A stretch of 64,000 nt of DNA from Lewinella sp. LCG006 (GTDB lineage: Bacteria > Bacteroidota > Bacteroidia > Chitinophagales > Saprospiraceae), in NCBI RefSeq assembly GCF_040784935.1, contig NZ_CP160680.1, forward strand, positions 4,310,501-4,374,500, given 5' to 3'. The notes below the pieces were generated by a model, which saw only the letters and a program-made list of their open reading frames with translations, made no database searches and was not told the origin of the DNA. Shown here piece by piece: positions 1 through 64,000 of the stretch. Within the stretch, counting starts at the first letter, position 1. Each line of letters starts with the position of its first letter. Made by a program: the position numbers and the translations under genes.

Positions 1-1569
1 CTGGACGCTGGTGATAATTTCCTTGGAGCAGATATCGATCCTACCAATGAATACTACTTGCACCATGCCGTTCAGTTGTTTTATGCGAATGGAGGTGGAG
101 ATTGCTATATCGTATCTGTTGGCCCTTATGCAACAGCTGCACCTTTAGCTGATGAAGCCCACTTTACGGCTGCTGGAGCAGCATTGGAAGCGATTAGTCG
201 TGTAGACGAGCCTACTATTTTACTTTTTCCGGATGCGGTCTTACTTTCTGATACGGAAATGGGAAATGTTCAAAAAGCTGCTTTGCTGCAATGTGCCAAC
301 TTGCAGGATCGTGTGACGGTGTGTGATTTAAAAAATGATAGTCCGGCAGACCTCCAGGATATTGTTGATTTTCGCCAGCAGATAGGCATCAATAACCTTA
401 AATATGGCGCTGCTTATACTCCCTGGATTGAGGCATTGCTGCCCAAAAATATCAGTTATGCTCAGCTCAATGGGGCCATTTTTGTAAAAGCGGGAGCTTT
501 ACCAATGGTCGATTTGGCTACTATCAATACCGACACCGATATCGCCAATGTCCTCAATAATTATGACCTGGTTTTGGCCATTAATGCCCTCGGGACCGTT
601 GGGAGCCTGCGCTCCAATATCAATGATGAATACGCCAGCCTGCTTTTGATAACGGACTACGATACCGTCAATATGACGAGTGCGCTGGACGGTGCGATCA
701 CCGCAATGGATACCGCAGTGGCGGGCTTGGTGCCAGCTCCAATTCCTGCTATGCCAGCCAATTATACCACTGCGCTTACCAATCTCCAAGCAGCTATAAC
801 GGCTTACGAAGCACTGACCATTGGTAGTACGCCTGCTGAAATAGCTACAGGTCGTGCAAATTTAGCAACCGCGATGAGCAACTACCTCAGTTTTGTAGGA
901 ACAGCGGCGGTTGCTGATGCTGAAGAAAATTTACGTGCCGTCTATCCCATCTATCGGGCGATCATTGCGGGTATCAACGCCGTTCCGCTGGCTGTGCCTC
1001 CAAGTGGTGCGGTGGTAGGAGTTTACGCCGCGGTAGACCGTACGCGTGGCGTATGGAAAGCTCCTGCCAATGTGAGTCTCAACCAGGTGGTTGGGCCTAC
1101 CAAAGCCTATGTGCAATCTGCTTTAGCCAACCTCAATGTTGATCCTTCGACCGGAAAATCCATCAACGCCATCCGCAGCTTCACGGGCAAGGGGACGCTT
1201 ATCTGGGGCGCAAGGACGCTGGCTGGCAACGACAATGAATGGCGCTACGTAAGTGTCCGCCGCTTTGTGAATATGGTGGAAGAATCGACAAAAAAAGCCA
1301 CTGAACAGTTTGTTTTCGAACCCAACGATGCCAATACCTGGGTACGGGTGCAGGCCATGATCGAAAACTTTCTCACACTACAGTGGCGAGACGGTGCCTT
1401 GCAAGGTGCCAAACAGGAACAAGCTTTTCGGGTTGCGGTGGGTCTTGGCAAAACCATGACTGCCGACGATATTCTTAATGGTCGGATGATTGTCCAGATC
1501 GCTTTAGCGATCGTGCGGCCGGCCGAATTCATAGTGCTTCGTTTTGAGCAAATGATGCCTCAATCTTAA
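1..1569 (+). CDS. eCIS/phage-type contractile tail sheath protein (5' truncated)
   Basis: The reading frame is open from base 1, so the gene starts upstream of the window; the TTG at 58 is internal. The visible 522 codons include the sheath-like segment LFYANGGGDCYIVSVG near the start. The C-terminal half (about bases 1140-1560) has the conserved sheath core: INAIRSFTGKGTLIWGARTL, then VSVRRFVNMVEES and an FVFEPNDANTWVRV stretch. Sheath subunits wrap the inner tube and contract to drive it into a target. A tube gene follows 19 bp downstream, and the rest of the injection-system operon runs on the same strand. The order sheath-tube-tube-LysM-VgrG-PAAR-gp25 is that of Afp/PVC-like eCIS. Other sheath paralogues may lie upstream, out of view. 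Confidence 0.93.
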   Translation: MDAGDNFLGADIDPTNEYYLHHAVQLFYANGGGDCYIVSVGPYATAAPLADEAHFTAAGAALEAISRVDEPTILLFPDAVLLSDTEMGNVQKAALLQCANLQDRVTVCDLKNDSPADLQDIVDFRQQIGINNLKYGAAYTPWIEALLPKNISYAQLNGAIFVKAGALPMVDLATINTDTDIANVLNNYDLVLAINALGTVGSLRSNINDEYASLLLITDYDTVNMTSALDGAITAMDTAVAGLVPAPIPAMPANYTTALTNLQAAITAYEALTIGSTPAEIATGRANLATAMSNYLSFVGTAAVADAEENLRAVYPIYRAIIAGINAVPLAVPPSGAVVGVYAAVDRTRGVWKAPANVSLNQVVGPTKAYVQSALANLNVDPSTGKSINAIRSFTGKGTLIWGARTLAGNDNEWRYVSVRRFVNMVEESTKKATEQFVFEPNDANTWVRVQAMIENFLTLQWRDGALQGAKQEQAFRVAVGLGKTMTADDILNGRMIVQIALAIVRPAEFIVLRFEQMMPQS

Positions 1570-1588
1570 CCAACAAAATCTAAACAAT

Positions 1589-2017
1589 ATGGCTAATTAC
1601 CCACTTCCCAAATTTAGTTTCCTCATCGAATGGGGTGAGGCTCGCTTGGGATTTACCGAAGTCACGGGCCTGGAGCGTTCCGTTGAAGTAATTGAATACC
1701 GGGAAGGTTCCAGTAAAAGTTATTCAAAACTGAAAATGCCGGGGATGGAAGCACTGGCTAATGTAACCCTAAAACGGGGCACCTTCGCAGGCGACATCAG
1801 CTTTTACACCTGGTTCAATACGGTACAAATGAATACCGCCGAGCGCCGTGATGTGATCGTTAAGCTGCTCAACGAAGAAAACGAACCCACTATGGTTTGG
1901 CGTTTGGCCAACTGTTTTGCCGTCAAATACCAAGCTTCTGAATTGAAGGCCGATGGCAATGAAGTCGCCATCGAGACCCTGGAGATTGCCCACGAGGGCT
2001 TAAGTATGGTCAGCTAA
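1589..2017 (+). CDS. eCIS inner tube protein (T4 gp19-like family), copy 1
   Basis: 142 aa, the usual length for a phage tail tube/Hcp-like subunit. The start MANYPLPKFSFLIEWG and the motif FTEVTGLERSVEVIEYREG, then LKRGTFAGDISFYTWFNT, are the tail-tube (gp19-like) signature. Subunits stack as hexameric rings to form the channel inside the sheath. The gene lies 19 bp after the sheath gene and 13 bp before a second tube paralogue. Afp/PVC systems likewise carry more than one tube gene; one may form the shaft and the other the baseplate-proximal ring (inference). Family identity is secure; the division of labour is not visible. Confidence 0.93.
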   Translation: MANYPLPKFSFLIEWGEARLGFTEVTGLERSVEVIEYREGSSKSYSKLKMPGMEALANVTLKRGTFAGDISFYTWFNTVQMNTAERRDVIVKLLNEENEPTMVWRLANCFAVKYQASELKADGNEVAIETLEIAHEGLSMVS

Positions 2018-2030
2018 TAACCCCGTAGCC

Positions 2031-2465
2031 ATGGCATTTTACCCACCGGTAGGTTTTCATTTTGCAGTCCGTTTTGGCATCAGCGACCAGGATAATGACA
2101 CTCGCTTTCAGAGTGTTTCCGGCCTGAGCGTTGAGTACGAAACAGAAACCATTAACGAAGGTGGTGAAAACCGCTTCGTTCACGAGATTCCTGTACGTAC
2201 CAGTTATAGTAATCTGGTACTCAAACGAGGAATGATGGTCGACTCAGCGGTCGTAAACTGGTGCATTGATGCTTTTGAAAACCGAAGCTTTCAACCTACG
2301 GATCTACAGGTTATTCTCCTCAACGAAAATCACGAACCCCTGCGCACTTGGAGTGTGGTAAGGGCCTGGCCCAAACGGTGGTCGGTCAGCGATTTTAACG
2401 CAGAAGACAATAGCATCGTCATTGAAACACTGGAACTCAGCTACCGCTACTATAAACTCCTATAA
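2031..2465 (+). CDS. eCIS inner tube protein (T4 gp19-like family), copy 2
   Basis: 144 aa with the same architecture as the preceding tube gene but clearly diverged: MAFYPPVGFHFAVRFG, FQSVSGLSVEYETETINEGG, then LVLKRGMMVDSAVVNWCIDA. The conserved Gly-Leu around residue 30 and the LKRG turn mark the gp19-like tube fold. In eCIS the later tube paralogue (Afp5-like) is often the ring that docks to the spike complex; I infer that role here from its position just before the LysM and VgrG genes. Two bases separate it from the DUF5908 peptide gene, so the genes are probably translationally coupled. Confidence 0.92.
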   Translation: MAFYPPVGFHFAVRFGISDQDNDTRFQSVSGLSVEYETETINEGGENRFVHEIPVRTSYSNLVLKRGMMVDSAVVNWCIDAFENRSFQPTDLQVILLNENHEPLRTWSVVRAWPKRWSVSDFNAEDNSIVIETLELSYRYYKLL

Positions 2466-2467
2466 TC

Positions 2468-2650
2468 ATGCCCGTAGAAATCAGAGAATTGCACATCAGG
2501 ATCAATGTAAACGAACAGACGCAGGCCAATAATAACGCCGCTTCGGGTACAGAAAACACCAGGCAGGAAATTCGCAAAAAGGAAGATGCACTGGTGGCGG
2601 AATGCGTAGCACAAACGCTGAATATTCTCGCAGAGGAGAAGGAAAGATAA
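2468..2650 (+). CDS. small DUF5908-type eCIS peptide
   Basis: 60 aa, starting MPVEIRELHIRINVNEQ and then a polar, charged stretch (ENTRQEIRKKEDALVAECVAQ) that looks helical. Short proteins beginning M-P-(V/I)-E-I-R-E-L between the tube and LysM genes are a recurrent DUF5908 component of Bacteroidota and other injection-system clusters. Their molecular role is unknown to me. The gene starts 2 bp after the tube stop and ends 29 bp before the LysM gene. An overlapping minus-strand frame exists, but operon position and the conserved N terminus favour this one. Confidence 0.8.
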   Translation: MPVEIRELHIRINVNEQTQANNNAASGTENTRQEIRKKEDALVAECVAQTLNILAEEKER

Positions 2651-2679
2651 GTACGGTGTAAGAAGCAAAACAACAAGCT

Positions 2680-3360
2680 ATGGATATCCTAGGGAAGTTA
2701 GAAAAAATGAAGATACTGGCATTTAAAGACAATGCCTTTAGTAAGCCGGCTTCACCAGCTTCCTGGCCCGTATTGGTCAATCCAGAGTCCTATGCAATGG
2801 ATTACAAGATTGAATACAATACGGATGCCGCACCGGGTAATGATGGCACTTCCGCCAAATATACCCGTCACGACCCGGAAGAGTTTTCTTGTGATTTGTG
2901 GTTCGATAATACGGGGATTTTGGATGATACCCCGCGCCTGGATATCTATTCGGAAATGGATAAGTTTCGGAAGTTTTTGCTCGATATCGAAGACGAAACC
3001 CACGAGCCCCGCCACTTTATGATCATCTGGGGAAAGATGATTTTTAAAGGGAGAATCACCGGATTGCAGATTCAGTACAAGCTGTTTAAGCCAGATGGTA
3101 CGCCCATTCGTGCTATGGCTACCGTGAGCTTCAAAGGAAGTTTTGACGACTTGTTGAGATTGGCAAAAGCGAACTTGCTCTCCCCTGATCTTACTCACAA
3201 GCGGGTGGTCAGAGCGGGAGATACTTTGCCCAATTTGTGTGAAGAAATTTACGGAAGTACCGCCTACGTCACCCAAATAGCAAGGATAAACAACCTGGCA
3301 AGATTCCGACAAATACCAACAGGAACCGAATTGTATTTCCCCCCATTTGCAAAACTTTAA
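2680..3360 (+). CDS. LysM-domain tube-spike adaptor (Afp7-like)
   Basis: 226 aa. The first about 165 residues form a baseplate/tube-like beta domain: MDILGKLEKMKILAFKDNAF, then a WPVLVNPESYAMDYKIEYN segment, a pattern seen at the start of these adaptors. The last about 50 residues are a LysM domain (VVRAGDTLPNLCEEIYGSTA ... IPTGTELYFPP). In contractile systems this protein joins the tube base to the VgrG-like hub, as gp53/gp54-like or Afp7 proteins do. It sits between the tube genes and the VgrG-like gene (19-bp gap). The LysM domain is probably structural or transiently peptidoglycan-binding rather than catalytic; no hydrolase motif is visible. Confidence 0.88.
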   Translation: MDILGKLEKMKILAFKDNAFSKPASPASWPVLVNPESYAMDYKIEYNTDAAPGNDGTSAKYTRHDPEEFSCDLWFDNTGILDDTPRLDIYSEMDKFRKFLLDIEDETHEPRHFMIIWGKMIFKGRITGLQIQYKLFKPDGTPIRAMATVSFKGSFDDLLRLAKANLLSPDLTHKRVVRAGDTLPNLCEEIYGSTAYVTQIARINNLARFRQIPTGTELYFPPFAKL

Positions 3361-3379
3361 TCACGTTTAAAACGAAAGA

Positions 3380-5101
3380 ATGCCCAGCGATAGAATTATA
3401 CCAACCCCTGTAGCGCCTTCCGTAGCAACGTTTACGGTGCTTTCGGCGGGTACCGAAGTGCCCAGGGAGTTTCAGGTCCTGTCGATCGTGATCAACAAGG
3501 CGGTTAATCGTATCGCAACAGCAACGCTCCTTATAAGAGATGGAGATCCGGCCGCCCAAACCTTTAAGGCTAGTGAAGAGGACTACTTTGTTCCTGGAAA
3601 GGAGTTGGAACTAAAAGCAGGCTATCAGGGTACCGAAGACAAAATTTTTAGCGGAGTTGTCGTGAGCCATGCTATTCGGGTTCGCGATCAACGCTCCGTA
3701 CTGGAAGTGGTGTGCAAAGACCCTGCTTTTAAAATGACGCTCAGCCCGGAGAACCGCTATTTTCGGGAGACTACCGAAAGTGATGCTATAGAAGATATCA
3801 TTCGCGCCAGTGGGCTAACGGCAGATGTGGAAACCACCACGGAAACAAAAGCAGAGATCATTCAATACCATTGCACCAACTGGGATTTTGTCCTCACGCG
3901 AGCAGATGCTTTGGGGAAGATTTGTATCACGGAAGGCGGAACACTCAGCGTAAAAGCACCCAACCTCACCCAAGCCAGTGCGCTGACCTTGAGCTACGGC
4001 GGAAACTTGCTGAGTCTGGATCTGCAAATGGATGCTCGCAACCAGTTTAAATCTATCCATTCCAAGGCCTGGAGCATGCCGAATAGCGAACTCTCGGAAG
4101 CGGAAGAAAGCACTTTTGCTGCACCAGCGGCTGGTAATTTGACCGCTGATGATTTAGCCGGTGCGCACGGTGTTGACCCTTTACAGCAACAACACGGAGG
4201 AAGTGTCACGGAAGCAGAATTGCAGGAATGGTCGAAGGCTCGCCTGCAAAAAAGCCGCCTGGCCCGCATTCGAGGACGTGCGCAATTTCAAGGAATAGCC
4301 AGTTTGGAAGTAGGGCAATTGGTAACGCTGCAAGGAGTAGGCGACCGCTTCAATGGCCAGGTTTTTGTATCCGCTATTCGCCACGAAATCAATAATGGCA
4401 ACTGGCTCACCAATGCCGAATTTGGCTTGGATGACACCTGGTTTACAGAACGCTTCAAGGTCACCCAGCCTCGGGCTGCGGGAATCATCCCCCCGGTAAG
4501 CGGCCTGCAAATCGGGATCGTCACCCAAATTCATGATGATCCTCTGGGTGAACACCGGGTGCAAATACGCTTACCACTTATCAGTACGGAAGACGATGGC
4601 ACCTGGGCACGTGTAGCTGTTTTGGATGCTGGCGATACCCGAGGGAGTTTCTTTCGCCCGGAAATTGGGGATGAGGTGGTGGTGGGTTTCCTCAATGATG
4701 ACCCTCGTTTTCCGGTGATTACGGGGATGCTCAATAGCAGTACCCGCCCAGCACCATTGGATGCCACGGAAGACAATCACGAGCGAGGCTTCGTTTCCCG
4801 TTCGGGAATGAAATGGCTCTTCAATGATGAACACAAGAATATTTTACTGGAAACGCCTGATGGTAACCTCATCGATATTTCTGGTGAAAACCAATCGATC
4901 ACTCTGGGTGACCAACACGGAAATAAAATTGTGCTCGATAGTAATGGAATCACGCTGGAGAGTATAAAGGATATAGTACTTAAAGCCTCCGCTAATCTGG
5001 AAGCAGAAGGCATGGCTGTGAAAGTTGATGCCCAAAGTACGGGCGAATTCGCTGCCAGTGGAACGCTTACCCTCAAAGGAGGACTGGTTCAGATTAATTA
5101 A
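3380..5101 (+). CDS. VgrG/gp5-gp27-like spike protein (Afp8-like)
   Basis: 573 aa. The N-terminal about 350 residues resemble the gp27-like hub, including VLEVVCKDPAFKMTLSPENRYF and a DARNQFKSIHSKAW segment. Around residues 370-470 is the gp5 OB-fold: GIVTQIHDDPLGEHRVQIRL, VAVLDAGDTRGSFFRPEIGD, EVVVGFLNDDPRFPVITGML. The C-terminal about 70 residues are a repetitive beta-helix needle (GNLIDISGENQSITLGDQHG and on). It trimerises at the particle tip and is sharpened by the PAAR protein encoded downstream. The gap to PAAR (242 bp) is unusually large for this operon and holds an inverted-repeat element. Confidence 0.93.
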   Translation: MPSDRIIPTPVAPSVATFTVLSAGTEVPREFQVLSIVINKAVNRIATATLLIRDGDPAAQTFKASEEDYFVPGKELELKAGYQGTEDKIFSGVVVSHAIRVRDQRSVLEVVCKDPAFKMTLSPENRYFRETTESDAIEDIIRASGLTADVETTTETKAEIIQYHCTNWDFVLTRADALGKICITEGGTLSVKAPNLTQASALTLSYGGNLLSLDLQMDARNQFKSIHSKAWSMPNSELSEAEESTFAAPAAGNLTADDLAGAHGVDPLQQQHGGSVTEAELQEWSKARLQKSRLARIRGRAQFQGIASLEVGQLVTLQGVGDRFNGQVFVSAIRHEINNGNWLTNAEFGLDDTWFTERFKVTQPRAAGIIPPVSGLQIGIVTQIHDDPLGEHRVQIRLPLISTEDDGTWARVAVLDAGDTRGSFFRPEIGDEVVVGFLNDDPRFPVITGMLNSSTRPAPLDATEDNHERGFVSRSGMKWLFNDEHKNILLETPDGNLIDISGENQSITLGDQHGNKIVLDSNGITLESIKDIVLKASANLEAEGMAVKVDAQSTGEFAASGTLTLKGGLVQIN

Positions 5102-5153
5102 AAGGTGAGGTTTACCTTTTGTGTATTACCTGAAAGGAGACTTCGTGAAAGCT

Positions 5154-5259
5154 AAACCTCACTGTACTGGGTACTTGGTAGAAGGTAAAGGGATTTTGAT
5201 ATCCTAAATTCAACATTATACCAAGTACCATGTACCTCGTACCATGTACAGTGAGGTTT
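5154..5259. repeat. imperfect inverted-repeat element inside the eCIS operon
   Basis: The left arm (5154-5180) contains AAACCTCACTGTAC and GTACTTGGTA. The right arm (5219-5259) contains TACCAAGTACC and GTACAGTGAGGTTT. The outer 14-nt and inner ~11-nt segments are complementary, so an RNA copy could fold into a long hairpin. A further copy of the TGAGGTTTACC-type end lies at about 5105-5115 and CAAACCTCAC at about 5321-5330. Similar GTACCAAGTAC blocks recur at 25676-25693 and 26485-26536, so this is a dispersed intergenic repeat, possibly a remnant of a small non-autonomous element or an operon attenuator. No gene is visible in 5102-5343. Confidence 0.65.
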
Positions 5260-5343
5260 TACTTCGTAGCTGCTTCGCGGTGAGGTACCCAGATTGCTAA
5301 TAATGAGGTGATTAGACTCAAACCTCACGTTAAAAAATAAACT

Positions 5344-5634
5344 ATGCCACCTGCTGCTCGAATCAATGATATGCACGTTTGTCCGGCTGCCAACGGTACG
5401 GTACCACACGTGGGTGGGCCGATCATTCCCCCTGGCGAGGTGACGGTGCTTATTGGAGGCTTTCCGGCCGCAAGAGTAGGAGACCAGGCACTTTGTACCG
5501 GCCCGCCGGATGCGATTGTAGCAGGGAGTGGTACCGTACTGATTGGCGGAATGCCCGCCGCAAGACTAGGCGATAGTACGGCCCATGGCGGCAGCATTGT
5601 CATTGGCTGTACCACGGTATTGATTGGAGGATAA
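5344..5634 (+). CDS. PAAR-repeat spike tip protein
   Basis: 96 aa. It contains the PAAR signature: MPPAARINDMHVCP at the N terminus and a repeated pattern of short Gly/Ala/Pro turns (VLIGGFPAARVGDQALC, VLIGGMPAARLGDSTAHGG). The conserved His and Cys residues (H11, C13 and a later Cys/His) could hold the zinc found in PAAR cones. The protein caps the VgrG-like trimer and forms the membrane-piercing tip. It has no extension domain, so it is a pure structural tip rather than a toxin carrier. Confidence 0.93.
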   Translation: MPPAARINDMHVCPAANGTVPHVGGPIIPPGEVTVLIGGFPAARVGDQALCTGPPDAIVAGSGTVLIGGMPAARLGDSTAHGGSIVIGCTTVLIGG

Positions 5635-5670
5635 GCACTTGCTTATTAATAAAACAAGAAAATTAAAGAG

Positions 5671-6102
5671 ATGGAAGATCGTAAGCCAGCCACCAACTTC
5701 TTAGGAACGGGATGGAGTTTTCCTCCAACCTTTAGAAAGGCTTCTCGAGGAGTAAGCATGACCACCGGGCAGGAAGATATCGACCGGAGCCTGGAAATTC
5801 TACTTTCTACTGCTTTGGGAGAGCGGGTCATGTTGCCCAACTATGGCAGTAACATGGAAGAGCTCCTGTTTGAACCTATTGACACGGGCTTACAGACCTT
5901 GATTTTTGACCGAATCAATACGGCTATTTTGTATTACGAACCTCGCATTGAAGTAGAGGATATCCTGCTAGATACGGAACGCGTAAACGAAGGAGTGCTC
6001 ATCATCACGATTGCTTATCGGGTGAGGGCGACCAATTCGCGCTTCAATTTTGTCTATCCCTTCTATTTAACGGAAGGTTCGCAGGTGGACAACCCGATAT
6101 AA
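5671..6102 (+). CDS. gp25-like baseplate wedge protein (Afp9-like)
   Basis: 143 aa, matching the T4 gp25/GPW family: FLGTGWSFPP near the N terminus, then DIDRSLEILLSTALGERVML, LPNYGSNMEELLFEP, and a C-terminal INTAILYYEPRIEVEDILLD. The GERV and EPR motifs are family hallmarks. The protein organises sheath nucleation at the baseplate; despite the old lysozyme label no lytic activity is implied. It lies 36 bp after PAAR and 59 bp before the first large baseplate gene. Confidence 0.92.
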   Translation: MEDRKPATNFLGTGWSFPPTFRKASRGVSMTTGQEDIDRSLEILLSTALGERVMLPNYGSNMEELLFEPIDTGLQTLIFDRINTAILYYEPRIEVEDILLDTERVNEGVLIITIAYRVRATNSRFNFVYPFYLTEGSQVDNPI

Positions 6103-6161
6103 GTCCTAGACGATGCGCCTAACCATTTAATCATCTGCTTACCCTATTATTCGAAACTCCT

Positions 6162-9100
6162 ATGCCTAGTAATTGCAACGATATCCGGAACGACTACCGC
6201 CTCAGCCACGGCGGAACGGCCCAGAGTGAGCGGCAGCCGCTGGCGCAGCAGCCGGACTACGTACAAGTGGATGAAAAAACCTTCGCCGATTGGATTGTCT
6301 TTGTTCGGGATTATGCGCGTTTTGTTCAATTTTATAATAGTGCAGACACCCCGGAGGGCGATTGGACCGATTTTTGGACGGCTAATCCTGCGATCATATT
6401 GGCTAATCTTGCCGCCGCTCCTATCGATGATTTCCGAACCGCCAGCAGGCAATTGTTTATTGAACTGCAAAAACTGGAATACCAGGACGGTAGTGCCGCC
6501 AGTAACTTGCATTTGCAACAACACCTCAATCAACTCTTTGACCTTTTTACCAACTTAAGCTGGCAGCTCGATCGCCATATACGTCTACTACCACAGGGCT
6601 TGCCCATCAAGGAGGTACTCCGGAACCGGGTGAATAAATACCTGTCTCCTGCCCTGCAAAAGTGGATCGCCTGGCACAAACACGCTCAAGCAAGTTTGTT
6701 GGATAATGGGCAGACGACATTGAGTCCGTCACTCGCTGGAATCCGTGTCTTGGGAGCAAATTTGCTGCCCACGGAAGATTTTTACACGGCACCAGTTCCT
6801 GAGACTTTGTTCACCGATGATTGGTTACCAAATGGCGCTACTGATTGGGCGACTTACTTAGCTGGTATACCAGCGGATGCTACCATTTTTGGAACAGATC
6901 CTACGGTAGCCGCTTCTATCAGTTTTGCCGTCCGGCATTACTTTTTTACCAGCGTTTACGAGCAATTTCTTCAAGCTTTTGTTCTGGCCATCAAGGAAGC
7001 GGAAAAGGCTTTGGAATCATTATTGTACAGTTGGAACAAGCACGAACCTCACTTTGCGCTGTTTCTGGCGTTTTTGCGGCTATTGGCAAAAGAGCAAGCT
7101 TATCTCAATACCCTGACGGACCGCCACCTTCGGTTTTACTACGAGCGGGTTTTGCGTTTGAAATTCGCACCAGGAAAACCACCCAAAACATTTCTTACGG
7201 TGGAGTTGGCCAAACAGGTAGACCAACATTTGCTAGCAGCAGGTGTAGCCTTTAAGGCAGGAAAAGATGCCACCGGGCAGGAAATTATCTTTGCCGCAAC
7301 GGAAGACTTTGTTGCTAATAAAGCTAAGGTGACGGACTTGAGAAGCATTTTCAAAGCACCAAATAATGTAGCAGAATACCGCTTCGGTGACCCTGAACGC
7401 CCCATCTATAAAACCCGCGACCGGAACCGTTATTTTGCAGCTCCCGTAAGCAATTCTGCAGATGGTTTAGGGGAAGAAGAGCTGACCAGTGCCGATGGCC
7501 GTTGGCATCCTTTCGGGAATAAAGAAGTTGGAGATGATGCGACGACCTGGGACATAAAAATGCCCACTGCTCGGATCGGTTTTGCGATAGCTTCCAATTA
7601 CCTGTATCTGAAACAAGGGAGCCGTACCATCATCCTGAAGTTTAACGGGAGTGGCATGAGTGCGCTGGAGGGTGTCAAGTTTCGACTAAGCCTAACGACC
7701 GAAAAAGGCTGGTATGAATGTACGATTGCCGTTGATCAAGATCCTGGAGATGGCCGCTACCAATTGAAGTGGACCATTGATGGCGATGAACCCGCTATTT
7801 TGCCGTACCAGGCGAAAATTCACGGTGGCGCTTTTCAAACGGATTTTCCGTTGCTGAAGGCGGAGTTGGTACACGAAAACAATGTAGAATTTCCATACCA
7901 GGCTATTAAAAACCTAAAAGCGGCCAGCCTTTCCTTGACGGTAAATGTAACGGGGAAACGCGATATGGCCCTGAGCGGTAGTACTGGCCCTCTGGATGCC
8001 AGCAAGCCTTTTCATCCCTTCGGGCCAGCACCAGGTGCTGGTTCCGTGTTTATTCTTGGCGATAAAGAAGTTTTTCAGAAAGCATCCGTGATCAGCCTTA
8101 AGCTGGTTTGGAAGGAGAAAAAAGGGACTAACTATTATCAAGATACAGTTAGTGGATCATCAGCGAGTACCCAACTAAGCACTTTGGTGAGTGGAGCCTG
8201 GTCGGACACAAGTAACAAAGATATCCTGCCCAGTACCACGACCACCGCTGTTCAACTCTCGGCGGATAATGGCAACACTATTGCGCTAAGCACTAACAGC
8301 ATCATTACCCCTGATTTTTCCAATAATCAACCCTACTCCAATCAGGCGACCAGCGGTTTTCTCCGGTTCTCCCTGAGTGGTGATTGGGGGCATGCGAAAT
8401 ACCCGCTTGCGCTGGCGGCTTACGCCAAGGGTAACGGAACCACCCCGGCGCTACCCAAGCCCTTATATGATCCCCAGTTGTTGGATGTAGAGTTGGATTA
8501 CACGGCTACGCAAGAGATCACCTTGAGTAATCCAAATACTTACAATGGCTTGACGGCAGCATTTTTTCATTTGCATCCTTTTGGGGAAGCTGAAAAACAA
8601 CCAAGTTCTGGACCAACCGCTTTGCTGCCCTTGTTGGTGAGCCAGTACAATACTTCTACCCCTGATGGCCCTGTGAATAATGTAGGGAAGGATGGCGGAG
8701 AATGGTTGATCGGGGTAGAAGGATTGCAGGCGCCACAGGTGCTTTCGCTACTCATTCAGGTAGCAGCAGGCACTGCTGACCCTTTGCTGGCGAAGCCCAA
8801 ACCTCACCTGCGCTGGTGGTACCTGCGCCAAAACGAATGGGTACCTTTTACCGAAAGGGAGGTAAGTGATGGTACGCAGGGCTTGTTGCAAAGTGGGCTG
8901 GTACGGCTAAGTATTCCTGCGGATATTAATGAAGACAACACCCTCCTGCCTGCCGGTAAAGCCTGGTTGTGTGCCACTGTTGAGACGGCGGTAGATGCGG
9001 TCAATCAAGTGGTTGGGGTATTTGCCCAGGGGATGGCGGTAGCCATGATCGATAACCAGAATGATCCTCAGTTAGGGGCTTTGCCCTTGCCCACAGGTAC

Positions 9101-9941
9101 GATTGCCAAGTTGCGCGAAGCGGTAGGAGCTGTTAAAAAAGTAACACAGCCTTATGCTACCTACGGAGGCAGTGCAGAAGAATTGCCAGAAGCTTATTAT
9201 ACCCGTACGAGTGAGCGTCTTCGTCATAAAGATCGCGCGATCAACATGTGGGATTATGAGCGCTTACTGCTTCAGGCGTTTCCCCAACTTCATAAAGTAA
9301 AATGCCTTAATCATCTGCGGTATGAATCGGGGAGTCCCCAACCCATTTACCGCGAACTGGCACCTGGGCACGTAACCATTGTAGGCATCGCTGACCTGCA
9401 AAACCAGGGCGCTGTTGATCCTCTGCGCCCATACGTGAGCCTGGCCGATTTGGAAGCCATGGCCGCTTTTTTGAAAAAACGAATGTCTTGTCAGGCTAAG
9501 TTACACGTACGGAATCCCATCTTCGAACCGGTTGTCGCCAGTTTCAAGGTGCGGCTTTTTGATGGTTTGGACGAAACTTTTTACAAAGAACTTCTCAACC
9601 AGGAAATCCTGAATTTTCTCTCTCCTTGGGCTACAGGCAGCGGCTCTGAGATCGAATTTGGAGGCGAAATCCACAAGTCCGTACTGGTCAATTTTATGGA
9701 AGAACGACCTTACGTCGATTACGTCGAAGACCTGATTTTGAACCATACACTGGATCCACTGCAACGCAATGTAGAAATGGTACGGCCAACCAAGCAGGTA
9801 GCGATCCTGGTGTCGGCACGCAAACACGACATTGAGATCATCAACGGAACCACCGACAACGAATGGACAGAAGACTGTGGCTGCCAACCACAGCTAACCG
9901 GAGTACCCAATAAAATCATCCTAGATAATCGAGACGCATGA
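6162..9941 (+). CDS. large baseplate J/gp47-like wedge protein (Afp11-like)
   Basis: 1259 aa, several times longer than phage gpJ. The N-terminal and central parts are divergent. The C-terminal about 300 residues carry the recognisable gpJ-type module: EAYYTRTSERLRHKDRAINM with WDYERLLLQAFPQLHKVKCL, GHVTIVGIADLQNQGAVDPL, and VRNPIFEPVVASFKVRLFDG. These proteins form the wedge arms around the hub. The stop overlaps the next ATG by 4 bases (ATGA), a sign of coupled translation with the second large wedge gene. The ATG at 6162 follows a short AT-rich leader with no strong Shine-Dalgarno. Confidence 0.86.
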   Translation: MPSNCNDIRNDYRLSHGGTAQSERQPLAQQPDYVQVDEKTFADWIVFVRDYARFVQFYNSADTPEGDWTDFWTANPAIILANLAAAPIDDFRTASRQLFIELQKLEYQDGSAASNLHLQQHLNQLFDLFTNLSWQLDRHIRLLPQGLPIKEVLRNRVNKYLSPALQKWIAWHKHAQASLLDNGQTTLSPSLAGIRVLGANLLPTEDFYTAPVPETLFTDDWLPNGATDWATYLAGIPADATIFGTDPTVAASISFAVRHYFFTSVYEQFLQAFVLAIKEAEKALESLLYSWNKHEPHFALFLAFLRLLAKEQAYLNTLTDRHLRFYYERVLRLKFAPGKPPKTFLTVELAKQVDQHLLAAGVAFKAGKDATGQEIIFAATEDFVANKAKVTDLRSIFKAPNNVAEYRFGDPERPIYKTRDRNRYFAAPVSNSADGLGEEELTSADGRWHPFGNKEVGDDATTWDIKMPTARIGFAIASNYLYLKQGSRTIILKFNGSGMSALEGVKFRLSLTTEKGWYECTIAVDQDPGDGRYQLKWTIDGDEPAILPYQAKIHGGAFQTDFPLLKAELVHENNVEFPYQAIKNLKAASLSLTVNVTGKRDMALSGSTGPLDASKPFHPFGPAPGAGSVFILGDKEVFQKASVISLKLVWKEKKGTNYYQDTVSGSSASTQLSTLVSGAWSDTSNKDILPSTTTTAVQLSADNGNTIALSTNSIITPDFSNNQPYSNQATSGFLRFSLSGDWGHAKYPLALAAYAKGNGTTPALPKPLYDPQLLDVELDYTATQEITLSNPNTYNGLTAAFFHLHPFGEAEKQPSSGPTALLPLLVSQYNTSTPDGPVNNVGKDGGEWLIGVEGLQAPQVLSLLIQVAAGTADPLLAKPKPHLRWWYLRQNEWVPFTEREVSDGTQGLLQSGLVRLSIPADINEDNTLLPAGKAWLCATVETAVDAVNQVVGVFAQGMAVAMIDNQNDPQLGALPLPTGTIAKLREAVGAVKKVTQPYATYGGSAEELPEAYYTRTSERLRHKDRAINMWDYERLLLQAFPQLHKVKCLNHLRYESGSPQPIYRELAPGHVTIVGIADLQNQGAVDPLRPYVSLADLEAMAAFLKKRMSCQAKLHVRNPIFEPVVASFKVRLFDGLDETFYKELLNQEILNFLSPWATGSGSEIEFGGEIHKSVLVNFMEERPYVDYVEDLILNHTLDPLQRNVEMVRPTKQVAILVSARKHDIEIINGTTDNEWTEDCGCQPQLTGVPNKIILDNRDA

Positions 9942-12900
9942 GTGATTCGACCTTGACCATATTAAAGGATCCGCAACTGCCACCTGCGGAAGATTATCGG
10001 GCGCTGCGCGCCGAAGGCTTTGCTGCCGTAGAGGAGCTGGGCAACGAGCAGTGGACGGACTACAATGCGCATGATCCGGGTATCACGTTGATGGAAGCAT
10101 TGGCTTACGCAATCAGTGAATTGGGCTATCGTACGGGGTTTGATATTGCGGATATTCTCACTGAACAAAGTGGCTATATCAGCTTCCGGCAGGCCTTGTT
10201 TACCGCTCGACGAATACTGACGAATAACCCTGTTACCGTCAACGATTTTCGCAAAGCCCTCATCGACCTTCCCCGCTTGCGCAATGCCTGGCTGCTGTGC
10301 AAGGAGTGTGCCTGCGAAACTACGATCTACGCAGAATGCAAAGACAGCCAGCTTTACCATGCCCCACAGTGGCGATTATTGCCCAAGAACCTGATGGTGC
10401 AAGGGCATGAACATCCCGTCTTTGTCAAAGGATTATACGACGTTTTACTACAATTAGAAGTGGATGCAGAGCTAGGTGATTTGAATAACCGCAAGCTTCT
10501 ACAGACCCTTAATATTGATATTGGCGAGCCGGATTTAGCAGCATTGACCATCGAAATCCGCTTTCCGGATTGGGCCAAAGAGCAGCCGGAACTGTACGCA
10601 GCATTTATCTCCACCGACCCCAGCTTTGTGCTGGCCGCCGATAGTGATGACACCCTGAACGAAGGGCAACCCACAGATGAAGGTATTCGGGTAACGCGCT
10701 TTTCCCGCGACCGTACCGCCAATGAAGAAGTCACTACTGCCAATCAGGGGCTTATTCAGGGCTGGCGCAATGTCTTTTACCTGGATTTGGTCATTCCTTT
10801 TCAGGTAAATGGCAACAACCATAACCTGGAATTGAACCGCGTACCCGTGCGCTTCTTCTCTCCTCGCGAGGGTGTCAAGCGAGTTTTGAATGTGGAGGAT
10901 TTGAAGTCTTTTGTTTTTGAAAATGCTGCCAATGGCGGCTTGATAGATCGTTACCGGCGAAAGTTGCTGGCCGTAGAAGCAGCAGTAGGAGAGGCCCGAC
11001 ACCAGTTGCACCAATTACGCAACTTGGGCGAAGACTACTGCCGTATCCAAGGCATCCAAACGGAGGATGTCGCTTTTTGTGCAGATGTAGAACTCACCCC
11101 TGATGCGGATATCGAATTTGTGTTGGCTAATATTTTCTACCTGATTGAGACGCACTTCAATCCCAAGGTACCCTTTCATACCCTTTCGGAATTGACGGCG
11201 GAAGGTTTAGCAACCGAAGATATATTTGTAGGCCCCGCGTTAGAAAATGGATTTATCAAAGAAGAAGACCTGGAGGCGGCACAGCTGCGTTCTGTTATTC
11301 ACATCTCTGATTTGTACAATAAATTGATGGACATCCCTGGCGTCATCGCTATTCAGCAGGTGCAGTTTACCCGCTACGACGAGGAGGGGAATCCTATCAT
11401 GCCTTCTCATAGTTGGAGTATTCCTATTCGGCCTTTGCATATTACACAACTTTACCAGGAAGCCTCAAGGGTCTTGTTTTACAAAAACGGCTTGCCTTTC
11501 CTCGCGAGGATGGACGAAGTACGGGCGATTTTGGCCCAATTGCGAAGTGCCGACATCGGTGGTAAATTGCCTTTGGCGGAGCGTGATTTCCCCATCCCCG
11601 TAGGCGTATATCGTGATCTTGTGAGTTATGAGCCAGTGCAGCATACTTTACCCATGACGTATGGTATTGGTCCCATAGGCTTACCGCCGCGTGCTACGGA
11701 TGCCCGCCGTTCGCAAGCCCACCAATTGAAGGGGTACCTGCTGCCATTTGAACAACTACTGGCCGATATGACGGAACAGCTGGCGCACGTTCCCGACCTC
11801 TTTTCCACCGATGAAACGGTAGACCGGACTTACTTCTCTCATTTCTTTGATGCCGCCGCAAGTCCGACAGAAATAGCAGATTATTCAGATTTGGTCACGC
11901 CTCTGGCAACGGAAAATAACCTGCGGGAGATTACCGAGTCGGCAGCGGTTTTTCAGGACCGTCGCAATCGGTTTATAGATCACCTCCTGGCCAGGTTTGG
12001 CGAGCAATTTCGGGATTATGCCCTGATGCTTCACGCGAATGAAGACCGGATACCCTTTGCTGCGGATAAACTTATTCGGGACAAGATTCGCTTCCTGCGC
12101 TTTTATCCAAGGATCAGTGCTGACCGTGGCCGAGCCTTTAATTACCGCTACGACGGGCGTTGGTGTGATCCGCGCAACCAGGCAGGGATTAGTGACCGTA
12201 TTAGTCGACTGTTGGGAATGGAAACACTGCGGGCTTATTTCGCAGTAGAAATCACCAATAACCAAGGGACTTTCGAAGCGAGCTTTACCCTTACGGATAC
12301 CCGTGCGAATGGAGCAGGCTTGTTGCTGGAAGAAGTGAACGTAATTACTGCTACCACCGGTGAAGCTGCGGAAGACCTTACCTGGGCGCTGATTGGAGAT
12401 ATTATCGCCAATAGTACCACGCCTGGGCGTTACGGCACCGATGGCAATGGCGACCCAGTGCTGGAAGATGAAAACGGCGTGCCGCTAGCTATGCTGGCAA
12501 GCGGTATAGTAGCAGCGGATGTCATTGCGTTTACCACCGATATTTTGGCTAAAGAGCGGCTGTTTCCAGTAGAGCATTTGTTGCTCCGCCCGGTATTTCC
12601 GGGGAGCCCTTTAATGCCCGTTTGTCTACCCGATGATTGTACCCACTGTGGGGAAGAAGATCCCTATTCTTTTAGGCTGACCTACGTTTTACAAGGAAGC
12701 CTGGCCCCCTTTAGCTACGATATTGATTTGCGGCAATTTGCCGATCAGACCATTCGCAGAGAGACACCATCTCATTTGCTACCCAAAATTTGCTGGGTAG
12801 GTAACCGAACGGTTGAGAAAGATGAGTGCGCTCCTGTTCTGTCTCGTTTAACCGCTGTTTTGCTGCCTTTCTTTGGTGCCGAAGAGGAAGCCGCCGCTTG

Positions 12901-13672
12901 TAGTTGCGCAATGGAACTTTACGATGGCTTCGATGAGCTGTTTCAGCCTTGGATGGAGAGCCGACTACTTGACTACCGACCTTATGGCGCATGGGCACAA
13001 GATTTGCGGATACTTTTTGCTGATTTGCAATCGACAGATTTTCCTTGTTTGGGAACCGATGAAGCCTGGGATACCCTCCATGATCTTTTGCTGGATCACT
13101 TCGTCACCCTGGCGGTGCAAGCCCACCAGTTTGACCGCTTTGAGATCGCCTGGTGCAACTGGTTGGAGGCAAATAACCCTTTCTTATGGCAACCACTCAA
13201 TGCCCAACTGCAACGCCAAACCGAGCTGTGGCTGCAACGCACAACGCAGCAAACGAACAATTGCCAATGCGCCGAGTTGCTGCTGTCTTATTTCGGCGAC
13301 CGTTTCCGGAATTGGATCAGCGACTTGGTGGAGGAAGAAGCTGATCTGACGGACCTACCCACCTTGGTGAGCCGCATTGAAGCTGAGGTATGGGAGCTTT
13401 TTCGCAGTGATTTAGCGACCGCCCTGAACAACGATCCCACATTTTGCCCACTTCAGGGGCTTGATGTAAATGATGAACGCTGGGAGGAGCTTCTCCAAAG
13501 TTGGCTGGCTTACTATTCCGAGTGGATAGTTGTCGCTTACCGCCACGAAGTACTCCTTCGAATTTTTTCCGACCTGACCAGTATTTACCCGACAGCTACC
13601 TTGCACGATTGTGATGATGGTAGCGATGATAATCCTGTTCGATTAGATAACACCATTCTTGGTACCCTCTAA
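9938..13672 (+). CDS. second large baseplate wedge protein (Afp12-like)
   Basis: 1244 aa. Near the N terminus (about residues 35-65) is WTDYNAHDPGITLMEALAYA. The W-(T)-D-x-N-x-H-D-P-G-I-T-L-x-E signature is typical of large eCIS baseplate assembly proteins, and residues further on (FIKEEDLEAAQLRSVIHISD) resemble wedge sequences. A short Cys cluster (CLPDDCTHCGEEDPYSF, from about residue 897) may bind metal. The C-terminal 250 residues are acidic and Trp-rich with no domain I recognise. The 4-bp overlap with the previous gene and the 14-bp gap to the next support one operon. Pairing with the gpJ-like protein as a wedge heterodimer is inferred from Afp11-Afp12. Confidence 0.78.
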   Translation: MSDSTLTILKDPQLPPAEDYRALRAEGFAAVEELGNEQWTDYNAHDPGITLMEALAYAISELGYRTGFDIADILTEQSGYISFRQALFTARRILTNNPVTVNDFRKALIDLPRLRNAWLLCKECACETTIYAECKDSQLYHAPQWRLLPKNLMVQGHEHPVFVKGLYDVLLQLEVDAELGDLNNRKLLQTLNIDIGEPDLAALTIEIRFPDWAKEQPELYAAFISTDPSFVLAADSDDTLNEGQPTDEGIRVTRFSRDRTANEEVTTANQGLIQGWRNVFYLDLVIPFQVNGNNHNLELNRVPVRFFSPREGVKRVLNVEDLKSFVFENAANGGLIDRYRRKLLAVEAAVGEARHQLHQLRNLGEDYCRIQGIQTEDVAFCADVELTPDADIEFVLANIFYLIETHFNPKVPFHTLSELTAEGLATEDIFVGPALENGFIKEEDLEAAQLRSVIHISDLYNKLMDIPGVIAIQQVQFTRYDEEGNPIMPSHSWSIPIRPLHITQLYQEASRVLFYKNGLPFLARMDEVRAILAQLRSADIGGKLPLAERDFPIPVGVYRDLVSYEPVQHTLPMTYGIGPIGLPPRATDARRSQAHQLKGYLLPFEQLLADMTEQLAHVPDLFSTDETVDRTYFSHFFDAAASPTEIADYSDLVTPLATENNLREITESAAVFQDRRNRFIDHLLARFGEQFRDYALMLHANEDRIPFAADKLIRDKIRFLRFYPRISADRGRAFNYRYDGRWCDPRNQAGISDRISRLLGMETLRAYFAVEITNNQGTFEASFTLTDTRANGAGLLLEEVNVITATTGEAAEDLTWALIGDIIANSTTPGRYGTDGNGDPVLEDENGVPLAMLASGIVAADVIAFTTDILAKERLFPVEHLLLRPVFPGSPLMPVCLPDDCTHCGEEDPYSFRLTYVLQGSLAPFSYDIDLRQFADQTIRRETPSHLLPKICWVGNRTVEKDECAPVLSRLTAVLLPFFGAEEEAAACSCAMELYDGFDELFQPWMESRLLDYRPYGAWAQDLRILFADLQSTDFPCLGTDEAWDTLHDLLLDHFVTLAVQAHQFDRFEIAWCNWLEANNPFLWQPLNAQLQRQTELWLQRTTQQTNNCQCAELLLSYFGDRFRNWISDLVEEEADLTDLPTLVSRIEAEVWELFRSDLATALNNDPTFCPLQGLDVNDERWEELLQSWLAYYSEWIVVAYRHEVLLRIFSDLTSIYPTATLHDCDDGSDDNPVRLDNTILGTL

Positions 13673-13686
13673 AGCCCTCAAGTGAT

Positions 13687-16600
13687 ATGTTACCAGTAAA
13701 CATTTCCTATCCGTTTTTTGAAGCCAATCAGGTGCTTTCCAATGAGCATCTCAATCAGCTATTTAATTACCTCGATGAACAGGAACGCCTGACGCGGACC
13801 AACCTGATCGGGATTGGCATTGTCTGTGGTTTGGAGCCATCCATCGCTGATAGTGGTGATAGTATCCAGATCAGCAAAGGCTGTGGAGTGACCTCCGAAG
13901 GTTATCTGATCACTTGGGGTACCCAGGCCGCCTTAGAGTGGTATCGCCCTTACGAGGTGCCCGATGCGCTCCCTTATCGAGAGTTTGGGAGTGGCAGTAA
14001 TCCGTTCACGCCATTCCCCATTTGGGAACTGACGGCGGATCGCAACAATGATGCCACGGCCGTTAGGGTAAGCCGTGACTTCTTGCAGGGGGTTAACCAG
14101 GTTCCAGGAGAAGGGGATGAAAAAATCCTAGTCCTGTTTCTAGAGTGCGAAGCGGAAAGCAATCGGAATTGTGCCCCCAATTCTTGCAATGATAAAGGTT
14201 CTACCGTAACGGCGACCATCCGACCGCTGTTGATACGAAAGCAGGATATTGATTTGCTCCAGGCGCGTATTCGTGCCTTGGGGCCAGAAGCAGAAGCTTA
14301 TTTTAGTCTGGCCGACTCGATGAGTAATCGTTTGGGTTTACCCACACTTAAGCTACCGCGTTTTGATGTTGCTGCCACTAATTTAGGGAGTACCACTTCT
14401 ATTTTTTCTGCCTTCCAATTGGCGATGAGCCAGCCGGTGGTAGAAGGCGTCGCCAATGCGCTCAGTGCTGCTCATCAAGCTTTTGCGCCTTTGCTCACCG
14501 ATTTTCCAGCCAACCCTTTTGCCAATCTACTGACCAATTGGGCCTTTCTCTATAATCGCAGCATAGAAACCAGCGGACAATACCTCTGGTACCAATATTA
14601 CTATGATCACCTGGATACCGTTATTCAGGCTTATGAAGAATTTCGCCTGCGGGGGCTAGAAGTATTAGGGCTTTGTTGCCCAGACAGTCGTTTGTTTAAA
14701 AGACATTTGTTTGCGGGCAACCTGGGTGTTGAGCCGATCGGCAATAGCTATCGTCATAGCTTTGTGCCTTCGCCCTTGTTTACGCGTCAGCAGGGAGCTA
14801 TGGCAGAGTTGCGTTTGCTGTTTGCCCGGTTGGTTAGTTTGGTGCAGGAATTGGAGTTGCCTCCAAATGTGAGTTCCTTGATCGGCGTCAATGTCGGAAA
14901 TATTCGTCCTTTCACGCCAGTCCTCCAGCCGGGGGTATTTACTCCCTTTGATGGCTTTACGCTTGTCCGTCCCGAATTACTTACAGCTTTTAGACCAAGG
15001 TTGTCGACGAGTATAAAGATTACACCTAGTTTACTGGGTGGGCCTCTGTCTCGCAAGGCCATTCCTTACCATTATCGACCTGTACCCCTTTACGAACAGT
15101 GGAGCTATCACCTGACCCGTCAGGGGAAAGCCCGGCATAATTTGGGCTACCGTTCCAATGCCTGGAATACGACCGACCTCTTTGTTCGTTTTCCGCTACA
15201 GTATGACCTGGAGCCTAATAATTTTCTAAGGATTGAAGGACACATTGGCCAAAATTACGTGCAGGTACTCAGCGAGTTGCTTGCGCAAAAAGACCGCAAC
15301 CGACTACCGATTGATATTATAGCACTGAAATCTGGCTTTAATGAAGATAACATCCCGCTACCTAGAGAGGTGGAAGATTGTCATTTTCAAGATTTAGACA
15401 CCCTCTATCAGGCCTTTCGGGAAGAATTGCTGTGCCAACTCTGTGAAGCTGTAAAACGGTTTTACTTGACGCCAATTTTACCTAACCAAGCTCCACCACA
15501 GGCTTTCGGCAACCGGGTGCCACAGCTGCCGTTTTTGCAGCAATGCGCACCAAATTTCCGCTATTTCGATAACTCTATCGGTGCCTATTATGAGAACAAC
15601 CTGAGCCAGCATACGGCGACGGCCCCTTATTTGGGGAATCTAGAATCGGTCTATATCTATCATGTCCTGTTTATTTTCAACCTGGTGAAGCTTGCGGAAG
15701 CGCTACCCGAAAATGTAGGCCAGTTGGATATGACGGTTTTTCGTCAGCGACACAATGCCTTGATGGGCTTGATGCAGGTGCTCAATAATTATATCCTGCA
15801 AATTACGAATGATGCCATCACAGACGATGACAACAATGATAGACTGGATCTGGAAGAGTTTTCCGATCAAATGGATCACGTTCTTTTTGCCTGTAAACTG
15901 GAATCCTTTCAGCGTATTTTTGATGAGTACCAGGATCGTATCAATAAAATCCGGGAGCAGTTGTTGTTTACTAAATTTCTGGATCAGCATCCGGGAATTC
16001 AGCACAAAGCTGGCGTGCCCATGGGCGGAACCTTTGTCATGGTTTATCATGGTGATGATCAACCTGATGATGTCCCTGTCCGGCAAGGCCGTTTCACTAT
16101 CCGAGGTCGGGTAGTCGCCAACGGAGAAGTACTTATTGGTGTGACCATTGTTCAAGTTGGTACTACTTCTGGAACGGTAACGGATTTCGATGGCAACTTT
16201 TCTTTGGTCGTAAACAGTTTACCTGCTCGTCTGGAGGTACTGATGGCTGGTTTTGAAAGCAGAGAAGTAATTGCCGTTGCTGAAAATGTAATCCTGAATA
16301 TAGACCTGGCTGCTCCAGTGGATAATAATACGGATCTGGGGCGTTTTGCTGATCTGGCTGTGGGTACTGTAATTGCTGATTTTTACTTGCCCTATTTATG
16401 TTGCTCAGATTGTACACCAGTGCAATTTGTACTACCAAAAGAACCGCCCACCTTCAGCTGGGAACAAGTCGGTTGTACGACGCCAAATAATACGGGTCTT
16501 GTGCTAATTACGCCTACTGGCGGCACTGCTCCTTATGATTATTCCTTGGATGGAGGGGTCAATTGGCAGGCATTAGCTGAAGACCCTATTGCCGTAAATA

Positions 16601-17775
16601 ACGGAGCCCAGGTGCAGATTAGAGACGCGGAAGGAACCATCTCCGTAAGGCGTACAATAGCGTTGGTGCCACAATTTGTAATTGATCCGGGCGCAAGTAT
16701 TTGCGATGAAGATGGACAGAATTTCCAGGTGGAAATCTTCATAAATGGTGGTCGCCAGCCCTATCGGGTAATTGCCAATGGGCAAACATATGAAGTGCCG
16801 CTGGGGGAAAATATCGGTTTTGCTACCTTCCCCAGTGGACAAGGTGGGGAGGTGATCGTAGAAGACAGTAGTACGCCAGCTTGTGAACAACGATTTGATG
16901 CAAAACCTGTTGTCTGTGAGCAGGGATGTGGTCTGCCTTGTAATGGCATTACCAGAGAGTGTGGCCATCCGTTCTGGATGCAACGCAACCCAAATACCAG
17001 TATTCGCTATCAAAGGGTACAACTTAGAGTAAACACCTTCACGGTCATTGGCGATCAGCCAGGGCAGGCCGTTAATTTTAATACCGCACAGCTAGGACAA
17101 CTGACCGAAATACTAAATCCAAGTGGCGATTTCAGTACAGCAAGCGTGTTCAGTAGTTTCTGGAATAGCAGAATGCCCGATGCGAATGAGTTCATTCAAT
17201 CTGTGTTGGGGGATACATTTGGTAGCCCAGAAGATGCGGTTATTCTTCTGACTTACGATCCCACAGGGGTAGACAATTTTACTACCCTGAGAATTGAGCA
17301 TTATAGCTGCCATACCTACGTGATTGAAATCGAAGTGAGCTTTTCCGGGGCTTCGGTTGGGAAGCATGATTACCGCCGTTTCTGGCAATACCGCGAATCG
17401 GGTAGTGAAGTGCGCGAAGAAGTGATTATTAATAGTAATCAGACGTTTCAAGGAGAAGGAAGGTTGCCGGCCTACAACTGTATCATCCGTGATCGTTGTA
17501 ATCCGAATAATCCTCCTCAGGAATTGTGTACGGAACCTACATCGCTGGAAATAAACTTTGATCCAGGAGGGAATCAACTCTTTTTATTTGCTAATAATGC
17601 TGGTGAACGGCCCGTGCTGTGGATGGTGGAATATGCTTTCCCTGCTATTCTTTCCGGCACCCAGGTGGAGACAAATTTGCAAGCTGATTTTAATACCAAT
17701 TACGTCATTAGAGCCATTGCGGTCGATCCTGATACGACTTGTGCGTCGGTAGCAAGTGCTTCATTTGTCATTTGA
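13687..17775 (+). CDS. eCIS-associated multidomain protein, possible fibre or baseplate accessory
   Basis: 1362 aa. The N terminus (FFEANQVLSNEHLNQLFNYL, then NLIGIGIVCGLE) resembles a protein I know only as an uncharacterised partner of Bacteroidota eCIS clusters. Residues ~800-875 read as a carboxypeptidase-regulatory-like beta-sandwich (FTIRGRVVANGEVLIGVTIV ... GTVTDFDGNFSLVV). Residues ~935-965 contain a SprB-repeat-like GGTAPYDYSLDGGVNW, and the C-terminal third is Cys-rich. No signal peptide is visible, fitting an intracellularly assembled particle. Its place between wedge and tape-measure genes matches the Afp13 fibre slot, so a surface-exposed or receptor-binding role is plausible but unproven. 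Confidence 0.6.
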   Translation: MLPVNISYPFFEANQVLSNEHLNQLFNYLDEQERLTRTNLIGIGIVCGLEPSIADSGDSIQISKGCGVTSEGYLITWGTQAALEWYRPYEVPDALPYREFGSGSNPFTPFPIWELTADRNNDATAVRVSRDFLQGVNQVPGEGDEKILVLFLECEAESNRNCAPNSCNDKGSTVTATIRPLLIRKQDIDLLQARIRALGPEAEAYFSLADSMSNRLGLPTLKLPRFDVAATNLGSTTSIFSAFQLAMSQPVVEGVANALSAAHQAFAPLLTDFPANPFANLLTNWAFLYNRSIETSGQYLWYQYYYDHLDTVIQAYEEFRLRGLEVLGLCCPDSRLFKRHLFAGNLGVEPIGNSYRHSFVPSPLFTRQQGAMAELRLLFARLVSLVQELELPPNVSSLIGVNVGNIRPFTPVLQPGVFTPFDGFTLVRPELLTAFRPRLSTSIKITPSLLGGPLSRKAIPYHYRPVPLYEQWSYHLTRQGKARHNLGYRSNAWNTTDLFVRFPLQYDLEPNNFLRIEGHIGQNYVQVLSELLAQKDRNRLPIDIIALKSGFNEDNIPLPREVEDCHFQDLDTLYQAFREELLCQLCEAVKRFYLTPILPNQAPPQAFGNRVPQLPFLQQCAPNFRYFDNSIGAYYENNLSQHTATAPYLGNLESVYIYHVLFIFNLVKLAEALPENVGQLDMTVFRQRHNALMGLMQVLNNYILQITNDAITDDDNNDRLDLEEFSDQMDHVLFACKLESFQRIFDEYQDRINKIREQLLFTKFLDQHPGIQHKAGVPMGGTFVMVYHGDDQPDDVPVRQGRFTIRGRVVANGEVLIGVTIVQVGTTSGTVTDFDGNFSLVVNSLPARLEVLMAGFESREVIAVAENVILNIDLAAPVDNNTDLGRFADLAVGTVIADFYLPYLCCSDCTPVQFVLPKEPPTFSWEQVGCTTPNNTGLVLITPTGGTAPYDYSLDGGVNWQALAEDPIAVNNGAQVQIRDAEGTISVRRTIALVPQFVIDPGASICDEDGQNFQVEIFINGGRQPYRVIANGQTYEVPLGENIGFATFPSGQGGEVIVEDSSTPACEQRFDAKPVVCEQGCGLPCNGITRECGHPFWMQRNPNTSIRYQRVQLRVNTFTVIGDQPGQAVNFNTAQLGQLTEILNPSGDFSTASVFSSFWNSRMPDANEFIQSVLGDTFGSPEDAVILLTYDPTGVDNFTTLRIEHYSCHTYVIEIEVSFSGASVGKHDYRRFWQYRESGSEVREEVIINSNQTFQGEGRLPAYNCIIRDRCNPNNPPQELCTEPTSLEINFDPGGNQLFLFANNAGERPVLWMVEYAFPAILSGTQVETNLQADFNTNYVIRAIAVDPDTTCASVASASFVI

Positions 17776-19040
17776 TGTCAGCGAAACAAATCCATATCAT
17801 CAATCACCTTAAGCTGGAACTGAATGTTCAGGCTTCCCGTGGTCAGGATTACTATGCGATCAACGAGCGGTTATCTGTTCTTGGTCAAGAGCGCATACCT
17901 GAGATCATTGATCGGGTGCTGTCGGAGTTGGTGCCTCCTGGGGTATATGTTCGTTACGACAAGTTGCTTGTGGATTGTGACATCAGCTCCTTAGAGGAGC
18001 TAGAAGAGGTGATCCGCAGGCAATTAGCTGGAGAATTGGAGCTGTTGATCAGGGAGCAAGCGCAAGATGAAGAACTACGCTTTGCTTCTGTTACTGATGG
18101 GCGGGAGGACTTACGCGAAGCGATTATAGGACCGGGAGCCTGGGTCATTCATTTCCTGGAGAAAGGGGTTTTGCCTTGGTCTGCTCCCGAAGGGACAAGC
18201 CCTGCTTCCTTGGCGTATGAGTTGACAGAATTACTCGCTAATGACCCCGCTTTCGCCGAGGGTTTGCGCCGATTTTTATTGCAAAACAAAAATGGTCTTA
18301 AGCGGATGCTCGCCCAGTTTGGGAGCGTAATGTTACAGCGGTTAATGGGTGCTGCTCAGGATCAGCCGATGCCTCCTCCACTGCTTTCGTTAACTGAACA
18401 GCTGAAATATTGGACGGAACAACTGGAACTATGGGAGGAAGCTATAGAGGTAAATCGGTCAATGACTGATCCAAAAAACAAGGTGGAGGCGCCAAGGTCA
18501 AAAGAGCAAAAACGACTAACAGCTTTAGTCCAAGGTAATCATAATCAGGAGAAAGCCTTAGCTGTTAGGCAGGCGGGGCTGGTGCTGCTGCATCCATTTA
18601 TCGACCGGTTTCTTACGCTGCACGGAGCAGTGTCTAACCACGAAGTCGTTGATCCAAGTTTGGCGGCAAGCCTCCTACAAAGCCTTGTTGCTGGTGAATC
18701 ACCGACGGCAGAATGGGAGCTGGTCTTGCCTAAAGTATTACTGGATATTCCCTTGGAGGAAGTATTGGTTTTGCCAAAATTAACAGAAGAACAACTCCGT
18801 AGTGGAGAGGAATTAATTGAAGCGGCCATCCGTCATTGGTCGGCCTTGGGGAGAACTTCCGTAGCAGGCTTTCGGGCCAATTTTTTGCGACGCGACGGCT
18901 TACTTCATTTACAGGGAGCCGATTGGTATTTGCAGATAGCACATGCCCCCTATGATATGCTGCTCGATCGCTTGCCCTGGAATATTGCCATGATAAAACT
19001 CCCCTGGATGAGAGGAATGCTAAAGGTTGATTTTCAATGA
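17775..19040 (+). CDS. contractile injection system tape-measure protein (Afp14-like)
   Basis: 421 aa from the ATG at 17775, which overlaps the upstream stop (TGATG). An earlier in-frame GTG at 17739 would extend the protein inside the previous gene and is less likely. The N terminus HIINHLKLELNVQ followed by LSVLGQERIPEIIDRVLSEL is typical of eCIS tape-measure proteins. The C terminus (LLHLQGADWYLQIAHAPYDM, LDRLPWNIAMIKLPWM) is the conserved end of the family, with its LPW motifs. The protein sets sheath/tube length and may occupy the tube lumen. It lies directly before the DUF4157 cargo gene. Confidence 0.85.
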   Translation: MSAKQIHIINHLKLELNVQASRGQDYYAINERLSVLGQERIPEIIDRVLSELVPPGVYVRYDKLLVDCDISSLEELEEVIRRQLAGELELLIREQAQDEELRFASVTDGREDLREAIIGPGAWVIHFLEKGVLPWSAPEGTSPASLAYELTELLANDPAFAEGLRRFLLQNKNGLKRMLAQFGSVMLQRLMGAAQDQPMPPPLLSLTEQLKYWTEQLELWEEAIEVNRSMTDPKNKVEAPRSKEQKRLTALVQGNHNQEKALAVRQAGLVLLHPFIDRFLTLHGAVSNHEVVDPSLAASLLQSLVAGESPTAEWELVLPKVLLDIPLEEVLVLPKLTEEQLRSGEELIEAAIRHWSALGRTSVAGFRANFLRRDGLLHLQGADWYLQIAHAPYDMLLDRLPWNIAMIKLPWMRGMLKVDFQ

Positions 19041-19058
19041 AGTTAAAAAACTAAGGGA

Positions 19059-22000
19059 ATGAAAACGAAAACGACTCAGGTCCCAAAAGCCAAACCTGGT
19101 AAGCCAGCAAGGCAATCTTCCTTTTTTCAGACTAAAAAGAGCGATGGTGCTTTTTTTAAGGCGCAGCCTAAAGTGAACGTAGGGAAACCTGATAGTCGTT
19201 TTGAAACCGAAGCCGATCAGATGGCGGAAAGAGCGGTCAATAGTGAAGGCACCTCAAAGCCTTTGTTTGGCCAGATTTCGCCCTTGGTACAACGTAAGGA
19301 GCAAGAAGAAAATCTCCAGGCCAAAGCCACTGAGGAGGAAGAGGTGATGCAGGCAATGATGGAGGAAGAGGACCCCGTACAGCGCCAGCGGGACACGGAA
19401 GAGGAAGAGGTACAGGCGAAAATGGAGGAGGAAGAGCAGGTGCAAAGCAAGGAAGAGGAAGACGTACAACGTAAAGTAGACGAGGAGCAACTGCAAATGC
19501 AAGAAGAGGAGGAAGAAGCGGTGCAGGCAAAAGAAGAAGAGGAAGCTGTTCAACAAAAGGAAGAAGAGGAGGAAGTGCAAGCTAAGCTTGCTCCCCGCCC
19601 GCTGTTGCACCGAGGCCTGGATTTTGCGAATGCTATCCGAATGCGTCGGGGAAAGGGGCGGCCGCTAGATACAGATACGCGACAAAAAATGGAAGGTGCC
19701 TTTGAGGCTGATTTTAGTGGCGTACGCATTCACACCGACCAGGATGCTGTTCAGCTAAATCGTGCTTTGGGAGCGCAGGCCTTTACTACCGGGAAAGATG
19801 TTTTCTTCAATGAGGGAAAATACGATCCGTCGCGGCGAAAAGGCCAATTGTTGCTCGCTCATGAACTTACCCACACTGTACAACAGGGAGCAGTGCCAGA
19901 GCGCACCTCGGATACGCCCGAGCCCGCAGGAGAATCCAGCACCGATACCGCTACATTGACAACGGATGCAGAGGCTTTGTTGCCAATAACCATTCCTGAT
20001 ACGGATACGGCTGTGGATACCAGCACCGGCGAGACAGCAGCAGGTGCTACCCCTGCTGTAGGTGAAGAGGAAGCTGCCGCTACCCCTGCACCCGTCGAAG
20101 AAATACCAATTCCTCGAACCCCGGGTGAAGACCCTAATTTTCAGGCCCTTAAGCAGAAGACAAAGAAAACGGCAGCGGGCCAGAAGGATGTTCCTACGGC
20201 TAAGAGTTTAACCGATAACGCAGAGGAAGCCGCCCCGCTAGCTGGCAATGAACAAAAAGGGCAGGCCCAGGAGGACCAGGTCGCTGAAATGGAGGAGCAG
20301 GAACCGCAGCTGTTTGACGCGGAGACTTTTAAGAAGTTACTCCTAGATCAGATTGTAAAAATTCTACCAAAAAGCGAAGAAGAAGCGGATAAGTTCCCCG
20401 GTAGCGGTAAGATGGACCAAGTCAAAGATAGTGCCGGGCAGAAGGTCGCGAGTGAGAAGGAAAAATCAGGTGGAGCGATAAAGACAGCTACGGCCAAGGA
20501 ACCAGATCCTTCCGCTGTAGAAGCTCGGCCAGTTGCAGATTTGGTCTCACCCACGGTAGGAGCTGCCCCAAAATCCCTGCGCGCAGGAAATACGACTCCT
20601 CCGGCGCGGAATAGCTCCGAGGTTAGCCAGCCGCTTGTTGATGATGGTAAGCGCATGGATGACGAAATGGCCACCAATGAAGTGACCGAGGAGCAACTGG
20701 CGATATCTGAAGAACCTAGTTTTCTTACCGCCCTTGATTCCAAAAAGACTGCGAAAGCCAACATCACTGAGGCTCCCGTTCAATTCCGTCAGGAAGAGCA
20801 AACGGTTCGCGAAAAGCATCAACAGCACGCCGAAAACAAGGGAGAGGATACCGTGTCGGGTATGTTTGATGGTCGCCAGCATCTTTTGGCGAAAGCTACT
20901 GACGAACAAAAGAATACCTCGAAAGACAACACATCTGCGAGAGAGAACATCAGTAGAGAAATTGACAAAATCTTTCTCCTGACCCAAATTGATGTGGAGA
21001 AGGTGCTCGGGCCAGCTGATGGTAGCAGAGAAGGTACTATTGATGAGGGCGTAAATACCAGGTTTGAACTGGCCGCCAACTACGCTACGCTCCGTTTTGA
21101 AAGCTTTATCAGGCGTAAAATGGATGCATACAAACGCGAGCGTTACGGCTCGTGGTTTGATCCTCGTGGATGGGGAAAACGCATCAAGGACACCGTTGTA
21201 GGGATGCCCGATGAGGTCAATAAATTCTACGAGGAGGCGCGCGAGCAGTATATCGCAGATATGGATGTTGCGCTTACGGGAATAGCCCGCTACATTGCTA
21301 CCGAATTGGCCAAAGTCAAGCAACGTATATCCAAAGGCCGTAAAGAAGTCAAAGATTTTGTCGATGGTCTACCCACAAGCCAACAAAAACTGGCTACCGC
21401 TGCCGTAGAAAAAATTGAAGACCAATTCAGTCAACTGGACAGTGCCGTGACGAGCAAGCAGGATGCACTCATTGATAGCATAGCCCAGAAGTACAAAGAA
21501 AGCCTGGAGGCCGTGGATGCGCGCATTGAGGAAATGAAAGCGGCCAACCGGGGGCTGGTGGACAAAGCACTGGACGCGATTAAGGGCGTTATTGAGACCA
21601 TCAAGAAATTGAAGCAGCTGATTATGGATTTGCTGGCTGCCATTCAATCATTGATTGGTGTGATAATGGCCGATCCGATTGGGTTCATGAAGACCCTTTT
21701 TGCGGGAATTAAGGCTGGTTTTGACAACTTTGTCGCCAATATTCAAAAACACCTCATTGCGGGCTTGTTCAAGTGGCTGACGGGCTCCCTGGGGCCGATG
21801 GGAATCACCGTGCCGGAAAACATCTTTAGCCTGTCGGGAATCTTTGATCTTATCATGCAGGTGCTGGGGCTAACTTGGGAGTTTGTCCGAAAAAAGATGG
21901 TAAAGCTCATCACAGAACCCGTGGTGAAAGCGGTAGAGACGGGTTTTACGGTGGTCAAAAAAATAAAGGAAAAAGGTATAATGGGGCTCTGGGAAGAGGT

Positions 22001-23675
22001 GCAGGAGCAGTTTGGTGACCTGAAAGAAACGGTGATCGAGGCGGTTCGAAATATGATCATCACCCAGGTCATTCAGGCGGGTATCAAGTGGCTGCTGAGC
22101 TTACTGATTCCCGGAGCGGGTTTCATTAAGGCAATCATAGCCATTAAAGATTTTATCGTCTTCTTTGTAGAGTCAGCTATTGCTTTGATTCCTACGTTGA
22201 TCGAAGCAATCAAGGCTGCAGCTGCCAAGAATTTTGCCAGAATCAGCTTGGCAGTGGAGAATGGTTTGTCTACACTGATCCCCTTGGTGATTGGCTTACT
22301 AGCTAAGCTATTGGGTATTTCTGATCTGGTACATAAAGTTCAAAAAATCATCAAGAATATCCGCAAACGCATCGATCGGGCTATCGATAAGATTATCCTG
22401 AAGGCTAAAGCCTGGGCGAAGAAGTTTGTCAAAGGCGCTAAGAAGACAGCCAAGAAGGTGAAAGATAAACTGGTGCAGTGGTGGAAGGCGAAAAAGAAGT
22501 TTAAAGGCGGTGATGGGAAACAACATACGCTTTACTTTGAGCAGAAAGGGCAGACAGCGAAGATGATGGTGGCCAGTGATATTCAGACGTTTGCCGACTT
22601 TATGAAGCACATCAAATCTGTAGCAAAAACTGATGATCAGAAAAAGCTTTTGAAACAGGCAGAAGCAAAAGCTACGGAGGCTGATAAAATTATTCAGCGC
22701 AAGACGGGAGCTGCTACAGATGCGGCTACCAAGAAAAATCAGGAGAAAAAGCAAAAAGACTTGCAGGTGAAACTCAATGAGCTGAGCCCCATCACGGCAC
22801 AAATATTCGGCTTCGCGGATGGTGAGCAGCCTGCTACAGAAGTTGATTTTGACAGCACCACCAAGGCCGGAGCAACGGTGGCAACGGTCATGACCGCTAC
22901 GGTACTTTCCAAGGTGGCTCGGAAAAGTGGTGACGCCGGTTCTTCACCAACGCAAGAGAAGCATCTCCTTTTTGATAAATTACTATTAAGGAAAGAAGGT
23001 GCTCGGTCGTACTATATCCGAGGGCACATGCTCAATGATAATATTCATGGGCCGGGGAAATGGTACAACATGACGCCATTGTCTCAAAAGGGAAACAAGG
23101 CGCACTTGCAATCAGCAGAAAACGCAGTGAAACGAGCGGTACAATCCGGAGGAGTGGTAAGTTACAAGGTGGAAGCCAATTACGGCAGAGGTGATCTGAG
23201 TGTTACCAAAGCCCAACTCAATAAGCAAGGCATAGATGAATCCATGCACGATGATATCATGACCATCCGCTCTGCCGAACAGCATGTCCCTACCAAATTA
23301 ACCGTAGCAGCCACCTTGCTGGTAAAAGATGATAAAGGGAAATTTACCAAAAAATCCAAGGTGCTGTTGAGCAGTAAATCCATCACTAATGAGGTGGATA
23401 CGAATTTGAAGAATTATGAGGTGGGGAAAGGGGAAGCTAAGGTTACACAAAGCCTGGTAAATAGTAGTGCGGAGAAGATCGCATCCAACACCAATATTCC
23501 TTTAAATGAGGTAATAATAATTCAAAAGTTAGCACAAGGCATTGATGATCTGAGTAGATATGATCAAATAGCAGAAGCAATCAACCAAGACATTACGCTT
23601 AGTAGTGCTAAAAAACGACGGCTAAACAAAATGGTGGTAAAGATGCAGGAAGCACGTAGTATAAAATTAAATTAG
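19059..23675 (+). CDS. DUF4157 (eCIS core domain) cargo/effector with C-terminal nuclease-like domain
   Basis: 1538 aa. Residues 1-80 are basic and polar. About 90-185 are extremely Glu-rich with repeated VQAKxEEE units. About 198-275 are the DUF4157 domain (FEADFSGVRIHTDQDAVQLN) ending in LLAHELTHTVQQG, an HExxH zinc-protease-like motif near residue 268. About 300-560 are low-complexity Ala/Glu/Thr; 560-850 are helical; 850-1095 hold several hydrophobic segments that could insert in membranes; 1095-1150 are very Lys-rich. Around 1311-1365 are YYIRGHMLND, NMTPLSQKGNKAHLQSAEN, spaced like the R-G-H...N-x-T-P-Q...N...E pattern of non-specific beta-beta-alpha-metal nucleases. DUF4157 proteins are known eCIS cargo; toxicity by the C-terminal domain is inferred. 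No signal peptide. Confidence 0.85.
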   Translation: MKTKTTQVPKAKPGKPARQSSFFQTKKSDGAFFKAQPKVNVGKPDSRFETEADQMAERAVNSEGTSKPLFGQISPLVQRKEQEENLQAKATEEEEVMQAMMEEEDPVQRQRDTEEEEVQAKMEEEEQVQSKEEEDVQRKVDEEQLQMQEEEEEAVQAKEEEEAVQQKEEEEEVQAKLAPRPLLHRGLDFANAIRMRRGKGRPLDTDTRQKMEGAFEADFSGVRIHTDQDAVQLNRALGAQAFTTGKDVFFNEGKYDPSRRKGQLLLAHELTHTVQQGAVPERTSDTPEPAGESSTDTATLTTDAEALLPITIPDTDTAVDTSTGETAAGATPAVGEEEAAATPAPVEEIPIPRTPGEDPNFQALKQKTKKTAAGQKDVPTAKSLTDNAEEAAPLAGNEQKGQAQEDQVAEMEEQEPQLFDAETFKKLLLDQIVKILPKSEEEADKFPGSGKMDQVKDSAGQKVASEKEKSGGAIKTATAKEPDPSAVEARPVADLVSPTVGAAPKSLRAGNTTPPARNSSEVSQPLVDDGKRMDDEMATNEVTEEQLAISEEPSFLTALDSKKTAKANITEAPVQFRQEEQTVREKHQQHAENKGEDTVSGMFDGRQHLLAKATDEQKNTSKDNTSARENISREIDKIFLLTQIDVEKVLGPADGSREGTIDEGVNTRFELAANYATLRFESFIRRKMDAYKRERYGSWFDPRGWGKRIKDTVVGMPDEVNKFYEEAREQYIADMDVALTGIARYIATELAKVKQRISKGRKEVKDFVDGLPTSQQKLATAAVEKIEDQFSQLDSAVTSKQDALIDSIAQKYKESLEAVDARIEEMKAANRGLVDKALDAIKGVIETIKKLKQLIMDLLAAIQSLIGVIMADPIGFMKTLFAGIKAGFDNFVANIQKHLIAGLFKWLTGSLGPMGITVPENIFSLSGIFDLIMQVLGLTWEFVRKKMVKLITEPVVKAVETGFTVVKKIKEKGIMGLWEEVQEQFGDLKETVIEAVRNMIITQVIQAGIKWLLSLLIPGAGFIKAIIAIKDFIVFFVESAIALIPTLIEAIKAAAAKNFARISLAVENGLSTLIPLVIGLLAKLLGISDLVHKVQKIIKNIRKRIDRAIDKIILKAKAWAKKFVKGAKKTAKKVKDKLVQWWKAKKKFKGGDGKQHTLYFEQKGQTAKMMVASDIQTFADFMKHIKSVAKTDDQKKLLKQAEAKATEADKIIQRKTGAATDAATKKNQEKKQKDLQVKLNELSPITAQIFGFADGEQPATEVDFDSTTKAGATVATVMTATVLSKVARKSGDAGSSPTQEKHLLFDKLLLRKEGARSYYIRGHMLNDNIHGPGKWYNMTPLSQKGNKAHLQSAENAVKRAVQSGGVVSYKVEANYGRGDLSVTKAQLNKQGIDESMHDDIMTIRSAEQHVPTKLTVAATLLVKDDKGKFTKKSKVLLSSKSITNEVDTNLKNYEVGKGEAKVTQSLVNSSAEKIASNTNIPLNEVIIIQKLAQGIDDLSRYDQIAEAINQDITLSSAKKRRLNKMVVKMQEARSIKLN

Positions 23676-23682
23676 GAAAAAC

Positions 23683-24330
23683 ATGAGCAATCCGATTGAA
23701 GAGTGGCACGAACGATTAAGTGGAGCTTTATATGATGCTGAAGAAGCAAATACTTTGGTGCATTTGGAGGAAAATTATAATCTACCCTTAGATGATGATG
23801 TTTTTCAACCATTTGAGCTAAGTGGTTTGCCTGAAAAAATGCTTCAATTATATGAATTGTTTGACGGATGGGAGATAACTTGGACTGCCGTAGTTGGGGA
23901 CGAGGCTGGCGGTCGCCTTCATTTTTTAGCATTGGAAGATGTCCTCCAAGATGGCCTGGGGCAGATCTATGATAAGGAGGACTTGTTGGAAGAAGAGCTA
24001 CTGGAATTCTTCAAGCCCTTTGATTTAGTAACCGACGAAGCGGAATGCGGCTTTCTTCATCGCCCCGGCTTCTCATCGGCAGCCATTTATTATCATCGTA
24101 TTGGAAGGCCACAGCTCTACAACCTAGATCTTGATTTCTCCGGCTATCTCGAAATGGCACTCGCTGCGAGGGTTTATTATTATTGGCCAAAGGTTTTGCT
24201 GGATATCCAATCTGGAGAAGAAAGCCCAGAGACCTTAGACTTCAAGCACAATATGCCCTTGGTTTTTCCTGATTTTAGCTGGGAGGGATTTGTAGAAAAA
24301 TACCAATCACTACGTTTGTCCATCAAATAG
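23683..24330 (+). CDS. SUKH/SMI1-KNR4-like protein, candidate immunity protein
   Basis: 215 aa, acidic, no signal peptide or membrane segment. It starts 7 bp after the DUF4157 cargo gene. The centre reads LPEKMLQLYELFDGWEITW, the LPx-(2)-L-x-x-(L/F)-Y...(D/N)G-(W/x) pattern typical of SUKH proteins. The C-terminal LDFSGYLEMALAARVYYYWP resembles the SUKH closing helix (S-F-x-E-Y-L...). SUKH proteins are common immunity proteins in polymorphic toxin systems and often neutralise nucleases, which fits the neighbour's C-terminal domain. I cannot prove the family assignment by eye; a structural or chaperone role for cargo loading is the alternative. Confidence 0.6.
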   Translation: MSNPIEEWHERLSGALYDAEEANTLVHLEENYNLPLDDDVFQPFELSGLPEKMLQLYELFDGWEITWTAVVGDEAGGRLHFLALEDVLQDGLGQIYDKEDLLEEELLEFFKPFDLVTDEAECGFLHRPGFSSAAIYYHRIGRPQLYNLDLDFSGYLEMALAARVYYYWPKVLLDIQSGEESPETLDFKHNMPLVFPDFSWEGFVEKYQSLRLSIK

Positions 24331-24345
24331 CTTTATTTTAGTCCA

Positions 24346-25668
24346 ATGAAAAGGATTTCAATTACCAATTTAGAACATGCTATTCGCTATTTGGAGGAGC
24401 GTATTTCTCAGCGGCTTACCGCTCCCGAGAAAATTGATTTCCCTGACTTTGATATCTCAGATGCTAGTGATCCTTTTTTTCGTACAGTAGCAGAGATGAA
24501 ACTTTCCCTAGAAGAGTTTCTTATTCTTCTCATCGCCTTGATGCCGCATGTTTATCCTGATTTCTTTGATCGAGTTGTTGCTAAAAATATAACTAAGGAC
24601 AATGATTTGCCTGCCTTTGGAGGCATCAAAACTGCGGAGCAACGCACCATGATGCCGACGGTATCCACGGCACTGTTTGTATTGGCAGGTGATGATATCC
24701 AAAAACGGATGGATTTATTGACGCTCTTTGATGATCAGCATCCTTTTTACCAACAAAGCATCCTTCATCTCGAACAACCGCGAATGGGGGAGTCGATGTT
24801 AAATCGGCGAATATTATTAGATACAGAGTATATAGAGCTTTTTACACAAGGGTATATATCGCCACCGAGATTCAGTTCTTCCTTTCCTGCTCAATTGCTC
24901 CAAACGGAGCAAGAGTGGACCGATTTGGTATTGCCACCTCCCGTTTTAGATCGCATTGAAGAAATTAAAACCTGGGTAGAACAGCATTCCACCCTGATGG
25001 AGGATTGGGGCATGAAGCGGGTGCTAAAACCTGGATACCGAGCTTTGTTTCATGGGCCGCCAGGAACGGGTAAGACGCTTACGGCTAGTTTGTTAGGGCG
25101 ATATACAGGCAAGGATGTTTTTCGGATAGATCTGTCCGCCGTCGTTTCTAAATACATAGGAGAAACGGAGAAAAACCTCTCCCAGCTATTTGATAAAGCT
25201 CAAAACAAAAATTGGATCTTGTTTTTTGATGAAGCTGATGCTTTGTTTGGTAAGCGTACGGGGGTAAAAGATGCTCATGATCGGTATGCTAATCAAGAAG
25301 TCTCTTATCTTTTGCAAAGGGTGGAAGAATTTCCAGGCTTAATAATCCTCGCATCTAACCTTAAAAGTAACCTTGATGAGGCTTTCTTGCGCCGCTTTAA
25401 TACCATTATCCATTTTCCCATGCCGGATGTTGAGGAGCGTCTGCAATTATGGAAAAAAGCGTTCCCTGAGGCAGTCACTTTAGCGGTTGATTTGGTAGAA
25501 GTAGCAGCCCGTTATGAACTCGCTGGTGGTAGCATCATCAATGTAGTGCAATACGCTTGCTTGAAAAGCCTGCAACGCGCTAGTAAAGAGATTAGAATGG
25601 AAGATGTTCTGCAAGGAATTCGCAGAGAAATAGAAAAGGATGGACGCCTGTTTAAGTCTTTAGTGTAA
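24346..25668 (+). CDS. AAA+ ATPase of the eCIS (Afp15-like)
   Basis: 440 aa. The N-terminal about 200 residues are a variable helical domain. Walker A is HGPPGTGKTLTASLLG (P-loop from about residue 237), Walker B is WILFFDEADALFGKRTG (about 290-305), and the sensor/arginine-finger region is NLDEAFLRRFNTIIHFPMP. This ATPase is a universal eCIS component, probably acting in assembly or cargo loading. It lies 15 bp after the SUKH-like gene and is the last gene of the operon in this window. No clear rho-independent terminator follows; the next feature is the opposing tRNA-like array. Confidence 0.93.
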   Translation: MKRISITNLEHAIRYLEERISQRLTAPEKIDFPDFDISDASDPFFRTVAEMKLSLEEFLILLIALMPHVYPDFFDRVVAKNITKDNDLPAFGGIKTAEQRTMMPTVSTALFVLAGDDIQKRMDLLTLFDDQHPFYQQSILHLEQPRMGESMLNRRILLDTEYIELFTQGYISPPRFSSSFPAQLLQTEQEWTDLVLPPPVLDRIEEIKTWVEQHSTLMEDWGMKRVLKPGYRALFHGPPGTGKTLTASLLGRYTGKDVFRIDLSAVVSKYIGETEKNLSQLFDKAQNKNWILFFDEADALFGKRTGVKDAHDRYANQEVSYLLQRVEEFPGLIILASNLKSNLDEAFLRRFNTIIHFPMPDVEERLQLWKKAFPEAVTLAVDLVEVAARYELAGGSIINVVQYACLKSLQRASKEIRMEDVLQGIRREIEKDGRLFKSLV

Positions 25669-25702
25669 TAGGATGGTACTGAGTACCAAGTACAAAAAAA
25701 AG

Positions 25703-25844
25703 CTGTGAGAGAAGGATTCGAACCTTCACAGGGTGCTTAGCTACTGAACAAAAGCAATTTTGTGGTCAACCCATATCCAGTGTTTATCGCATGATCCCCA
25801 CCCCCGAGACAAGAGGGCATGGCTGCCTATTTCATCACCTCACA
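25703..25844 (-). tRNA. tRNA-like gene, copy 1 (class II, GUC anticodon loop, divergent long variable arm)
   Basis: Read on the minus strand from 25844 down: acceptor 5' TGTGAGG pairs with 3' TCTCACA (one G-T wobble); discriminator G; no encoded CCA. The D arm is ATG-AAATAGGCAGC-CAT with the GG pair. The anticodon arm is CCCTC-TTGTCTC-GGGGG (GUC if read canonically), and the T arm is GAAGG-TTCGAAT-CCTTC. Between anticodon and T arms lie about 70 nt closed by GGGG/CCCT pairing, including the hairpin ACAAAA-TTGC-TTTTGT inside ACTGGA/TTCAGT. This insert differs from copies 2-4 although the tRNA core is kept. Eight T residues follow the 3' end on the transcribed strand. Decoding function is uncertain because position 37 is a pyrimidine. 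Confidence 0.6.
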
Positions 25845-26010
25845 ATGTTGAAGTCGGAGGTCAGAGGTGGGAAGTCGGAAGTGTTTAGGTTCCAAATTCC
25901 GCGGTCTTTATCCGACGATTTTGAAAATCGGAGAGAAAACTTAAAGCTGAAGTACTTTTACTTCGGACTTCCGCTTTCCTCCCGATAGCTATCGGGACCG
26001 ACTTTGAAAG

Positions 26011-26162
26011 CTGTGAGGGAAGGATTCGAACCTTCACGGGGCAGTTAGAGAAAATCAGGACGCTTAAAAAGCCCGAAGCTCGTTAAGAGCCATAATTTCT
26101 TTTGTGCTGTACTCCCCACCCCCGAGACAAGAGGGCATGGCTGCCAGTTTCATCACCTCACA
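26011..26162 (-). tRNA. tRNA-like gene, copy 2 (class II, GUC anticodon loop, ~80-nt variable arm)
   Basis: On the minus strand the perfect 7-bp acceptor is TGTGAGG/CCTCACA, then discriminator G. The D arm is ATG-AAACTGGCAGC-CAT, the anticodon arm CCCTC-TTGTCTC-GGGGG and the T arm GAAGG-TTCGAAT-CCTTC. The variable region is closed by GGGG/CCCC and contains GCTC-TTAAC-GAGC and GCTT...AAGC hairpins. Total length of 152 nt is far above the ~85-90 nt of normal class II tRNAs. It is identical in design to copies 3 and 4. T-arm and acceptor match tRNA rules exactly, so chance resemblance is unlikely; whether it is charged or used by ribosomes cannot be seen. Confidence 0.62.
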
Positions 26163-26328
26163 ATGTTGAAGTCGGAGTTCGGAAGTGGGAAGTTGGAAGT
26201 GTTTAGATTCCAAATTCCGCGGTCTTTATCCGACGATTTTGAAAATCGGAGAGAAAACTTAAAGCTGAAGTACTTTTACTTCGGACTTCCGCTTTCCTCC
26301 CGATAGCTATCGGGACCGACTTTGAAAG

Positions 26329-26480
26329 CTGTGAGGGAAGGATTCGAACCTTCACGGGGCAGTTAGAGAAAATCAGGACGCTTAAAAAGCCCGAAGCTCG
26401 TTAAGAGCCATAATTTCTTTTGTGCTGTACTCCCCACCCCCGAGACAAGAGGGCATGGCTGCCAGTTTCATCACCTCACA
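26329..26480 (-). tRNA. tRNA-like gene, copy 3 (same type as copy 2)
   Basis: Essentially identical to the 26011-26162 copy over its full length, including acceptor, D, anticodon and T arms and the expanded variable arm. It lies exactly 318 bp from copy 2. The upstream flank on the minus strand is a GTACCAAGTAC repeat block instead of the longer spacer used elsewhere, so the duplication boundary coincides with the tRNA-like ends. Confidence 0.62.
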
Positions 26481-26542
26481 ATGATTAAGGTACTTAGTAC
26501 CAAGTACACAGTACCAAGTACACAGTACCAAGTACCTTAAAG

Positions 26543-26694
26543 CTGTGAGGGAAGGATTCGAACCTTCACGGGGCAGTTAGAGAAAATCAGGACGCTTAAA
26601 AAGCCCGAAGCTCGTTAAGAGCCATAATTTCTTTTGTACTGTACTCCCCACCCCCGAGACAAGAGGGCATGGCTGCCAGTTTCATCACCTCACA
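26543..26694 (-). tRNA. tRNA-like gene, copy 4 (promoter-proximal)
   Basis: Same structure as copies 2 and 3, with one A/G difference in the variable-arm insert near 26638. It is nearest to the candidate minus-strand promoter at 26873-26904 and would be the first transcribed. All four copies keep a pairing acceptor stem and an intact T loop, which argues for selection or very recent duplication. Confidence 0.62.
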
Positions 26695-26872
26695 ATGTTG
26701 AAGTCGGAGGTCAGAGGTGGGAAGTCGGAAGTGTTTAGGTTCCAAATTCCGCGGTCTTTATCCGACGATTTTGAAAATCGGAGAGAAAAGTTGAAGCTGA
26801 AGTACTTTTACTTCGGACTTCCGATTTCCCATTTCCGACTTTGAAATCAGTTGCTTTCAACTGATGATGTGA

Positions 26873-26904
26873 CAAATTTAAAGCAAGGGTTTATTTGTTG
26901 CAAA
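26873..26904 (-). promoter_or_regulatory. Bacteroidota-type promoter for the tRNA-like array
   Basis: On the minus strand TTTG (26901-26904) is followed after 20 nt by TAAATTTG (26873-26880), an exact match to the Bacteroidota -33 TTG / -7 TAnnTTTG consensus. Transcription would start near 26866 and run through copies 4 to 1. A terminator for the opposite-flank gene (27045-28430, also minus) lies just upstream at 26970-27012, so the array appears to be a separate transcription unit. Confidence 0.55.
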
Positions 26905-26969
26905 TATTTTAATGAATAAAAATAATTTTTACATTATTGTCAATTATTTTGTGTTTTCGTTGAGTATTT

Positions 26970-27012
26970 TAAAAAAAAGAGATCAGTAATTACGGTTGAA
27001 TTACTGATCTCT
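26970..27012 (-). terminator. rho-independent terminator of the DUF819 gene
   Basis: A 14-bp perfect stem (AGAGATCAGTAATT / AATTACTGATCTCT, loop ACGGTTG on the + strand) lies 33 bp past the DUF819 stop. On the minus strand it is followed by eight or more T residues (A-run at 26970-26978 on the + strand). Confidence 0.85.
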
Positions 27013-27044
27013 TAATGAGGCTTTTTGGCCCTTTGTTTATGGTC

Positions 27045-28430
27045 TTAATTTACCGCAGCTTGCATTAAATAAGCGCAAATAAGTGCGCCGTAGGTCCCCA
27101 AAGCATAGCCCAATACCGCCATTAGTACACCTACGGGTGCTAAGGCTGGACTAAAGGCAGAGGCAACGATAGGCGCGGAAGCAGCTCCACCCACATTAGC
27201 TTGCGAACCTACAGCTACGAAGAAGAAAGGAGCTTTGATGAGCCAGGCTACAAACAAGAGCAGGATGACGTGAACGAGCATCCAGATGGCTCCGATGGCA
27301 AAAAGGCCAAGATTATTGATGATATCACCGAGTGCCATGTGCATCCCGATGGTGGCTACGAGGATGTAGATGAAAATACTGCCCCATTGGGAGGCTCCAA
27401 CACCTTCCAGTTCGCGGAATTTGGTGAACGACAAGACCAGACCTAGTGTTGTGGAGATAACAACGAGCCAGAAAAAACCACTCAGTAAAGAGTTGAGACC
27501 AGCCGCCTTGAGGCTCTCTTCAAAAGGTTCGAGCCAGCTGGTGATGAGATCTGCGCCCCAATGAGAGAGAGCCACTCCTCCGAAGCCTACGGCTAGTAAA
27601 ATATAAAGGTCGTTGGTGGAAGGGATTTTCTTGATTTTATCCTGGTATTCCGCAACCTTTTTTTCCAAGTCCTTGATGGCAGTGTTATCCGCTTTGAGTC
27701 GAGCGTCGATTCGGTCGGAGATTTTGGCACCATATAATAGGAAGCCCATCCAGATGTTGGCGACTACAATGTCTACCACCACCATAGAGGCAAAGACACT
27801 ACCTTTGACTTCGAAGATTTCTTTCATGGCCGTTTGGTTGGCACCACCACCAATCCAGCTACCCGCAATGGTACTCAACCCACGCCATAGCTCGTCGGGA
27901 GAAAAGCCTACCAGGTTAGGAAATAGATAAGTGAGGATGATAAGCGCAATCGGTCCGCCAATAATAATACCTACGGTAGCAGTGAGGAACATAATGATGG
28001 CCTTGGACCCCAATCGCATGATCCCTTTCAGGTCGATGCTTAAACATAACCAGATCAAACTCGCAGGTAACAGGTACCGGCTGGCCATAAAATAAAGCTT
28101 GGAACCTCCTTTGTATTGTTTGTAAACAGAAGGGTCAATGTCTGCTTGTCCAAATAGTTTTTCAATTTCGGCAACGGATGCTTTGGCTGGTAGCTTGATC
28201 CCTAATTCTTTAGCCAAGTCGTAGATGCCAGGCTCAAACCAATCGTAGGCAATAAGGTTAAGAGGCCAGTGCAAAATGGCTGGAATGAAATAACAGAGCA
28301 AAATAGCTGGAACAAAAGTATAGAATCGTTTCCAGGCTTTCTTGTCGCTGCTGGCGGTAGTAAAGACAAAGGCCAGTGCCAGCATCAAAATACCAAAAAC
28401 AATGGCATCATTCGTAAAAAATGGCTTCAT
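27045..28430 (-). CDS. DUF819 family integral membrane protein
   Basis: 461 aa with about ten hydrophobic segments. The start MKPFFTNDAIVFGILMLALA, the motif AGSWIGGGANQTAMKEIF in the middle, and the C-terminal GSQANVGGAASAPIVASAFS are characteristic of the DUF819 (YjcL-like) family. The two halves each contain a Gly-rich S-x-x-G-G-x-A/N motif, suggesting an inverted-repeat transporter fold. Substrate is unknown; peptide-related or organic anion transport has been suggested for relatives but nothing here decides it. It is transcribed alone, with a strong terminator downstream. Confidence 0.88.
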   Translation of the reverse strand: MKPFFTNDAIVFGILMLALAFVFTTASSDKKAWKRFYTFVPAILLCYFIPAILHWPLNLIAYDWFEPGIYDLAKELGIKLPAKASVAEIEKLFGQADIDPSVYKQYKGGSKLYFMASRYLLPASLIWLCLSIDLKGIMRLGSKAIIMFLTATVGIIIGGPIALIILTYLFPNLVGFSPDELWRGLSTIAGSWIGGGANQTAMKEIFEVKGSVFASMVVVDIVVANIWMGFLLYGAKISDRIDARLKADNTAIKDLEKKVAEYQDKIKKIPSTNDLYILLAVGFGGVALSHWGADLITSWLEPFEESLKAAGLNSLLSGFFWLVVISTTLGLVLSFTKFRELEGVGASQWGSIFIYILVATIGMHMALGDIINNLGLFAIGAIWMLVHVILLLFVAWLIKAPFFFVAVGSQANVGGAASAPIVASAFSPALAPVGVLMAVLGYALGTYGALICAYLMQAAVN

Positions 28431-28685
28431 AATTAAGGACGGATATATGAGTTGATCGTAAATCGTTCAGCTGTTGGCAAAGAACGACCAAACAGCATGG
28501 TGCTGCCAAAATAGGGAAATTTGTGTAATGGTGAGATATTCAGCACCAACCATCAACTGCTCAAGGTCGGAAGTCGGAAGTGGGAAGTCGGAATTTTTAA
28601 ACCGCACTCCGCACCTAAAAAGGTGTAAGGGTTGGAAAAGTGGAAGGGTGTAAGGGTTACCACCAACCATCAACAATCTCCCCCC

Positions 28686-29504
28686 TCAATCCCCCGCCAC
28701 CAGCAGGACCATTTGCCATTGCCCGGTGCTGTTTTGCTGGAAGCCTGCCCGGAAATCGAGTGGAGAGCGGTAGAATTTGCCGTAGAGGAAGCCCTCCATG
28801 CCGTCTGCTAAGCGAACTTTTATCCAGGGGTGCGTTTCGCCGCTGATGGTTTCTTCGGTAGGGGTGGTTTCCAGGTATTCCACCAGGTCGTAGGAGAGGG
28901 TTTTTAGAATTTTGGTACTGAGACCCGGGCCTGAGCGCAGCCGTACACCTGCACCCATCACTGCCCCAAACTCGTAGGGTTCGGTACTGTCTGGCCAACA
29001 AGGGCCGAGGTAGGGGGCCTCGAAGTAGCTCCCTTTGCCATAATTGTTGAATTGCCCTCCCAAGGACAGTAAGGTTTCGAGGGTAGACCATAAGTCGGAT
29101 TGAGGAATTTTTTCAGGGCTGTCCAGTCCCCACATTTGGATAAATTCCTGGAGGCCATCTTCGCCTCCAAAACCGGTTTTTATGTTTTCGTTGACATAGG
29201 GTAATAAAGCAAAAATATCTTTGTTGGCAACGATGGTTTTTAGCTGTTCCCGGAAAAGGAAAAAGAGGGTATCTTTTGGTGCTCCGTCGGCAGGATTTAC
29301 TTTCCCCGCTTCGGGATTGCATTCCAGTGGGAAAACTTCTTCCCTGTTGGTAAGAAGTGTCTGGTAGCTTTGGATGACACTATCGGTAAGGACTTGGACG
29401 GTCTCGGAGGTAGGCGTATCGCCTGATGCGTCAGTAGTAGCCTTGTCGGACTGGCAACTTAAAAGGCAGAGTAGGGGATAAAATAGTAGGGGAAGCTTTC
29501 TCAT
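28686..29504 (-). CDS. SH3-domain lipoprotein
   Basis: 272 aa. The N terminus MRKLPLLFYPLLCLLSCQSD is a lipoprotein signal with the lipobox LLSC. About residues 180-245 form a bacterial SH3 (SH3b) domain: VRLRSGPGLSTKILKTLSYD, then WIKVRLADGMEGFLYGKFY. SH3b domains often bind peptidoglycan or proteins. The middle part (about 40-170) is helical and unassigned. The gene is read away from the small periplasmic protein gene upstream (29609-30070) with a strong terminator between them. The flank 28431-28685 holds only TCGGAAGT-type and GTGTAAGGGTT repeats. Confidence 0.75.
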   Translation of the reverse strand: MRKLPLLFYPLLCLLSCQSDKATTDASGDTPTSETVQVLTDSVIQSYQTLLTNREEVFPLECNPEAGKVNPADGAPKDTLFFLFREQLKTIVANKDIFALLPYVNENIKTGFGGEDGLQEFIQMWGLDSPEKIPQSDLWSTLETLLSLGGQFNNYGKGSYFEAPYLGPCWPDSTEPYEFGAVMGAGVRLRSGPGLSTKILKTLSYDLVEYLETTPTEETISGETHPWIKVRLADGMEGFLYGKFYRSPLDFRAGFQQNSTGQWQMVLLVAGD

Positions 29505-29530
29505 AATTTGCCTTTTTGTGTAAATATAAA

Positions 29531-29571
29531 AATAAAAAAGCCCTTTCCTATCGTCATGATAAGAAAGGGCT
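29531..29571 (-). terminator. rho-independent terminator of the small periplasmic protein gene
   Basis: Stem AGCCCTTTC / GAAAGGGCT with a 15-nt loop, followed on the minus strand by TTTTTTATTTTTATA. It lies 37 bp past the stop at 29609 and separates that gene from the SH3 lipoprotein gene. Confidence 0.88.
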
Positions 29572-29608
29572 GGGGATGTTTAAGCTTTCGCTAAACGGTA
29601 CAGAGATC

Positions 29609-30070
29609 TTAGTGGTTGCCACCTTGACCGCCTCTCTTGTGGCGAGGTTGAACTTGGCGCTCTGCCTTGGCAGCTTCCCGTTCTGCTTGCAGCATTTCGT
29701 ACTGCTCAGGGGTAAGGATGGTCTGAAGCTCCGCATTTTGAGCCTCGCGAATGGCTTTCATTTGCTGGCCGTTGGCTTTGCGGTCTTCACCAGCGTTGGC
29801 GCGGGCCTCTTTCAATTGCTCGCGGTATTTTTCGTTGATGGCTTTTACAGCTTCTGACTGTGTTTCAGAAAGGCCGAGTTTTGCTGCCAATTCTGCGTGG
29901 CGCTCGTCCATTTTTGCAGCACGCTGCTCTGGTGAAGGAGCTGCACGACGAGGAGTACCTGCTTTTTCGATAGAAGCCGGTGCAGTGTTGGTTGCACTCT
30001 TGTCTTGTGCCTGTAGGCTAAAGGTGAAAAGGATGGCCAGACTGAAGATGAAGAATTTGGTCGATTTCAT
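29609..30070 (-). CDS. small secreted Spy/DUF4890-like periplasmic protein
   Basis: About 153 aa from the ATG at 30070. A longer frame from 30124 would put 18 extra residues before a clear signal peptide (MKSTKFFIFSLAILFTFSLQ-A), so I prefer the internal start. The mature part is helical and highly charged: RAAKMDERHAELAAKLGLSE, QSEAVKAINEKYREQLKEAR, ILTPEQYEMLQAEREAAKAE. L-x-L-x-x-x-Q and L-(T)-P-E-Q repeats are typical of the Spy/CpxP and DUF4890 group, often envelope-stress chaperone-like. The C terminus is Arg/Gly/His-rich (KRGGQGGNH). Confidence 0.72.
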   Translation of the reverse strand: MKSTKFFIFSLAILFTFSLQAQDKSATNTAPASIEKAGTPRRAAPSPEQRAAKMDERHAELAAKLGLSETQSEAVKAINEKYREQLKEARANAGEDRKANGQQMKAIREAQNAELQTILTPEQYEMLQAEREAAKAERQVQPRHKRGGQGGNH

Positions 30071-30229
30071 TTTTGAATGATTTTTTGACGTTAATATTTT
30101 TATGTGTCCTTTGGACTCGGGCATTAGACTAAAGTAACACGCCGGTTTTCCCGGGTATGTCTTAAAGTTTTCTTAATTTCTTATGCTGCCGAAAGTCCAG
30201 CTAAGGTAAGCGGGCATTTTTAACGGGAC

Positions 30230-30266
30230 TGTTCATTTTTAGGAAAAGATTGTTCATTTTTGAACA
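30230..30266. promoter_or_regulatory. candidate operator upstream of the FtsX-type permease gene
   Basis: The palindrome TGTTCATTTTTGAACA (30251-30266) is preceded 21 bp upstream by a direct half copy, TGTTCATTTTT (30230-30240). It lies 160 bp before the permease start within the 355-bp gap between two divergent genes. A regulator dimer site is a reasonable reading; which regulator binds is not known. Nothing else is recognisable in 30071-30425 apart from AT-rich promoter-like DNA. Confidence 0.45.
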
Positions 30267-30425
30267 CTATAAAGGTGTTTTTAAGTGCTGATTTTTGTTT
30301 AATGTATTGATTATCAGTGGTATTTTGGTTGTGGAATGATAATTGGAACTATTGTACTTGTTAGTGTGCTTCCGAATGATATGGAGCTTGTTAGCAAACA
30401 GAAGACAGACTAAAGCCATAGTGCG

Positions 30426-32849
30426 ATGATAAAAAACTACCTGAAAATAGCCCTGCGCAACCTGAAGCGCAACAAAGTAATGTCGTTTATTAATATCTCT
30501 GGCCTGGCTATTGGTATTGCGACTTGTTTGCTCATTCTCTTGTTTGTGCAGTACGAGTGGAGCTTTGACCGCTACCACGAAAAGGCAGACCGTATTGTGC
30601 GGGTGGTTTTCAAGGGAACCGTGCAAGGTGAAAAGCTGAACGAAGCCAATGTGATGCCCCCCGTAGCGGAAGCCTTGAAGGAGGAATTTCCGGAGGTGGA
30701 AGCCGCTACCCGACTGCGGATTGCGGGTACGCCAACCATCATACACGGGGAAGAGACCTACAAAAACCACGAAGCTGCTTTTGTGGATGCAAATTTCTTT
30801 TCGGTATTTACATTACCCCTGGTGAGCGGTGATGCCGAAACGGCTTTGGTGGAGCCCAACACGATTGTGATTTCGGAAGCCGTGGCCGAAAAATTCTTTT
30901 CGGGAGAAAACCCGCTGGGGAAAACCCTGGATTTTAAAAATGGAGGTAAGCCGCATAAGGTGACAGGGGTGATGAAGGAAATACCCCAAAACACGCACTT
31001 CCATTTTGATATTTTTATCGCCATGTCTGGTCTTGATGAAGCTCGGCAGCCGTCGTGGATGACTTCTGAGTTTTATACTTACCTGGTGCTGCCAGAGGGC
31101 TACGATTACCACCAACTGGAAGCTAAGTTGCCCGCGGTCTTTGCTAAATATGCTGGGCCGCAAATGAAGCAGGCCATGGGTATGGGGATGGAGGAATTTC
31201 GGGCTGCAGGCAATGATTTGGGCTTGTTTTTGCAAGCATTGACGGACATCCATTTGTATTCTGATTTTGCCTTTGACTTGTCGCCACACGGAGACATTCG
31301 CAACCTCTATCTTTTTGGAGCCATTGCGCTGTTTATGCTCTTTATTGCTTGTATCAATTTTATGAATATTTCTACAGCTGGCGCCTCCAAGAGAGCCAAA
31401 GAGGTGGGCGTTCGCAAGGTGATGGGCTCGAACAAAGAGGATTTGATTTGGCAATTTTTGTTGGAGTCCGTATTGCTGGCCCTGTTTAGCTTAGGCCTGG
31501 CCGTTATTTTGGTGGTGCTGGCCTTGCCATTATTTAATCAAATTGCCGATGATCAGCTCAACTTAAACACCCTGCCAATGCAGTGGCTGGTTCCGGGCTT
31601 GTTGTTGTTTGGGCTAGTCGTGGGCACCTTGGCGGGCAGCTATCCGGCCTTTTTCTTGTCCTCTTTTCGGCCTTCCGCTATCCTGAAAGGCAATTTAAAA
31701 ATGGGAAATAAAAGTGTGGGGCTACGGCAGGGCCTAGTCGTTTTTCAGTTTTTTCTAACGATAGCTTTGATGATTTGTACGGGCATTGTTTTTCGGCAAT
31801 TGAAATTTATCCAAGATGCGAAATTAGGCTACGAGACCACTTCTGTGGTTGTAGTACCCGACCTGTGGGCACTGGGTAATAAAGAGGAGGTTTTTCGGCA
31901 GCAGTTGGCCCAAGACGCCCGCGTGGTGAGTGCGAGCTACTCGGGTTATTTGCCGGCAGGACCTTCGTACAACAACAACTTTTTCCTGACGCCCGGCTAC
32001 GACAATACCAAAATGGTAAAAACACTGCGCTATGATGTCGACGAAAATTACCTAACTACCTTGAATATGAAGCTGGTGGCGGGGCGCAATTTCTCACCGG
32101 AAATGGCAACGGACTCCAGTGGCATCCTTCTCAACGAAACCAGTGCCAGTGCTTTTGGTTGGGGAAGAGAGGAGGCCTTGGGCCAGCAAGTGGTCTATGC
32201 CAATAACCAGGGAGAAAGGACGACCTATCAGGTGCTGGGAGTCGTAGAAGATTTCCATTTCAAATCATTGCACGAAGCAATTTCTCCGCTGGTGATGGTA
32301 CTGGGCGGGAATGCTGGTTCGGCTATCTTGAAGGTTCAAACGGATGATGTGGCGGCTTTGTTGGCCGATTTGAAAGACCGCTGGACGAGTCTGACGAGTG
32401 AGCAGCCCTTTGCATCGGTATTTTTGGATGATAGCATTTACGAAACGTATAAGGCAGAACGAAGGGTGGGCACCTTGCTGAGTGTTTTTGCTGCCCTGAC
32501 CATCTTTGTTGCCTGTTTGGGGCTGTTTGGGCTGACGGTTTTTGCTTCGGAGCAACGTACCAAAGAGATCGGTGTGCGCAAAATCCTGGGAGCTTCTGTA
32601 GCGAGTCTGGTAAAGCTGTTGTCACAGGATTTTATCAAGCTGGTAGCCTTGGCCTACCTCCTGGCTTGTCCTCTAGCGTGGTGGATCATGAGCCAGTGGT
32701 TGGAGGATTTTGCTTATAGAATAAAGCTGGACGCTGGCGTTTTTGCGCTGGCTGGTGCACTGGCCCTGCTGATAGCTTTCCTAACAGTAGGCTATCATAG
32801 CTTGAAGGCTGCCATACGAAATCCTTTGAAGTCGTTGCGGAGTGAGTAG
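30426..32849 (+). CDS. FtsX/MacB-type ABC transporter permease
   Basis: 807 aa. The N terminus MIKNYLKIALRNLKRNKVMS, then FINISGLAIGIATCLLILLF, is the Bacteroidota hallmark. A periplasmic MacB-like core follows (FDRYHEKADRIVRVV ... NPLGKTLDF). FtsX modules lie at about residues 285-425 (AFMLFIACINFMNISTAGAS-type, KEVGVRKVMGSNKEDLIWQF) and about 680-800 (FASEQRTKEIGVRKILGAS). Eight membrane segments are expected. Relatives export or mechanically transmit signals with a partner ATPase; none is encoded next to it here. It ends at two hairpins (32854-32906 and 32964-32988). Confidence 0.9.
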   Translation: MIKNYLKIALRNLKRNKVMSFINISGLAIGIATCLLILLFVQYEWSFDRYHEKADRIVRVVFKGTVQGEKLNEANVMPPVAEALKEEFPEVEAATRLRIAGTPTIIHGEETYKNHEAAFVDANFFSVFTLPLVSGDAETALVEPNTIVISEAVAEKFFSGENPLGKTLDFKNGGKPHKVTGVMKEIPQNTHFHFDIFIAMSGLDEARQPSWMTSEFYTYLVLPEGYDYHQLEAKLPAVFAKYAGPQMKQAMGMGMEEFRAAGNDLGLFLQALTDIHLYSDFAFDLSPHGDIRNLYLFGAIALFMLFIACINFMNISTAGASKRAKEVGVRKVMGSNKEDLIWQFLLESVLLALFSLGLAVILVVLALPLFNQIADDQLNLNTLPMQWLVPGLLLFGLVVGTLAGSYPAFFLSSFRPSAILKGNLKMGNKSVGLRQGLVVFQFFLTIALMICTGIVFRQLKFIQDAKLGYETTSVVVVPDLWALGNKEEVFRQQLAQDARVVSASYSGYLPAGPSYNNNFFLTPGYDNTKMVKTLRYDVDENYLTTLNMKLVAGRNFSPEMATDSSGILLNETSASAFGWGREEALGQQVVYANNQGERTTYQVLGVVEDFHFKSLHEAISPLVMVLGGNAGSAILKVQTDDVAALLADLKDRWTSLTSEQPFASVFLDDSIYETYKAERRVGTLLSVFAALTIFVACLGLFGLTVFASEQRTKEIGVRKILGASVASLVKLLSQDFIKLVALAYLLACPLAWWIMSQWLEDFAYRIKLDAGVFALAGALALLIAFLTVGYHSLKAAIRNPLKSLRSE

Positions 32850-32853
32850 TCCA

Positions 32854-32906
32854 CCACACTGCTCAGTAGAATCGGGTTTCAAACCCGATTCTACTGAGCA
32901 GTGTGG
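32854..32906. repeat. perfect 26-bp inverted repeat between convergent genes
   Basis: Arms 32854-32879 and 32881-32906 (beginning CCACACTGCTCAGTAGAATC) are exact reverse complements around a single C. It lies 5 bp after the permease stop and 103 bp before the end of the convergent SNF2 gene. It could act as a bidirectional transcription barrier. The perfect arms suggest a recent or conserved repeat unit. Confidence 0.8.
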
Positions 32907-32963
32907 CCTAAGACATGCTTTACCCCCCCCTGTTCGGCGTTGGCTCTGCCTGCGTCGAGGTAT

Positions 32964-32988
32964 ACGCAAAATTCCGTTTTGCGTTTTT
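32964..32988 (+). terminator. rho-independent terminator, + strand
   Basis: Stem ACGCAAAA / TTTTGCGT with loop of about 5 nt, followed by TTTTT. It lies 115 bp past the FtsX permease stop and just before the convergent SNF2 helicase stop at 33009. Confidence 0.6.
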
Positions 32989-33008
32989 ACCAGCCATGAA
33001 GGGAAACC

Positions 33009-35516
33009 TTACTTTAATTTCCCCAGCAATCCACCCAATAACTTTAATCCATTCTGGACAATGTCAGCATTTTCTACTGGAATTTTGAGGTAAGTTTCCC
33101 CGGTTTTTTCGTCTTTTTGGACCAGGCTACTCACCAATTGCTCAGTCGCTGCCGGATTGCTCAGGGTTTGCGTTAAGCGACTGAGGAAGCTGATACCATC
33201 ATTGACCAGTTGTTGTGCTCCACCAGCTGTCGCGGTAGCGGGTGTAGAAGGCTGTTTGGTGCCATCTGATGAGTTGTTTGTTGGTGCGGAGGAAGCCGAT
33301 GATGGTAGGTTTTCTTCTGGTTCCCACCATTCTTCCGTGAGGGTCTCTGCGGGGTCGAGGGTGTCTTCCTGAGCAGAAGCGGGGCGTTCGAGATTTTCTT
33401 CGTCGCTGGAAGAACTATCTTCGGTGGCTGGCTCACCAACATCGGTGGCGGTCACGACTTGGAGGCGTTCCATAAATTCCTCAAAGCGGGTTTTGTCCAT
33501 GAAGACATCCTTCTCGGTGGCTTCCAGTACGGCCTGCGCGAGTGCCGATTTGAAGTTGAGGGTGAAGAGCATCCGGTGCTCAATGGTTTTTTCGGAAACC
33601 AGGTTGATGACCTGCACCCCTTTTTTCTGCCCCATCCGGTAAGCGCGGGCAATACGTTGCTCAAGAACAGCAGGGTTCCAGGGCAAGTCCATGTTGATGA
33701 CGAGGCTGGCTTTTTGGAGGTTGAGGCCCAAGCCACCTGCATCGGTAGAAAGGAAAACGCGGCATTCGTCGTCGTCCCGGAACTGGTCGAGTAAGGGCCC
33801 GCGTTGGGCACTGGGCACACCGCCGTGGAGGTGAACGAAGGGGATGCCTTGTTTTTCCAGTTCGCTGGCAATCAATTTGGTCATGCGCGACCACTGGCTG
33901 AAGATGACCACACTCTCATCGGGATTGGTGAGGTGCTCTTCCAGGATGTAAAAGAGTTCGTCAATTTTGGTATCGTAGCGGGTTTGTTGGTCTACCAGGA
34001 AAGTGCTGTTGCAGGACATACGCATCAACTGCAGGCAGCTCATGAGCCGCAGACGTTCAGCTTCGGTGAGGAAATTCAGGCGTTTCCACTTGGCGACGAT
34101 CTGGGCGACATCGTTTTCATAGCCGCTGTGCATACTCTGCTGTTGGGGCGTCATAGGTACAAAAAGGTGCTTGTCGACGCGTTTAGGGAGTTGCTTGAGG
34201 ACCTCCTTTTTGCGGCGGCGCAGCATCAGGGTGTTGAGTTTTTTGGTGATCTGATCGAGGTTGCGGTAACCGATGATGATACCATTTTCTTCTTTGACCT
34301 GATGGCGGTGCAGCAGTAAGTAAAGCGGCCCCAACAGGAACTGATCCAGAAACTGGACGATAGAGTAGAGGTCTTCAAGTTTGTTCTCCAGCGGGGTGCC
34401 CGTTAGTGCTAATCGGAAAGAAGCCTGAAGCTGTTTGACGGCGCGCGAAATTTTGGTATCCCAGTTTTTGATCCTTTGCGCTTCGTCGAGGATGATGAAA
34501 TCCGGTTGTTGCAGGTTGATGAGGTGCAAATCTCTTACTACAACATTATAAGTGAGTATTTTGTAGAAAGCCTCTTCGGCGTACTGTTCCGTTCTTTTCT
34601 TTTGCGGGCCTTCTACGACCACAACTTTGCTATCGGTGAATTTTTTGATCTCGGCCCGCCACTGGTATTTTAGCGAAGTGGGGCAGATGATGAAAACGGT
34701 ATTGATTTGGTATTCCCGTCGGTACAGTTCAGCGGTGGCCAAGGCTTGGATGGTTTTACCCAGACCCATTTCGTCGGCCAGGAGGCAGCGTCCAGCCCGA
34801 GCGGCAAAAAGAACACCTTCGCGCTGATATTCGTAGAGTTTAGCTTTGATGAGACCGTCGAGGCTATCGGCTTGGCTGGCTAATGCATTAATACGTTGTG
34901 CCCTACGTTGATCTTCCCTTTGCTCGATGATCCAGGCCAGGGCATCCTGATAGCAACGGAAAGTATCACTGATGGCTTGAGCCTGTTGGAGAAATTCGTC
35001 AAAGACCAAGTAGGCATGAGGAAAGAAGGCACCGTCTTCATCGAAATACTGCTTTGCTAAAGCTTCAAATGCTTCTTGGTTTTCGCTGCCAATCCTAATG
35101 CGCAGACTGCGTTGTTCGCCATAATGTAGATAGACGGAGGTGTATTCACCCACCACGGGTGGTTTTTTGAAATATTGCTTATTGCCGTAGGTGTTGGCCA
35201 GTTTATGGAGTGCCCATTCGATGTGCTTACAAGTGCCCAGACCACTCACTTTATAGTCGTAACATTCGCAGTAGTTGTCGAAAGGTTGCTCTCCGCGGAT
35301 CGCTACTCGGTAGCTAGAGCTACCTTCCGGGTTGAAAACCTTAAAATCAGACCAAACGGGGTGTTCACCCGTATTGGTGAGCTTAAATTCCTGCTGCTGG
35401 CCATATTGCTGCCTGAGCTTGATTTGCCATTCTCTCAGCGTGAGTTCTTCGGGTTGGCGGTTATAACTTACTTTTTTTTCTTTCTTCTCTTTCTTTTTCT
35501 GCTGTTTTTTGGCCAT
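33009..35516 (-). CDS. SWIM zinc-finger SNF2/SWI2-family helicase-like ATPase
   Basis: 835 aa. A Lys-rich N terminus precedes a SWIM zinc finger (YCECYDYKVSGLGTCKHIEW; C83, C85, C96, H98). The SNF2 N-lobe has LADEMGLGKTIQALA (Walker A), IILDEAQRIKNWDTK (DEAQ box) and LALTGTPLENKLEDLY. The C-lobe has FSQWSRMTKLIASELEKQGI, VFLSTDAGGLGLNLQKASLV and WNPAVLEQRIARAYRMGQKK. The C-terminal about 130 residues are acidic, then Thr/Ser/Ala-rich linker and a helical end. Such proteins remodel DNA-protein complexes, often in transcription or repair. No nuclease or methylase partner lies nearby, so a defence-island role is not supported. Confidence 0.92.
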   Translation of the reverse strand: MAKKQQKKKEKKEKKVSYNRQPEELTLREWQIKLRQQYGQQQEFKLTNTGEHPVWSDFKVFNPEGSSSYRVAIRGEQPFDNYCECYDYKVSGLGTCKHIEWALHKLANTYGNKQYFKKPPVVGEYTSVYLHYGEQRSLRIRIGSENQEAFEALAKQYFDEDGAFFPHAYLVFDEFLQQAQAISDTFRCYQDALAWIIEQREDQRRAQRINALASQADSLDGLIKAKLYEYQREGVLFAARAGRCLLADEMGLGKTIQALATAELYRREYQINTVFIICPTSLKYQWRAEIKKFTDSKVVVVEGPQKKRTEQYAEEAFYKILTYNVVVRDLHLINLQQPDFIILDEAQRIKNWDTKISRAVKQLQASFRLALTGTPLENKLEDLYSIVQFLDQFLLGPLYLLLHRHQVKEENGIIIGYRNLDQITKKLNTLMLRRRKKEVLKQLPKRVDKHLFVPMTPQQQSMHSGYENDVAQIVAKWKRLNFLTEAERLRLMSCLQLMRMSCNSTFLVDQQTRYDTKIDELFYILEEHLTNPDESVVIFSQWSRMTKLIASELEKQGIPFVHLHGGVPSAQRGPLLDQFRDDDECRVFLSTDAGGLGLNLQKASLVINMDLPWNPAVLEQRIARAYRMGQKKGVQVINLVSEKTIEHRMLFTLNFKSALAQAVLEATEKDVFMDKTRFEEFMERLQVVTATDVGEPATEDSSSSDEENLERPASAQEDTLDPAETLTEEWWEPEENLPSSASSAPTNNSSDGTKQPSTPATATAGGAQQLVNDGISFLSRLTQTLSNPAATEQLVSSLVQKDEKTGETYLKIPVENADIVQNGLKLLGGLLGKLK

Positions 35517-35694
35517 CGGAACACTGGTTTTCGCATTAGGATATCAGGTGGTGAGCACCTTGTGTTGCGAAGCTATTATAATTTCTCGATATCTTGTTTT
35601 TCGAGGCTAGGAGATCACATTATTTTTTAAATAGTTCTGTATTTTAGTAAAAGACTTCTCGCTATTTCTTTTACAGTCCATATCTTAGCTGTCA

Positions 35695-36678
35695 TCATTT
35701 GTTGGGATTAGAGTTGCTTTTTTTCTTGAGAATGTATCTTCTCCCCCTTATACTATACCCATTTTCATCAGATTCCACCTGATTTAAGATCATTTTATTC
35801 CTCTTAATTCTAAACGTGAAAATAGTTTGCCCTGAATTATCGGCTTTGATGAGTAATTGAGGCCAGCCATAACTTACAAACCACAAGGAGGGACAAGATG
35901 ACACTTGTTTGATGCTGTCATAGTTAATTGGATCAGTTACACAGACATAAAAATCAGCTTCACCGATCTCGTTTGCAAGTATTGAATAATCTTTGCCTTC
36001 AAAAGCAATAGGTTTATTCCTGTAATTCCAAAAAATTGAATCTCTAAATCCACAATAATTTAATTTAATTCTTCTCGATCTTCGCTGTTCCTTACTGGCT
36101 ACCCTGTGAAAATACCAAACGCCATTTGCAGAATTCAATAAATGGGCTCTATTCCTTATTTTATCTCCTTTGTCTATTAAGAAAGAGTCGTAATTTGAGG
36201 GGACATTTAGAGCCGAGTTCAACCGTACTCCCTCTATCCCTTCATCCAAATAGCAGTAGTTTGTAATACAGTAATTATAGTTTAGACAATCATCACCAAA
36301 TGTAGAAAGACCACTAGCATCGCAAGAATGAAATCTTCGCTTAAGTAAGCAGCTAGGGTTCTTTGGGTTCTTAATGTCAATGAATATTTTTTGTGCCTCA
36401 AGTTCTATTTCAAAAGAAAAAATTTCATTTGTATATTCAAAGCTGAGTATATTTTCACCAGTAGCATATTTATGGTCAATAGTAAATTCGTTATCTGTAC
36501 TTGTTATAGGAACTATCTCCAAGGTATCATTATCAAGTAAAGGTTGTATTATTATGTAGACCGTATCGTGCTTTTTTATTTCAACCCCATCTATTCTAAC
36601 TTGAACAACTTGAGAAAGGCATTGATTAACACAAATCGTAAGGCAAAATGGAAGTAAGAGGAAGCTCAATTTTTTCAT
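35695..36678 (-). CDS. secreted hypothetical protein
   Basis: 327 aa. Signal peptide MKKLSFLLLPFCLTICVNQC-LSQ. The mature part is beta-rich with several Cys (SCLLKRRFHSCDASGLSTFG, LNYNYCITNYCYLD) and a basic C terminus (KKKSNSNPNK). AT content and codon choice (many ATT/AAT/AAA) are higher than in neighbours, hinting at recent acquisition. I do not recognise a family. No T9SS C-terminal domain is visible. It lies between the SNF2 gene and aroB, all on the minus strand, with 178-bp and 43-bp gaps. Confidence 0.6.
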   Translation of the reverse strand: MKKLSFLLLPFCLTICVNQCLSQVVQVRIDGVEIKKHDTVYIIIQPLLDNDTLEIVPITSTDNEFTIDHKYATGENILSFEYTNEIFSFEIELEAQKIFIDIKNPKNPSCLLKRRFHSCDASGLSTFGDDCLNYNYCITNYCYLDEGIEGVRLNSALNVPSNYDSFLIDKGDKIRNRAHLLNSANGVWYFHRVASKEQRRSRRIKLNYCGFRDSIFWNYRNKPIAFEGKDYSILANEIGEADFYVCVTDPINYDSIKQVSSCPSLWFVSYGWPQLLIKADNSGQTIFTFRIKRNKMILNQVESDENGYSIRGRRYILKKKSNSNPNK

Positions 36679-36721
36679 TAGCTGGTTCTTTCTTATTGTC
36701 GTTTAGTTTTTATAATTCCCC

Positions 36722-37783
36722 TCACCTCACCCCCCGATAATACGCTAAACTATGAACAATCTCCTCCGCCGTAGCCGTTTGGTTAACGGCTACCTTACCC
36801 GCTGTGGGAATCAAGCTAAAGTTGATGCGGGCATCCTCGTTTTTCTTATCCTGGCGCATGATCGAGAGGAGGAGCTCGTCAATATCTTCAGGGATGGCTT
36901 GATGACCATAAATGCGGAGGAAGTAGTTCGTGATATCGGTAAGTTCCTGCTGGCTGAGGCCGAGCTGCTTAGCAGATAGCCAGGCTTCGCAGATCATGCC
37001 TGCAGCGATGGCTTCGCCATGGAGAAGGGGAGTGGTTGTTTCTAAAAAGTAGCTTTCGATGGCATGGCCAATGGTGTGGCCGAAGTTGAGCGCCTTGCGG
37101 ATGCCCTTTTCGTGGGGGTCTTCCCGGACAATCTGCTGTTTGATGGCCACCGAGCGGGCAACCCACTCGCTCCAATCAATGCTTGCCAAATCGGTGATGT
37201 GTTGGAGTTCCTGCCACTGTTGCACGTCGGCGATGAGGGCGTGTTTGATGATTTCGGCGAAGCCTGAGCGGAGTTCTCGTGCCGAGAGGGTCTGGAAAAA
37301 TCGGGCATCCGCCCAAACGGCGCGGGGATCGCGGAAAAGGCCAATGCTGTTTTTGACGCCGTAAAAATCTATGCCCAGTTTGCCTCCAACGGAGGCATCT
37401 ACCTGTGAAAGTAAGGTCGTAGGGATTTGGATAAAGTCTATCCCGCGTTTGAACGTCCCTGCACAGAAACCACCCATGTCTCCGATAACACCACCACCCA
37501 GGTTGAGTAAACACCAGTTGCGTCCAGCACCAGCATGGAACAGCTGGGCCCAGATGTGTTGACAGGTTTCAAGGGTTTTGTGCTTTTCTCCAGCGGGTAT
37601 GGTGATGTAATGTGGTCGAAAAGGGGCTAACTGCTCCTTAATGAGCGGGAGACAATGTTGGGCCGTATTTTCATCCGTGAGTACCGCAATTCCGGCAAAA
37701 TCCTGAGCAGCCAACCAGCGAAGTTGAGGGCTATCAATGGGCGATATATCAATGTCGTAATGGTCAAGTTGAAGAACCGGCAT
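36722..37783 (-). CDS. aroB: 3-dehydroquinate synthase
   Basis: 353 aa, the normal size. It converts DAHP to 3-dehydroquinate in the shikimate pathway with NAD+ and a divalent metal. Visible motifs: LLNLGGGVIGDMGGFCAGTF (NAD-binding glycine loop), QIPTTLLSQVDASVGGKLGI with KNSIGLF (substrate-binding Lys), SGFAEIIKHALI (metal Glu) and ALNFGHTIGHAIES (metal His). All key residues seem present. It is not in an obvious aromatic amino-acid operon; it stands alone between unrelated genes. Confidence 0.95.
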   Translation of the reverse strand: MPVLQLDHYDIDISPIDSPQLRWLAAQDFAGIAVLTDENTAQHCLPLIKEQLAPFRPHYITIPAGEKHKTLETCQHIWAQLFHAGAGRNWCLLNLGGGVIGDMGGFCAGTFKRGIDFIQIPTTLLSQVDASVGGKLGIDFYGVKNSIGLFRDPRAVWADARFFQTLSARELRSGFAEIIKHALIADVQQWQELQHITDLASIDWSEWVARSVAIKQQIVREDPHEKGIRKALNFGHTIGHAIESYFLETTTPLLHGEAIAAGMICEAWLSAKQLGLSQQELTDITNYFLRIYGHQAIPEDIDELLLSIMRQDKKNEDARINFSLIPTAGKVAVNQTATAEEIVHSLAYYRGVR

Positions 37784-37953
37784 GGCGTCAAAATTTGAAA
37801 AGCGATAAGTTGAGTAGTCTGGCGTAAAGATAAGCGATAGGGATTGTAATAAGGCTAGCGCAAAAAGTTTGTAAATCTTACAACATCGGATTTTTTAATC
37901 GAGGTTAGGAATTGTTCCTCATCGTTTACTATCCTGCTATCCTTCGCCGCCCC

Positions 37954-39387
37954 CTAAGGCTGAGAAGCAGCCCGAGTATCCTCTACCAGCTTGATGATGC
38001 TCAGCAGCCAGTCGCGATCGGTCAGCAGTTGTGTATTGGAAATTGTTTGGCGGATAGCTGCTCGGCGTGCTGGGGCGGTACGAATAATCCGAGCAAGAAT
38101 TTTGCAAAAATTGAGATAGGTTTGCTTCAAATCGTGGGATAGGGCCTTGTTTCTTTGCAGAAACATCATAAAAGCCGCCAACAGCGAAGCCAGGGCATCT
38201 TCTTCTCCTGTTTCAAAATAAATTTTAGCCAATAAAACCCTGGCACCCAAGTAGTAGTTGAGGTCGGTATAGGCGACCTTGACCAGATGCGACTGCGCTT
38301 TTTCCTGCTCTTTGGTGTAGTAAAAAAGCTCGGCCAGATTATAGTGGTAGGCGTTCTGCTGAAAAGCTTCGGGCAAAAAGGGCAGGAATTTTTCGATAAA
38401 TTGTTGGGCTGCATCGTATTCCTTTTGCCGAAGATAAAGCTTGATCACATTGGCATAGGTCCATGGTGAAAGTTGCCCGTCAACGATGAGAAAACGAGAT
38501 TCTATGCCTTTAAGATAAAGGTTGAGGGCTTCTTTTACGTAAGGTTCACGGCCTTTCCTGATTTTTCGTGCGCAGTAATTGATGGCAAATTGATAAATCT
38601 CCGTAAGGTCATGGTGGGAAATTTGATCGGAATAAATCTCCAGGTTGTTTTTTAGATGAATAAAATGAGCTTCTTCGGATTCCTCACTCAGCATCTGATA
38701 AATATCGAGGTAAAGCCTGATGATGGGGGCTTGCCCGACGCTACTGGTCTTCAGGTGAATAATCCAGGGTTCAGTGATATTGGTTTCGTAGACCGATTTT
38801 AGAATCTGCTGACGATCCAGCATGGAGCAAGCCAGGTTGAGCCGGCGTAGATAGTAATAGGTGTCGAGATCATGGGCTGCTGATTGGATAGCAACATCAA
38901 AGACCCTGTTTTTTTGTCTTAAGTGATGTTGATCCAGTGTTTCTGCAAAGCGCGCCTTGTTGCGAAAAAAATCGAAGCTACTGCCTGTTGGTACGGTGAG
39001 CTGGTCGCTAATGGAACGTTTTGCCGCAGCATAATGCTTTTCCAGATTGCGTTCTGAGTAGACTTCCAGGGCCGCCAGTTCCAAAGCTAAAGGCGTATGG
39101 GTGATTTTTTGCAGGCTAAGGAAGAGAGAGGCAAGTTTATTCAAATTGCTTAAAGCATAGGTCAAAGCTTTGGCGTTGTAGACTTGGTCGGGCCATAATA
39201 TTTTAAACAAATCTTCGCGACTTTTCAGCGCGATCTGATCGTTTGCTAGCCAGGTTCTCAGGATGCTGAACAAAGTCAATAACTCAGGATGCTTGTTATA
39301 AAATGGAGATGCCACAAAGTCTTCCAGTTCGCGCCATTCCGAGTCATTTAATGATTGTAGTAAGGAAACGACTTTGGTTTTTTCCAT
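37954..39387 (-). CDS. hypothetical helical-repeat protein
   Basis: 477 aa, no signal peptide. The start MEKTKVVSLLQSLNDSEWRE, then LEDFVASPFYNKHPELLTLF, is a pattern I associate with a Bacteroidota-specific family of unknown function. The rest is helical (tetratricopeptide-like spacing, e.g. LYLRQKEYDAAQQFIEKFLP and YYTKEQEKAQSHLVKVAYTD), consistent with a cytoplasmic scaffold. It stands alone; the 219-bp gap to the divergent T9SS protein gene carries AT-rich promoter DNA. Confidence 0.65.
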   Translation of the reverse strand: MEKTKVVSLLQSLNDSEWRELEDFVASPFYNKHPELLTLFSILRTWLANDQIALKSREDLFKILWPDQVYNAKALTYALSNLNKLASLFLSLQKITHTPLALELAALEVYSERNLEKHYAAAKRSISDQLTVPTGSSFDFFRNKARFAETLDQHHLRQKNRVFDVAIQSAAHDLDTYYYLRRLNLACSMLDRQQILKSVYETNITEPWIIHLKTSSVGQAPIIRLYLDIYQMLSEESEEAHFIHLKNNLEIYSDQISHHDLTEIYQFAINYCARKIRKGREPYVKEALNLYLKGIESRFLIVDGQLSPWTYANVIKLYLRQKEYDAAQQFIEKFLPFLPEAFQQNAYHYNLAELFYYTKEQEKAQSHLVKVAYTDLNYYLGARVLLAKIYFETGEEDALASLLAAFMMFLQRNKALSHDLKQTYLNFCKILARIIRTAPARRAAIRQTISNTQLLTDRDWLLSIIKLVEDTRAASQP

Positions 39388-39547
39388 TGTTTATGGAGGA
39401 TTTGTGATATTGTTTTTGGCAAATTACTTATTTAAATTAAATAAAATTATAATTTATTTTACTTAAATAACTGTTTTTTAGTTAGTTGTATTTTTTATTG
39501 AAAAAAGTGTGAGTTAATTTGTTGTTGGCAATTTAATAAAAATGTGG

Positions 39548-39578
39548 TTGCCAAAGCTCAAAAGAACCATCATCTTTG
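39548..39578 (+). promoter_or_regulatory. candidate Bacteroidota promoter for the dockerin-like secreted protein
   Basis: TTG (39548-39550), 20-nt spacer, then CATCTTTG (39571-39578), one base off TAnnTTTG. It lies 29 bp before the ATG at 39607. Confidence 0.4.
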
Positions 39579-39606
39579 TATTGCAATGATAAAAATGTAG
39601 AAAATT

Positions 39607-40722
39607 ATGAGAAAGATACTGTCCTTAGCCCTCTTACTTGCTTTGATCCTATCGGATGGATGGACACAGGAGGTTTGGCCTGGCGATGTGAACAATAATG
39701 GCAAAGCCAATACGGTAGACTTATTGTTTTGGGGACTGGCTTACGGAGCAGAAGGCCCGGCGCGAGCAGATCAAAATACGGATTGGTCGGCACAGCCCCT
39801 ACCGACATTATGGGCTAATAACTTTCCGAATGGACTGAATTTTGCCTACGCCGATTGTAATGGCGATGGCATTGTAAACGACGACGATTTTTCGGATGCT
39901 ATAGATGATAACTTCGGCTTGGAGCATCCGCCGGTCACGGCAGATTTCTATGCCAATGCAGCGGGCGCCGCGCCACGTTTGCGCCTGACCCCCAGTGCGA
40001 CCTTGGTGCAAGAAGGTGCTATGGTCAATATCGGCTTGAGTATTGACGATGCAGACCTGCCAATTGCGGATTTCTATGGATTAGCCATAAAATTGAGCTA
40101 TACAACAAACCTCTTGGCTGGTGATGACGGCCCTGATTTTGACCTTGTTGAAAACAGCTGGGTGGATGCGGATGAATCTTACGTACAGGAAATGTATGTG
40201 GATGATGGCATTATGGGAACAGCAGAGCTGGGGCTTACACGAACCAACCAACTGGCAATAGCTGTAGGCAGTGGTGACCTGGGAACTTTTTCAATCATCA
40301 TGGAAGACATCATTGTCGGTCTGGAGGTGGATACTTTTACCCTGCGTATTGATAGTGTGTTACTGATTGACCAACATTTTGGCCGGATACCAGTGATCCC
40401 GGACACGACTCAAATTATCATCGCCAAGGATACTTCAAAATTAACCACTTTAAACCACAATCTTTGGTTGGAAGAAGGAGACGTAGAGCTGGTCGTGTTT
40501 CCTAATCCTGCGACGCATTTTTTACAAATCAGCACCTCGGTGGGAATTGAACAACTGCTTTTGGTAGACCAGTTGGGAAGGACTGAAATTATCGTAGATC
40601 GCCCGATTACCAGTGGAAATTATCGCTGGTACCTAAATGACCGCAAGCCCGGTATCTACTGGCTACAAGTAAAGACCACAGTGGGAATACTCAGCAGAAA
40701 ACTGGTGATAGCCCCGAGTTGA
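39607..40722 (+). CDS. T9SS-exported protein with dockerin-like calcium repeats
   Basis: 371 aa. Signal peptide MRKILSLALLLALILSDGWT. Two dockerin-type I-like loops: GDVNNNGKANTVDLLFWG (from about residue 26) and DCNGDGIVNDDDFSDAID (about residue 82), with Asp/Asn at EF-hand-like positions. A cohesin-like beta-sandwich follows (MVNIGLSIDDADLPIADFYG). The last about 80 residues form a type A T9SS sorting domain (VFPNPATHFLQIS ... GIYWLQVKTTVGILSRKLVI). The combination is common in Bacteroidota surface proteins; no enzyme domain is visible. Confidence 0.82.
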   Translation: MRKILSLALLLALILSDGWTQEVWPGDVNNNGKANTVDLLFWGLAYGAEGPARADQNTDWSAQPLPTLWANNFPNGLNFAYADCNGDGIVNDDDFSDAIDDNFGLEHPPVTADFYANAAGAAPRLRLTPSATLVQEGAMVNIGLSIDDADLPIADFYGLAIKLSYTTNLLAGDDGPDFDLVENSWVDADESYVQEMYVDDGIMGTAELGLTRTNQLAIAVGSGDLGTFSIIMEDIIVGLEVDTFTLRIDSVLLIDQHFGRIPVIPDTTQIIIAKDTSKLTTLNHNLWLEEGDVELVVFPNPATHFLQISTSVGIEQLLLVDQLGRTEIIVDRPITSGNYRWYLNDRKPGIYWLQVKTTVGILSRKLVIAPS

Positions 40723-40727
40723 TAATC

Positions 40728-40920
40728 AGACTTGTTCTGCTGGGATCATTTCGGGTGCAAATCGCGCCTTATCTTCCCACACTGTGCCTTTTTTAAGTCG
40801 CTTAGCTACGGCTAGGCTCCTCAAAAAAGGCTTCGTGTGGTCGATAATGCATCAATTTTCCCACCAACTCCGAGCCGAAGGCGATCACCATAAGGTAAAC
40901 TGACCCAACAGAACAAGTCT
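40728..40920. repeat. MITE-like element with terminal inverted repeats
   Basis: Ends AGACTTGTTCTGCTGGG (40728-40744) and CCCAACAGAACAAGTCT (40904-40920) are inverted repeats with one mismatch in 17. Inside, CCACAC...GCCTTTTTT and AAAAAAGGC...GTGTGG form a second nested stem around a 28-nt loop. Total 193 bp, with no reading frame. The design (short TIRs, internal palindrome, no ORF) suits a non-autonomous element or an intergenic structured RNA. Past it, 40921-41071 holds only a GTACTGCCTGGGCAGTAC palindrome (about 41018-41035). Confidence 0.55.
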
Positions 40921-41071
40921 ATCCTTTCTGGATAGGCAGGTATGGCTGAATATCCAGTTGGATGAGTAACAGTTTCAGCACAAACAATCATTGAATTTAC
41001 TAATACAGATCGTGTCGTACTGCCTGGGCAGTACCTGGACCGGTCATTTTTAAACCGAAAATAATTTTAAG

Positions 41072-42082
41072 ATGAAGAAGTTAATTTATTTATCGCTGAT
41101 TGCCAGCGTTGTGACAGTTGTTTCAGGATGTAATTTCTTGAACCTTGATGATGATACAGTGAACCCCAATCCGGTAGAATTGCCAACAACCGCTGAAGAT
41201 TTCATTGCGGCGAACTACCCCAGCCACGTCATCAGAAGCACCGATACGGAAGACCTGTGTGACAATACCCTGGTCTTGGAAGTAGAATTGGAAGACGGCC
41301 CTGGGCCAGATGTAGACCTTTACTTTACGCTTGATGGTACCTTCTTGTTTACGGAAACAGATATCAATTTGATGGATTTGCCCGAGGCAGTCCGCAATGC
41401 GATCAGTACCAATTTTGCGGATTACTCGATCAACGAGCAAAACATTGAAAGGCACGATTACCCTGATGGTGCTATCGAGTACGAAGTAGAATTAGTGCAC
41501 AACGTCACAGGTGACGAAGAGGATGCCGTGTTTAATGCCAATGGTGATTTGCTTTGTTTTGAAGCAGACCATAATGATGATAATGGAGGTGACGACAACG
41601 GCGGTGACGATAATGGCGGTGATGATGACAATGGAGGCGATGACAACGGCGGCGATGACGACAATGGCGGTGATGATGATAATGGTCAAAGTGTAAGTGT
41701 CCCCCAAGATGTTCGTGATCTGATCCAGAGTCAGTATCCTGGCTACATCATAACCAGCTCAGAACAAGAAGACATCTGTGATGATGTACTCATGTACGAG
41801 GTAGAATTGGAAGATGGCCCTGGGCCAGATATGGATTTGTATTTCAATCTGGATTGGGTATTCCAATTTAGCGAAATAGAGATATCGATCAACCAGCTTC
41901 CTGCCGCAGTAATGGATGCGATAGCCACCAATTATGCCGGCTACCAAATTGACGAAGACAAGGTAGAGCGACTGGAGCGCCCTGATGGATCACTGATGTA
42001 CGCGGTAGAATTGGAATCAGGTAACAATGATGTAGACGTTATCTTCAACGCCGATGGTAGCGTATACTGCGAAGATCAATAA
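41072..42082 (+). CDS. lipoprotein with two PepSY-like domains joined by an Asp/Gly-Asn linker
   Basis: 336 aa. Lipoprotein signal MKKLIYLSLIASVVTVVSGC. Residues about 40-165 and 208-336 are two copies of the same unit: LEVELEDGPGPDVDLYFTLD against YEVELEDGPGPDMDLYFNLD, and NFADYSINEQNIERHDYPDG against NYAGYQIDEDKVERLERPDG. This pattern fits the PepSY-like/DUF2874 (PF11396-type) fold. Between them is a run of (N)GGDD/DDNGG repeats (about 41573-41690), extremely acidic and able to bind cations. An internal gene duplication is clear; function unknown. Confidence 0.75.
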   Translation: MKKLIYLSLIASVVTVVSGCNFLNLDDDTVNPNPVELPTTAEDFIAANYPSHVIRSTDTEDLCDNTLVLEVELEDGPGPDVDLYFTLDGTFLFTETDINLMDLPEAVRNAISTNFADYSINEQNIERHDYPDGAIEYEVELVHNVTGDEEDAVFNANGDLLCFEADHNDDNGGDDNGGDDNGGDDDNGGDDNGGDDDNGGDDDNGQSVSVPQDVRDLIQSQYPGYIITSSEQEDICDDVLMYEVELEDGPGPDMDLYFNLDWVFQFSEIEISINQLPAAVMDAIATNYAGYQIDEDKVERLERPDGSLMYAVELESGNNDVDVIFNADGSVYCEDQ

Positions 42083-42136
42083 GACAATAACTGGGTGTGA
42101 TTTATCCTGATCCACTTTGGAGTGGGATGGGCTAAG

Positions 42137-42180
42137 CTTCCTGAGCCATTACTTCGGTTTTGTGCTCAGGAAGTTTTTTT
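42137..42180 (+). terminator. rho-independent terminator after the PepSY-like lipoprotein gene
   Basis: Stem CTTCCTGAGC / GCTCAGGAAG around an approximately 17-nt loop, followed by seven T residues, 55 bp past the stop. It also lies at the 3' end of the convergent monooxygenase gene. Confidence 0.85.
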
Positions 42181-42481
42181 ATAGTATTTCCGCTAGCGTA
42201 TCCACACTCCAGGCAGCGGCTTTTTCGGCGAAGAGAGGCTTGGTCTTTGCCCAGGTGGAACGGAAGAGGTCGGAGTGGCGGTAGTTTTCCAGTGCTTCTT
42301 CGTTTTCCCATTTGCTGAAGGTAAACAGCACGTTTTCCTGCCTTTTGCCGCGCCAAAGCTCGAGGTGGAGGCAACCGGGGAAGGCCCGAATATGGGCACT
42401 ACTCTGGTGGAAAACCTCCAGGAAGTTGTCGATTTCTTCAGGGCGGAAAGTCATTTTTACGATGCGTTTGAAGGAGGACAT
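42179..42481 (-). CDS. small ABM-type (antibiotic biosynthesis monooxygenase) domain protein
   Basis: 100 aa, a single ABM/dimeric alpha-beta-barrel domain: IVKMTFRPEEIDNFLEVFHQ, then HIRAFPGCLHLELWRGKRQE, FTFSKWENEEALENYRHSDL and FRSTWAKTKPLFAEKAAAWS. The F-P-G-C and W-x-(N/S)-E-E-A-L motifs are typical. Such proteins act as dimers in quinone or aromatic oxidation or in heme degradation; the substrate is not evident here. Convergent with the lipoprotein gene. Confidence 0.87.
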   Translation of the reverse strand: MSSFKRIVKMTFRPEEIDNFLEVFHQSSAHIRAFPGCLHLELWRGKRQENVLFTFSKWENEEALENYRHSDLFRSTWAKTKPLFAEKAAAWSVDTLAEIL

Positions 42482-42593
42482 ATTTTATTGGTTGACTTTT
42501 GCGTAACGGTAGCTGTTAAGCGCTAAGTTAAGATAGAATTGGGAAAGTCTGCGTTGAGTGTGTTTTTGTTTTTGTTTTTTTTAATAAAAAATA

Positions 42594-42625
42594 TTTGTGT
42601 TTTATTTCTCTTTGTCCTATATTTG
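42594..42625 (+). promoter_or_regulatory. Bacteroidota promoter preceding a structured RNA
   Basis: TTTG (42594-42597), a 20-nt spacer and TATATTTG (42618-42625) match the -33 TTG and -7 TAnnTTTG boxes exactly. The start point would be near 42632, at the 5' edge of a region with many hairpins and no protein gene. Confidence 0.6.
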
Positions 42626-42631
42626 CCACGT

Positions 42632-42925
42632 AGCCAAGAATCGACCCATTCTTTCTACTCATCGGTTCTACCCCTCACCTGGTCCGTGAGGAATATCAGC
42701 GGTTTTTAGTTTTACGCAATGCTGGCTCTACTCCGCTCGGAGTGGAGGTATAGAAGCGTGCCCTTGCTTGTAAAAGCAAGCGGTGTGTGGTGAACCGGAT
42801 GGAATCTAATCCATAGAATGGGTGGGTTCCCGCCCTGGCGGGCGTGGGGTATGGTGAGGGCTCAGAGCGAGGTCAAGCACGAAGAAGCCAATTACGCTTC
42901 AAACCACTCAAGCGCGAGATGACTC
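42632..42925 (+). ncRNA. multi-branched structured noncoding RNA, family unassigned
   Basis: ACCCATTCT (42644-42652) pairs with AGAATGGGT (42815-42823) over a long range. Inside it TTCTACC (42665-42671) pairs with GGTATAGAA (42747-42755); CCTCAC/GTGAGG, CTCCGC/GTGGAG and CTTGCTT-GTAA-AAGCAAG hairpins are nested or adjacent. The 3' part has ATGGA/TCCAT, CCCGCC/CGGGCG-type and GAAGC/GCTTC hairpins. A consensus promoter precedes it. The GGTCAAGCACGAAGAAGCC segment reminds me of IscB-associated HEARO/omega RNAs, but I cannot confirm this and no iscB gene is in the window. Nothing convincing codes here; the short frame at 42844-43071 is rejected. Confidence 0.55.
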
Positions 42926-43070
42926 ACCCTAAAATGAGTATACCCTACTTTTACACCTTTGCAACCCTTACATATTTACACCCTTCCAACCAGCTCAGGC
43001 CTTGTTTATCAGGTAGTTATTTTGTAAATTACAAAGATTACATTTTCGCCGTCACCAATTTCTCTGAGTA

Positions 43071-44453
43071 ATGAAAGTTCCTGTACACCTCCTCCTTTTC
43101 GCGCTATTCTTTTTCAACATCACCCAAACCTCTGCTTTTGATATTTGGGGCATTGAAATTCAGGCCCAACAAACGGGGCTTTTTTCCATTGATGCCTCGA
43201 TTATTGTATATATCAAAGGAATTGCAGTACAAACGGATGGTTTCCGTGATTCGCTTAGCTTGTCATGGGGAGATGGGACGATAAGCCGAGTAGCGATCTC
43301 GAACAACGCCGATATTAATGGAAATGGTATTCCGGATGGTACACCGGTAGATGAGAACTTTATCAAGTACATCTATTCGGGTTCTCATACTTACGCTACG
43401 ATGGCTCGTTATTTATTATCAGTGGAGAACCCGAATCGTGCCCCTGGAATCTTGAATGTTAATTTCCCTAATTCAGTGAGCATCCCACTGTATACTGAAT
43501 CTGAAATCACCCTGATCGAAGATTATGAAAACAACCACTTACCTGTCTTATTAGAAACACCCACCAATTATGCTTTTTCAGGACAGCAGTACCTACACTT
43601 GCCCAACGCATTTGATATTGATGATGACAGTTTGGCCTATGAGTTGGTCGTTCCGAAACAAGGACCAAACGAACCGGTGCCCAACTATTTTGGTATTGGA
43701 ACGCTAGCAACGATTGATGCTGAAACGGGGATTTTTAGCTTTCTTTTTGATCAAGCAGGAACTTACACTTTTGCTATCCAAGTTGCTAGTTACCGAAATG
43801 GGACGCTGATGGATAGGGTGGTGCGGGACATGAAATTTTTCGTGGAAGATACAGACGGACAAAATGATCGACCATCATTTCAGTTAAACACGCCTCTCGT
43901 GGTGATCCAGGAAGTAAGTGTTGGGGATACCGTTCGTTTTCAGGCGATTGCCCAAGACGACAACACCATCGTGCCAGCCCTGAGAGCTACCAGTGGGCTA
44001 TTCGATTATTATGCAGAACCCGCCTCGATCAACATCGACTTAGTCGTCGCCGATTTTGAATGGATTGTCCGCGAGGAGCACGTCCGTACCCAAGCTTACC
44101 CTGTAGTCCTTCGGGCCAAAGATGATGGATATGTATTTGGTTATGCCAATTTTGCCTTGGTTCGCTACCGCGTTAACGGTGGCCCAACTTCCACCAACGA
44201 CTTGACGCAAGCGGATGTTCTCGTATTGTATCCCAATCCCACCCGTGATTGGTTGCAGATAGACCTCCCCGCTTCACTGCTTGGAGCATCTATCGCTTAC
44301 CAGGTTTTTACCCATGATGGAAGGAGAATAATGTCGGGAAAATTAAGCGAGAAGACTACTCAGATTGACGTTAAGGGATTGCCTGTTGGTGTTTACCTCT
44401 TACAGTATAAAATAAGGGGACAGCTGCACCAACAACGTTTTGTTATTCAATGA
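43071..44453 (+). CDS. T9SS-exported surface protein with cadherin-like beta domains
   Basis: 460 aa. Signal peptide MKVPVHLLLFALFFFNITQT. The middle contains cadherin/PKD-like text: LPNAFDIDDDSLAYELVVPK, then GIGTLATIDAETGIFSFLFD and a DQAGTYTFAIQV strand. The last about 80 residues are a T9SS type A sorting domain (VLVLYPNPTRDWLQIDL ... GLPVGVYLLQYKIRGQLHQQ). It is probably anchored on the cell surface; no catalytic motif is visible. It follows the structured RNA on the same strand by about 145 bp of AT-rich DNA with short CCCTTACA-type words. Confidence 0.78.
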   Translation: MKVPVHLLLFALFFFNITQTSAFDIWGIEIQAQQTGLFSIDASIIVYIKGIAVQTDGFRDSLSLSWGDGTISRVAISNNADINGNGIPDGTPVDENFIKYIYSGSHTYATMARYLLSVENPNRAPGILNVNFPNSVSIPLYTESEITLIEDYENNHLPVLLETPTNYAFSGQQYLHLPNAFDIDDDSLAYELVVPKQGPNEPVPNYFGIGTLATIDAETGIFSFLFDQAGTYTFAIQVASYRNGTLMDRVVRDMKFFVEDTDGQNDRPSFQLNTPLVVIQEVSVGDTVRFQAIAQDDNTIVPALRATSGLFDYYAEPASINIDLVVADFEWIVREEHVRTQAYPVVLRAKDDGYVFGYANFALVRYRVNGGPTSTNDLTQADVLVLYPNPTRDWLQIDLPASLLGASIAYQVFTHDGRRIMSGKLSEKTTQIDVKGLPVGVYLLQYKIRGQLHQQRFVIQ

Positions 44454-44627
44454 TTTTCTATTTTGTAGTGTAAATACCATATAGAAGATCGTAAGAGGGA
44501 ATTAAGTTCGGACGAATGTTTGCCTAAGATTAAGATATAGAGCAATACAAAGGGAAAGAGACACCAACCCACCCAAAAAATCCTACACATCCCAAAAATC
44601 CTACAAATCCTACACATCTCAAAAATC

Positions 44628-45903
44628 CTATTCCAGAACCTGCAACTTAGCAAACTTCCGCATGATCTTCTTCTCAGGGTTTGGGATGCCTTTGAAACAG
44701 ATTTGAACGAGACCATTGTCGATGTGAATCACCTTTCCTTTACCAAATTCAAGAAAAATCCTACACATCCTACAACTCCCAAAAATCCTATTCCAGAACC
44801 TGCAACTTATCAAACTTCCACATGATCTTCTTCTCAGGATTGGGATGCCTTTGAAACAGATTTGAGCGAGGCCATTGTCGATGTGAATCACCTTTCCTTT
44901 ACCAAATTCAAGAAAAATCCTACACATCCTACAACTCCCAAAAATCCTATTCCAGAACCTGCAACTTAGCAAACTTCCGCATGATCTTCTTCTCAGGGTT
45001 TGGGATGCCTTTGAAACAGATTTGAGCGAGGCCATTGTAGATGTGAATCACCTTTTCTTTACCAAATTCAAGAAAAATCCTACACATCCTACAACTCCCA
45101 AAAATCCTATTCCAGAATCTGCAACTTATCAAACTTCCACATGATCTTCTTCTCAGGATTGGGATGCCTTTGAAACAGATTTGAGCGAGGCCATTGTAGA
45201 TGTGAATCACCTTTCCTTTACCAAAGTCAAGAAAAAATCCTACAAATCCTACAACTCCCAAAAATCCTATTCTAGAACCTGCAACTTATCAAACTTCAGC
45301 ATGATCTTCTTCTCAGGGTTTGGGATGCCTTTGAAACAGATTTGAACGAGACCATTGTAGATGTGAATCACCTTTCCTTTACCAAATTCAAGAAAAATCC
45401 TACACATCCTACAACTCCCAAAAATCCTATTCCAGAATCTGCAACTTATCAAACTTCAGCATGATCTTCTTCTCAGGATTGGGATGCCTTTGAAACAGAT
45501 TTGAGCGAGGCCATTGTAGATGTGAATCACCTTTCCTTTACCAAATTCAAGAAAAATCCTACACATCCTACAACTCCCAAAAATCCTATTCCAGAACCTG
45601 CAACTTATCAAACTTCCACATGATCTTCTTCTCAGGATTGGGATGCCTTTGAAACAGATTTGAACGAGACCATTGTCGATGTGAATCACCTTTCCTTTAC
45701 CAAATTCAAGAAAAATCCTACACATCCTACAACTCCCAAAAATCCTATTCCAGAACCTGCAACTTATCAAACTTCCACATGAGCTTCTTCTCCGGATTGG
45801 GATGCCTTTGAAACAGATTTGAGCGAGGCCATTGTAGATGTGAATCACCTTTCCTTTACCAAATTCAAGAAAAATCCTACACATCCTACAACTCCCAAAA
45901 ATC
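44628..45903 (-). repeat. eight tandem ~158-bp copies of the 3' end of the downstream helicase gene
   Basis: Successive TGCAACTTA landmarks at about 44641, 44800, 44960, 45119, 45278, 45437, 45595 and 45753 are spaced 158-160 bp; the genuine gene end has it at about 45917. Each unit, read on the minus strand, has about 120 bp encoding a version of FGKGKVIHIDNG...FKGIPNPEKKIM...LE plus about 38 bp of the intergenic CCTACAACTCCCAAAAATCC. Copies share bases absent from the gene (e.g. CAGATTTGA for TGGATTTGA), so they were amplified from a diverged founder and kept similar. One-base length differences shift frames, so apparent ORFs here are not real genes. A shorter AAAATCCTACA repeat lies at 44573-44640. 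Confidence 0.9.
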
Positions 45904-48189
45904 CTATTCCAGAATCTGCAACTTAGCAAACTTCAGCATGATCTTCTTCTCAGGGTTGGGGATGCCTTTGAAATGGATTTGAGCGACGCCATTGTCGATG
46001 TGAATCACCTTTCCTTTGCCAAACTTGAGGTGAAGGACGATCATGCCCGCCCGGATCTGATCGTTGGGACTGGGTTTGAAATCCTTAGGGTCAATGACGG
46101 GTTTCAGCGGGCCATTTTGCGCGCGCTTGAAGTTGCCCGTCACTCGGGCAGCGGGTGGGCCCATGGGGGTGCGGGCTTCGTCGGTGACACTGCTGAGGTT
46201 GGCGGTATTGGTGACGTGGTGTGTTGGTATTTCGGTGAGGAAACGACTGGGCTCGTTGTAGCTCATCTTGCCAAAACGGTAGCGGGCGTTAGCAAAACTC
46301 AGGGTCAGGAATTCTTCGGCACGGGTGATGGCGACGTAAAAGAGGCGGCGCTCTTCGTCCAGTCCTTCCGGCGTGTCCATACTCATAAAGCTGGGGAAGA
46401 GTTTTTCCTCCAGACCAGAGACAAAAACAGAACGAAACTCCAGCCCTTTGGCCGCATGCACTGACATGAGCGTCACATTGTCGGCCATTTCGGGGTCTTT
46501 GTCATCGGCATCTGTCAGTAGCGCAATGTTTTGCAGGTAGCTGGCGAGGCCCTTGTCGCTTGCCTCTTCCGTTGCACCACCAGGGCCTTCGTCTTCCACG
46601 AAAGCCTGTATGCCGTTGAGTAGGGACTGGAAGTTTTCCATGCGCCCCATGCCTTCAATAGAGTTGTCTTTTTTGTAAAAATCTTCCAACTTTGAGCGCT
46701 TGGCGATCAAGGTAGCTACCTCGTAGGCGTTGGCGGTATTGAGTTTTTTATGAGCCCCTTCGATGATGTCGATAAATTCGTTGAGGTTGCTACGGGTACG
46801 GCCACTGGCAGGGAATTGCTTGATGGCGTCCCACATGCTGATGTTCTGCTGCGTTGCCAGGGCCAAAATCTTATCTACCGTTGTATTACCAATGGCCCGT
46901 TTAGGGAAATTGATGACGCGCCGCAAGGCTTCTTCATCCTTGGGATTAACGACGGCGCGCAGGTAAGCTACCAGGTCTTTTACTTCTTTGCGTTGATAAA
47001 AAGATTGGCCACCAAAGACCCGATAGGCGATGTTGTAGCGCCGGAGGTATTCTTCAAAAACGCGGCTCTGAGCATTGGTTCTATACAGGATGGCTATCTC
47101 CTTATTGGCTAAGTGATGGCGTGTTTTTTGTTCCAGGATGGTATCCACGATACGCTTGCCTTCTTCGCTGTCGGTCATCGCTTTGATGACCGTGATCTTT
47201 TGCCCTTCTCCTTTGTCTGACCAAATTTTCTTTTGAATCTGGCGGCGGTTATTGGTGATTACCTCATTGGCTGCCTGGACGATGTGCTCGGTAGAACGAT
47301 AGTTCTGCTCCAGCTTGAAGACCTGGATGTTGTATTTCTGAAAGTCGTTTTCAAAATCCAGAATGTTTTGGATCGTCGCGCCACGGAAAGCGTAGATGGA
47401 TTGTGCATCATCACCTACGACGGTGATATTGCGGGCACTACCATCGTACTGTACCAGCTTGCGGACAATAGCATATTGGAGGTGGTTGGTATCCTGAAAC
47501 TCGTCTACGAGGACGTAGCGAAACTTCTGACGGTATTTTTTTAATATCTCCTCCTTACTTTGTAGCAATTCATAAAGACGATAAAGCAAATCGTCAAAAT
47601 CCATAGCACCAGCTTTCTTGCAACGCGCAGTATAGGCCGAATAAAGCTTGTACAAGGCAGGCATCCGCGACATACGATCCTGGGCCATCAGCTCCTCATT
47701 TTGCTGGTAGAGTGTAGGGGTAATTAGGTTGCTCTTGGCGGAGGAAATACGCTGGCGAACGCTGTTTACATTATAAGTATCGGTATTCAGATTATTTTCC
47801 TTGATCAGCAATTTGATCAGGCTTTTGCTATCATCAGCATCGTAAATCGTAAAATTACTGGGGTAGCCAATGTGTTCGGCTTCCACTCTCAGAATCCGCG
47901 CAAACAGCGAGTGAAAAGTCCCTGCCCATACCCGACTGGCCCGCTGGCCGACCACTTTTTCGATCCGCTCTTTCATCTCCCGGGCGGCCTTGTTGGTGAA
48001 TGTCAGTGCGAGAATTTCCCAGGGCGCGACGCCCTGCTCTATAAGGTAGGCGATACGGTAAGTCAGTACTCTGGTTTTGCCAGAACCGGGCCCCGCCACA
48101 ACGAGCACCGGCCCATCGGTGTTGATAACTGCCTGGCGCTGAACATCATTTAGCTGATCGAGATACGAAGACGTAGGAGATGGAATCAA
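45904..48189 (-). CDS. pcrA: UvrD/PcrA-family ATP-dependent 3'-5' DNA helicase
   Basis: 761 aa. Superfamily 1 motifs: LNDVQRQAVINTDGPVLVVA (Q motif), GPGSGKTRVLTYRI (I), YVLVDEFQDTNHLQYAIV (II), VVGDDAQSIYAFRGATIQN (III), KLEQNYRSTEHIVQAANEVI (IV), TLMSVHAAKGLEFRSVFVSG (V) and RRLFYVAITRAEEFLTLSFA (VI). The C-terminal about 45 residues (LKFGKGKVIHIDNG...) are the PcrA/UvrD RNA-polymerase-binding Tudor-like tail. It acts in nucleotide excision repair and replication-fork maintenance. The start is TTG at 48189; an in-frame stop lies shortly upstream and no ATG fits before the Q motif. Its 3' end is tandemly amplified downstream. Confidence 0.94.
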   Translation of the reverse strand: MIPSPTSSYLDQLNDVQRQAVINTDGPVLVVAGPGSGKTRVLTYRIAYLIEQGVAPWEILALTFTNKAAREMKERIEKVVGQRASRVWAGTFHSLFARILRVEAEHIGYPSNFTIYDADDSKSLIKLLIKENNLNTDTYNVNSVRQRISSAKSNLITPTLYQQNEELMAQDRMSRMPALYKLYSAYTARCKKAGAMDFDDLLYRLYELLQSKEEILKKYRQKFRYVLVDEFQDTNHLQYAIVRKLVQYDGSARNITVVGDDAQSIYAFRGATIQNILDFENDFQKYNIQVFKLEQNYRSTEHIVQAANEVITNNRRQIQKKIWSDKGEGQKITVIKAMTDSEEGKRIVDTILEQKTRHHLANKEIAILYRTNAQSRVFEEYLRRYNIAYRVFGGQSFYQRKEVKDLVAYLRAVVNPKDEEALRRVINFPKRAIGNTTVDKILALATQQNISMWDAIKQFPASGRTRSNLNEFIDIIEGAHKKLNTANAYEVATLIAKRSKLEDFYKKDNSIEGMGRMENFQSLLNGIQAFVEDEGPGGATEEASDKGLASYLQNIALLTDADDKDPEMADNVTLMSVHAAKGLEFRSVFVSGLEEKLFPSFMSMDTPEGLDEERRLFYVAITRAEEFLTLSFANARYRFGKMSYNEPSRFLTEIPTHHVTNTANLSSVTDEARTPMGPPAARVTGNFKRAQNGPLKPVIDPKDFKPSPNDQIRAGMIVLHLKFGKGKVIHIDNGVAQIHFKGIPNPEKKIMLKFAKLQILE

Positions 48190-48408
48190 AACTGCTTTAT
48201 TTTGCCCACAAGATACGGATCAGGGAGGAAACAAAGTGGCGAAGGCCGAAAGAATTAGCCCCAATTCCATTTTCGAAACGAAAGGATTTTAGGAACAGCG
48301 TAATGGAGAACGGTTTTTGCTCGTTCAGCAAGAATATATTCTCGTTGAGTCTATCTTTTTATTCATCTGTCAAAAGGATTAACTAATTTTCTGACTTAAG
48401 CCAATACC

Positions 48409-48960
48409 ATGCGAATATTCCTCTTCCTATTTCTGCTAAGCATTTTTTTAGTACCAGCTCAAAGTCAGCGGGTAACCTGGCAGACGCGTGATGGGGTCGT
48501 CAACTTCCTCTCGGATGCTCCTTTGGAGATGATTGCGGCAAGCTCTAATGAATTGAGAGGAATTTTGGATACAGAGGGTAATATTTTTGCTTTTGCCGTA
48601 AATGTAAATTCTTTCCAGGGTTTTAATAGCCCCTTGCAACGGCAGCATTTTAATGAAAATTACCTGGAGAGCAGCCTCTATCCACAGACCAGTTTCAAAG
48701 GCCGAATCATTGAGCAGGTAGACTTTAGCAAAGATGGAGCGTATACCATCCGGGCCAAGGGTATTCTCAATGTACACGGCGTAGAACAGGAACGAATCAT
48801 CAAGAGCCAACTAGTGGTTGATGGGAGCAGCATAAAAATTACCAGCAACTTTTCCGTTCGCCTTGATGAGCATCACATTACTATTCCCCGGATTGTCAAC
48901 CAAAAAATCGCGGAAGTCATTCAGGTGGAAGTTGCTGCGGTGTTGATAAAAAAAGAATAA
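48409..48960 (+). CDS. YceI-like secreted lipid-binding protein
   Basis: 183 aa with signal peptide MRIFLFLFLLSIFLVPAQSQ. The mature sequence fits the YceI fold (lipocalin-like barrel for isoprenoids): GVVNFLSDAPLEMIAASSNE, NSFQGFNSPLQRQHFNENYL, then ESSLYPQTSFKGRII and GILNVHGVEQERIIKSQLVV. The F-N-S-x-L...H-F-(N)-E-N-Y and Y-P-x-x-x-F-K motifs are characteristic. It stands 3 bp before the histidine kinase gene, so they may be co-transcribed. The gap 48190-48408, between divergent genes, holds only AT-rich promoter-like DNA. Confidence 0.85.
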   Translation: MRIFLFLFLLSIFLVPAQSQRVTWQTRDGVVNFLSDAPLEMIAASSNELRGILDTEGNIFAFAVNVNSFQGFNSPLQRQHFNENYLESSLYPQTSFKGRIIEQVDFSKDGAYTIRAKGILNVHGVEQERIIKSQLVVDGSSIKITSNFSVRLDEHHITIPRIVNQKIAEVIQVEVAAVLIKKE

Positions 48961-48963
48961 ACC

Positions 48964-51846
48964 TTGAAGCACTTACTTAGGATACTGGGAATGGTGTTGT
49001 GGTCAGGTATTGGCTCAATTCTCAATGCGCAATATTTTTCCTACGATTGTTTGTCCGAAGAGAGTGATTTGATAGACGGCAGCTACAGTAGCTTGTTGCA
49101 AGCTGAGGATGGTAGTTTGTGGATAGGAGCCAGTGCCGGATGCTGGAAATATGATGGCGAAAACACCTTGCCCGTCCCTCTCAGCGGTGTTTTCAATACC
49201 TTGGATATCAGTACTGTTTACGAAGATCCAGAGGGCAAAAAGTGGATGGGGTACAGCACCGGTCAGATTGCGTATGAAAATGAGTTGGGGCAGTTTCAAC
49301 CCTGGGAAATAGAGGAAGGTTGGCCGCAAGCCAGCATTACAGCGATGCAAAAGGACAGCCTCGGGCAATTGTGGATTGCTACCTATGGAGAAGGTGTTTA
49401 TTGCTATCGCAAGGGAAGACTCTACCAGTTCGGGAAGGAGGAAGGTCTGGTCAGTGAAGATATTTATGACCTTGTTATTGATCGTACAGGCATGGTTTGG
49501 GCGGCCAATGATGGGGGGATTTGTTTGCTTACCTGGCAAAAAGACAAAAAGCAGGTGCGTAATTTTTCTACGGCGAATGGTTTGCCCGATAACATCGTCA
49601 CTCATCTTTTCGCTGATCCTGCGGGTGGCGTTTGGCTGGGTACCTACGACGCAGGTATTGCTTATTGTCAAGTCAAAAACAACCAACTAAAAGTGAGCTT
49701 GCCGGACTTTTGGCCAGGTGGGATCGTGAGTAGTATTGCTAAAGTAGACCAGGACCAACTCTGGGTAGGCACCCAAGAGCAGGGATTGCAGGTGTTTTCA
49801 CTCAAAGATCAAAAGCTCATCCACAAGGAGACCCAACTGGAATCTCCTCCGCAACGTATCGTTGAATTACTCTTTGATCAGGAGGGCTTGTTGTGGGTAC
49901 TCTCGCATGACCAAGGGCTGTGTCGGGTACAGGCCCGTTTACTCAATTGGGGCAATCTTCCCGTAACTAACCAGGCGATTGCCATAGATCACAAGAACCG
50001 GATCTGGATCGGAAGTCAACAAGGGCTGTATTACTGTCCGGTTTCCGGAGGAACGCTGGTACCCTTTGCATTAGCTAAAGATTTGAATATTATTAGCTTG
50101 CATATTGACGACAAGAACCGTTTGTGGTTGGGTACCTTTGGGGAAGGTTTGTTTATCCTCGATCCTGAAAAGAGGAGTCTGTTAGAGGTTGGCGCCGATC
50201 AAGGTTTAGCCAACGGCAGCATTTTATCCATCACCGGAGATGCCAATGGCATTTGGCTGGCAACCCTGGGTGGGGTCTATTATTCAACGACCCCTCGGGC
50301 CGGAGCCTTGCCGCGATTTAGTAGACCTGAGACTACCCGATCTATTGGTACCGACTTTTTGTATTGTAACTATATCGATCATGCAGGCAATGTATGGTTT
50401 GGTACGGATGGCCACGGTTTGAGTTGCGTGCAAAAAGATGGTAGCCTTAAAACTTACCGTACAAGTAAAGACAGTGCATCTATAAATGTGGTCTACGCCA
50501 TTACGGAGGATGGCCATGGGCGTATTTGGATCAGTACCAATGATCAACAGCTGTATTATTTAGAAAAAGGAAGTTTTCAAAGACCGAAAATACCGCTGAC
50601 TTTTAGTAAAAATGAAGTGGTTGGCCTCGGCAATGACCATTTTGGTAATGTCCTGATTACGCACCAGCGCGGGTTGGTGGTGCACGATATAGCTACGGGG
50701 CAAACCATTGATTATCATCATTTTGCTAAAGAAGCCAATTTCTCCCCTGTGCTGAATGCTATCGCTACCGACCAAGAAGGTAACGTGTGGCTAGGCGGTA
50801 TAGGGCAGTTGCTCCGCTATGCTCCTTTCCAAGGTGAGTACCGACAGCAACCGCGCGTACACTTGGAGCAAGTTTCCGTGTATCTTGATCCCCTCGATTT
50901 TGAAAACAAGAAGATCTTGAATGCAAAAGAAAACAACCTTATTTTTCGCTTTCAAGGAGTATGGCTCAGTGACCCCGAAGAAGTGCGTTTTCGCTATCAA
51001 TTGAAAGGTTTTGATCAAGATTGGATTTCGACTCGTGATCAACAGGTGGTCTATTCCAATTTGCCACCGGGGCGCTATGAATTTGTGGTGACTGCTTCTC
51101 AAAACAACCATTTTTCTACGGCGGAGCAGCCAGTAAGCTTCGCGTTTAGGATTCGTCCACCTTTTTACTTACAAGGGTGGTTTATTGCGACCTCGATTTT
51201 GCTAGTAGGTTTTTTAGGACACTTCTATTTGCAAAAAAGAGAAAGCCGATTACAAAAAGAAGCACTTCTGCACAAGGATAAAGTGGAAAGCCAGTACGAA
51301 ACGCTAAAGAGCCAGATCAATCCTCACTTTTTGTTCAACTCCTTTAATACGCTGGTTGCACTCATTGAGGAAAACCCCAAAGGTGCAGTTACTTACGTAG
51401 AAAAATTAGCCGATTTTTACCGCTCGATTCTTCAATACAGGGAGCAGGATGCCGTGGATTTAAGCGACGAGATACAGGTCGTAAAAGATTATCATTTTCT
51501 CCTCACCCAGCGGTATCAGGATCATTTGCAGTTGGATATTGCTGCCCTTCCCCAAGGAGTAAGTGTGCCTCCTTTAGTGATCCAGATGCTGATTGAGAAC
51601 GCCGTAAAGCATAATGTCATCAGCAGGCACCATCCACTTAAAATCAGTATCTACACGGAAGCCGATTACCTGATCGTGGAGAATGTTATTCAGCCTAAAC
51701 TCACCAAGCAACCTTCTACGGGTTTTGGGCTGCAGAACATCCGTAATCGTTATGCCTTAATCAGTAACTTGCCCGTAAAAATCGAAGAAAAAGATGATCT
51801 TTTCCGGATAAGTATTCCCTTGATTACCGATAAACTAAACCAATGA
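48964..51846 (+). CDS. beta-propeller/Y_Y_Y sensor histidine kinase, LytS/HisK_2 type
   Basis: 960 aa from TTG at 48964, which gives a good signal sequence (MKHLLRILGMVLWSGIGSIL); an ATG at 48994 would shorten it. About residues 35-640 hold repeated Reg_prop blades (e.g. SLWIGASAGCWKYDGEN, RIWIGSQQGLYYCPV, NVWLGGIGQLLRYAP). A Y_Y_Y domain follows (RFRYQLKGFDQDWISTRDQQ ... YSNLPPGRYEFVVTA), then one membrane segment near 739-757. The kinase has SQINPHFLFNSFNTLVALIE (phospho-acceptor His about 788) and a degenerate ATPase with NAVKHN and GFGLQNIRNRY. It presumably senses a periplasmic or surface ligand and phosphorylates the adjacent LytTR regulator. Its gene overlaps that gene by 4 bp. Confidence 0.93.
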   Translation: MKHLLRILGMVLWSGIGSILNAQYFSYDCLSEESDLIDGSYSSLLQAEDGSLWIGASAGCWKYDGENTLPVPLSGVFNTLDISTVYEDPEGKKWMGYSTGQIAYENELGQFQPWEIEEGWPQASITAMQKDSLGQLWIATYGEGVYCYRKGRLYQFGKEEGLVSEDIYDLVIDRTGMVWAANDGGICLLTWQKDKKQVRNFSTANGLPDNIVTHLFADPAGGVWLGTYDAGIAYCQVKNNQLKVSLPDFWPGGIVSSIAKVDQDQLWVGTQEQGLQVFSLKDQKLIHKETQLESPPQRIVELLFDQEGLLWVLSHDQGLCRVQARLLNWGNLPVTNQAIAIDHKNRIWIGSQQGLYYCPVSGGTLVPFALAKDLNIISLHIDDKNRLWLGTFGEGLFILDPEKRSLLEVGADQGLANGSILSITGDANGIWLATLGGVYYSTTPRAGALPRFSRPETTRSIGTDFLYCNYIDHAGNVWFGTDGHGLSCVQKDGSLKTYRTSKDSASINVVYAITEDGHGRIWISTNDQQLYYLEKGSFQRPKIPLTFSKNEVVGLGNDHFGNVLITHQRGLVVHDIATGQTIDYHHFAKEANFSPVLNAIATDQEGNVWLGGIGQLLRYAPFQGEYRQQPRVHLEQVSVYLDPLDFENKKILNAKENNLIFRFQGVWLSDPEEVRFRYQLKGFDQDWISTRDQQVVYSNLPPGRYEFVVTASQNNHFSTAEQPVSFAFRIRPPFYLQGWFIATSILLVGFLGHFYLQKRESRLQKEALLHKDKVESQYETLKSQINPHFLFNSFNTLVALIEENPKGAVTYVEKLADFYRSILQYREQDAVDLSDEIQVVKDYHFLLTQRYQDHLQLDIAALPQGVSVPPLVIQMLIENAVKHNVISRHHPLKISIYTEADYLIVENVIQPKLTKQPSTGFGLQNIRNRYALISNLPVKIEEKDDLFRISIPLITDKLNQ

Positions 51847-52589
51847 AAGTACTCATCGTAGAAGACGAACCTGCTGCGGCTCGCCGGTTAAAGAAATTGG
51901 TCGTAGAAATACTGCCAGCTGCTGAACTACTGCCAGTACTGGAAAGCATTGCCGAAAGTGTTGCTTTCTTTGACCAGGAACCCGCCCCTGATTTGATCCT
52001 CCTGGATATCCATTTAGCCGATGGTGCCAGCTTCGAGATTTTTCAACACGTTACCGTGAAAACGCCGGTTATTTTTACTACCGCTTACGATCAATATGCC
52101 ATTGAAGCTTTTCAGGTGAATGCCATTGACTATCTGCTGAAACCCATCAAAAGGGAGGCCTTGGCCAAAGCCATCGATAAATTTCTAGACCAGCAAGCTG
52201 CACCAGCCATCGATTACCAAAAGTTGGCTCAACAACTGGAAATCCGTAGTGAAGCTCGCTTCTTAATTCGTCTGGGGCAGCAGATAAAGCTGTTGGATGT
52301 CAAGGATATTGCCTACGCTTATACCGAAGACCGTATCACCTTTTTTATGACGAAAAGTGGTCGTCGTTATCCTGTTGATTACTCACTGGAAAAGCTGGAG
52401 GAGCTCCTTCCCGAGGATCGTTTTTTTCGGATCAATCGGCAGTTTATTGTGGGGCTTTCCGCTATTGACGAAATGATTACTTACTCGAAAGGCAGGGTGA
52501 AGTTGATTCTTCAACCCGCATCCGAACAAGATACCATCGTGAGTACCGAACGCTCTCCTGTTTTTAAGAAATGGTTGAATGCTTATTAG
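51843..52589 (+). CDS. LytTR-family response regulator
   Basis: 248 aa. Receiver domain: MKVLIVEDEPAAARRLKKLV, phosphoryl-acceptor D55 in LILLDIHLADG, conserved T/K positions (VIFTTAYDQYAIEAFQVNAI, then YLLKPIKREAL). The C-terminal LytTR DNA-binding domain begins near residue 140 (RFLIRLGQQIKLLDVKDIAY, AYTEDRITFFMTKSGRRYPV, DYSLEKLEELLPEDRFFRIN). The ATGA overlap with the kinase gene shows one operon. The next gene starts 119 bp downstream behind a 36-bp repeat that contains a LytTR-like half-site, so the giant protein may be a target (inference). Confidence 0.94.
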   Translation: MKVLIVEDEPAAARRLKKLVVEILPAAELLPVLESIAESVAFFDQEPAPDLILLDIHLADGASFEIFQHVTVKTPVIFTTAYDQYAIEAFQVNAIDYLLKPIKREALAKAIDKFLDQQAAPAIDYQKLAQQLEIRSEARFLIRLGQQIKLLDVKDIAYAYTEDRITFFMTKSGRRYPVDYSLEKLEELLPEDRFFRINRQFIVGLSAIDEMITYSKGRVKLILQPASEQDTIVSTERSPVFKKWLNAY

Positions 52590-52598
52590 CATTTGCCT

Positions 52599-52634
52599 TT
52601 TTTTCCTGCTCAAGCAGCGATTGTTCCCGTTCAG
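52599..52634 (+). repeat. 36-bp direct repeat, copy upstream of the giant gene
   Basis: Begins TTTTTTCCTGCTCAAGCAG, contains the palindrome CTGCTCAAGCAG and ends GATTGTTCCCGTTCAG. It matches 63480-63515 at 35 of 36 positions. It lies 75 bp before the giant gene ATG. CCCGTTCAG resembles a LytTR half-site ([TA][AC][CA]GTTN[AG][TG]), and TTG (52621-52623) plus TCCTTTTG (52644-52651) could form a weak promoter. Confidence 0.7.
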
Positions 52635-52708
52635 TGGGTTCCTTCCTTTTGTCAAGGCGCTAACAGCTAGTTTTAAGGGAATTTTCCAACTATCTGACAT
52701 CGCAGCAA

Positions 52709-55700
52709 ATGAAGTACTTGACTATACTGATCCTCCTCTGGACTTGTTTACCTACACTCACGGGTCAAAATTGCCAATCTTCCTTTTCTTTTGGAGAAAC
52801 AGGTATTACCATTGACTTTTTTGATCAGTCAACTTCTAACCCCGGCGACCCCATCGTAGCGTGGAACTGGGACTTTGAGGAAGGAAACTCAACCCAGCAA
52901 AATCCAACTTTTACTTTTTCTCAGCCTGATATTTACAATGTATGCCTGACCATCACTACACAAAGTGGTTGTACGAATACTTCTTGCATTGAAATTGAAA
53001 CTTGTGTACTATCGGTCAATGTCAGTGTAGGAGAATGTGATGCTAACAACGAGATTCCGATTACAATCAATATTTCAGATCCCTACGATGCGGCAAGAGA
53101 CATTAATGTATCCATTGACGGCAACCTAGTTGCTGGAAGCCCTTTTCGTATTCGGGATGATCAGCCTGTGGTGATCAATACCACCGTAGCAGGTGATGGC
53201 TTGACACACACCGTTGTGGTTAATTCAGAAGATATAGGTACTTGTAGTACAACGTTTGAATTTATGGTGCCGGATTGTACCTCCGACTGTTTTCTTTCCA
53301 GCCTCAATGTTAGTTCTTCCGGAGGTGTCACCCATACAGTGGACGTTGGTGATGATTTCTTTTCTCCTAATAATCTGACGATTACAGTAGGTGACATGGT
53401 AGATTTCGTCTGGGTGGGAGATGGGCATTCTACTACCTCGGATGCGACCTCTGGCCCCGATAGCTGGAATTCTGGTGTCATTGGCTTTGGGTCCAACTAC
53501 CAAGTTAATATTGTCAACCCTGGTGTTCATCGTTACTATTGTATTCCTCATGGTGGACCCAATGGTACGGGAATGTCGGGCATCTTGGTCGCAAATTGTC
53601 CTGCCAGCGGTCAGTTTACCCTCAATTTGTCCTTTACAACCTCCCTGGCTAATGCTGCGGGTTACCAGGTTTTGGTAGACGGAAACGTCGTTAGTCAAAA
53701 CAATTACAATGGTACTGGAACCCAAAATACTTCCATTCCTATGGCTGGGGATGGGCAGCAACATACGATTGAAATACGAGACGTCAACGATCCTTCCTGT
53801 ATACTCAGCCGGAACTATCTAGCTCCTGATTGTGGTGCCGCTCCGGCCTGTAGTTTACAAGTAAGTGCTGCAGAATCTGGCGCGTGCAATGCGAGTGACC
53901 AGGTACCTGTGACACTGACCATTTCCGCTATTAATGCTGGAACAAGTGGATTCACAGTCTTAATCAATGGAAGTTCAGTAGGTACTTATAGTTATGACCT
54001 CAGCGGAACGACCACGGTCACTGTTAATGCACCGGGTAATGGACAGGTACAGAATATTGTCGTAAGAGATAACGATGATAATACCTGCTCTGGCACGACC
54101 AGTATTACGACGACCAATTGTACGATACCTTGTAGTATCTCTAATTTAGTTGCCGTTACGGGTAGCAGTACGGTTCATACTGTTGAAGTCATTGATTTTG
54201 ATTTCGCTCCTGCGAATATCACGATCACGGCTGGAGATGTGGTGGAATGGATTTGGACGGGCGCAGTAGCTCACACCAGCACTTCTGATGCTACTTCCGG
54301 CGCTGACAGTTGGGACTCTGGCTTGTTGAATCCGGGCGCTACGTACACTTCTCCGGTGCTGAGCGCAGGCTTGCATCCATACTATTGTATACCACACGGA
54401 GCTCCTGGCGGCATTGGCATGGCGGGCACCATCACGGTGCAAGCCGATTGTACCAACGGTCAGGTATCGGTAGGCTTGAGTTTCAGCGCGCAAGGCGGCA
54501 GCTTCAATGGTTACCAAATCCTGGTCGACGGTCAGGTGGCGGGCAGTGGCAATTATGATCCATCGGGTCAAAACAGTACCTCAGTGCTGGTACCTGGCGA
54601 TGGCCAGAGCCATACGATCACTATCCGAGATGCGGACGACAGTGCCTGTAGTGCGAGTACGAGCATCAGCACCCCCGATTGTAATGCCCCTACTTGTTCA
54701 TTGAGCTTAACTGCCGCAGAAAGTGGTGCATGTAATGCGAGTGATGAAGTGCCCGTTACCTTGACGGTCTCAGACGTAGGAGGCGGAGCGAGTGGCTTCA
54801 GCGTTACGGTGGACGGCAGTGCATCCGGAACCTTCGCCTACAGCGGCACTGGCACCACCACGGTGACAATCAACGTGACGGGCGATGGCCAGTTCCATAC
54901 CATCGCAATCACTGATTTGGAAGACAATACCTGCACAGCAAGTACAGAACTGCAAACAACCAACTGTATCATCCCTTGTAGCATTACCAACCTGGTAGCG
55001 AGCAGCGGTAGCAGCACGACCCACACAGTAGAAGTCCGCGATTTTGACTTCTCTCCCCAAAATATCACGATCACAGCTGGTGATGTGGTGGAATGGATTT
55101 GGACGGGCGCAGTGGCTCACACCAGCACCTCCGATGCTACTTCCGGCGCTGACAGTTGGGACTCTGGTTTGTTGGGCACGGGAGCTACGTACACCTCTCC
55201 GGTGCTGAGCGCAGGCTTGCATCCTTACTATTGTATACCGCACGGAGCCCCTGGTGGCATTGGCATGGCGGGCACAATTACAGTGCAAGCCGATTGTACC
55301 AACGGTCAGGTATCGGTAGGTTTGAGTTTCAGCGCGCAAGGCGGCAGCTTCAATGGTTACCAAATCCTGGTCGACGGCCAGGTCGCGGGCACGGGCAATT
55401 ACGATCCATCTGGTCAAAACAGCACCTCGGTGCTGGTACCTGGTGATGGCCAGAGCCATACGATCACTATCCGCGATGCGGACGACAGTGCTTGTAGTGC
55501 GAGCACGAGCATCAGCACCCCCGATTGTAATGCCCCCACCTGCTCGTTGAGCCTAACGGCCGCAGAAAGCGGTGCATGTACAGCGAGCGATGAAGTACCC
55601 GTTACCTTGACGGTCTCAGACGTAGGAGGCGGCGCAAGTGGCTTCAGCGTTACGGTTGACGGCAGTGCATCCGGAACCTTCGCCTACAGCGGCACTGGCA

Positions 55701-58700
55701 CCACCACGGTAACGATCAACGTGACGGGTGATGGCCAGTTCCACACCATCACGATCACGGATTTGGAAGACAATACTTGTATGGCAAGTACAGAAATAGA
55801 GACAACCAACTGCATCATCCCCTGTAGCATCACCAACCTGGTAGCGAGCAGCGGTAGCAGCACCACCCACACAGTAGAAGTCCGCGATTTTGACTTCTCC
55901 CCCCAAAACATCACGATCACCGCCGGCGATGTGGTGGAATGGATTTGGACGGGTGTAGTAGCCCACACCGCCACTTCCGACGCCACTTCCGGCGCTGACA
56001 GCTGGGACTCTGGTCTGTTGGGCACGGGCGCTACTTACACCTCTCCGGTGCTGAGCGCAGGCTTGCATCCATACTATTGTATACCACACGGAGCCCCTGG
56101 CGGCATTGGCATGGCGGGCACGATCACGGTGCAAGCCGATTGTACCAACGGTCAGGTGTCGGTAGGTTTGAGTTTTAATGCGCAAGGCGGCAGCTTCAAT
56201 GGTTACCAAATCCTGGTCGACGGCCAGGTGGCGGGCAGTGGCAATTATGATCCATCGGGTCAAAACAGTACCTCGGTGCTGGTGCCCGGTGATGGCCAGA
56301 GCCACACGATCACCATCCGCGATGCGGACGACAGTGCCTGTAGTGCGAGCACGAGCATCAGTACCCCCGATTGTAATGCCCCCACTTGCTCGTTGAGCCT
56401 AACGGCCGCAGAAAGTGGTGGTTGTAATGCGAGTGATGAAGTCCCCGTTACCTTGACGGTCTCAGACGTAGGAGGCGGTGCGAGCGGCTTCAGCGTTACG
56501 GTTGATGGCAGTGCATCCGGAACCTTCGCCTACAGCGGCACTGGTACCACCACGGTGACGATCAACGTGACGGGCGATGGCCAGTTCCACACCATCACGA
56601 TCACGGATATAGAAGACAATACCTGTACGGCAAGTACAGAACTGCAAACAACCAACTGTATCATCCCTTGTAGCATTACCAACCTGGTAGCCAGCAGCGG
56701 TAGCAGTACTACCCATACAGTAGAAGTCCGCGATTTTGACTTCTCTCCCCAAAACATCACGATCACCGCCGGCGATGTGGTGGAATGGATCTGGACGGGT
56801 GCAGTGGCTCACACCAGCACTTCCGACGCTACTTCCGGTGCTGACAGTTGGGACTCTGGCCTGTTGGGCACGGGCGCTACTTACACCTCTCCGGTGCTGA
56901 GCGCAGGCTTGCATCCTTACTATTGTATACCACACGGAGCCCCTGGCGGCATCGGCATGGCGGGCACCATCACGGTGCAAGCCGATTGTACCAACGGTCA
57001 GGTATCGGTAGGCTTGAGTTTTAGTGCGCAAGGCGGCAGCTTCAATGGTTACCAAATCCTGGTCGACGGTCAGGTTGCGGGCAGTGGCAATTATGATCCA
57101 TCAGGTCAAAACAGTACCTCGGTGCTGGTACCCGGTGATGGCCAAAGCCACACGATCACCATCCGCGATGCGGATGACAGTGCCTGTAGTGCGAGCACGA
57201 GCATCAGCACCCCCGATTGTAACGCCCCCACTTGTTCATTGAGCCTAACGGCCGCAGAAAGCGGTGCTTGTAATGCGAGTGATGAAGTCCCCGTTACCTT
57301 GACGGTCTCAGACGTAGGAGGCGGTGCGAGCGGCTTCAGCGTTACGGTGGACGGCAGTGCATCCGGAACCTTCACCTACAGCGGCAGCGGCACCACCTCG
57401 GTGACGATCAACGTGACGGGCGATGGCCAGTTCCACACCATCACGATCACGGATATAGAAGACAATACTTGTACGGCAAGTACAGAACTGCAAACTACCA
57501 ATTGCATCATCCCTTGTAGCATCACCAACCTGGTAGCGAGCAGCGGTAGCAGCACCACCCACACAGTAGAAGTCCGCGATTTTGACTTCTCTCCCCAAAA
57601 TATCACGATCACAGCTGGTGATGTGGTGGAATGGATTTGGACGGGCGCAGTGGCTCACACCAGCACCTCCGATGCTACTTCCGGCGCTGACAGTTGGGAC
57701 TCTGGTTTGTTGGGCACGGGAGCTACGTACACCTCTCCGGTGCTGAGCGCAGGCTTGCATCCATACTATTGTATACCACACGGAGCCCCTGGTGGCATTG
57801 GCATGGCGGGCACCATCACGGTGCAAGCCGATTGTACCAACGGTCAGGTATCGGTAGGTTTGAGTTTTAGTGCGCAAGGCGGCAGCTTCAATGGTTACCA
57901 AATCCTGGTCGACGGTCAGGTGGCGGGCAGTGGCAATTACGATCCATCTGGTCAAAACAGTACCTCGGTGCTGGTACCTGGTGATGGCCAGAGCCACACG
58001 ATCACCATCCGCGATGCGGACGACAGTGCTTGTAGTACGAGCACGAGCATCAGCACCCCCGATTGTAATGCCCCCACCTGCTCGTTGAGCCTAACGGCCG
58101 CAGAAAGCGGTGCATGTACAGCGAGCGATGAAGTACCCGTTACCTTGACGGTCTCAGACGTAGGAGGCGGCGCAAGTGGCTTCAGCGTTACGGTTGACGG
58201 CAGTGCATCCGGAACCTTCGCCTACAGCGGCAGCGGCACCACCACGGTGACGATCAACGTGACGGGCGATGGCCAGTTCCACACCATCACAATCACGGAT
58301 TTAGAAGACAATACTTGTACGGCAAGTACAGAACTGCAAACAACCAACTGTGCTACTCCATGTGAATTGAACAATTTACAACTTACGGTGGCAGGACAAG
58401 GTGGTGGAATCGTTCATGAAGTAGAAGTACGTGACTTTGTCTTCGCACCCGCTACGTTGAGTCTAAACTTGGGGGATACGGTGCGTTTTATTTGGACGGG
58501 GGTAATTCCTCACACCACCACTTCTGACGCCAGTGCTGGTCCTGATAGTTGGGATTCTGGTTTATTGGGTCAGGGGACGGTATTTGATGTAGTGCCTACC
58601 ACGATAGGTACGCATCCCTATTATTGCATTCCTCATGGTGCGCCTGGAGGAATTGGTATGGCAGGCACTTTAGAGGTTTCGCCCCCTTGTGAGAATGGCC

Positions 58701-61700
58701 TGGCTACTGTAGCCGTTTCGTTTAATGCCATGGGCAATAGCAGTTCTTATCGCTTGTGGGTCGATGGACAGCAGTATTCCGGAAGTCCATTTGAATATAC
58801 GGGAGCTCAGACCACGCAGTTGATTCAAATACCAGGCGACGGTCAGAGCCATTTGGTGAGGGTCACGGATTTGGAAGATGCATCCTGTTTTGTACAAGAT
58901 GTGGTAGCTGTGCCAGATTGTGGCGGCAATATGGAACCTTGTGCCTTGATGTTAGAAGCTACCTTATTAGGTGATTGCAACGACGATGGTCAGGTGGAAG
59001 TTGGTTTGAGTGTCAATGCGGCCAATCAGGGAAGTGGATTTATCATTTTATTAGATGGTACACCGATTTCTAATGATCCTATCCCTTATGCAGTGGGTGG
59101 TACCACCAATACGAGCATCTGGCTTAATGGTACGGGTAACACACGGACCTTAACAGTGATGGACCAAGATAGTACCTCCTGTACTGCAAGTAGCCAGGTC
59201 CTGTTGCCCGATTGCCAGATTAACTGCTTGGTGACGGATCTGATGGTGGCTACTGGCCCCGTGGTTCATACCGTGCTGGTAGAGGATTTTGTGTTCACGC
59301 CCAGTCAAGTCAACGTTAATGTGGGAGATACCATTCGCTATGTCTGGACGGGAGTGATTCCGCACACGACCACTTCCGATGCCACTTCAGGCGATGATGT
59401 TTGGAACAGCGGTCTGTTTGGTCAGGGAGCGACCTATGATGTCGTCATCCAAACCGAGGGCGAGCACCCTTATTACTGTATTCCTCACGGTGGCCCCGGA
59501 GGGATTGGCATGGCAGGAAATATTACGGCTACCAAAACTTGTAACAATGGGCAAGGCTTAGTAAGTATTTCTTTCCATGTCACGAATGGAAGTCCGCTGG
59601 GATACCGCATTTTTGTGGACGGCGTACTTGTGGCGGGGCCTATTCCTTACGAAAATACTGCGGGTGAGAACGTTACTTCGATTGAAGTACCTGGTGATGC
59701 TACTGCACATATCCTGACCATTCAAGATATGGAAGTTGGTTTCTGTGCCGCCAGCGTCAACTTTACGGCTCCAGACTGTCCGGCGATTTGCCTGGTCGAA
59801 GACTTTGAGGTCTTTACTGGAAGTGGCATTGTACATACAATAGCGGTGGAAGATTTTGTTTTTGAACCCAGCTATTTACAAGCCAGAGTAGGGGAGACCA
59901 TACGTTTTGTATGGACGGGAGAAATCCCTCATACGACCACTTCTGATGCGACGAGTGGAGCCGATGTCTGGGATAGCGGCCTGCTGGGGCAGGGAGGTAT
60001 TTACGAATTGGTATTAACCGAGGCGGGCATTCATCCTTACTACTGTATTCCGCATGGTGGCCCCGGAGGGATAGGTATGGCTGGTATAATTGAAGCATTA
60101 CCTGCTTGTGAGGATTCGTTGGCCAATTACCAACTTCGATTTGGTGTTTCCAATGGTAGTGACCTGGGATATCGCGTATTTGTCGGAGGAGTGTTATTGC
60201 CTGGAAGTCCATTCTTGTACGATGATCCAACCGGTCAAAATGTGCTGAATGTTCTTTACCCCAGCTATGGGGAACAGTTGGTCTTCACGGTACAGGATGT
60301 TGAGACGCCTTTCTGTGCGGCTACCCGTAGTATATTGTCGCCGGATTGTAGCCCTCAATGTAACCTGGAAGCATTTACCCAAGGAAGTTGGGAATGTGGC
60401 GATGCCATGGCAACGATCAACCTGGCCGTTGTAGCACAAAACCCAGGTAGCAATGGCTTCCGGGTATTGGTTGATGGCGTAGCTCAGGAGAATAGCCCTT
60501 ATGTTTACACGGGTGAAACTACTTTGATTCAGCTATTTGTGATAAACGATGGCTTGGCTCACCAGGTCACCATTGAAGACCTGGAAATAAATGATTGCCA
60601 ATTCCAAATGATGTTAACGGCAGATTGTGATGGTAATTGCGGCTTTACGATTGATGATATAGAGATAGGTACCAAAACCCGCCACGAAGTGCAGGTTCGT
60701 GATTTCGATTACCTCCCCTTGCAGCTGATGGTAGAAGTAGGAGATACCATCCACTTTATCTGGACAGGCGATATTCCACACACCGTAACCTCAGATGCCA
60801 ATGAAGGCCCCGATGTATGGAACAGTGGCCTGTTGGGCAATGGCACCGAATTTGAGGTGATTATCCAATCTGCTGGCGAACACCCTTACTATTGTATTCC
60901 CCACGGTTCACCGGGAGGAATTGGGATGGCGGCAAATATTACGGCAGTAGGCGAATGTGAAGATGAGGAATTGAATGTGTTAGTCAACTTTGGCCTGAGC
61001 TATCCTGTAGGGAATGGTTATCAAGTGTTGATCAACGAAACATTGGTAGGCAGTGGCCTTTATCAAGCCGGAAATTTACAACAGCACCAACTGACATTGC
61101 CGGGAGACGGAGAGGTTTATCTTTTGAGTCTTATAGACAATACTGATGCAAACTGCCGTTTGGATACCCTCATCAAGATGCCCGACTGTAACGATGTATG
61201 TTTTGGGGTAACAGCTGATTATATCTACGAATTGAGACCAACTCCATTTACTTACCAATTTACCGATGTGAGTACGGGAGAACCAGACAGTTGGTTGTGG
61301 GATTTTGGCGATGGCAGCACCAGTAATGAGGCAAACCCAATGCACACCTTTCCCGGTAGTGGCGATTACCCTGTGTGTTTAATCATCAGCAATGAAAGCT
61401 TGATGTGCCAGGATACGATTTGTCAAACGATCTCTCTTGGTGACGATCTTTGTGAAGCAAGTTACAGTTATGAAATTGAAGGACTTAGTGTGATGTTTAC
61501 GGATGAGAGCCTGACCAGTAGCGCAGTTACAAGCTGGACCTGGACCTTCCCGCAAGGGGTACAAATCTCGGGTAATCCTACACCGAGCTACACTTTTCCT
61601 GCGCTGGCTACTTACGAAGTTTGCCTGACCATCGTAACAGACGAGTGTACCTCAACTTATTGTGATAGTATTGATCTTTCGGACCCTTGCCTGGTCTTTG

Positions 61701-62215
61701 AAGCCAACTTCACCTCCCAAAACGGCGACGGCTTAGAGATGCTCTTTATTGACCAAACAACGGGTACACCCAACCAGTGGTTATGGGGATTCGGTGATGG
61801 TACCACCTCCACACAGCAGTTTCCTTCCCATGAATATGCCACGGATGGCATTTACAGGGTGTGTCTTTTGGTACAGGATACCGTAAACAATTGTAATAGC
61901 GTCTACTGTGTAGATCAGCTGGTGGGCACGGTAGGTAGCTACGAGCGAAACAGCAATAAGGCATTGTTGATATTTCCTAACCCCACTAGTGTTAGTCATC
62001 AACAATGGCGACTGGAAGGCTGGAATGCGGAAGATGTTGGGCAGGAATTAAGGATCCAGATTTACCAAATGAATGGCCAGCAAGTACGCACACTGTCTAC
62101 ACAGATAAGTGAAACAGTGGATCTTCAACTGTCTAAACCATTACCGGCGGGCGTTTACCTGGTAGAAGCCAAGAGTGCCAAGCAGGTCTATCTGGGGAGA
62201 ATAGTGATTCAATAA
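52709..62215 (+). CDS. giant secreted protein: ten cupredoxin-like copper domains, PKD domains, T9SS sorting signal
   Basis: 3168 aa. Signal peptide MKYLTILILLWTCLPTLTG; one PKD domain near residues 25-95 (IVAWNWDFEEGNSTQQNPTF); three more near the C terminus (e.g. DSWLWDFGDGSTSNEANPMH); and a T9SS type A domain (LIFPNPTSVSHQQWRLEG ... LPAGVYLVEAKSAKQ). Ten copies of a plastocyanin-like unit lie between, at about 53330, 54170, 55020, 55865, 56710, 57556, 58410, 59265, 59830 and 60680. Each has DF-x-(F/Y)-x-P...GD, W-x-(W/V)-x-G...HT, then HPYYCIPHGAPGGIGMAG, supplying the His...Cys-His-Met ligands of type 1 copper. Short beta-sandwich domains with paired Cys (CSLSLTAAESGAC...) separate them. 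The 52590-52708 leader carries a 36-bp repeat. Surface electron transfer or metal binding is inferred. Confidence 0.9.
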   Translation: MKYLTILILLWTCLPTLTGQNCQSSFSFGETGITIDFFDQSTSNPGDPIVAWNWDFEEGNSTQQNPTFTFSQPDIYNVCLTITTQSGCTNTSCIEIETCVLSVNVSVGECDANNEIPITINISDPYDAARDINVSIDGNLVAGSPFRIRDDQPVVINTTVAGDGLTHTVVVNSEDIGTCSTTFEFMVPDCTSDCFLSSLNVSSSGGVTHTVDVGDDFFSPNNLTITVGDMVDFVWVGDGHSTTSDATSGPDSWNSGVIGFGSNYQVNIVNPGVHRYYCIPHGGPNGTGMSGILVANCPASGQFTLNLSFTTSLANAAGYQVLVDGNVVSQNNYNGTGTQNTSIPMAGDGQQHTIEIRDVNDPSCILSRNYLAPDCGAAPACSLQVSAAESGACNASDQVPVTLTISAINAGTSGFTVLINGSSVGTYSYDLSGTTTVTVNAPGNGQVQNIVVRDNDDNTCSGTTSITTTNCTIPCSISNLVAVTGSSTVHTVEVIDFDFAPANITITAGDVVEWIWTGAVAHTSTSDATSGADSWDSGLLNPGATYTSPVLSAGLHPYYCIPHGAPGGIGMAGTITVQADCTNGQVSVGLSFSAQGGSFNGYQILVDGQVAGSGNYDPSGQNSTSVLVPGDGQSHTITIRDADDSACSASTSISTPDCNAPTCSLSLTAAESGACNASDEVPVTLTVSDVGGGASGFSVTVDGSASGTFAYSGTGTTTVTINVTGDGQFHTIAITDLEDNTCTASTELQTTNCIIPCSITNLVASSGSSTTHTVEVRDFDFSPQNITITAGDVVEWIWTGAVAHTSTSDATSGADSWDSGLLGTGATYTSPVLSAGLHPYYCIPHGAPGGIGMAGTITVQADCTNGQVSVGLSFSAQGGSFNGYQILVDGQVAGTGNYDPSGQNSTSVLVPGDGQSHTITIRDADDSACSASTSISTPDCNAPTCSLSLTAAESGACTASDEVPVTLTVSDVGGGASGFSVTVDGSASGTFAYSGTGTTTVTINVTGDGQFHTITITDLEDNTCMASTEIETTNCIIPCSITNLVASSGSSTTHTVEVRDFDFSPQNITITAGDVVEWIWTGVVAHTATSDATSGADSWDSGLLGTGATYTSPVLSAGLHPYYCIPHGAPGGIGMAGTITVQADCTNGQVSVGLSFNAQGGSFNGYQILVDGQVAGSGNYDPSGQNSTSVLVPGDGQSHTITIRDADDSACSASTSISTPDCNAPTCSLSLTAAESGGCNASDEVPVTLTVSDVGGGASGFSVTVDGSASGTFAYSGTGTTTVTINVTGDGQFHTITITDIEDNTCTASTELQTTNCIIPCSITNLVASSGSSTTHTVEVRDFDFSPQNITITAGDVVEWIWTGAVAHTSTSDATSGADSWDSGLLGTGATYTSPVLSAGLHPYYCIPHGAPGGIGMAGTITVQADCTNGQVSVGLSFSAQGGSFNGYQILVDGQVAGSGNYDPSGQNSTSVLVPGDGQSHTITIRDADDSACSASTSISTPDCNAPTCSLSLTAAESGACNASDEVPVTLTVSDVGGGASGFSVTVDGSASGTFTYSGSGTTSVTINVTGDGQFHTITITDIEDNTCTASTELQTTNCIIPCSITNLVASSGSSTTHTVEVRDFDFSPQNITITAGDVVEWIWTGAVAHTSTSDATSGADSWDSGLLGTGATYTSPVLSAGLHPYYCIPHGAPGGIGMAGTITVQADCTNGQVSVGLSFSAQGGSFNGYQILVDGQVAGSGNYDPSGQNSTSVLVPGDGQSHTITIRDADDSACSTSTSISTPDCNAPTCSLSLTAAESGACTASDEVPVTLTVSDVGGGASGFSVTVDGSASGTFAYSGSGTTTVTINVTGDGQFHTITITDLEDNTCTASTELQTTNCATPCELNNLQLTVAGQGGGIVHEVEVRDFVFAPATLSLNLGDTVRFIWTGVIPHTTTSDASAGPDSWDSGLLGQGTVFDVVPTTIGTHPYYCIPHGAPGGIGMAGTLEVSPPCENGLATVAVSFNAMGNSSSYRLWVDGQQYSGSPFEYTGAQTTQLIQIPGDGQSHLVRVTDLEDASCFVQDVVAVPDCGGNMEPCALMLEATLLGDCNDDGQVEVGLSVNAANQGSGFIILLDGTPISNDPIPYAVGGTTNTSIWLNGTGNTRTLTVMDQDSTSCTASSQVLLPDCQINCLVTDLMVATGPVVHTVLVEDFVFTPSQVNVNVGDTIRYVWTGVIPHTTTSDATSGDDVWNSGLFGQGATYDVVIQTEGEHPYYCIPHGGPGGIGMAGNITATKTCNNGQGLVSISFHVTNGSPLGYRIFVDGVLVAGPIPYENTAGENVTSIEVPGDATAHILTIQDMEVGFCAASVNFTAPDCPAICLVEDFEVFTGSGIVHTIAVEDFVFEPSYLQARVGETIRFVWTGEIPHTTTSDATSGADVWDSGLLGQGGIYELVLTEAGIHPYYCIPHGGPGGIGMAGIIEALPACEDSLANYQLRFGVSNGSDLGYRVFVGGVLLPGSPFLYDDPTGQNVLNVLYPSYGEQLVFTVQDVETPFCAATRSILSPDCSPQCNLEAFTQGSWECGDAMATINLAVVAQNPGSNGFRVLVDGVAQENSPYVYTGETTLIQLFVINDGLAHQVTIEDLEINDCQFQMMLTADCDGNCGFTIDDIEIGTKTRHEVQVRDFDYLPLQLMVEVGDTIHFIWTGDIPHTVTSDANEGPDVWNSGLLGNGTEFEVIIQSAGEHPYYCIPHGSPGGIGMAANITAVGECEDEELNVLVNFGLSYPVGNGYQVLINETLVGSGLYQAGNLQQHQLTLPGDGEVYLLSLIDNTDANCRLDTLIKMPDCNDVCFGVTADYIYELRPTPFTYQFTDVSTGEPDSWLWDFGDGSTSNEANPMHTFPGSGDYPVCLIISNESLMCQDTICQTISLGDDLCEASYSYEIEGLSVMFTDESLTSSAVTSWTWTFPQGVQISGNPTPSYTFPALATYEVCLTIVTDECTSTYCDSIDLSDPCLVFEANFTSQNGDGLEMLFIDQTTGTPNQWLWGFGDGTTSTQQFPSHEYATDGIYRVCLLVQDTVNNCNSVYCVDQLVGTVGSYERNSNKALLIFPNPTSVSHQQWRLEGWNAEDVGQELRIQIYQMNGQQVRTLSTQISETVDLQLSKPLPAGVYLVEAKSAKQVYLGRIVIQ
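54140..58370 (+). repeat. five in-frame 846-bp tandem repeats inside the giant gene
   Basis: The landmark GATGTGGTGGAATGG occurs at 54236, 55082, 55928, 56774 and 57620, exactly 846 bp apart (282 codons). Each unit encodes one cupredoxin domain plus two beta-sandwich linkers. Units are near-identical in protein and DNA, with scattered synonymous and a few amino-acid changes (e.g. AVAHTSTS to VVAHTATS in the third). Homogeneity implies recent duplication or gene conversion. The flanking domains 1 and 7-10 are clearly older. Copy number may vary between strains or collapse in assembly. Confidence 0.95.
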
Positions 62216-62221
62216 CAGCCT

Positions 62222-63475
62222 ATGAATAGGAGAAAAGAAGGAATTTATCTGTTAGCGATTTTAGCGGCGCTAGGGATCGGCTACTGCTGGGGTAACCTCG
62301 GTGGATCAGCTAAGGAACGGGAGATGTCGTTTGTGAACTGTAGCCCTACGGAATTGGGCTACAGCTGCAGCATGCATCCCCAGGTGCGGGTGACAACCGA
62401 CGGCGATTGTCCCTTTTGCCAAATGCCCCTGGTACGCGAGGTTGTGCTTCCTGGTGCTGCGAAGGAAGGGGTAGTACTTACAGCAGAGGCTGCTGCCCTC
62501 GCCAATATCCAGACCAGCACCGTACTTTCTTCGTCGGGTAGGGCTTCCACGACCTTGAGAGCTGTTGGCAAAATAGTACCCGATCACAACCGTATTTTTA
62601 CCCAGGTCGCCAATTTGCCGGGGCGGATTGAAAAGCTGTACGCCCAACGCCCCGGACAGTGGATCAGCAAGGGCCAGCCCATCGCGCGCATCTACAGCAA
62701 AGAACTCATTTCGGCCGTAGAAGCCTTTCGGAGGCCCAATACGCCGGAAAGTTTGCGGCTGTCGGCCCAAAACAACCTGCGCGAGTGGCAAGTTGCTCAA
62801 AGTGTTTTTGATGAGCTGGTGAATGCGGAGGATTACCATCAGGCGGTAGATATTTATGCTACGGCCTCGGGTTTGGTGAAAAGCCTGGAAGCGCACGTCG
62901 GAGAGCAAGCCGTCAATACCATCATGGGGGCACCCACTACACTTTATACTATGGTCGATTTGTCAACGGTATGGGTAGAGGTTGCGGTGGAGGAAGCAGC
63001 TATTCGCCATGTACGCACGGGGCAGAAAGTTCAGATCAATGTCGATGCTTTTCCAGAGGAAACCTTCGGGGGAGAAATCATTAGCCTTGCGGCTCAGATG
63101 GAAGAATCAAGCCGCACCTTGTCGGCATTGGTAAGTTTAGCCAATCCAAAGCTGTCTTTGCGGCCAGGAATGTTGGCCAGGGTGACGATAGCATCTACTC
63201 CGAGTAAAGCCTCAGCGGTTTTGCTGGTTCCCCGTTCGGCTGTTCTTTGGACAGGTAAGCGCTCCGTCGTTTTTGTTAAAAAAGAAACCCATGGAGCACC
63301 TGTTTACCAATTGCGGGAGATACAAGCCGGGAACACCAAAGGAGAAGAGGTGGAGGTCCTGGAGGGCTTGGCAGAGGGAGAAGAAATCGTTACCAATGGT
63401 ATATTTACACTTGATGCTGCTGCTCAGTTACAGGGTGCGCCCAGTATGATGAATCGTCAACCGCGAGCGTTATAA
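62222..63475 (+). CDS. CusB/HlyD-type efflux adaptor with heavy-metal-binding domain
   Basis: 417 aa, starting 6 bp after the giant gene. An N-terminal anchor (IYLLAILAALGIGYCWG) precedes a heavy-metal-binding domain at about residues 47-70 (YSCSMHPQVRVTTDGDCPFC, QMPL) with C49, H52, C63, C66 and M68. The membrane-fusion module follows: VGKIVPDHNRIFTQVANLPG, RIEKLYAQRPGQWISKGQPI, AHVGEQAVNTIMGAPTTLYT, VDLSTVWVEVAVEEAAIRHV and a C-terminal EVLEGLAEGEEIVTNGIFTL. This is the adaptor of an RND heavy-metal efflux pump (CusB-like); the RND pump and outer-membrane channel are not in the window. Placement behind a multi-copper protein suggests copper handling. Confidence 0.92.
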   Translation: MNRRKEGIYLLAILAALGIGYCWGNLGGSAKEREMSFVNCSPTELGYSCSMHPQVRVTTDGDCPFCQMPLVREVVLPGAAKEGVVLTAEAAALANIQTSTVLSSSGRASTTLRAVGKIVPDHNRIFTQVANLPGRIEKLYAQRPGQWISKGQPIARIYSKELISAVEAFRRPNTPESLRLSAQNNLREWQVAQSVFDELVNAEDYHQAVDIYATASGLVKSLEAHVGEQAVNTIMGAPTTLYTMVDLSTVWVEVAVEEAAIRHVRTGQKVQINVDAFPEETFGGEIISLAAQMEESSRTLSALVSLANPKLSLRPGMLARVTIASTPSKASAVLLVPRSAVLWTGKRSVVFVKKETHGAPVYQLREIQAGNTKGEEVEVLEGLAEGEEIVTNGIFTLDAAAQLQGAPSMMNRQPRAL

Positions 63476-63479
63476 GTAC

Positions 63480-63515
63480 TTTTTTCCTGCTCAAGCAGTG
63501 ATTGTTCCCGTTCAG
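63480..63515 (+). repeat. 36-bp direct repeat, copy upstream of the partial lipoprotein gene
   Basis: One mismatch from the copy at 52599-52634 (C to T after AAGCAG). It begins 5 bp after the adaptor stop and lies 65 bp before the ATG at 63580, so its spacing to a start codon is close to that of the other copy (75 bp). Confidence 0.7.
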
Positions 63516-63579
63516 GAGAAAGGATTTTGAAGGTAAACATTATCCCCTTAAGTTTATAGATAAATAGCGACACGAAGAG

Positions 63580-64000
63580 ATGGCGAAAATTATTCAGACG
63601 GGTTTGGGGGTAATCATCCTCTTAATGATCATCATTCAGTTCAATGCTTGTAAGCATGATCCCTTTATTGTTGAGGATGATATGATGCCGATTGATACGA
63701 CGGATAATCCAGTGGATACCACCACTATGGGCACGCCTTGTGATCCGGATAAAGTGTATTTCGCATTAGATATTCAGCCGATCCTCACCTCCAATTGTGC
63801 TTTCAGTGGTTGCCACGATGCCGCTTCTGCACAAGACGGCGTGGTGCTTACGAGCTACGAGCGGGTCATGCAAACTGCCGACGTGAGGGCTTTTGATTTG
63901 GACGGTAGTGACCTATACGAAGTGATCACGGATAACGACCCGGATAAAAGAATGCCGCCACCTCCACGAGCTGGTCTTACCAGTGGCCAGATTAACTTGA
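63580..64000 (+). CDS. lipoprotein with C-x4-C-H motif, cytochrome c-like (3' truncated by window)
   Basis: 140 codons are visible and the frame is open at the window end. Signal/lipobox MAKIIQTGLGVIILLMIIIQ then FNAC. About residues 70-95 read LDIQPILTSNCAFSGCHDAA, a C-x4-C-H arrangement seen in a group of Bacteroidota proteins annotated as cytochrome c-like. It could bind heme if the motif is a variant CxxCH site. Later VLTSYERVMQTADVRAFDLD and KRMPPPPRAGLTSGQI resemble the c-type-cytochrome context with the M-P-P-x axial-ligand-like segment. It is downstream of the metal efflux adaptor and the repeated 36-bp element. Whether it is a true heme protein cannot be settled from this part. Confidence 0.72.
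   Translation, partial: MAKIIQTGLGVIILLMIIIQFNACKHDPFIVEDDMMPIDTTDNPVDTTTMGTPCDPDKVYFALDIQPILTSNCAFSGCHDAASAQDGVVLTSYERVMQTADVRAFDLDGSDLYEVITDNDPDKRMPPPPRAGLTSGQINL

What the first reader, a model, noticed from the sequence alone, without database searches (positions are those of the whole stretch)
25703..26904. Tandem array of four tRNA-like genes with hugely enlarged variable arms
Each copy has a 7-bp acceptor stem, D arm with GG, anticodon-like arm and a flawless T arm, but is 142-152 nt. About 70-80 nt of structured sequence sits where the variable arm belongs. Copies 2-4 share one insert and copy 1 has a different one, yet the core is conserved and the variable-arm closing pairs still form (GGGG with CCCC or CCCT). 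The loop reads GUC in a class II body with a pyrimidine at 37, so normal Asp decoding is doubtful. A consensus promoter (26873-26904) and a T-run after copy 1 frame it as a transcription unit beside an injection system. I know of no described family matching this.
Basis: partly seen in the sequence, partly recalled or inferred. Interest (0 to 1): 0.82.

Follow-up and report, generated by a model that had tools for sequence, protein, structure and literature searches.

The report
Widespread tRNA-like RNA with giant arm
The four odd genes belong to a previously unlisted family of tRNA-shaped RNAs, with one greatly enlarged arm, that many Bacteroidota bacteria and many viruses carry; the genes look transcribed and processed like real tRNAs but are probably not used for ordinary codon reading, so they may point to an unknown job for a tRNA.

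Summary
Four minus-strand copies (143, 153, 153, 153 nt) have a tRNA body and a 62-72 nt structured insert in the variable arm; ARAGORN and Rfam 15 (gathering scores) report nothing there. A covariance model finds relatives in 202 of 398 genomes of the same family (E<=1e-20, my count), in other Bacteroidota families, and in at least 120 viral contigs, often near tRNA genes. Base pairs are kept in 99-100% of cells, with many compensatory changes. Arrays have Bacteroidota-type promoters (93 of 173; control windows 63 of 3680). Among 100 distinct copies found by model alone, U1-A72, G2-C71, G73, GUC, C38 and an encoded C74 are kept in practically all; all 38 ordinary tRNAs of this genome also encode C74, which suggests the same CCA maturation. 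The five strong aspartate determinants thus sit in a leucine-type class II body with a pyrimidine at 37. The arm has one plan: stem, internal loop RAYAAA/CUAA, covarying hairpin, often with GGUUGACCAC. The neighbouring injection system is incidental. Best reading: an expressed, CCA-tailed, probably aspartate-charged tRNA-like RNA with a role outside normal Asp decoding. The RNA family is near certain; charging and function are inferred.

The parts
26542..26694 (-). tRNA-like RNA copy 4 (first in transcription order), 153 nt including G73 and C74; anticodon-like loop UUGUCUC at 26662-26656; variable-arm insert 26645-26574
26328..26480 (-). tRNA-like RNA copy 3, 153 nt, same insert type as copies 2 and 4
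26010..26162 (-). tRNA-like RNA copy 2, 153 nt, same insert type as copies 3 and 4
25702..25844 (-). tRNA-like RNA copy 1 (last in transcription order), 143 nt; anticodon-like loop UUGUCUC at 25812-25806; insert 25795-25734 of the commoner type with GGUUGACCAC at 25771-25762
26873..26903 (-). Bacteroidota-type promoter-like site TTG-N20-TAAATTTG upstream of copy 4
   Evidence: similar sites in two same-genus genomes; enrichment upstream of arrays
25694..25701 (-). run of eight T directly after copy 1, possible end of the transcription unit (no separate hairpin seen)
26163..26327 (-). spacer between copies 3 and 2, nearly identical to the spacer at 25845-26009

Best explanation
The array encodes members of a conserved tRNA-like RNA family of Bacteroidota and of viruses. 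Shown by comparison: a cloverleaf body under base-pair selection, an enlarged variable arm with its own conserved architecture, promoter and terminator signals around the arrays, an encoded C74 exactly as in this genome's real tRNAs, and viral copies near or within tRNA clusters. Inferred: the RNA is cut out by the ordinary tRNA enzymes and receives its CA end; it folds into an L shape and is charged with aspartate by the normal AspRS, because it keeps the five strong aspartate determinants in a leucine-type body; it does not serve as an ordinary Asp-decoding tRNA (pyrimidine 37, U1-A72, bulky arm, a normal tRNA-Asp present); and the arm (internal loop RAYAAA/CUAA plus hairpin) docks a protein or RNA that directs the molecule to a translation-linked task that phages also need.
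For: Conservation: 202 of 398 family genomes and 40 of 395 phylum genomes at E<=1e-20 (my counts of the listings). Pairing and compensatory changes in three alignments. Arm helix paired in 98-103 of 103 at seven successive positions; 3-bp stem fully paired in 135 of 162. Promoters 93 of 173 against 63 of 3680, terminators 41 of 183 against 22 of 3680. Found by model alone, 100 distinct rows: U1-A72 98 of 98, G2-C71 98 of 98, G73 100 of 100, C74 98 of 99, GUC 98 of 99, C38 98 of 99; the one GUC/C38 exception is a 19.5-bit match (L090). C74 is encoded in 38 of 38 own tRNAs, CCA in 1. Aspartate determinants G73, G34, U35, C36, C38: PMC9976931 (passages). Viral loci: 71 of 120 also hold a tRNA; portal, terminase or DNA polymerase genes lie in some of the same stretches. 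Ordinary tRNA-Asp and tmRNA are present in this genome.
Against: No transcript, charging or binding data were available. Two further features of bacterial tRNA-Asp are not met: G1-C72 is U1-A72, and G10 is present in 6 of 99. [quoted passage not shown] 196 of 398 family genomes lack a match at E<=1e-20, so it is not needed everywhere. One same-genus copy has about 29 extra bases inside its T loop, so some copies may decay. No protein gene was a constant neighbour. 49 of 120 viral stretches hold no tRNA. The tie to translation rests on the viral tRNA clusters and on the tRNA features alone.
Confidence: 0.42

Rival explanations
1. It is an uncharged tRNA mimic: a decoy or sponge for an anticodon nuclease, a tRNA-modifying enzyme or a synthetase, with the arm adding stability or partner binding. 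Phages carry it to survive tRNA-cleaving defences; hosts carry arrays to tune dose.
For: Anticodon loop, D-loop GG and T loop are almost constant while the rest drifts. Tandem copies in many hosts; the 120 viral stretches each showed one exact pattern match. Pyrimidine 37 and U1-A72 set it apart from the 38 own tRNAs. An RNA ligase gene lies about 2.4 kb from one viral copy.
Against: A plain decoy would not obviously need all five strong aspartate determinants and C74. The conserved arm plan is more than a decoy needs. No gene was a constant neighbour in 43 bacterial loci; nucleases were not searched for specifically.
Confidence: 0.27
2. It is a true second tRNA-Asp isoacceptor that decodes GAC and GAU, with a tolerated giant variable arm.
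For: GUC, C38, G73 and G2-C71 kept in practically all copies found by model alone. Viral copies often lie near ordinary tRNAs.
Against: Position 37 is a pyrimidine in 97 of 99 but a purine in 38 of 38 own tRNAs. 13 of 120 viral stretches also hold a tRNA-Asp and so does this genome. G1-C72 is absent.
Confidence: 0.12
3. It is charged with serine by SerRS, which reads the long arm and G73, and delivers Ser to Asp codons or to a non-ribosomal reaction.
For: G73, G2-C71 and mostly a purine at 4 are kept, which belong to bacterial serine identity (PMC9976931 passages). In 28 of 56 viral stretches with a same-strand tRNA within 300 nt the nearest is an upstream tRNA-Ser.
Against: C72 is absent and C11-G24 rare. 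The junction between arm and T stem has two unpaired bases (GU in 141 of 173) as in this genome's tRNA-Leu, not one as in its tRNA-Ser (read by eye).
Confidence: 0.08
4. The copies are decayed or duplicated tRNA fragments (for example attachment-site remnants) spread with the repeats around them.
For: Spacers are repeated DNA; one relative has extra bases inside the T loop.
Against: Compensatory changes, promoter and terminator enrichment, and spread over several families and viruses.
Confidence: 0.01

Closest known systems
Class II tRNA-Leu
   Same: D arm, two-base junction before the T stem (by eye) and closing of the variable arm are leucine-type; by alignment score the best own-tRNA matches of the body are tRNA-Leu(UAG) for copy 4 (53 of 72 identical; tRNA-Ser(GCU) has 54 of 72 at a lower score) and tRNA-Leu(GAG) for copy 1 (52 of 72).
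   Different: G73 instead of A73, anticodon GUC, U1-A72, pyrimidine 37 and a variable arm several times longer.
Bacterial tRNA-Asp
   Same: G73, G34, U35, C36, C38 and G2-C71; encoded C74.
   Different: Class II body, U1-A72 instead of G1-C72, G10 rare, pyrimidine 37, giant arm; a separate normal tRNA-Asp exists.
Nematode nev-tRNAs
   Same: Class II bodies that carry anticodons of class I tRNAs (PMC4033280, passages).
   Different: Those are nematode class II tRNAs; nev-tRNA-Gly reads a Gly codon as leucine. Here the arm is far longer and has its own plan, and carriers are bacteria and viruses.
tmRNA
   Same: A tRNA-like end on a longer RNA; some of the same viral stretches also hold a tmRNA.
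   Different: Here the anticodon arm is complete and no conserved reading frame was seen; this genome has a separate tmRNA.
Allo-tRNAs and other non-canonical tRNAs
   Same: Natural tRNAs with non-standard cloverleaves (PMC7609411 passages; PMC7590224 listing).
   Different: Allo-tRNAs differ in acceptor/T-stem make-up such as 9/3; here these stems are the standard 7 and 5 bp and the variable arm is what is changed.

Membership tests
tRNA (general) | Cloverleaf with 7/5 acceptor and T stems, D-loop GG and T loop | tested here: met
tRNA (general) | 3' end matured to CCA | tested here: inconclusive
   C74 encoded in 98 of 99 model-found copies as in 38 of 38 own tRNAs; the mature end was not observed
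tRNA (general) | Purine at position 37, as in this genome's tRNAs | tested here: not met
   pyrimidine in 97 of 99; purine in 38 of 38 own tRNAs
tRNA (general) | Recognised by tRNA gene finders and the Rfam tRNA model | tested here: not met
   ARAGORN 0 genes in window; Rfam none at gathering score; RF00005 search of own genome does not list the array
tRNA (general) | Aminoacylation and use on the ribosome | not testable with these tools
   no expression or biochemical data
tRNA-Asp | Strong determinants G73, G34, U35, C36, C38 | tested here: met
   G73 100 of 100, GUC 98 of 99, C38 98 of 99 found by model alone
tRNA-Asp | G1-C72 and G10 | tested here: not met
   U1-A72 in 98 of 98; G10 in 6 of 99
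tRNA-Leu | A73 discriminator and leucine anticodon | tested here: not met
   G73 and GUC; that LeuRS needs A73 is recalled for bacteria and stated for yeast in PMC8629427 (passages)
tmRNA | Tag reading frame and no anticodon arm | tested here: not met
   anticodon arm conserved; the short frame in copies 2-4 is absent from copy 1; separate tmRNA in genome
Known Rfam families | Score at or above gathering threshold | tested here: not met
   window; lax search of the array lists only sub-threshold matches; three relatives searched at E<=1 gave no match at the RNA
eCIS-linked element | Constant association with injection-system genes | tested here: not met
   eCIS AAA gene beside the RNA in 3 of 43 loci, all one genus

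The most novel reading that the evidence does not exclude
Bacteroidota and their phages possess a further class of tRNA-shaped RNA beside tRNA and tmRNA: an aspartylated adaptor that does not read codons in the normal way and whose giant arm docks a partner, with phage versions that pair up through a palindromic loop.
Probability: 0.33. Interest if true: 0.94.

Novelty: new variant of a known kind. Interest (0 to 1): 0.86.

Why it matters
A tRNA-like RNA present in about half of the sampled genomes of one family, in several other Bacteroidota families and in many viral contigs appears to have been missed, probably because gene finders do not allow an insert of this size. It makes a sharp, testable prediction (aspartate charging of a leucine-type class II body with pyrimidine 37) and occurs in cultured genera such as Chitinophaga and Dyadobacter. 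If confirmed it would extend what tRNAs are used for, and explain part of what phages gain from carrying tRNA clusters.

Tried and rejected
Tag-peptide idea: the frame ATG GCT CTT AAC ... TAA in copies 2-4 is not in copy 1 and a normal tmRNA exists; dropped. eCIS-linked RNA: dropped after the neighbourhood comparison. Attachment-site remnants or decayed tRNAs: dropped after pair counts. Extra synthetase as partner: three PF00152 proteins in the genome, as many as AspRS, AsnRS and LysRS would give (recalled). Plasmids: one query, no match. A second viral scan with a 3'-half pattern found nothing, which I put down to a too strict pattern. In the phylum search 390 of 395 genomes match at E<=0.01; below the E<=1e-20 group the listed matches are 77-87 nt with at most about 68 bits, which fit ordinary class II tRNAs, though I did not check them one by one; I counted only E<=1e-20. 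Palindromes in bacterial copies: 21 of 151 against 8.2% of shuffles, 27 of 100 against 18.6% and 10 of 56 against 11.8%; weak or no enrichment.

Rows and bias: searches gave 188 distinct bacterial rows, of which 173 parsed. That parser itself requires T at 1, GGYAGM, YNNUCNY and TTCGA, so constants are taken from the unparsed alignments instead: of 188 rows, U1-A72 181 of 182, G73 185 of 186, C74 184 of 185, GUC 184 of 185, pyrimidine at 37 in 183 of 185. One row has A at 1 and one TTCAA in the T loop. Loci were found with a pattern that fixes YTGTCTCG, so loop figures in the report are those of the 100 distinct rows found by model alone. An attempt to add copies from L124-L153 by script added no rows. 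11 of 173 did not parse in the insert; 2 of 66 distinct viral copies did not parse. The viral alignment includes three ordinary tRNA-length matches and one divergent copy. Related genomes are not independent, so enrichment counts are not probabilities. Shuffles keep base composition only.

Full report
What is there. The window lies in a 7.5-Mb single-contig genome. Two genomes of its family have contigs whose lengths equal records titled Saprospiraceae (77,109 and 41,855 bases), so I take the family to be Saprospiraceae. Between the end of an AAA ATPase gene of an injection-system cluster (24346-25668) and a DUF819 gene (27045-28430) sit four minus-strand copies of a tRNA-like element. Each has TGTGAGG pairing with CCTCACA or TCTCACA, a D arm with GG, a 5-bp anticodon-like stem with the loop UUGUCUC, and the T arm GAAGG-UUCGAAU-CCUUC. 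A 4-bp variable-arm stem is capped by an insert of 62 nt (copy 1) or 72 nt (copies 2-4). ARAGORN reports no tRNA and Rfam no family at gathering score; a lax Rfam search gives only sub-threshold matches.

Relatives. All three other genomes of the genus held have matches, and the seven full inserts compared fold into a hairpin at the same place. A covariance model from eight rows was run over 398 genomes of the family: 253 match at E<=0.1 and 202 at E<=1e-20 by my count of the listing, with up to six matches per genome. A second model over 395 genomes of the phylum gives 40 genomes at E<=1e-20 by my count, in seven families. The rest show shorter, weaker matches that fit ordinary class II tRNAs, or none. 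An exact pattern scan of named genomes stopped at 120 stretches. The 80 listed titles name Bacteroidota as far as I can tell from the names (two lineages looked up; the others recalled), among them Chitinophaga, Niabella, Dyadobacter, Spirosoma, Emticicia, Algoriphagus, Cyclobacterium and Echinicola; three are titled Flavobacteriales or Cellulophaga.

Structure. In the first 58 model matches (56 distinct, window copies included) all 1316 cells of the 24 pairs are standard, with 49 changes on both sides; sliding one side gives 49-68%. In 97 distinct rows from named genomes 99.4% of 2265 cells pair, with 191 changes on both sides, slid 60-71%. In 69 distinct viral rows 99.5% of 1621 cells pair, with 242 such changes, slid 52-61%. 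These alignments are fitted to the model's structure, which leans the counts. The D-stem outer pair fails in 10 of 95 rows. The arm has one plan. After the 4-bp stem come usually four bases (141 of 162), a 3-bp covarying stem (fully paired in 135 of 162), an internal loop RAYAAA against CUAA, and a hairpin region of 5-115 nt. In 103 of 162 it carries GGUUGACCAC or a close variant. In those 103 the helix is paired in 98-103 at seven successive positions with several pair types, ending in an almost constant U-G followed by A-U; shifted by one it pairs in 15-25, except one position with 85.

Transcription. Pattern clustering of the bacterial loci then held gave 184 distinct arrays. A TTG-N17-22-TAnnTTTG site lies within 250 bases upstream in 93 of the 173 with enough upstream sequence, against 63 of 3680 control windows, and in 70 of the 93 it ends 25-75 bases before the first copy. 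Terminator-like hairpins follow 41 of 183 against 22 of 3680. The window's own site is at 26903-26873. Single copies of the GGUUGACCAC type are commonest (108 of 184). In 20 of 26 mixed arrays that type is last, as in this window.

tRNA character. Figures here are for 100 distinct rows found by model alone, which include a few partial or weak rows: U1-A72 98 of 98, G2-C71 98 of 98, G73 100 of 100, C74 98 of 99, GUC 98 of 99, C38 98 of 99, pyrimidine at 37 in 97 of 99. In the 38 ordinary tRNAs of this genome C74 is encoded in all 38, CCA in one, U1-A72 in none, and 37 is a purine in all 38. So the tRNA-like genes follow the host's rule for tRNA 3' ends but differ at 1-72 and 37. By alignment score the body is nearest tRNA-Leu, and it keeps the two-base junction before the T stem as in the genome's tRNA-Leu (by eye). 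The strong aspartate determinants are G73, G34, U35, C36 and C38 (PMC9976931, passages); all are kept. G1-C72 and G10, also given there for bacterial tRNA-Asp, are not. The genome has 38 tRNAs over the Rfam cut-off, including an ordinary tRNA-Asp, and a tmRNA.

Viruses. A 636-kb uncultured phage record matches copy 1 over its whole length at 75.5%. A pattern scan of viral contigs stopped at 120. Of 81 viral loci given to the model (the 80 listed and the phage record), 80 carry the RNA at E<=1e-10; in the remaining one it is cut off by the edge. Ten proteins from eight viral stretches were tested: two portal, two terminase, two DNA polymerase and one RNA ligase matches were found, two had other matches and one had none. 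71 of 120 viral stretches hold at least one tRNA, 56 have one on the same strand within 300 bases, 17 within 12 bases; 13 also hold a tRNA-Asp (near-duplicates not removed). Parsed viral copies keep U1-A72 in 62, G2-C71 in 64 and G73 in 63 of 64. Right after the GGUUGACCAC motif many viral copies carry a palindrome of changing sequence: at least 8 long in 40 of 58 distinct stretches against 8.5% of shuffles, and in 24 of 37 after removing near-duplicates; bacterial copies show 21 of 151 against 8.2%. I read this as a site where two RNA molecules could pair; that is inference.

Neighbours. In 43 bacterial loci the injection-system gene is beside the RNA only in this genus (3 of 43). Elsewhere recurrent neighbours within 7.5 kb are a GH113-like gene (12 of 43), DUF819 (9), pantoate-beta-alanine ligase (8) and ribosomal protein L9 (4), each named from one representative. 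So the RNA looks like an independent chromosomal gene.

Mechanism. Shown by comparison: an RNA family under selection for a tRNA fold plus a specific arm, with transcription signals and a tRNA-type 3' end. Inferred: processing and CCA addition (likely), aspartate charging (about even), absence of ordinary decoding (more likely than not), and a docked partner on the arm (likely, unknown). The main rival is an uncharged mimic. Nine literature searches and passages read in five papers showed no description of such an RNA; most subscription papers are not in that library.

Noticed in passing
L280-L359 and further viral loci: Viral versions carry a varying palindrome (e.g. GCTTGCAAGC, GCCGGCCGGC, TTGTGCACAA) right after the GGUUGACCAC motif; possible dimer-forming loop, at most weakly seen in bacterial copies.
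   Followed up: partly
viral loci such as L281, L285, L294, L352: The nearest same-strand tRNA is an upstream tRNA-Ser in 28 of 56 viral stretches with one within 300 bases; in ten of the loci read it is 4 bases away.
   Followed up: partly
window 25845-26009, 26163-26327, 26481-26541, 26695-26830: Spacers are made of repeated DNA (TTCCGACTTCCCACCTC- and GTACTTGGTAC-type); about 29 extra bases interrupt the T loop of a same-genus copy (L032).
   Followed up: no
window 19059-23675: A 1538-aa protein with an eCIS core domain and a match just under the curated cut-off to a DNA/RNA non-specific endonuclease toward its C terminus; perhaps an injected effector.
   Followed up: no
L303 7682-7830: A second, divergent 149-nt match of the same RNA model in one viral contig (50 bits).
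   Followed up: no
arrays in many genomes: 26 of 184 arrays mix GGUUGACCAC-type copies with copies lacking the motif, the motif type being last in 20 of 26, suggesting two working types.
   Followed up: partly
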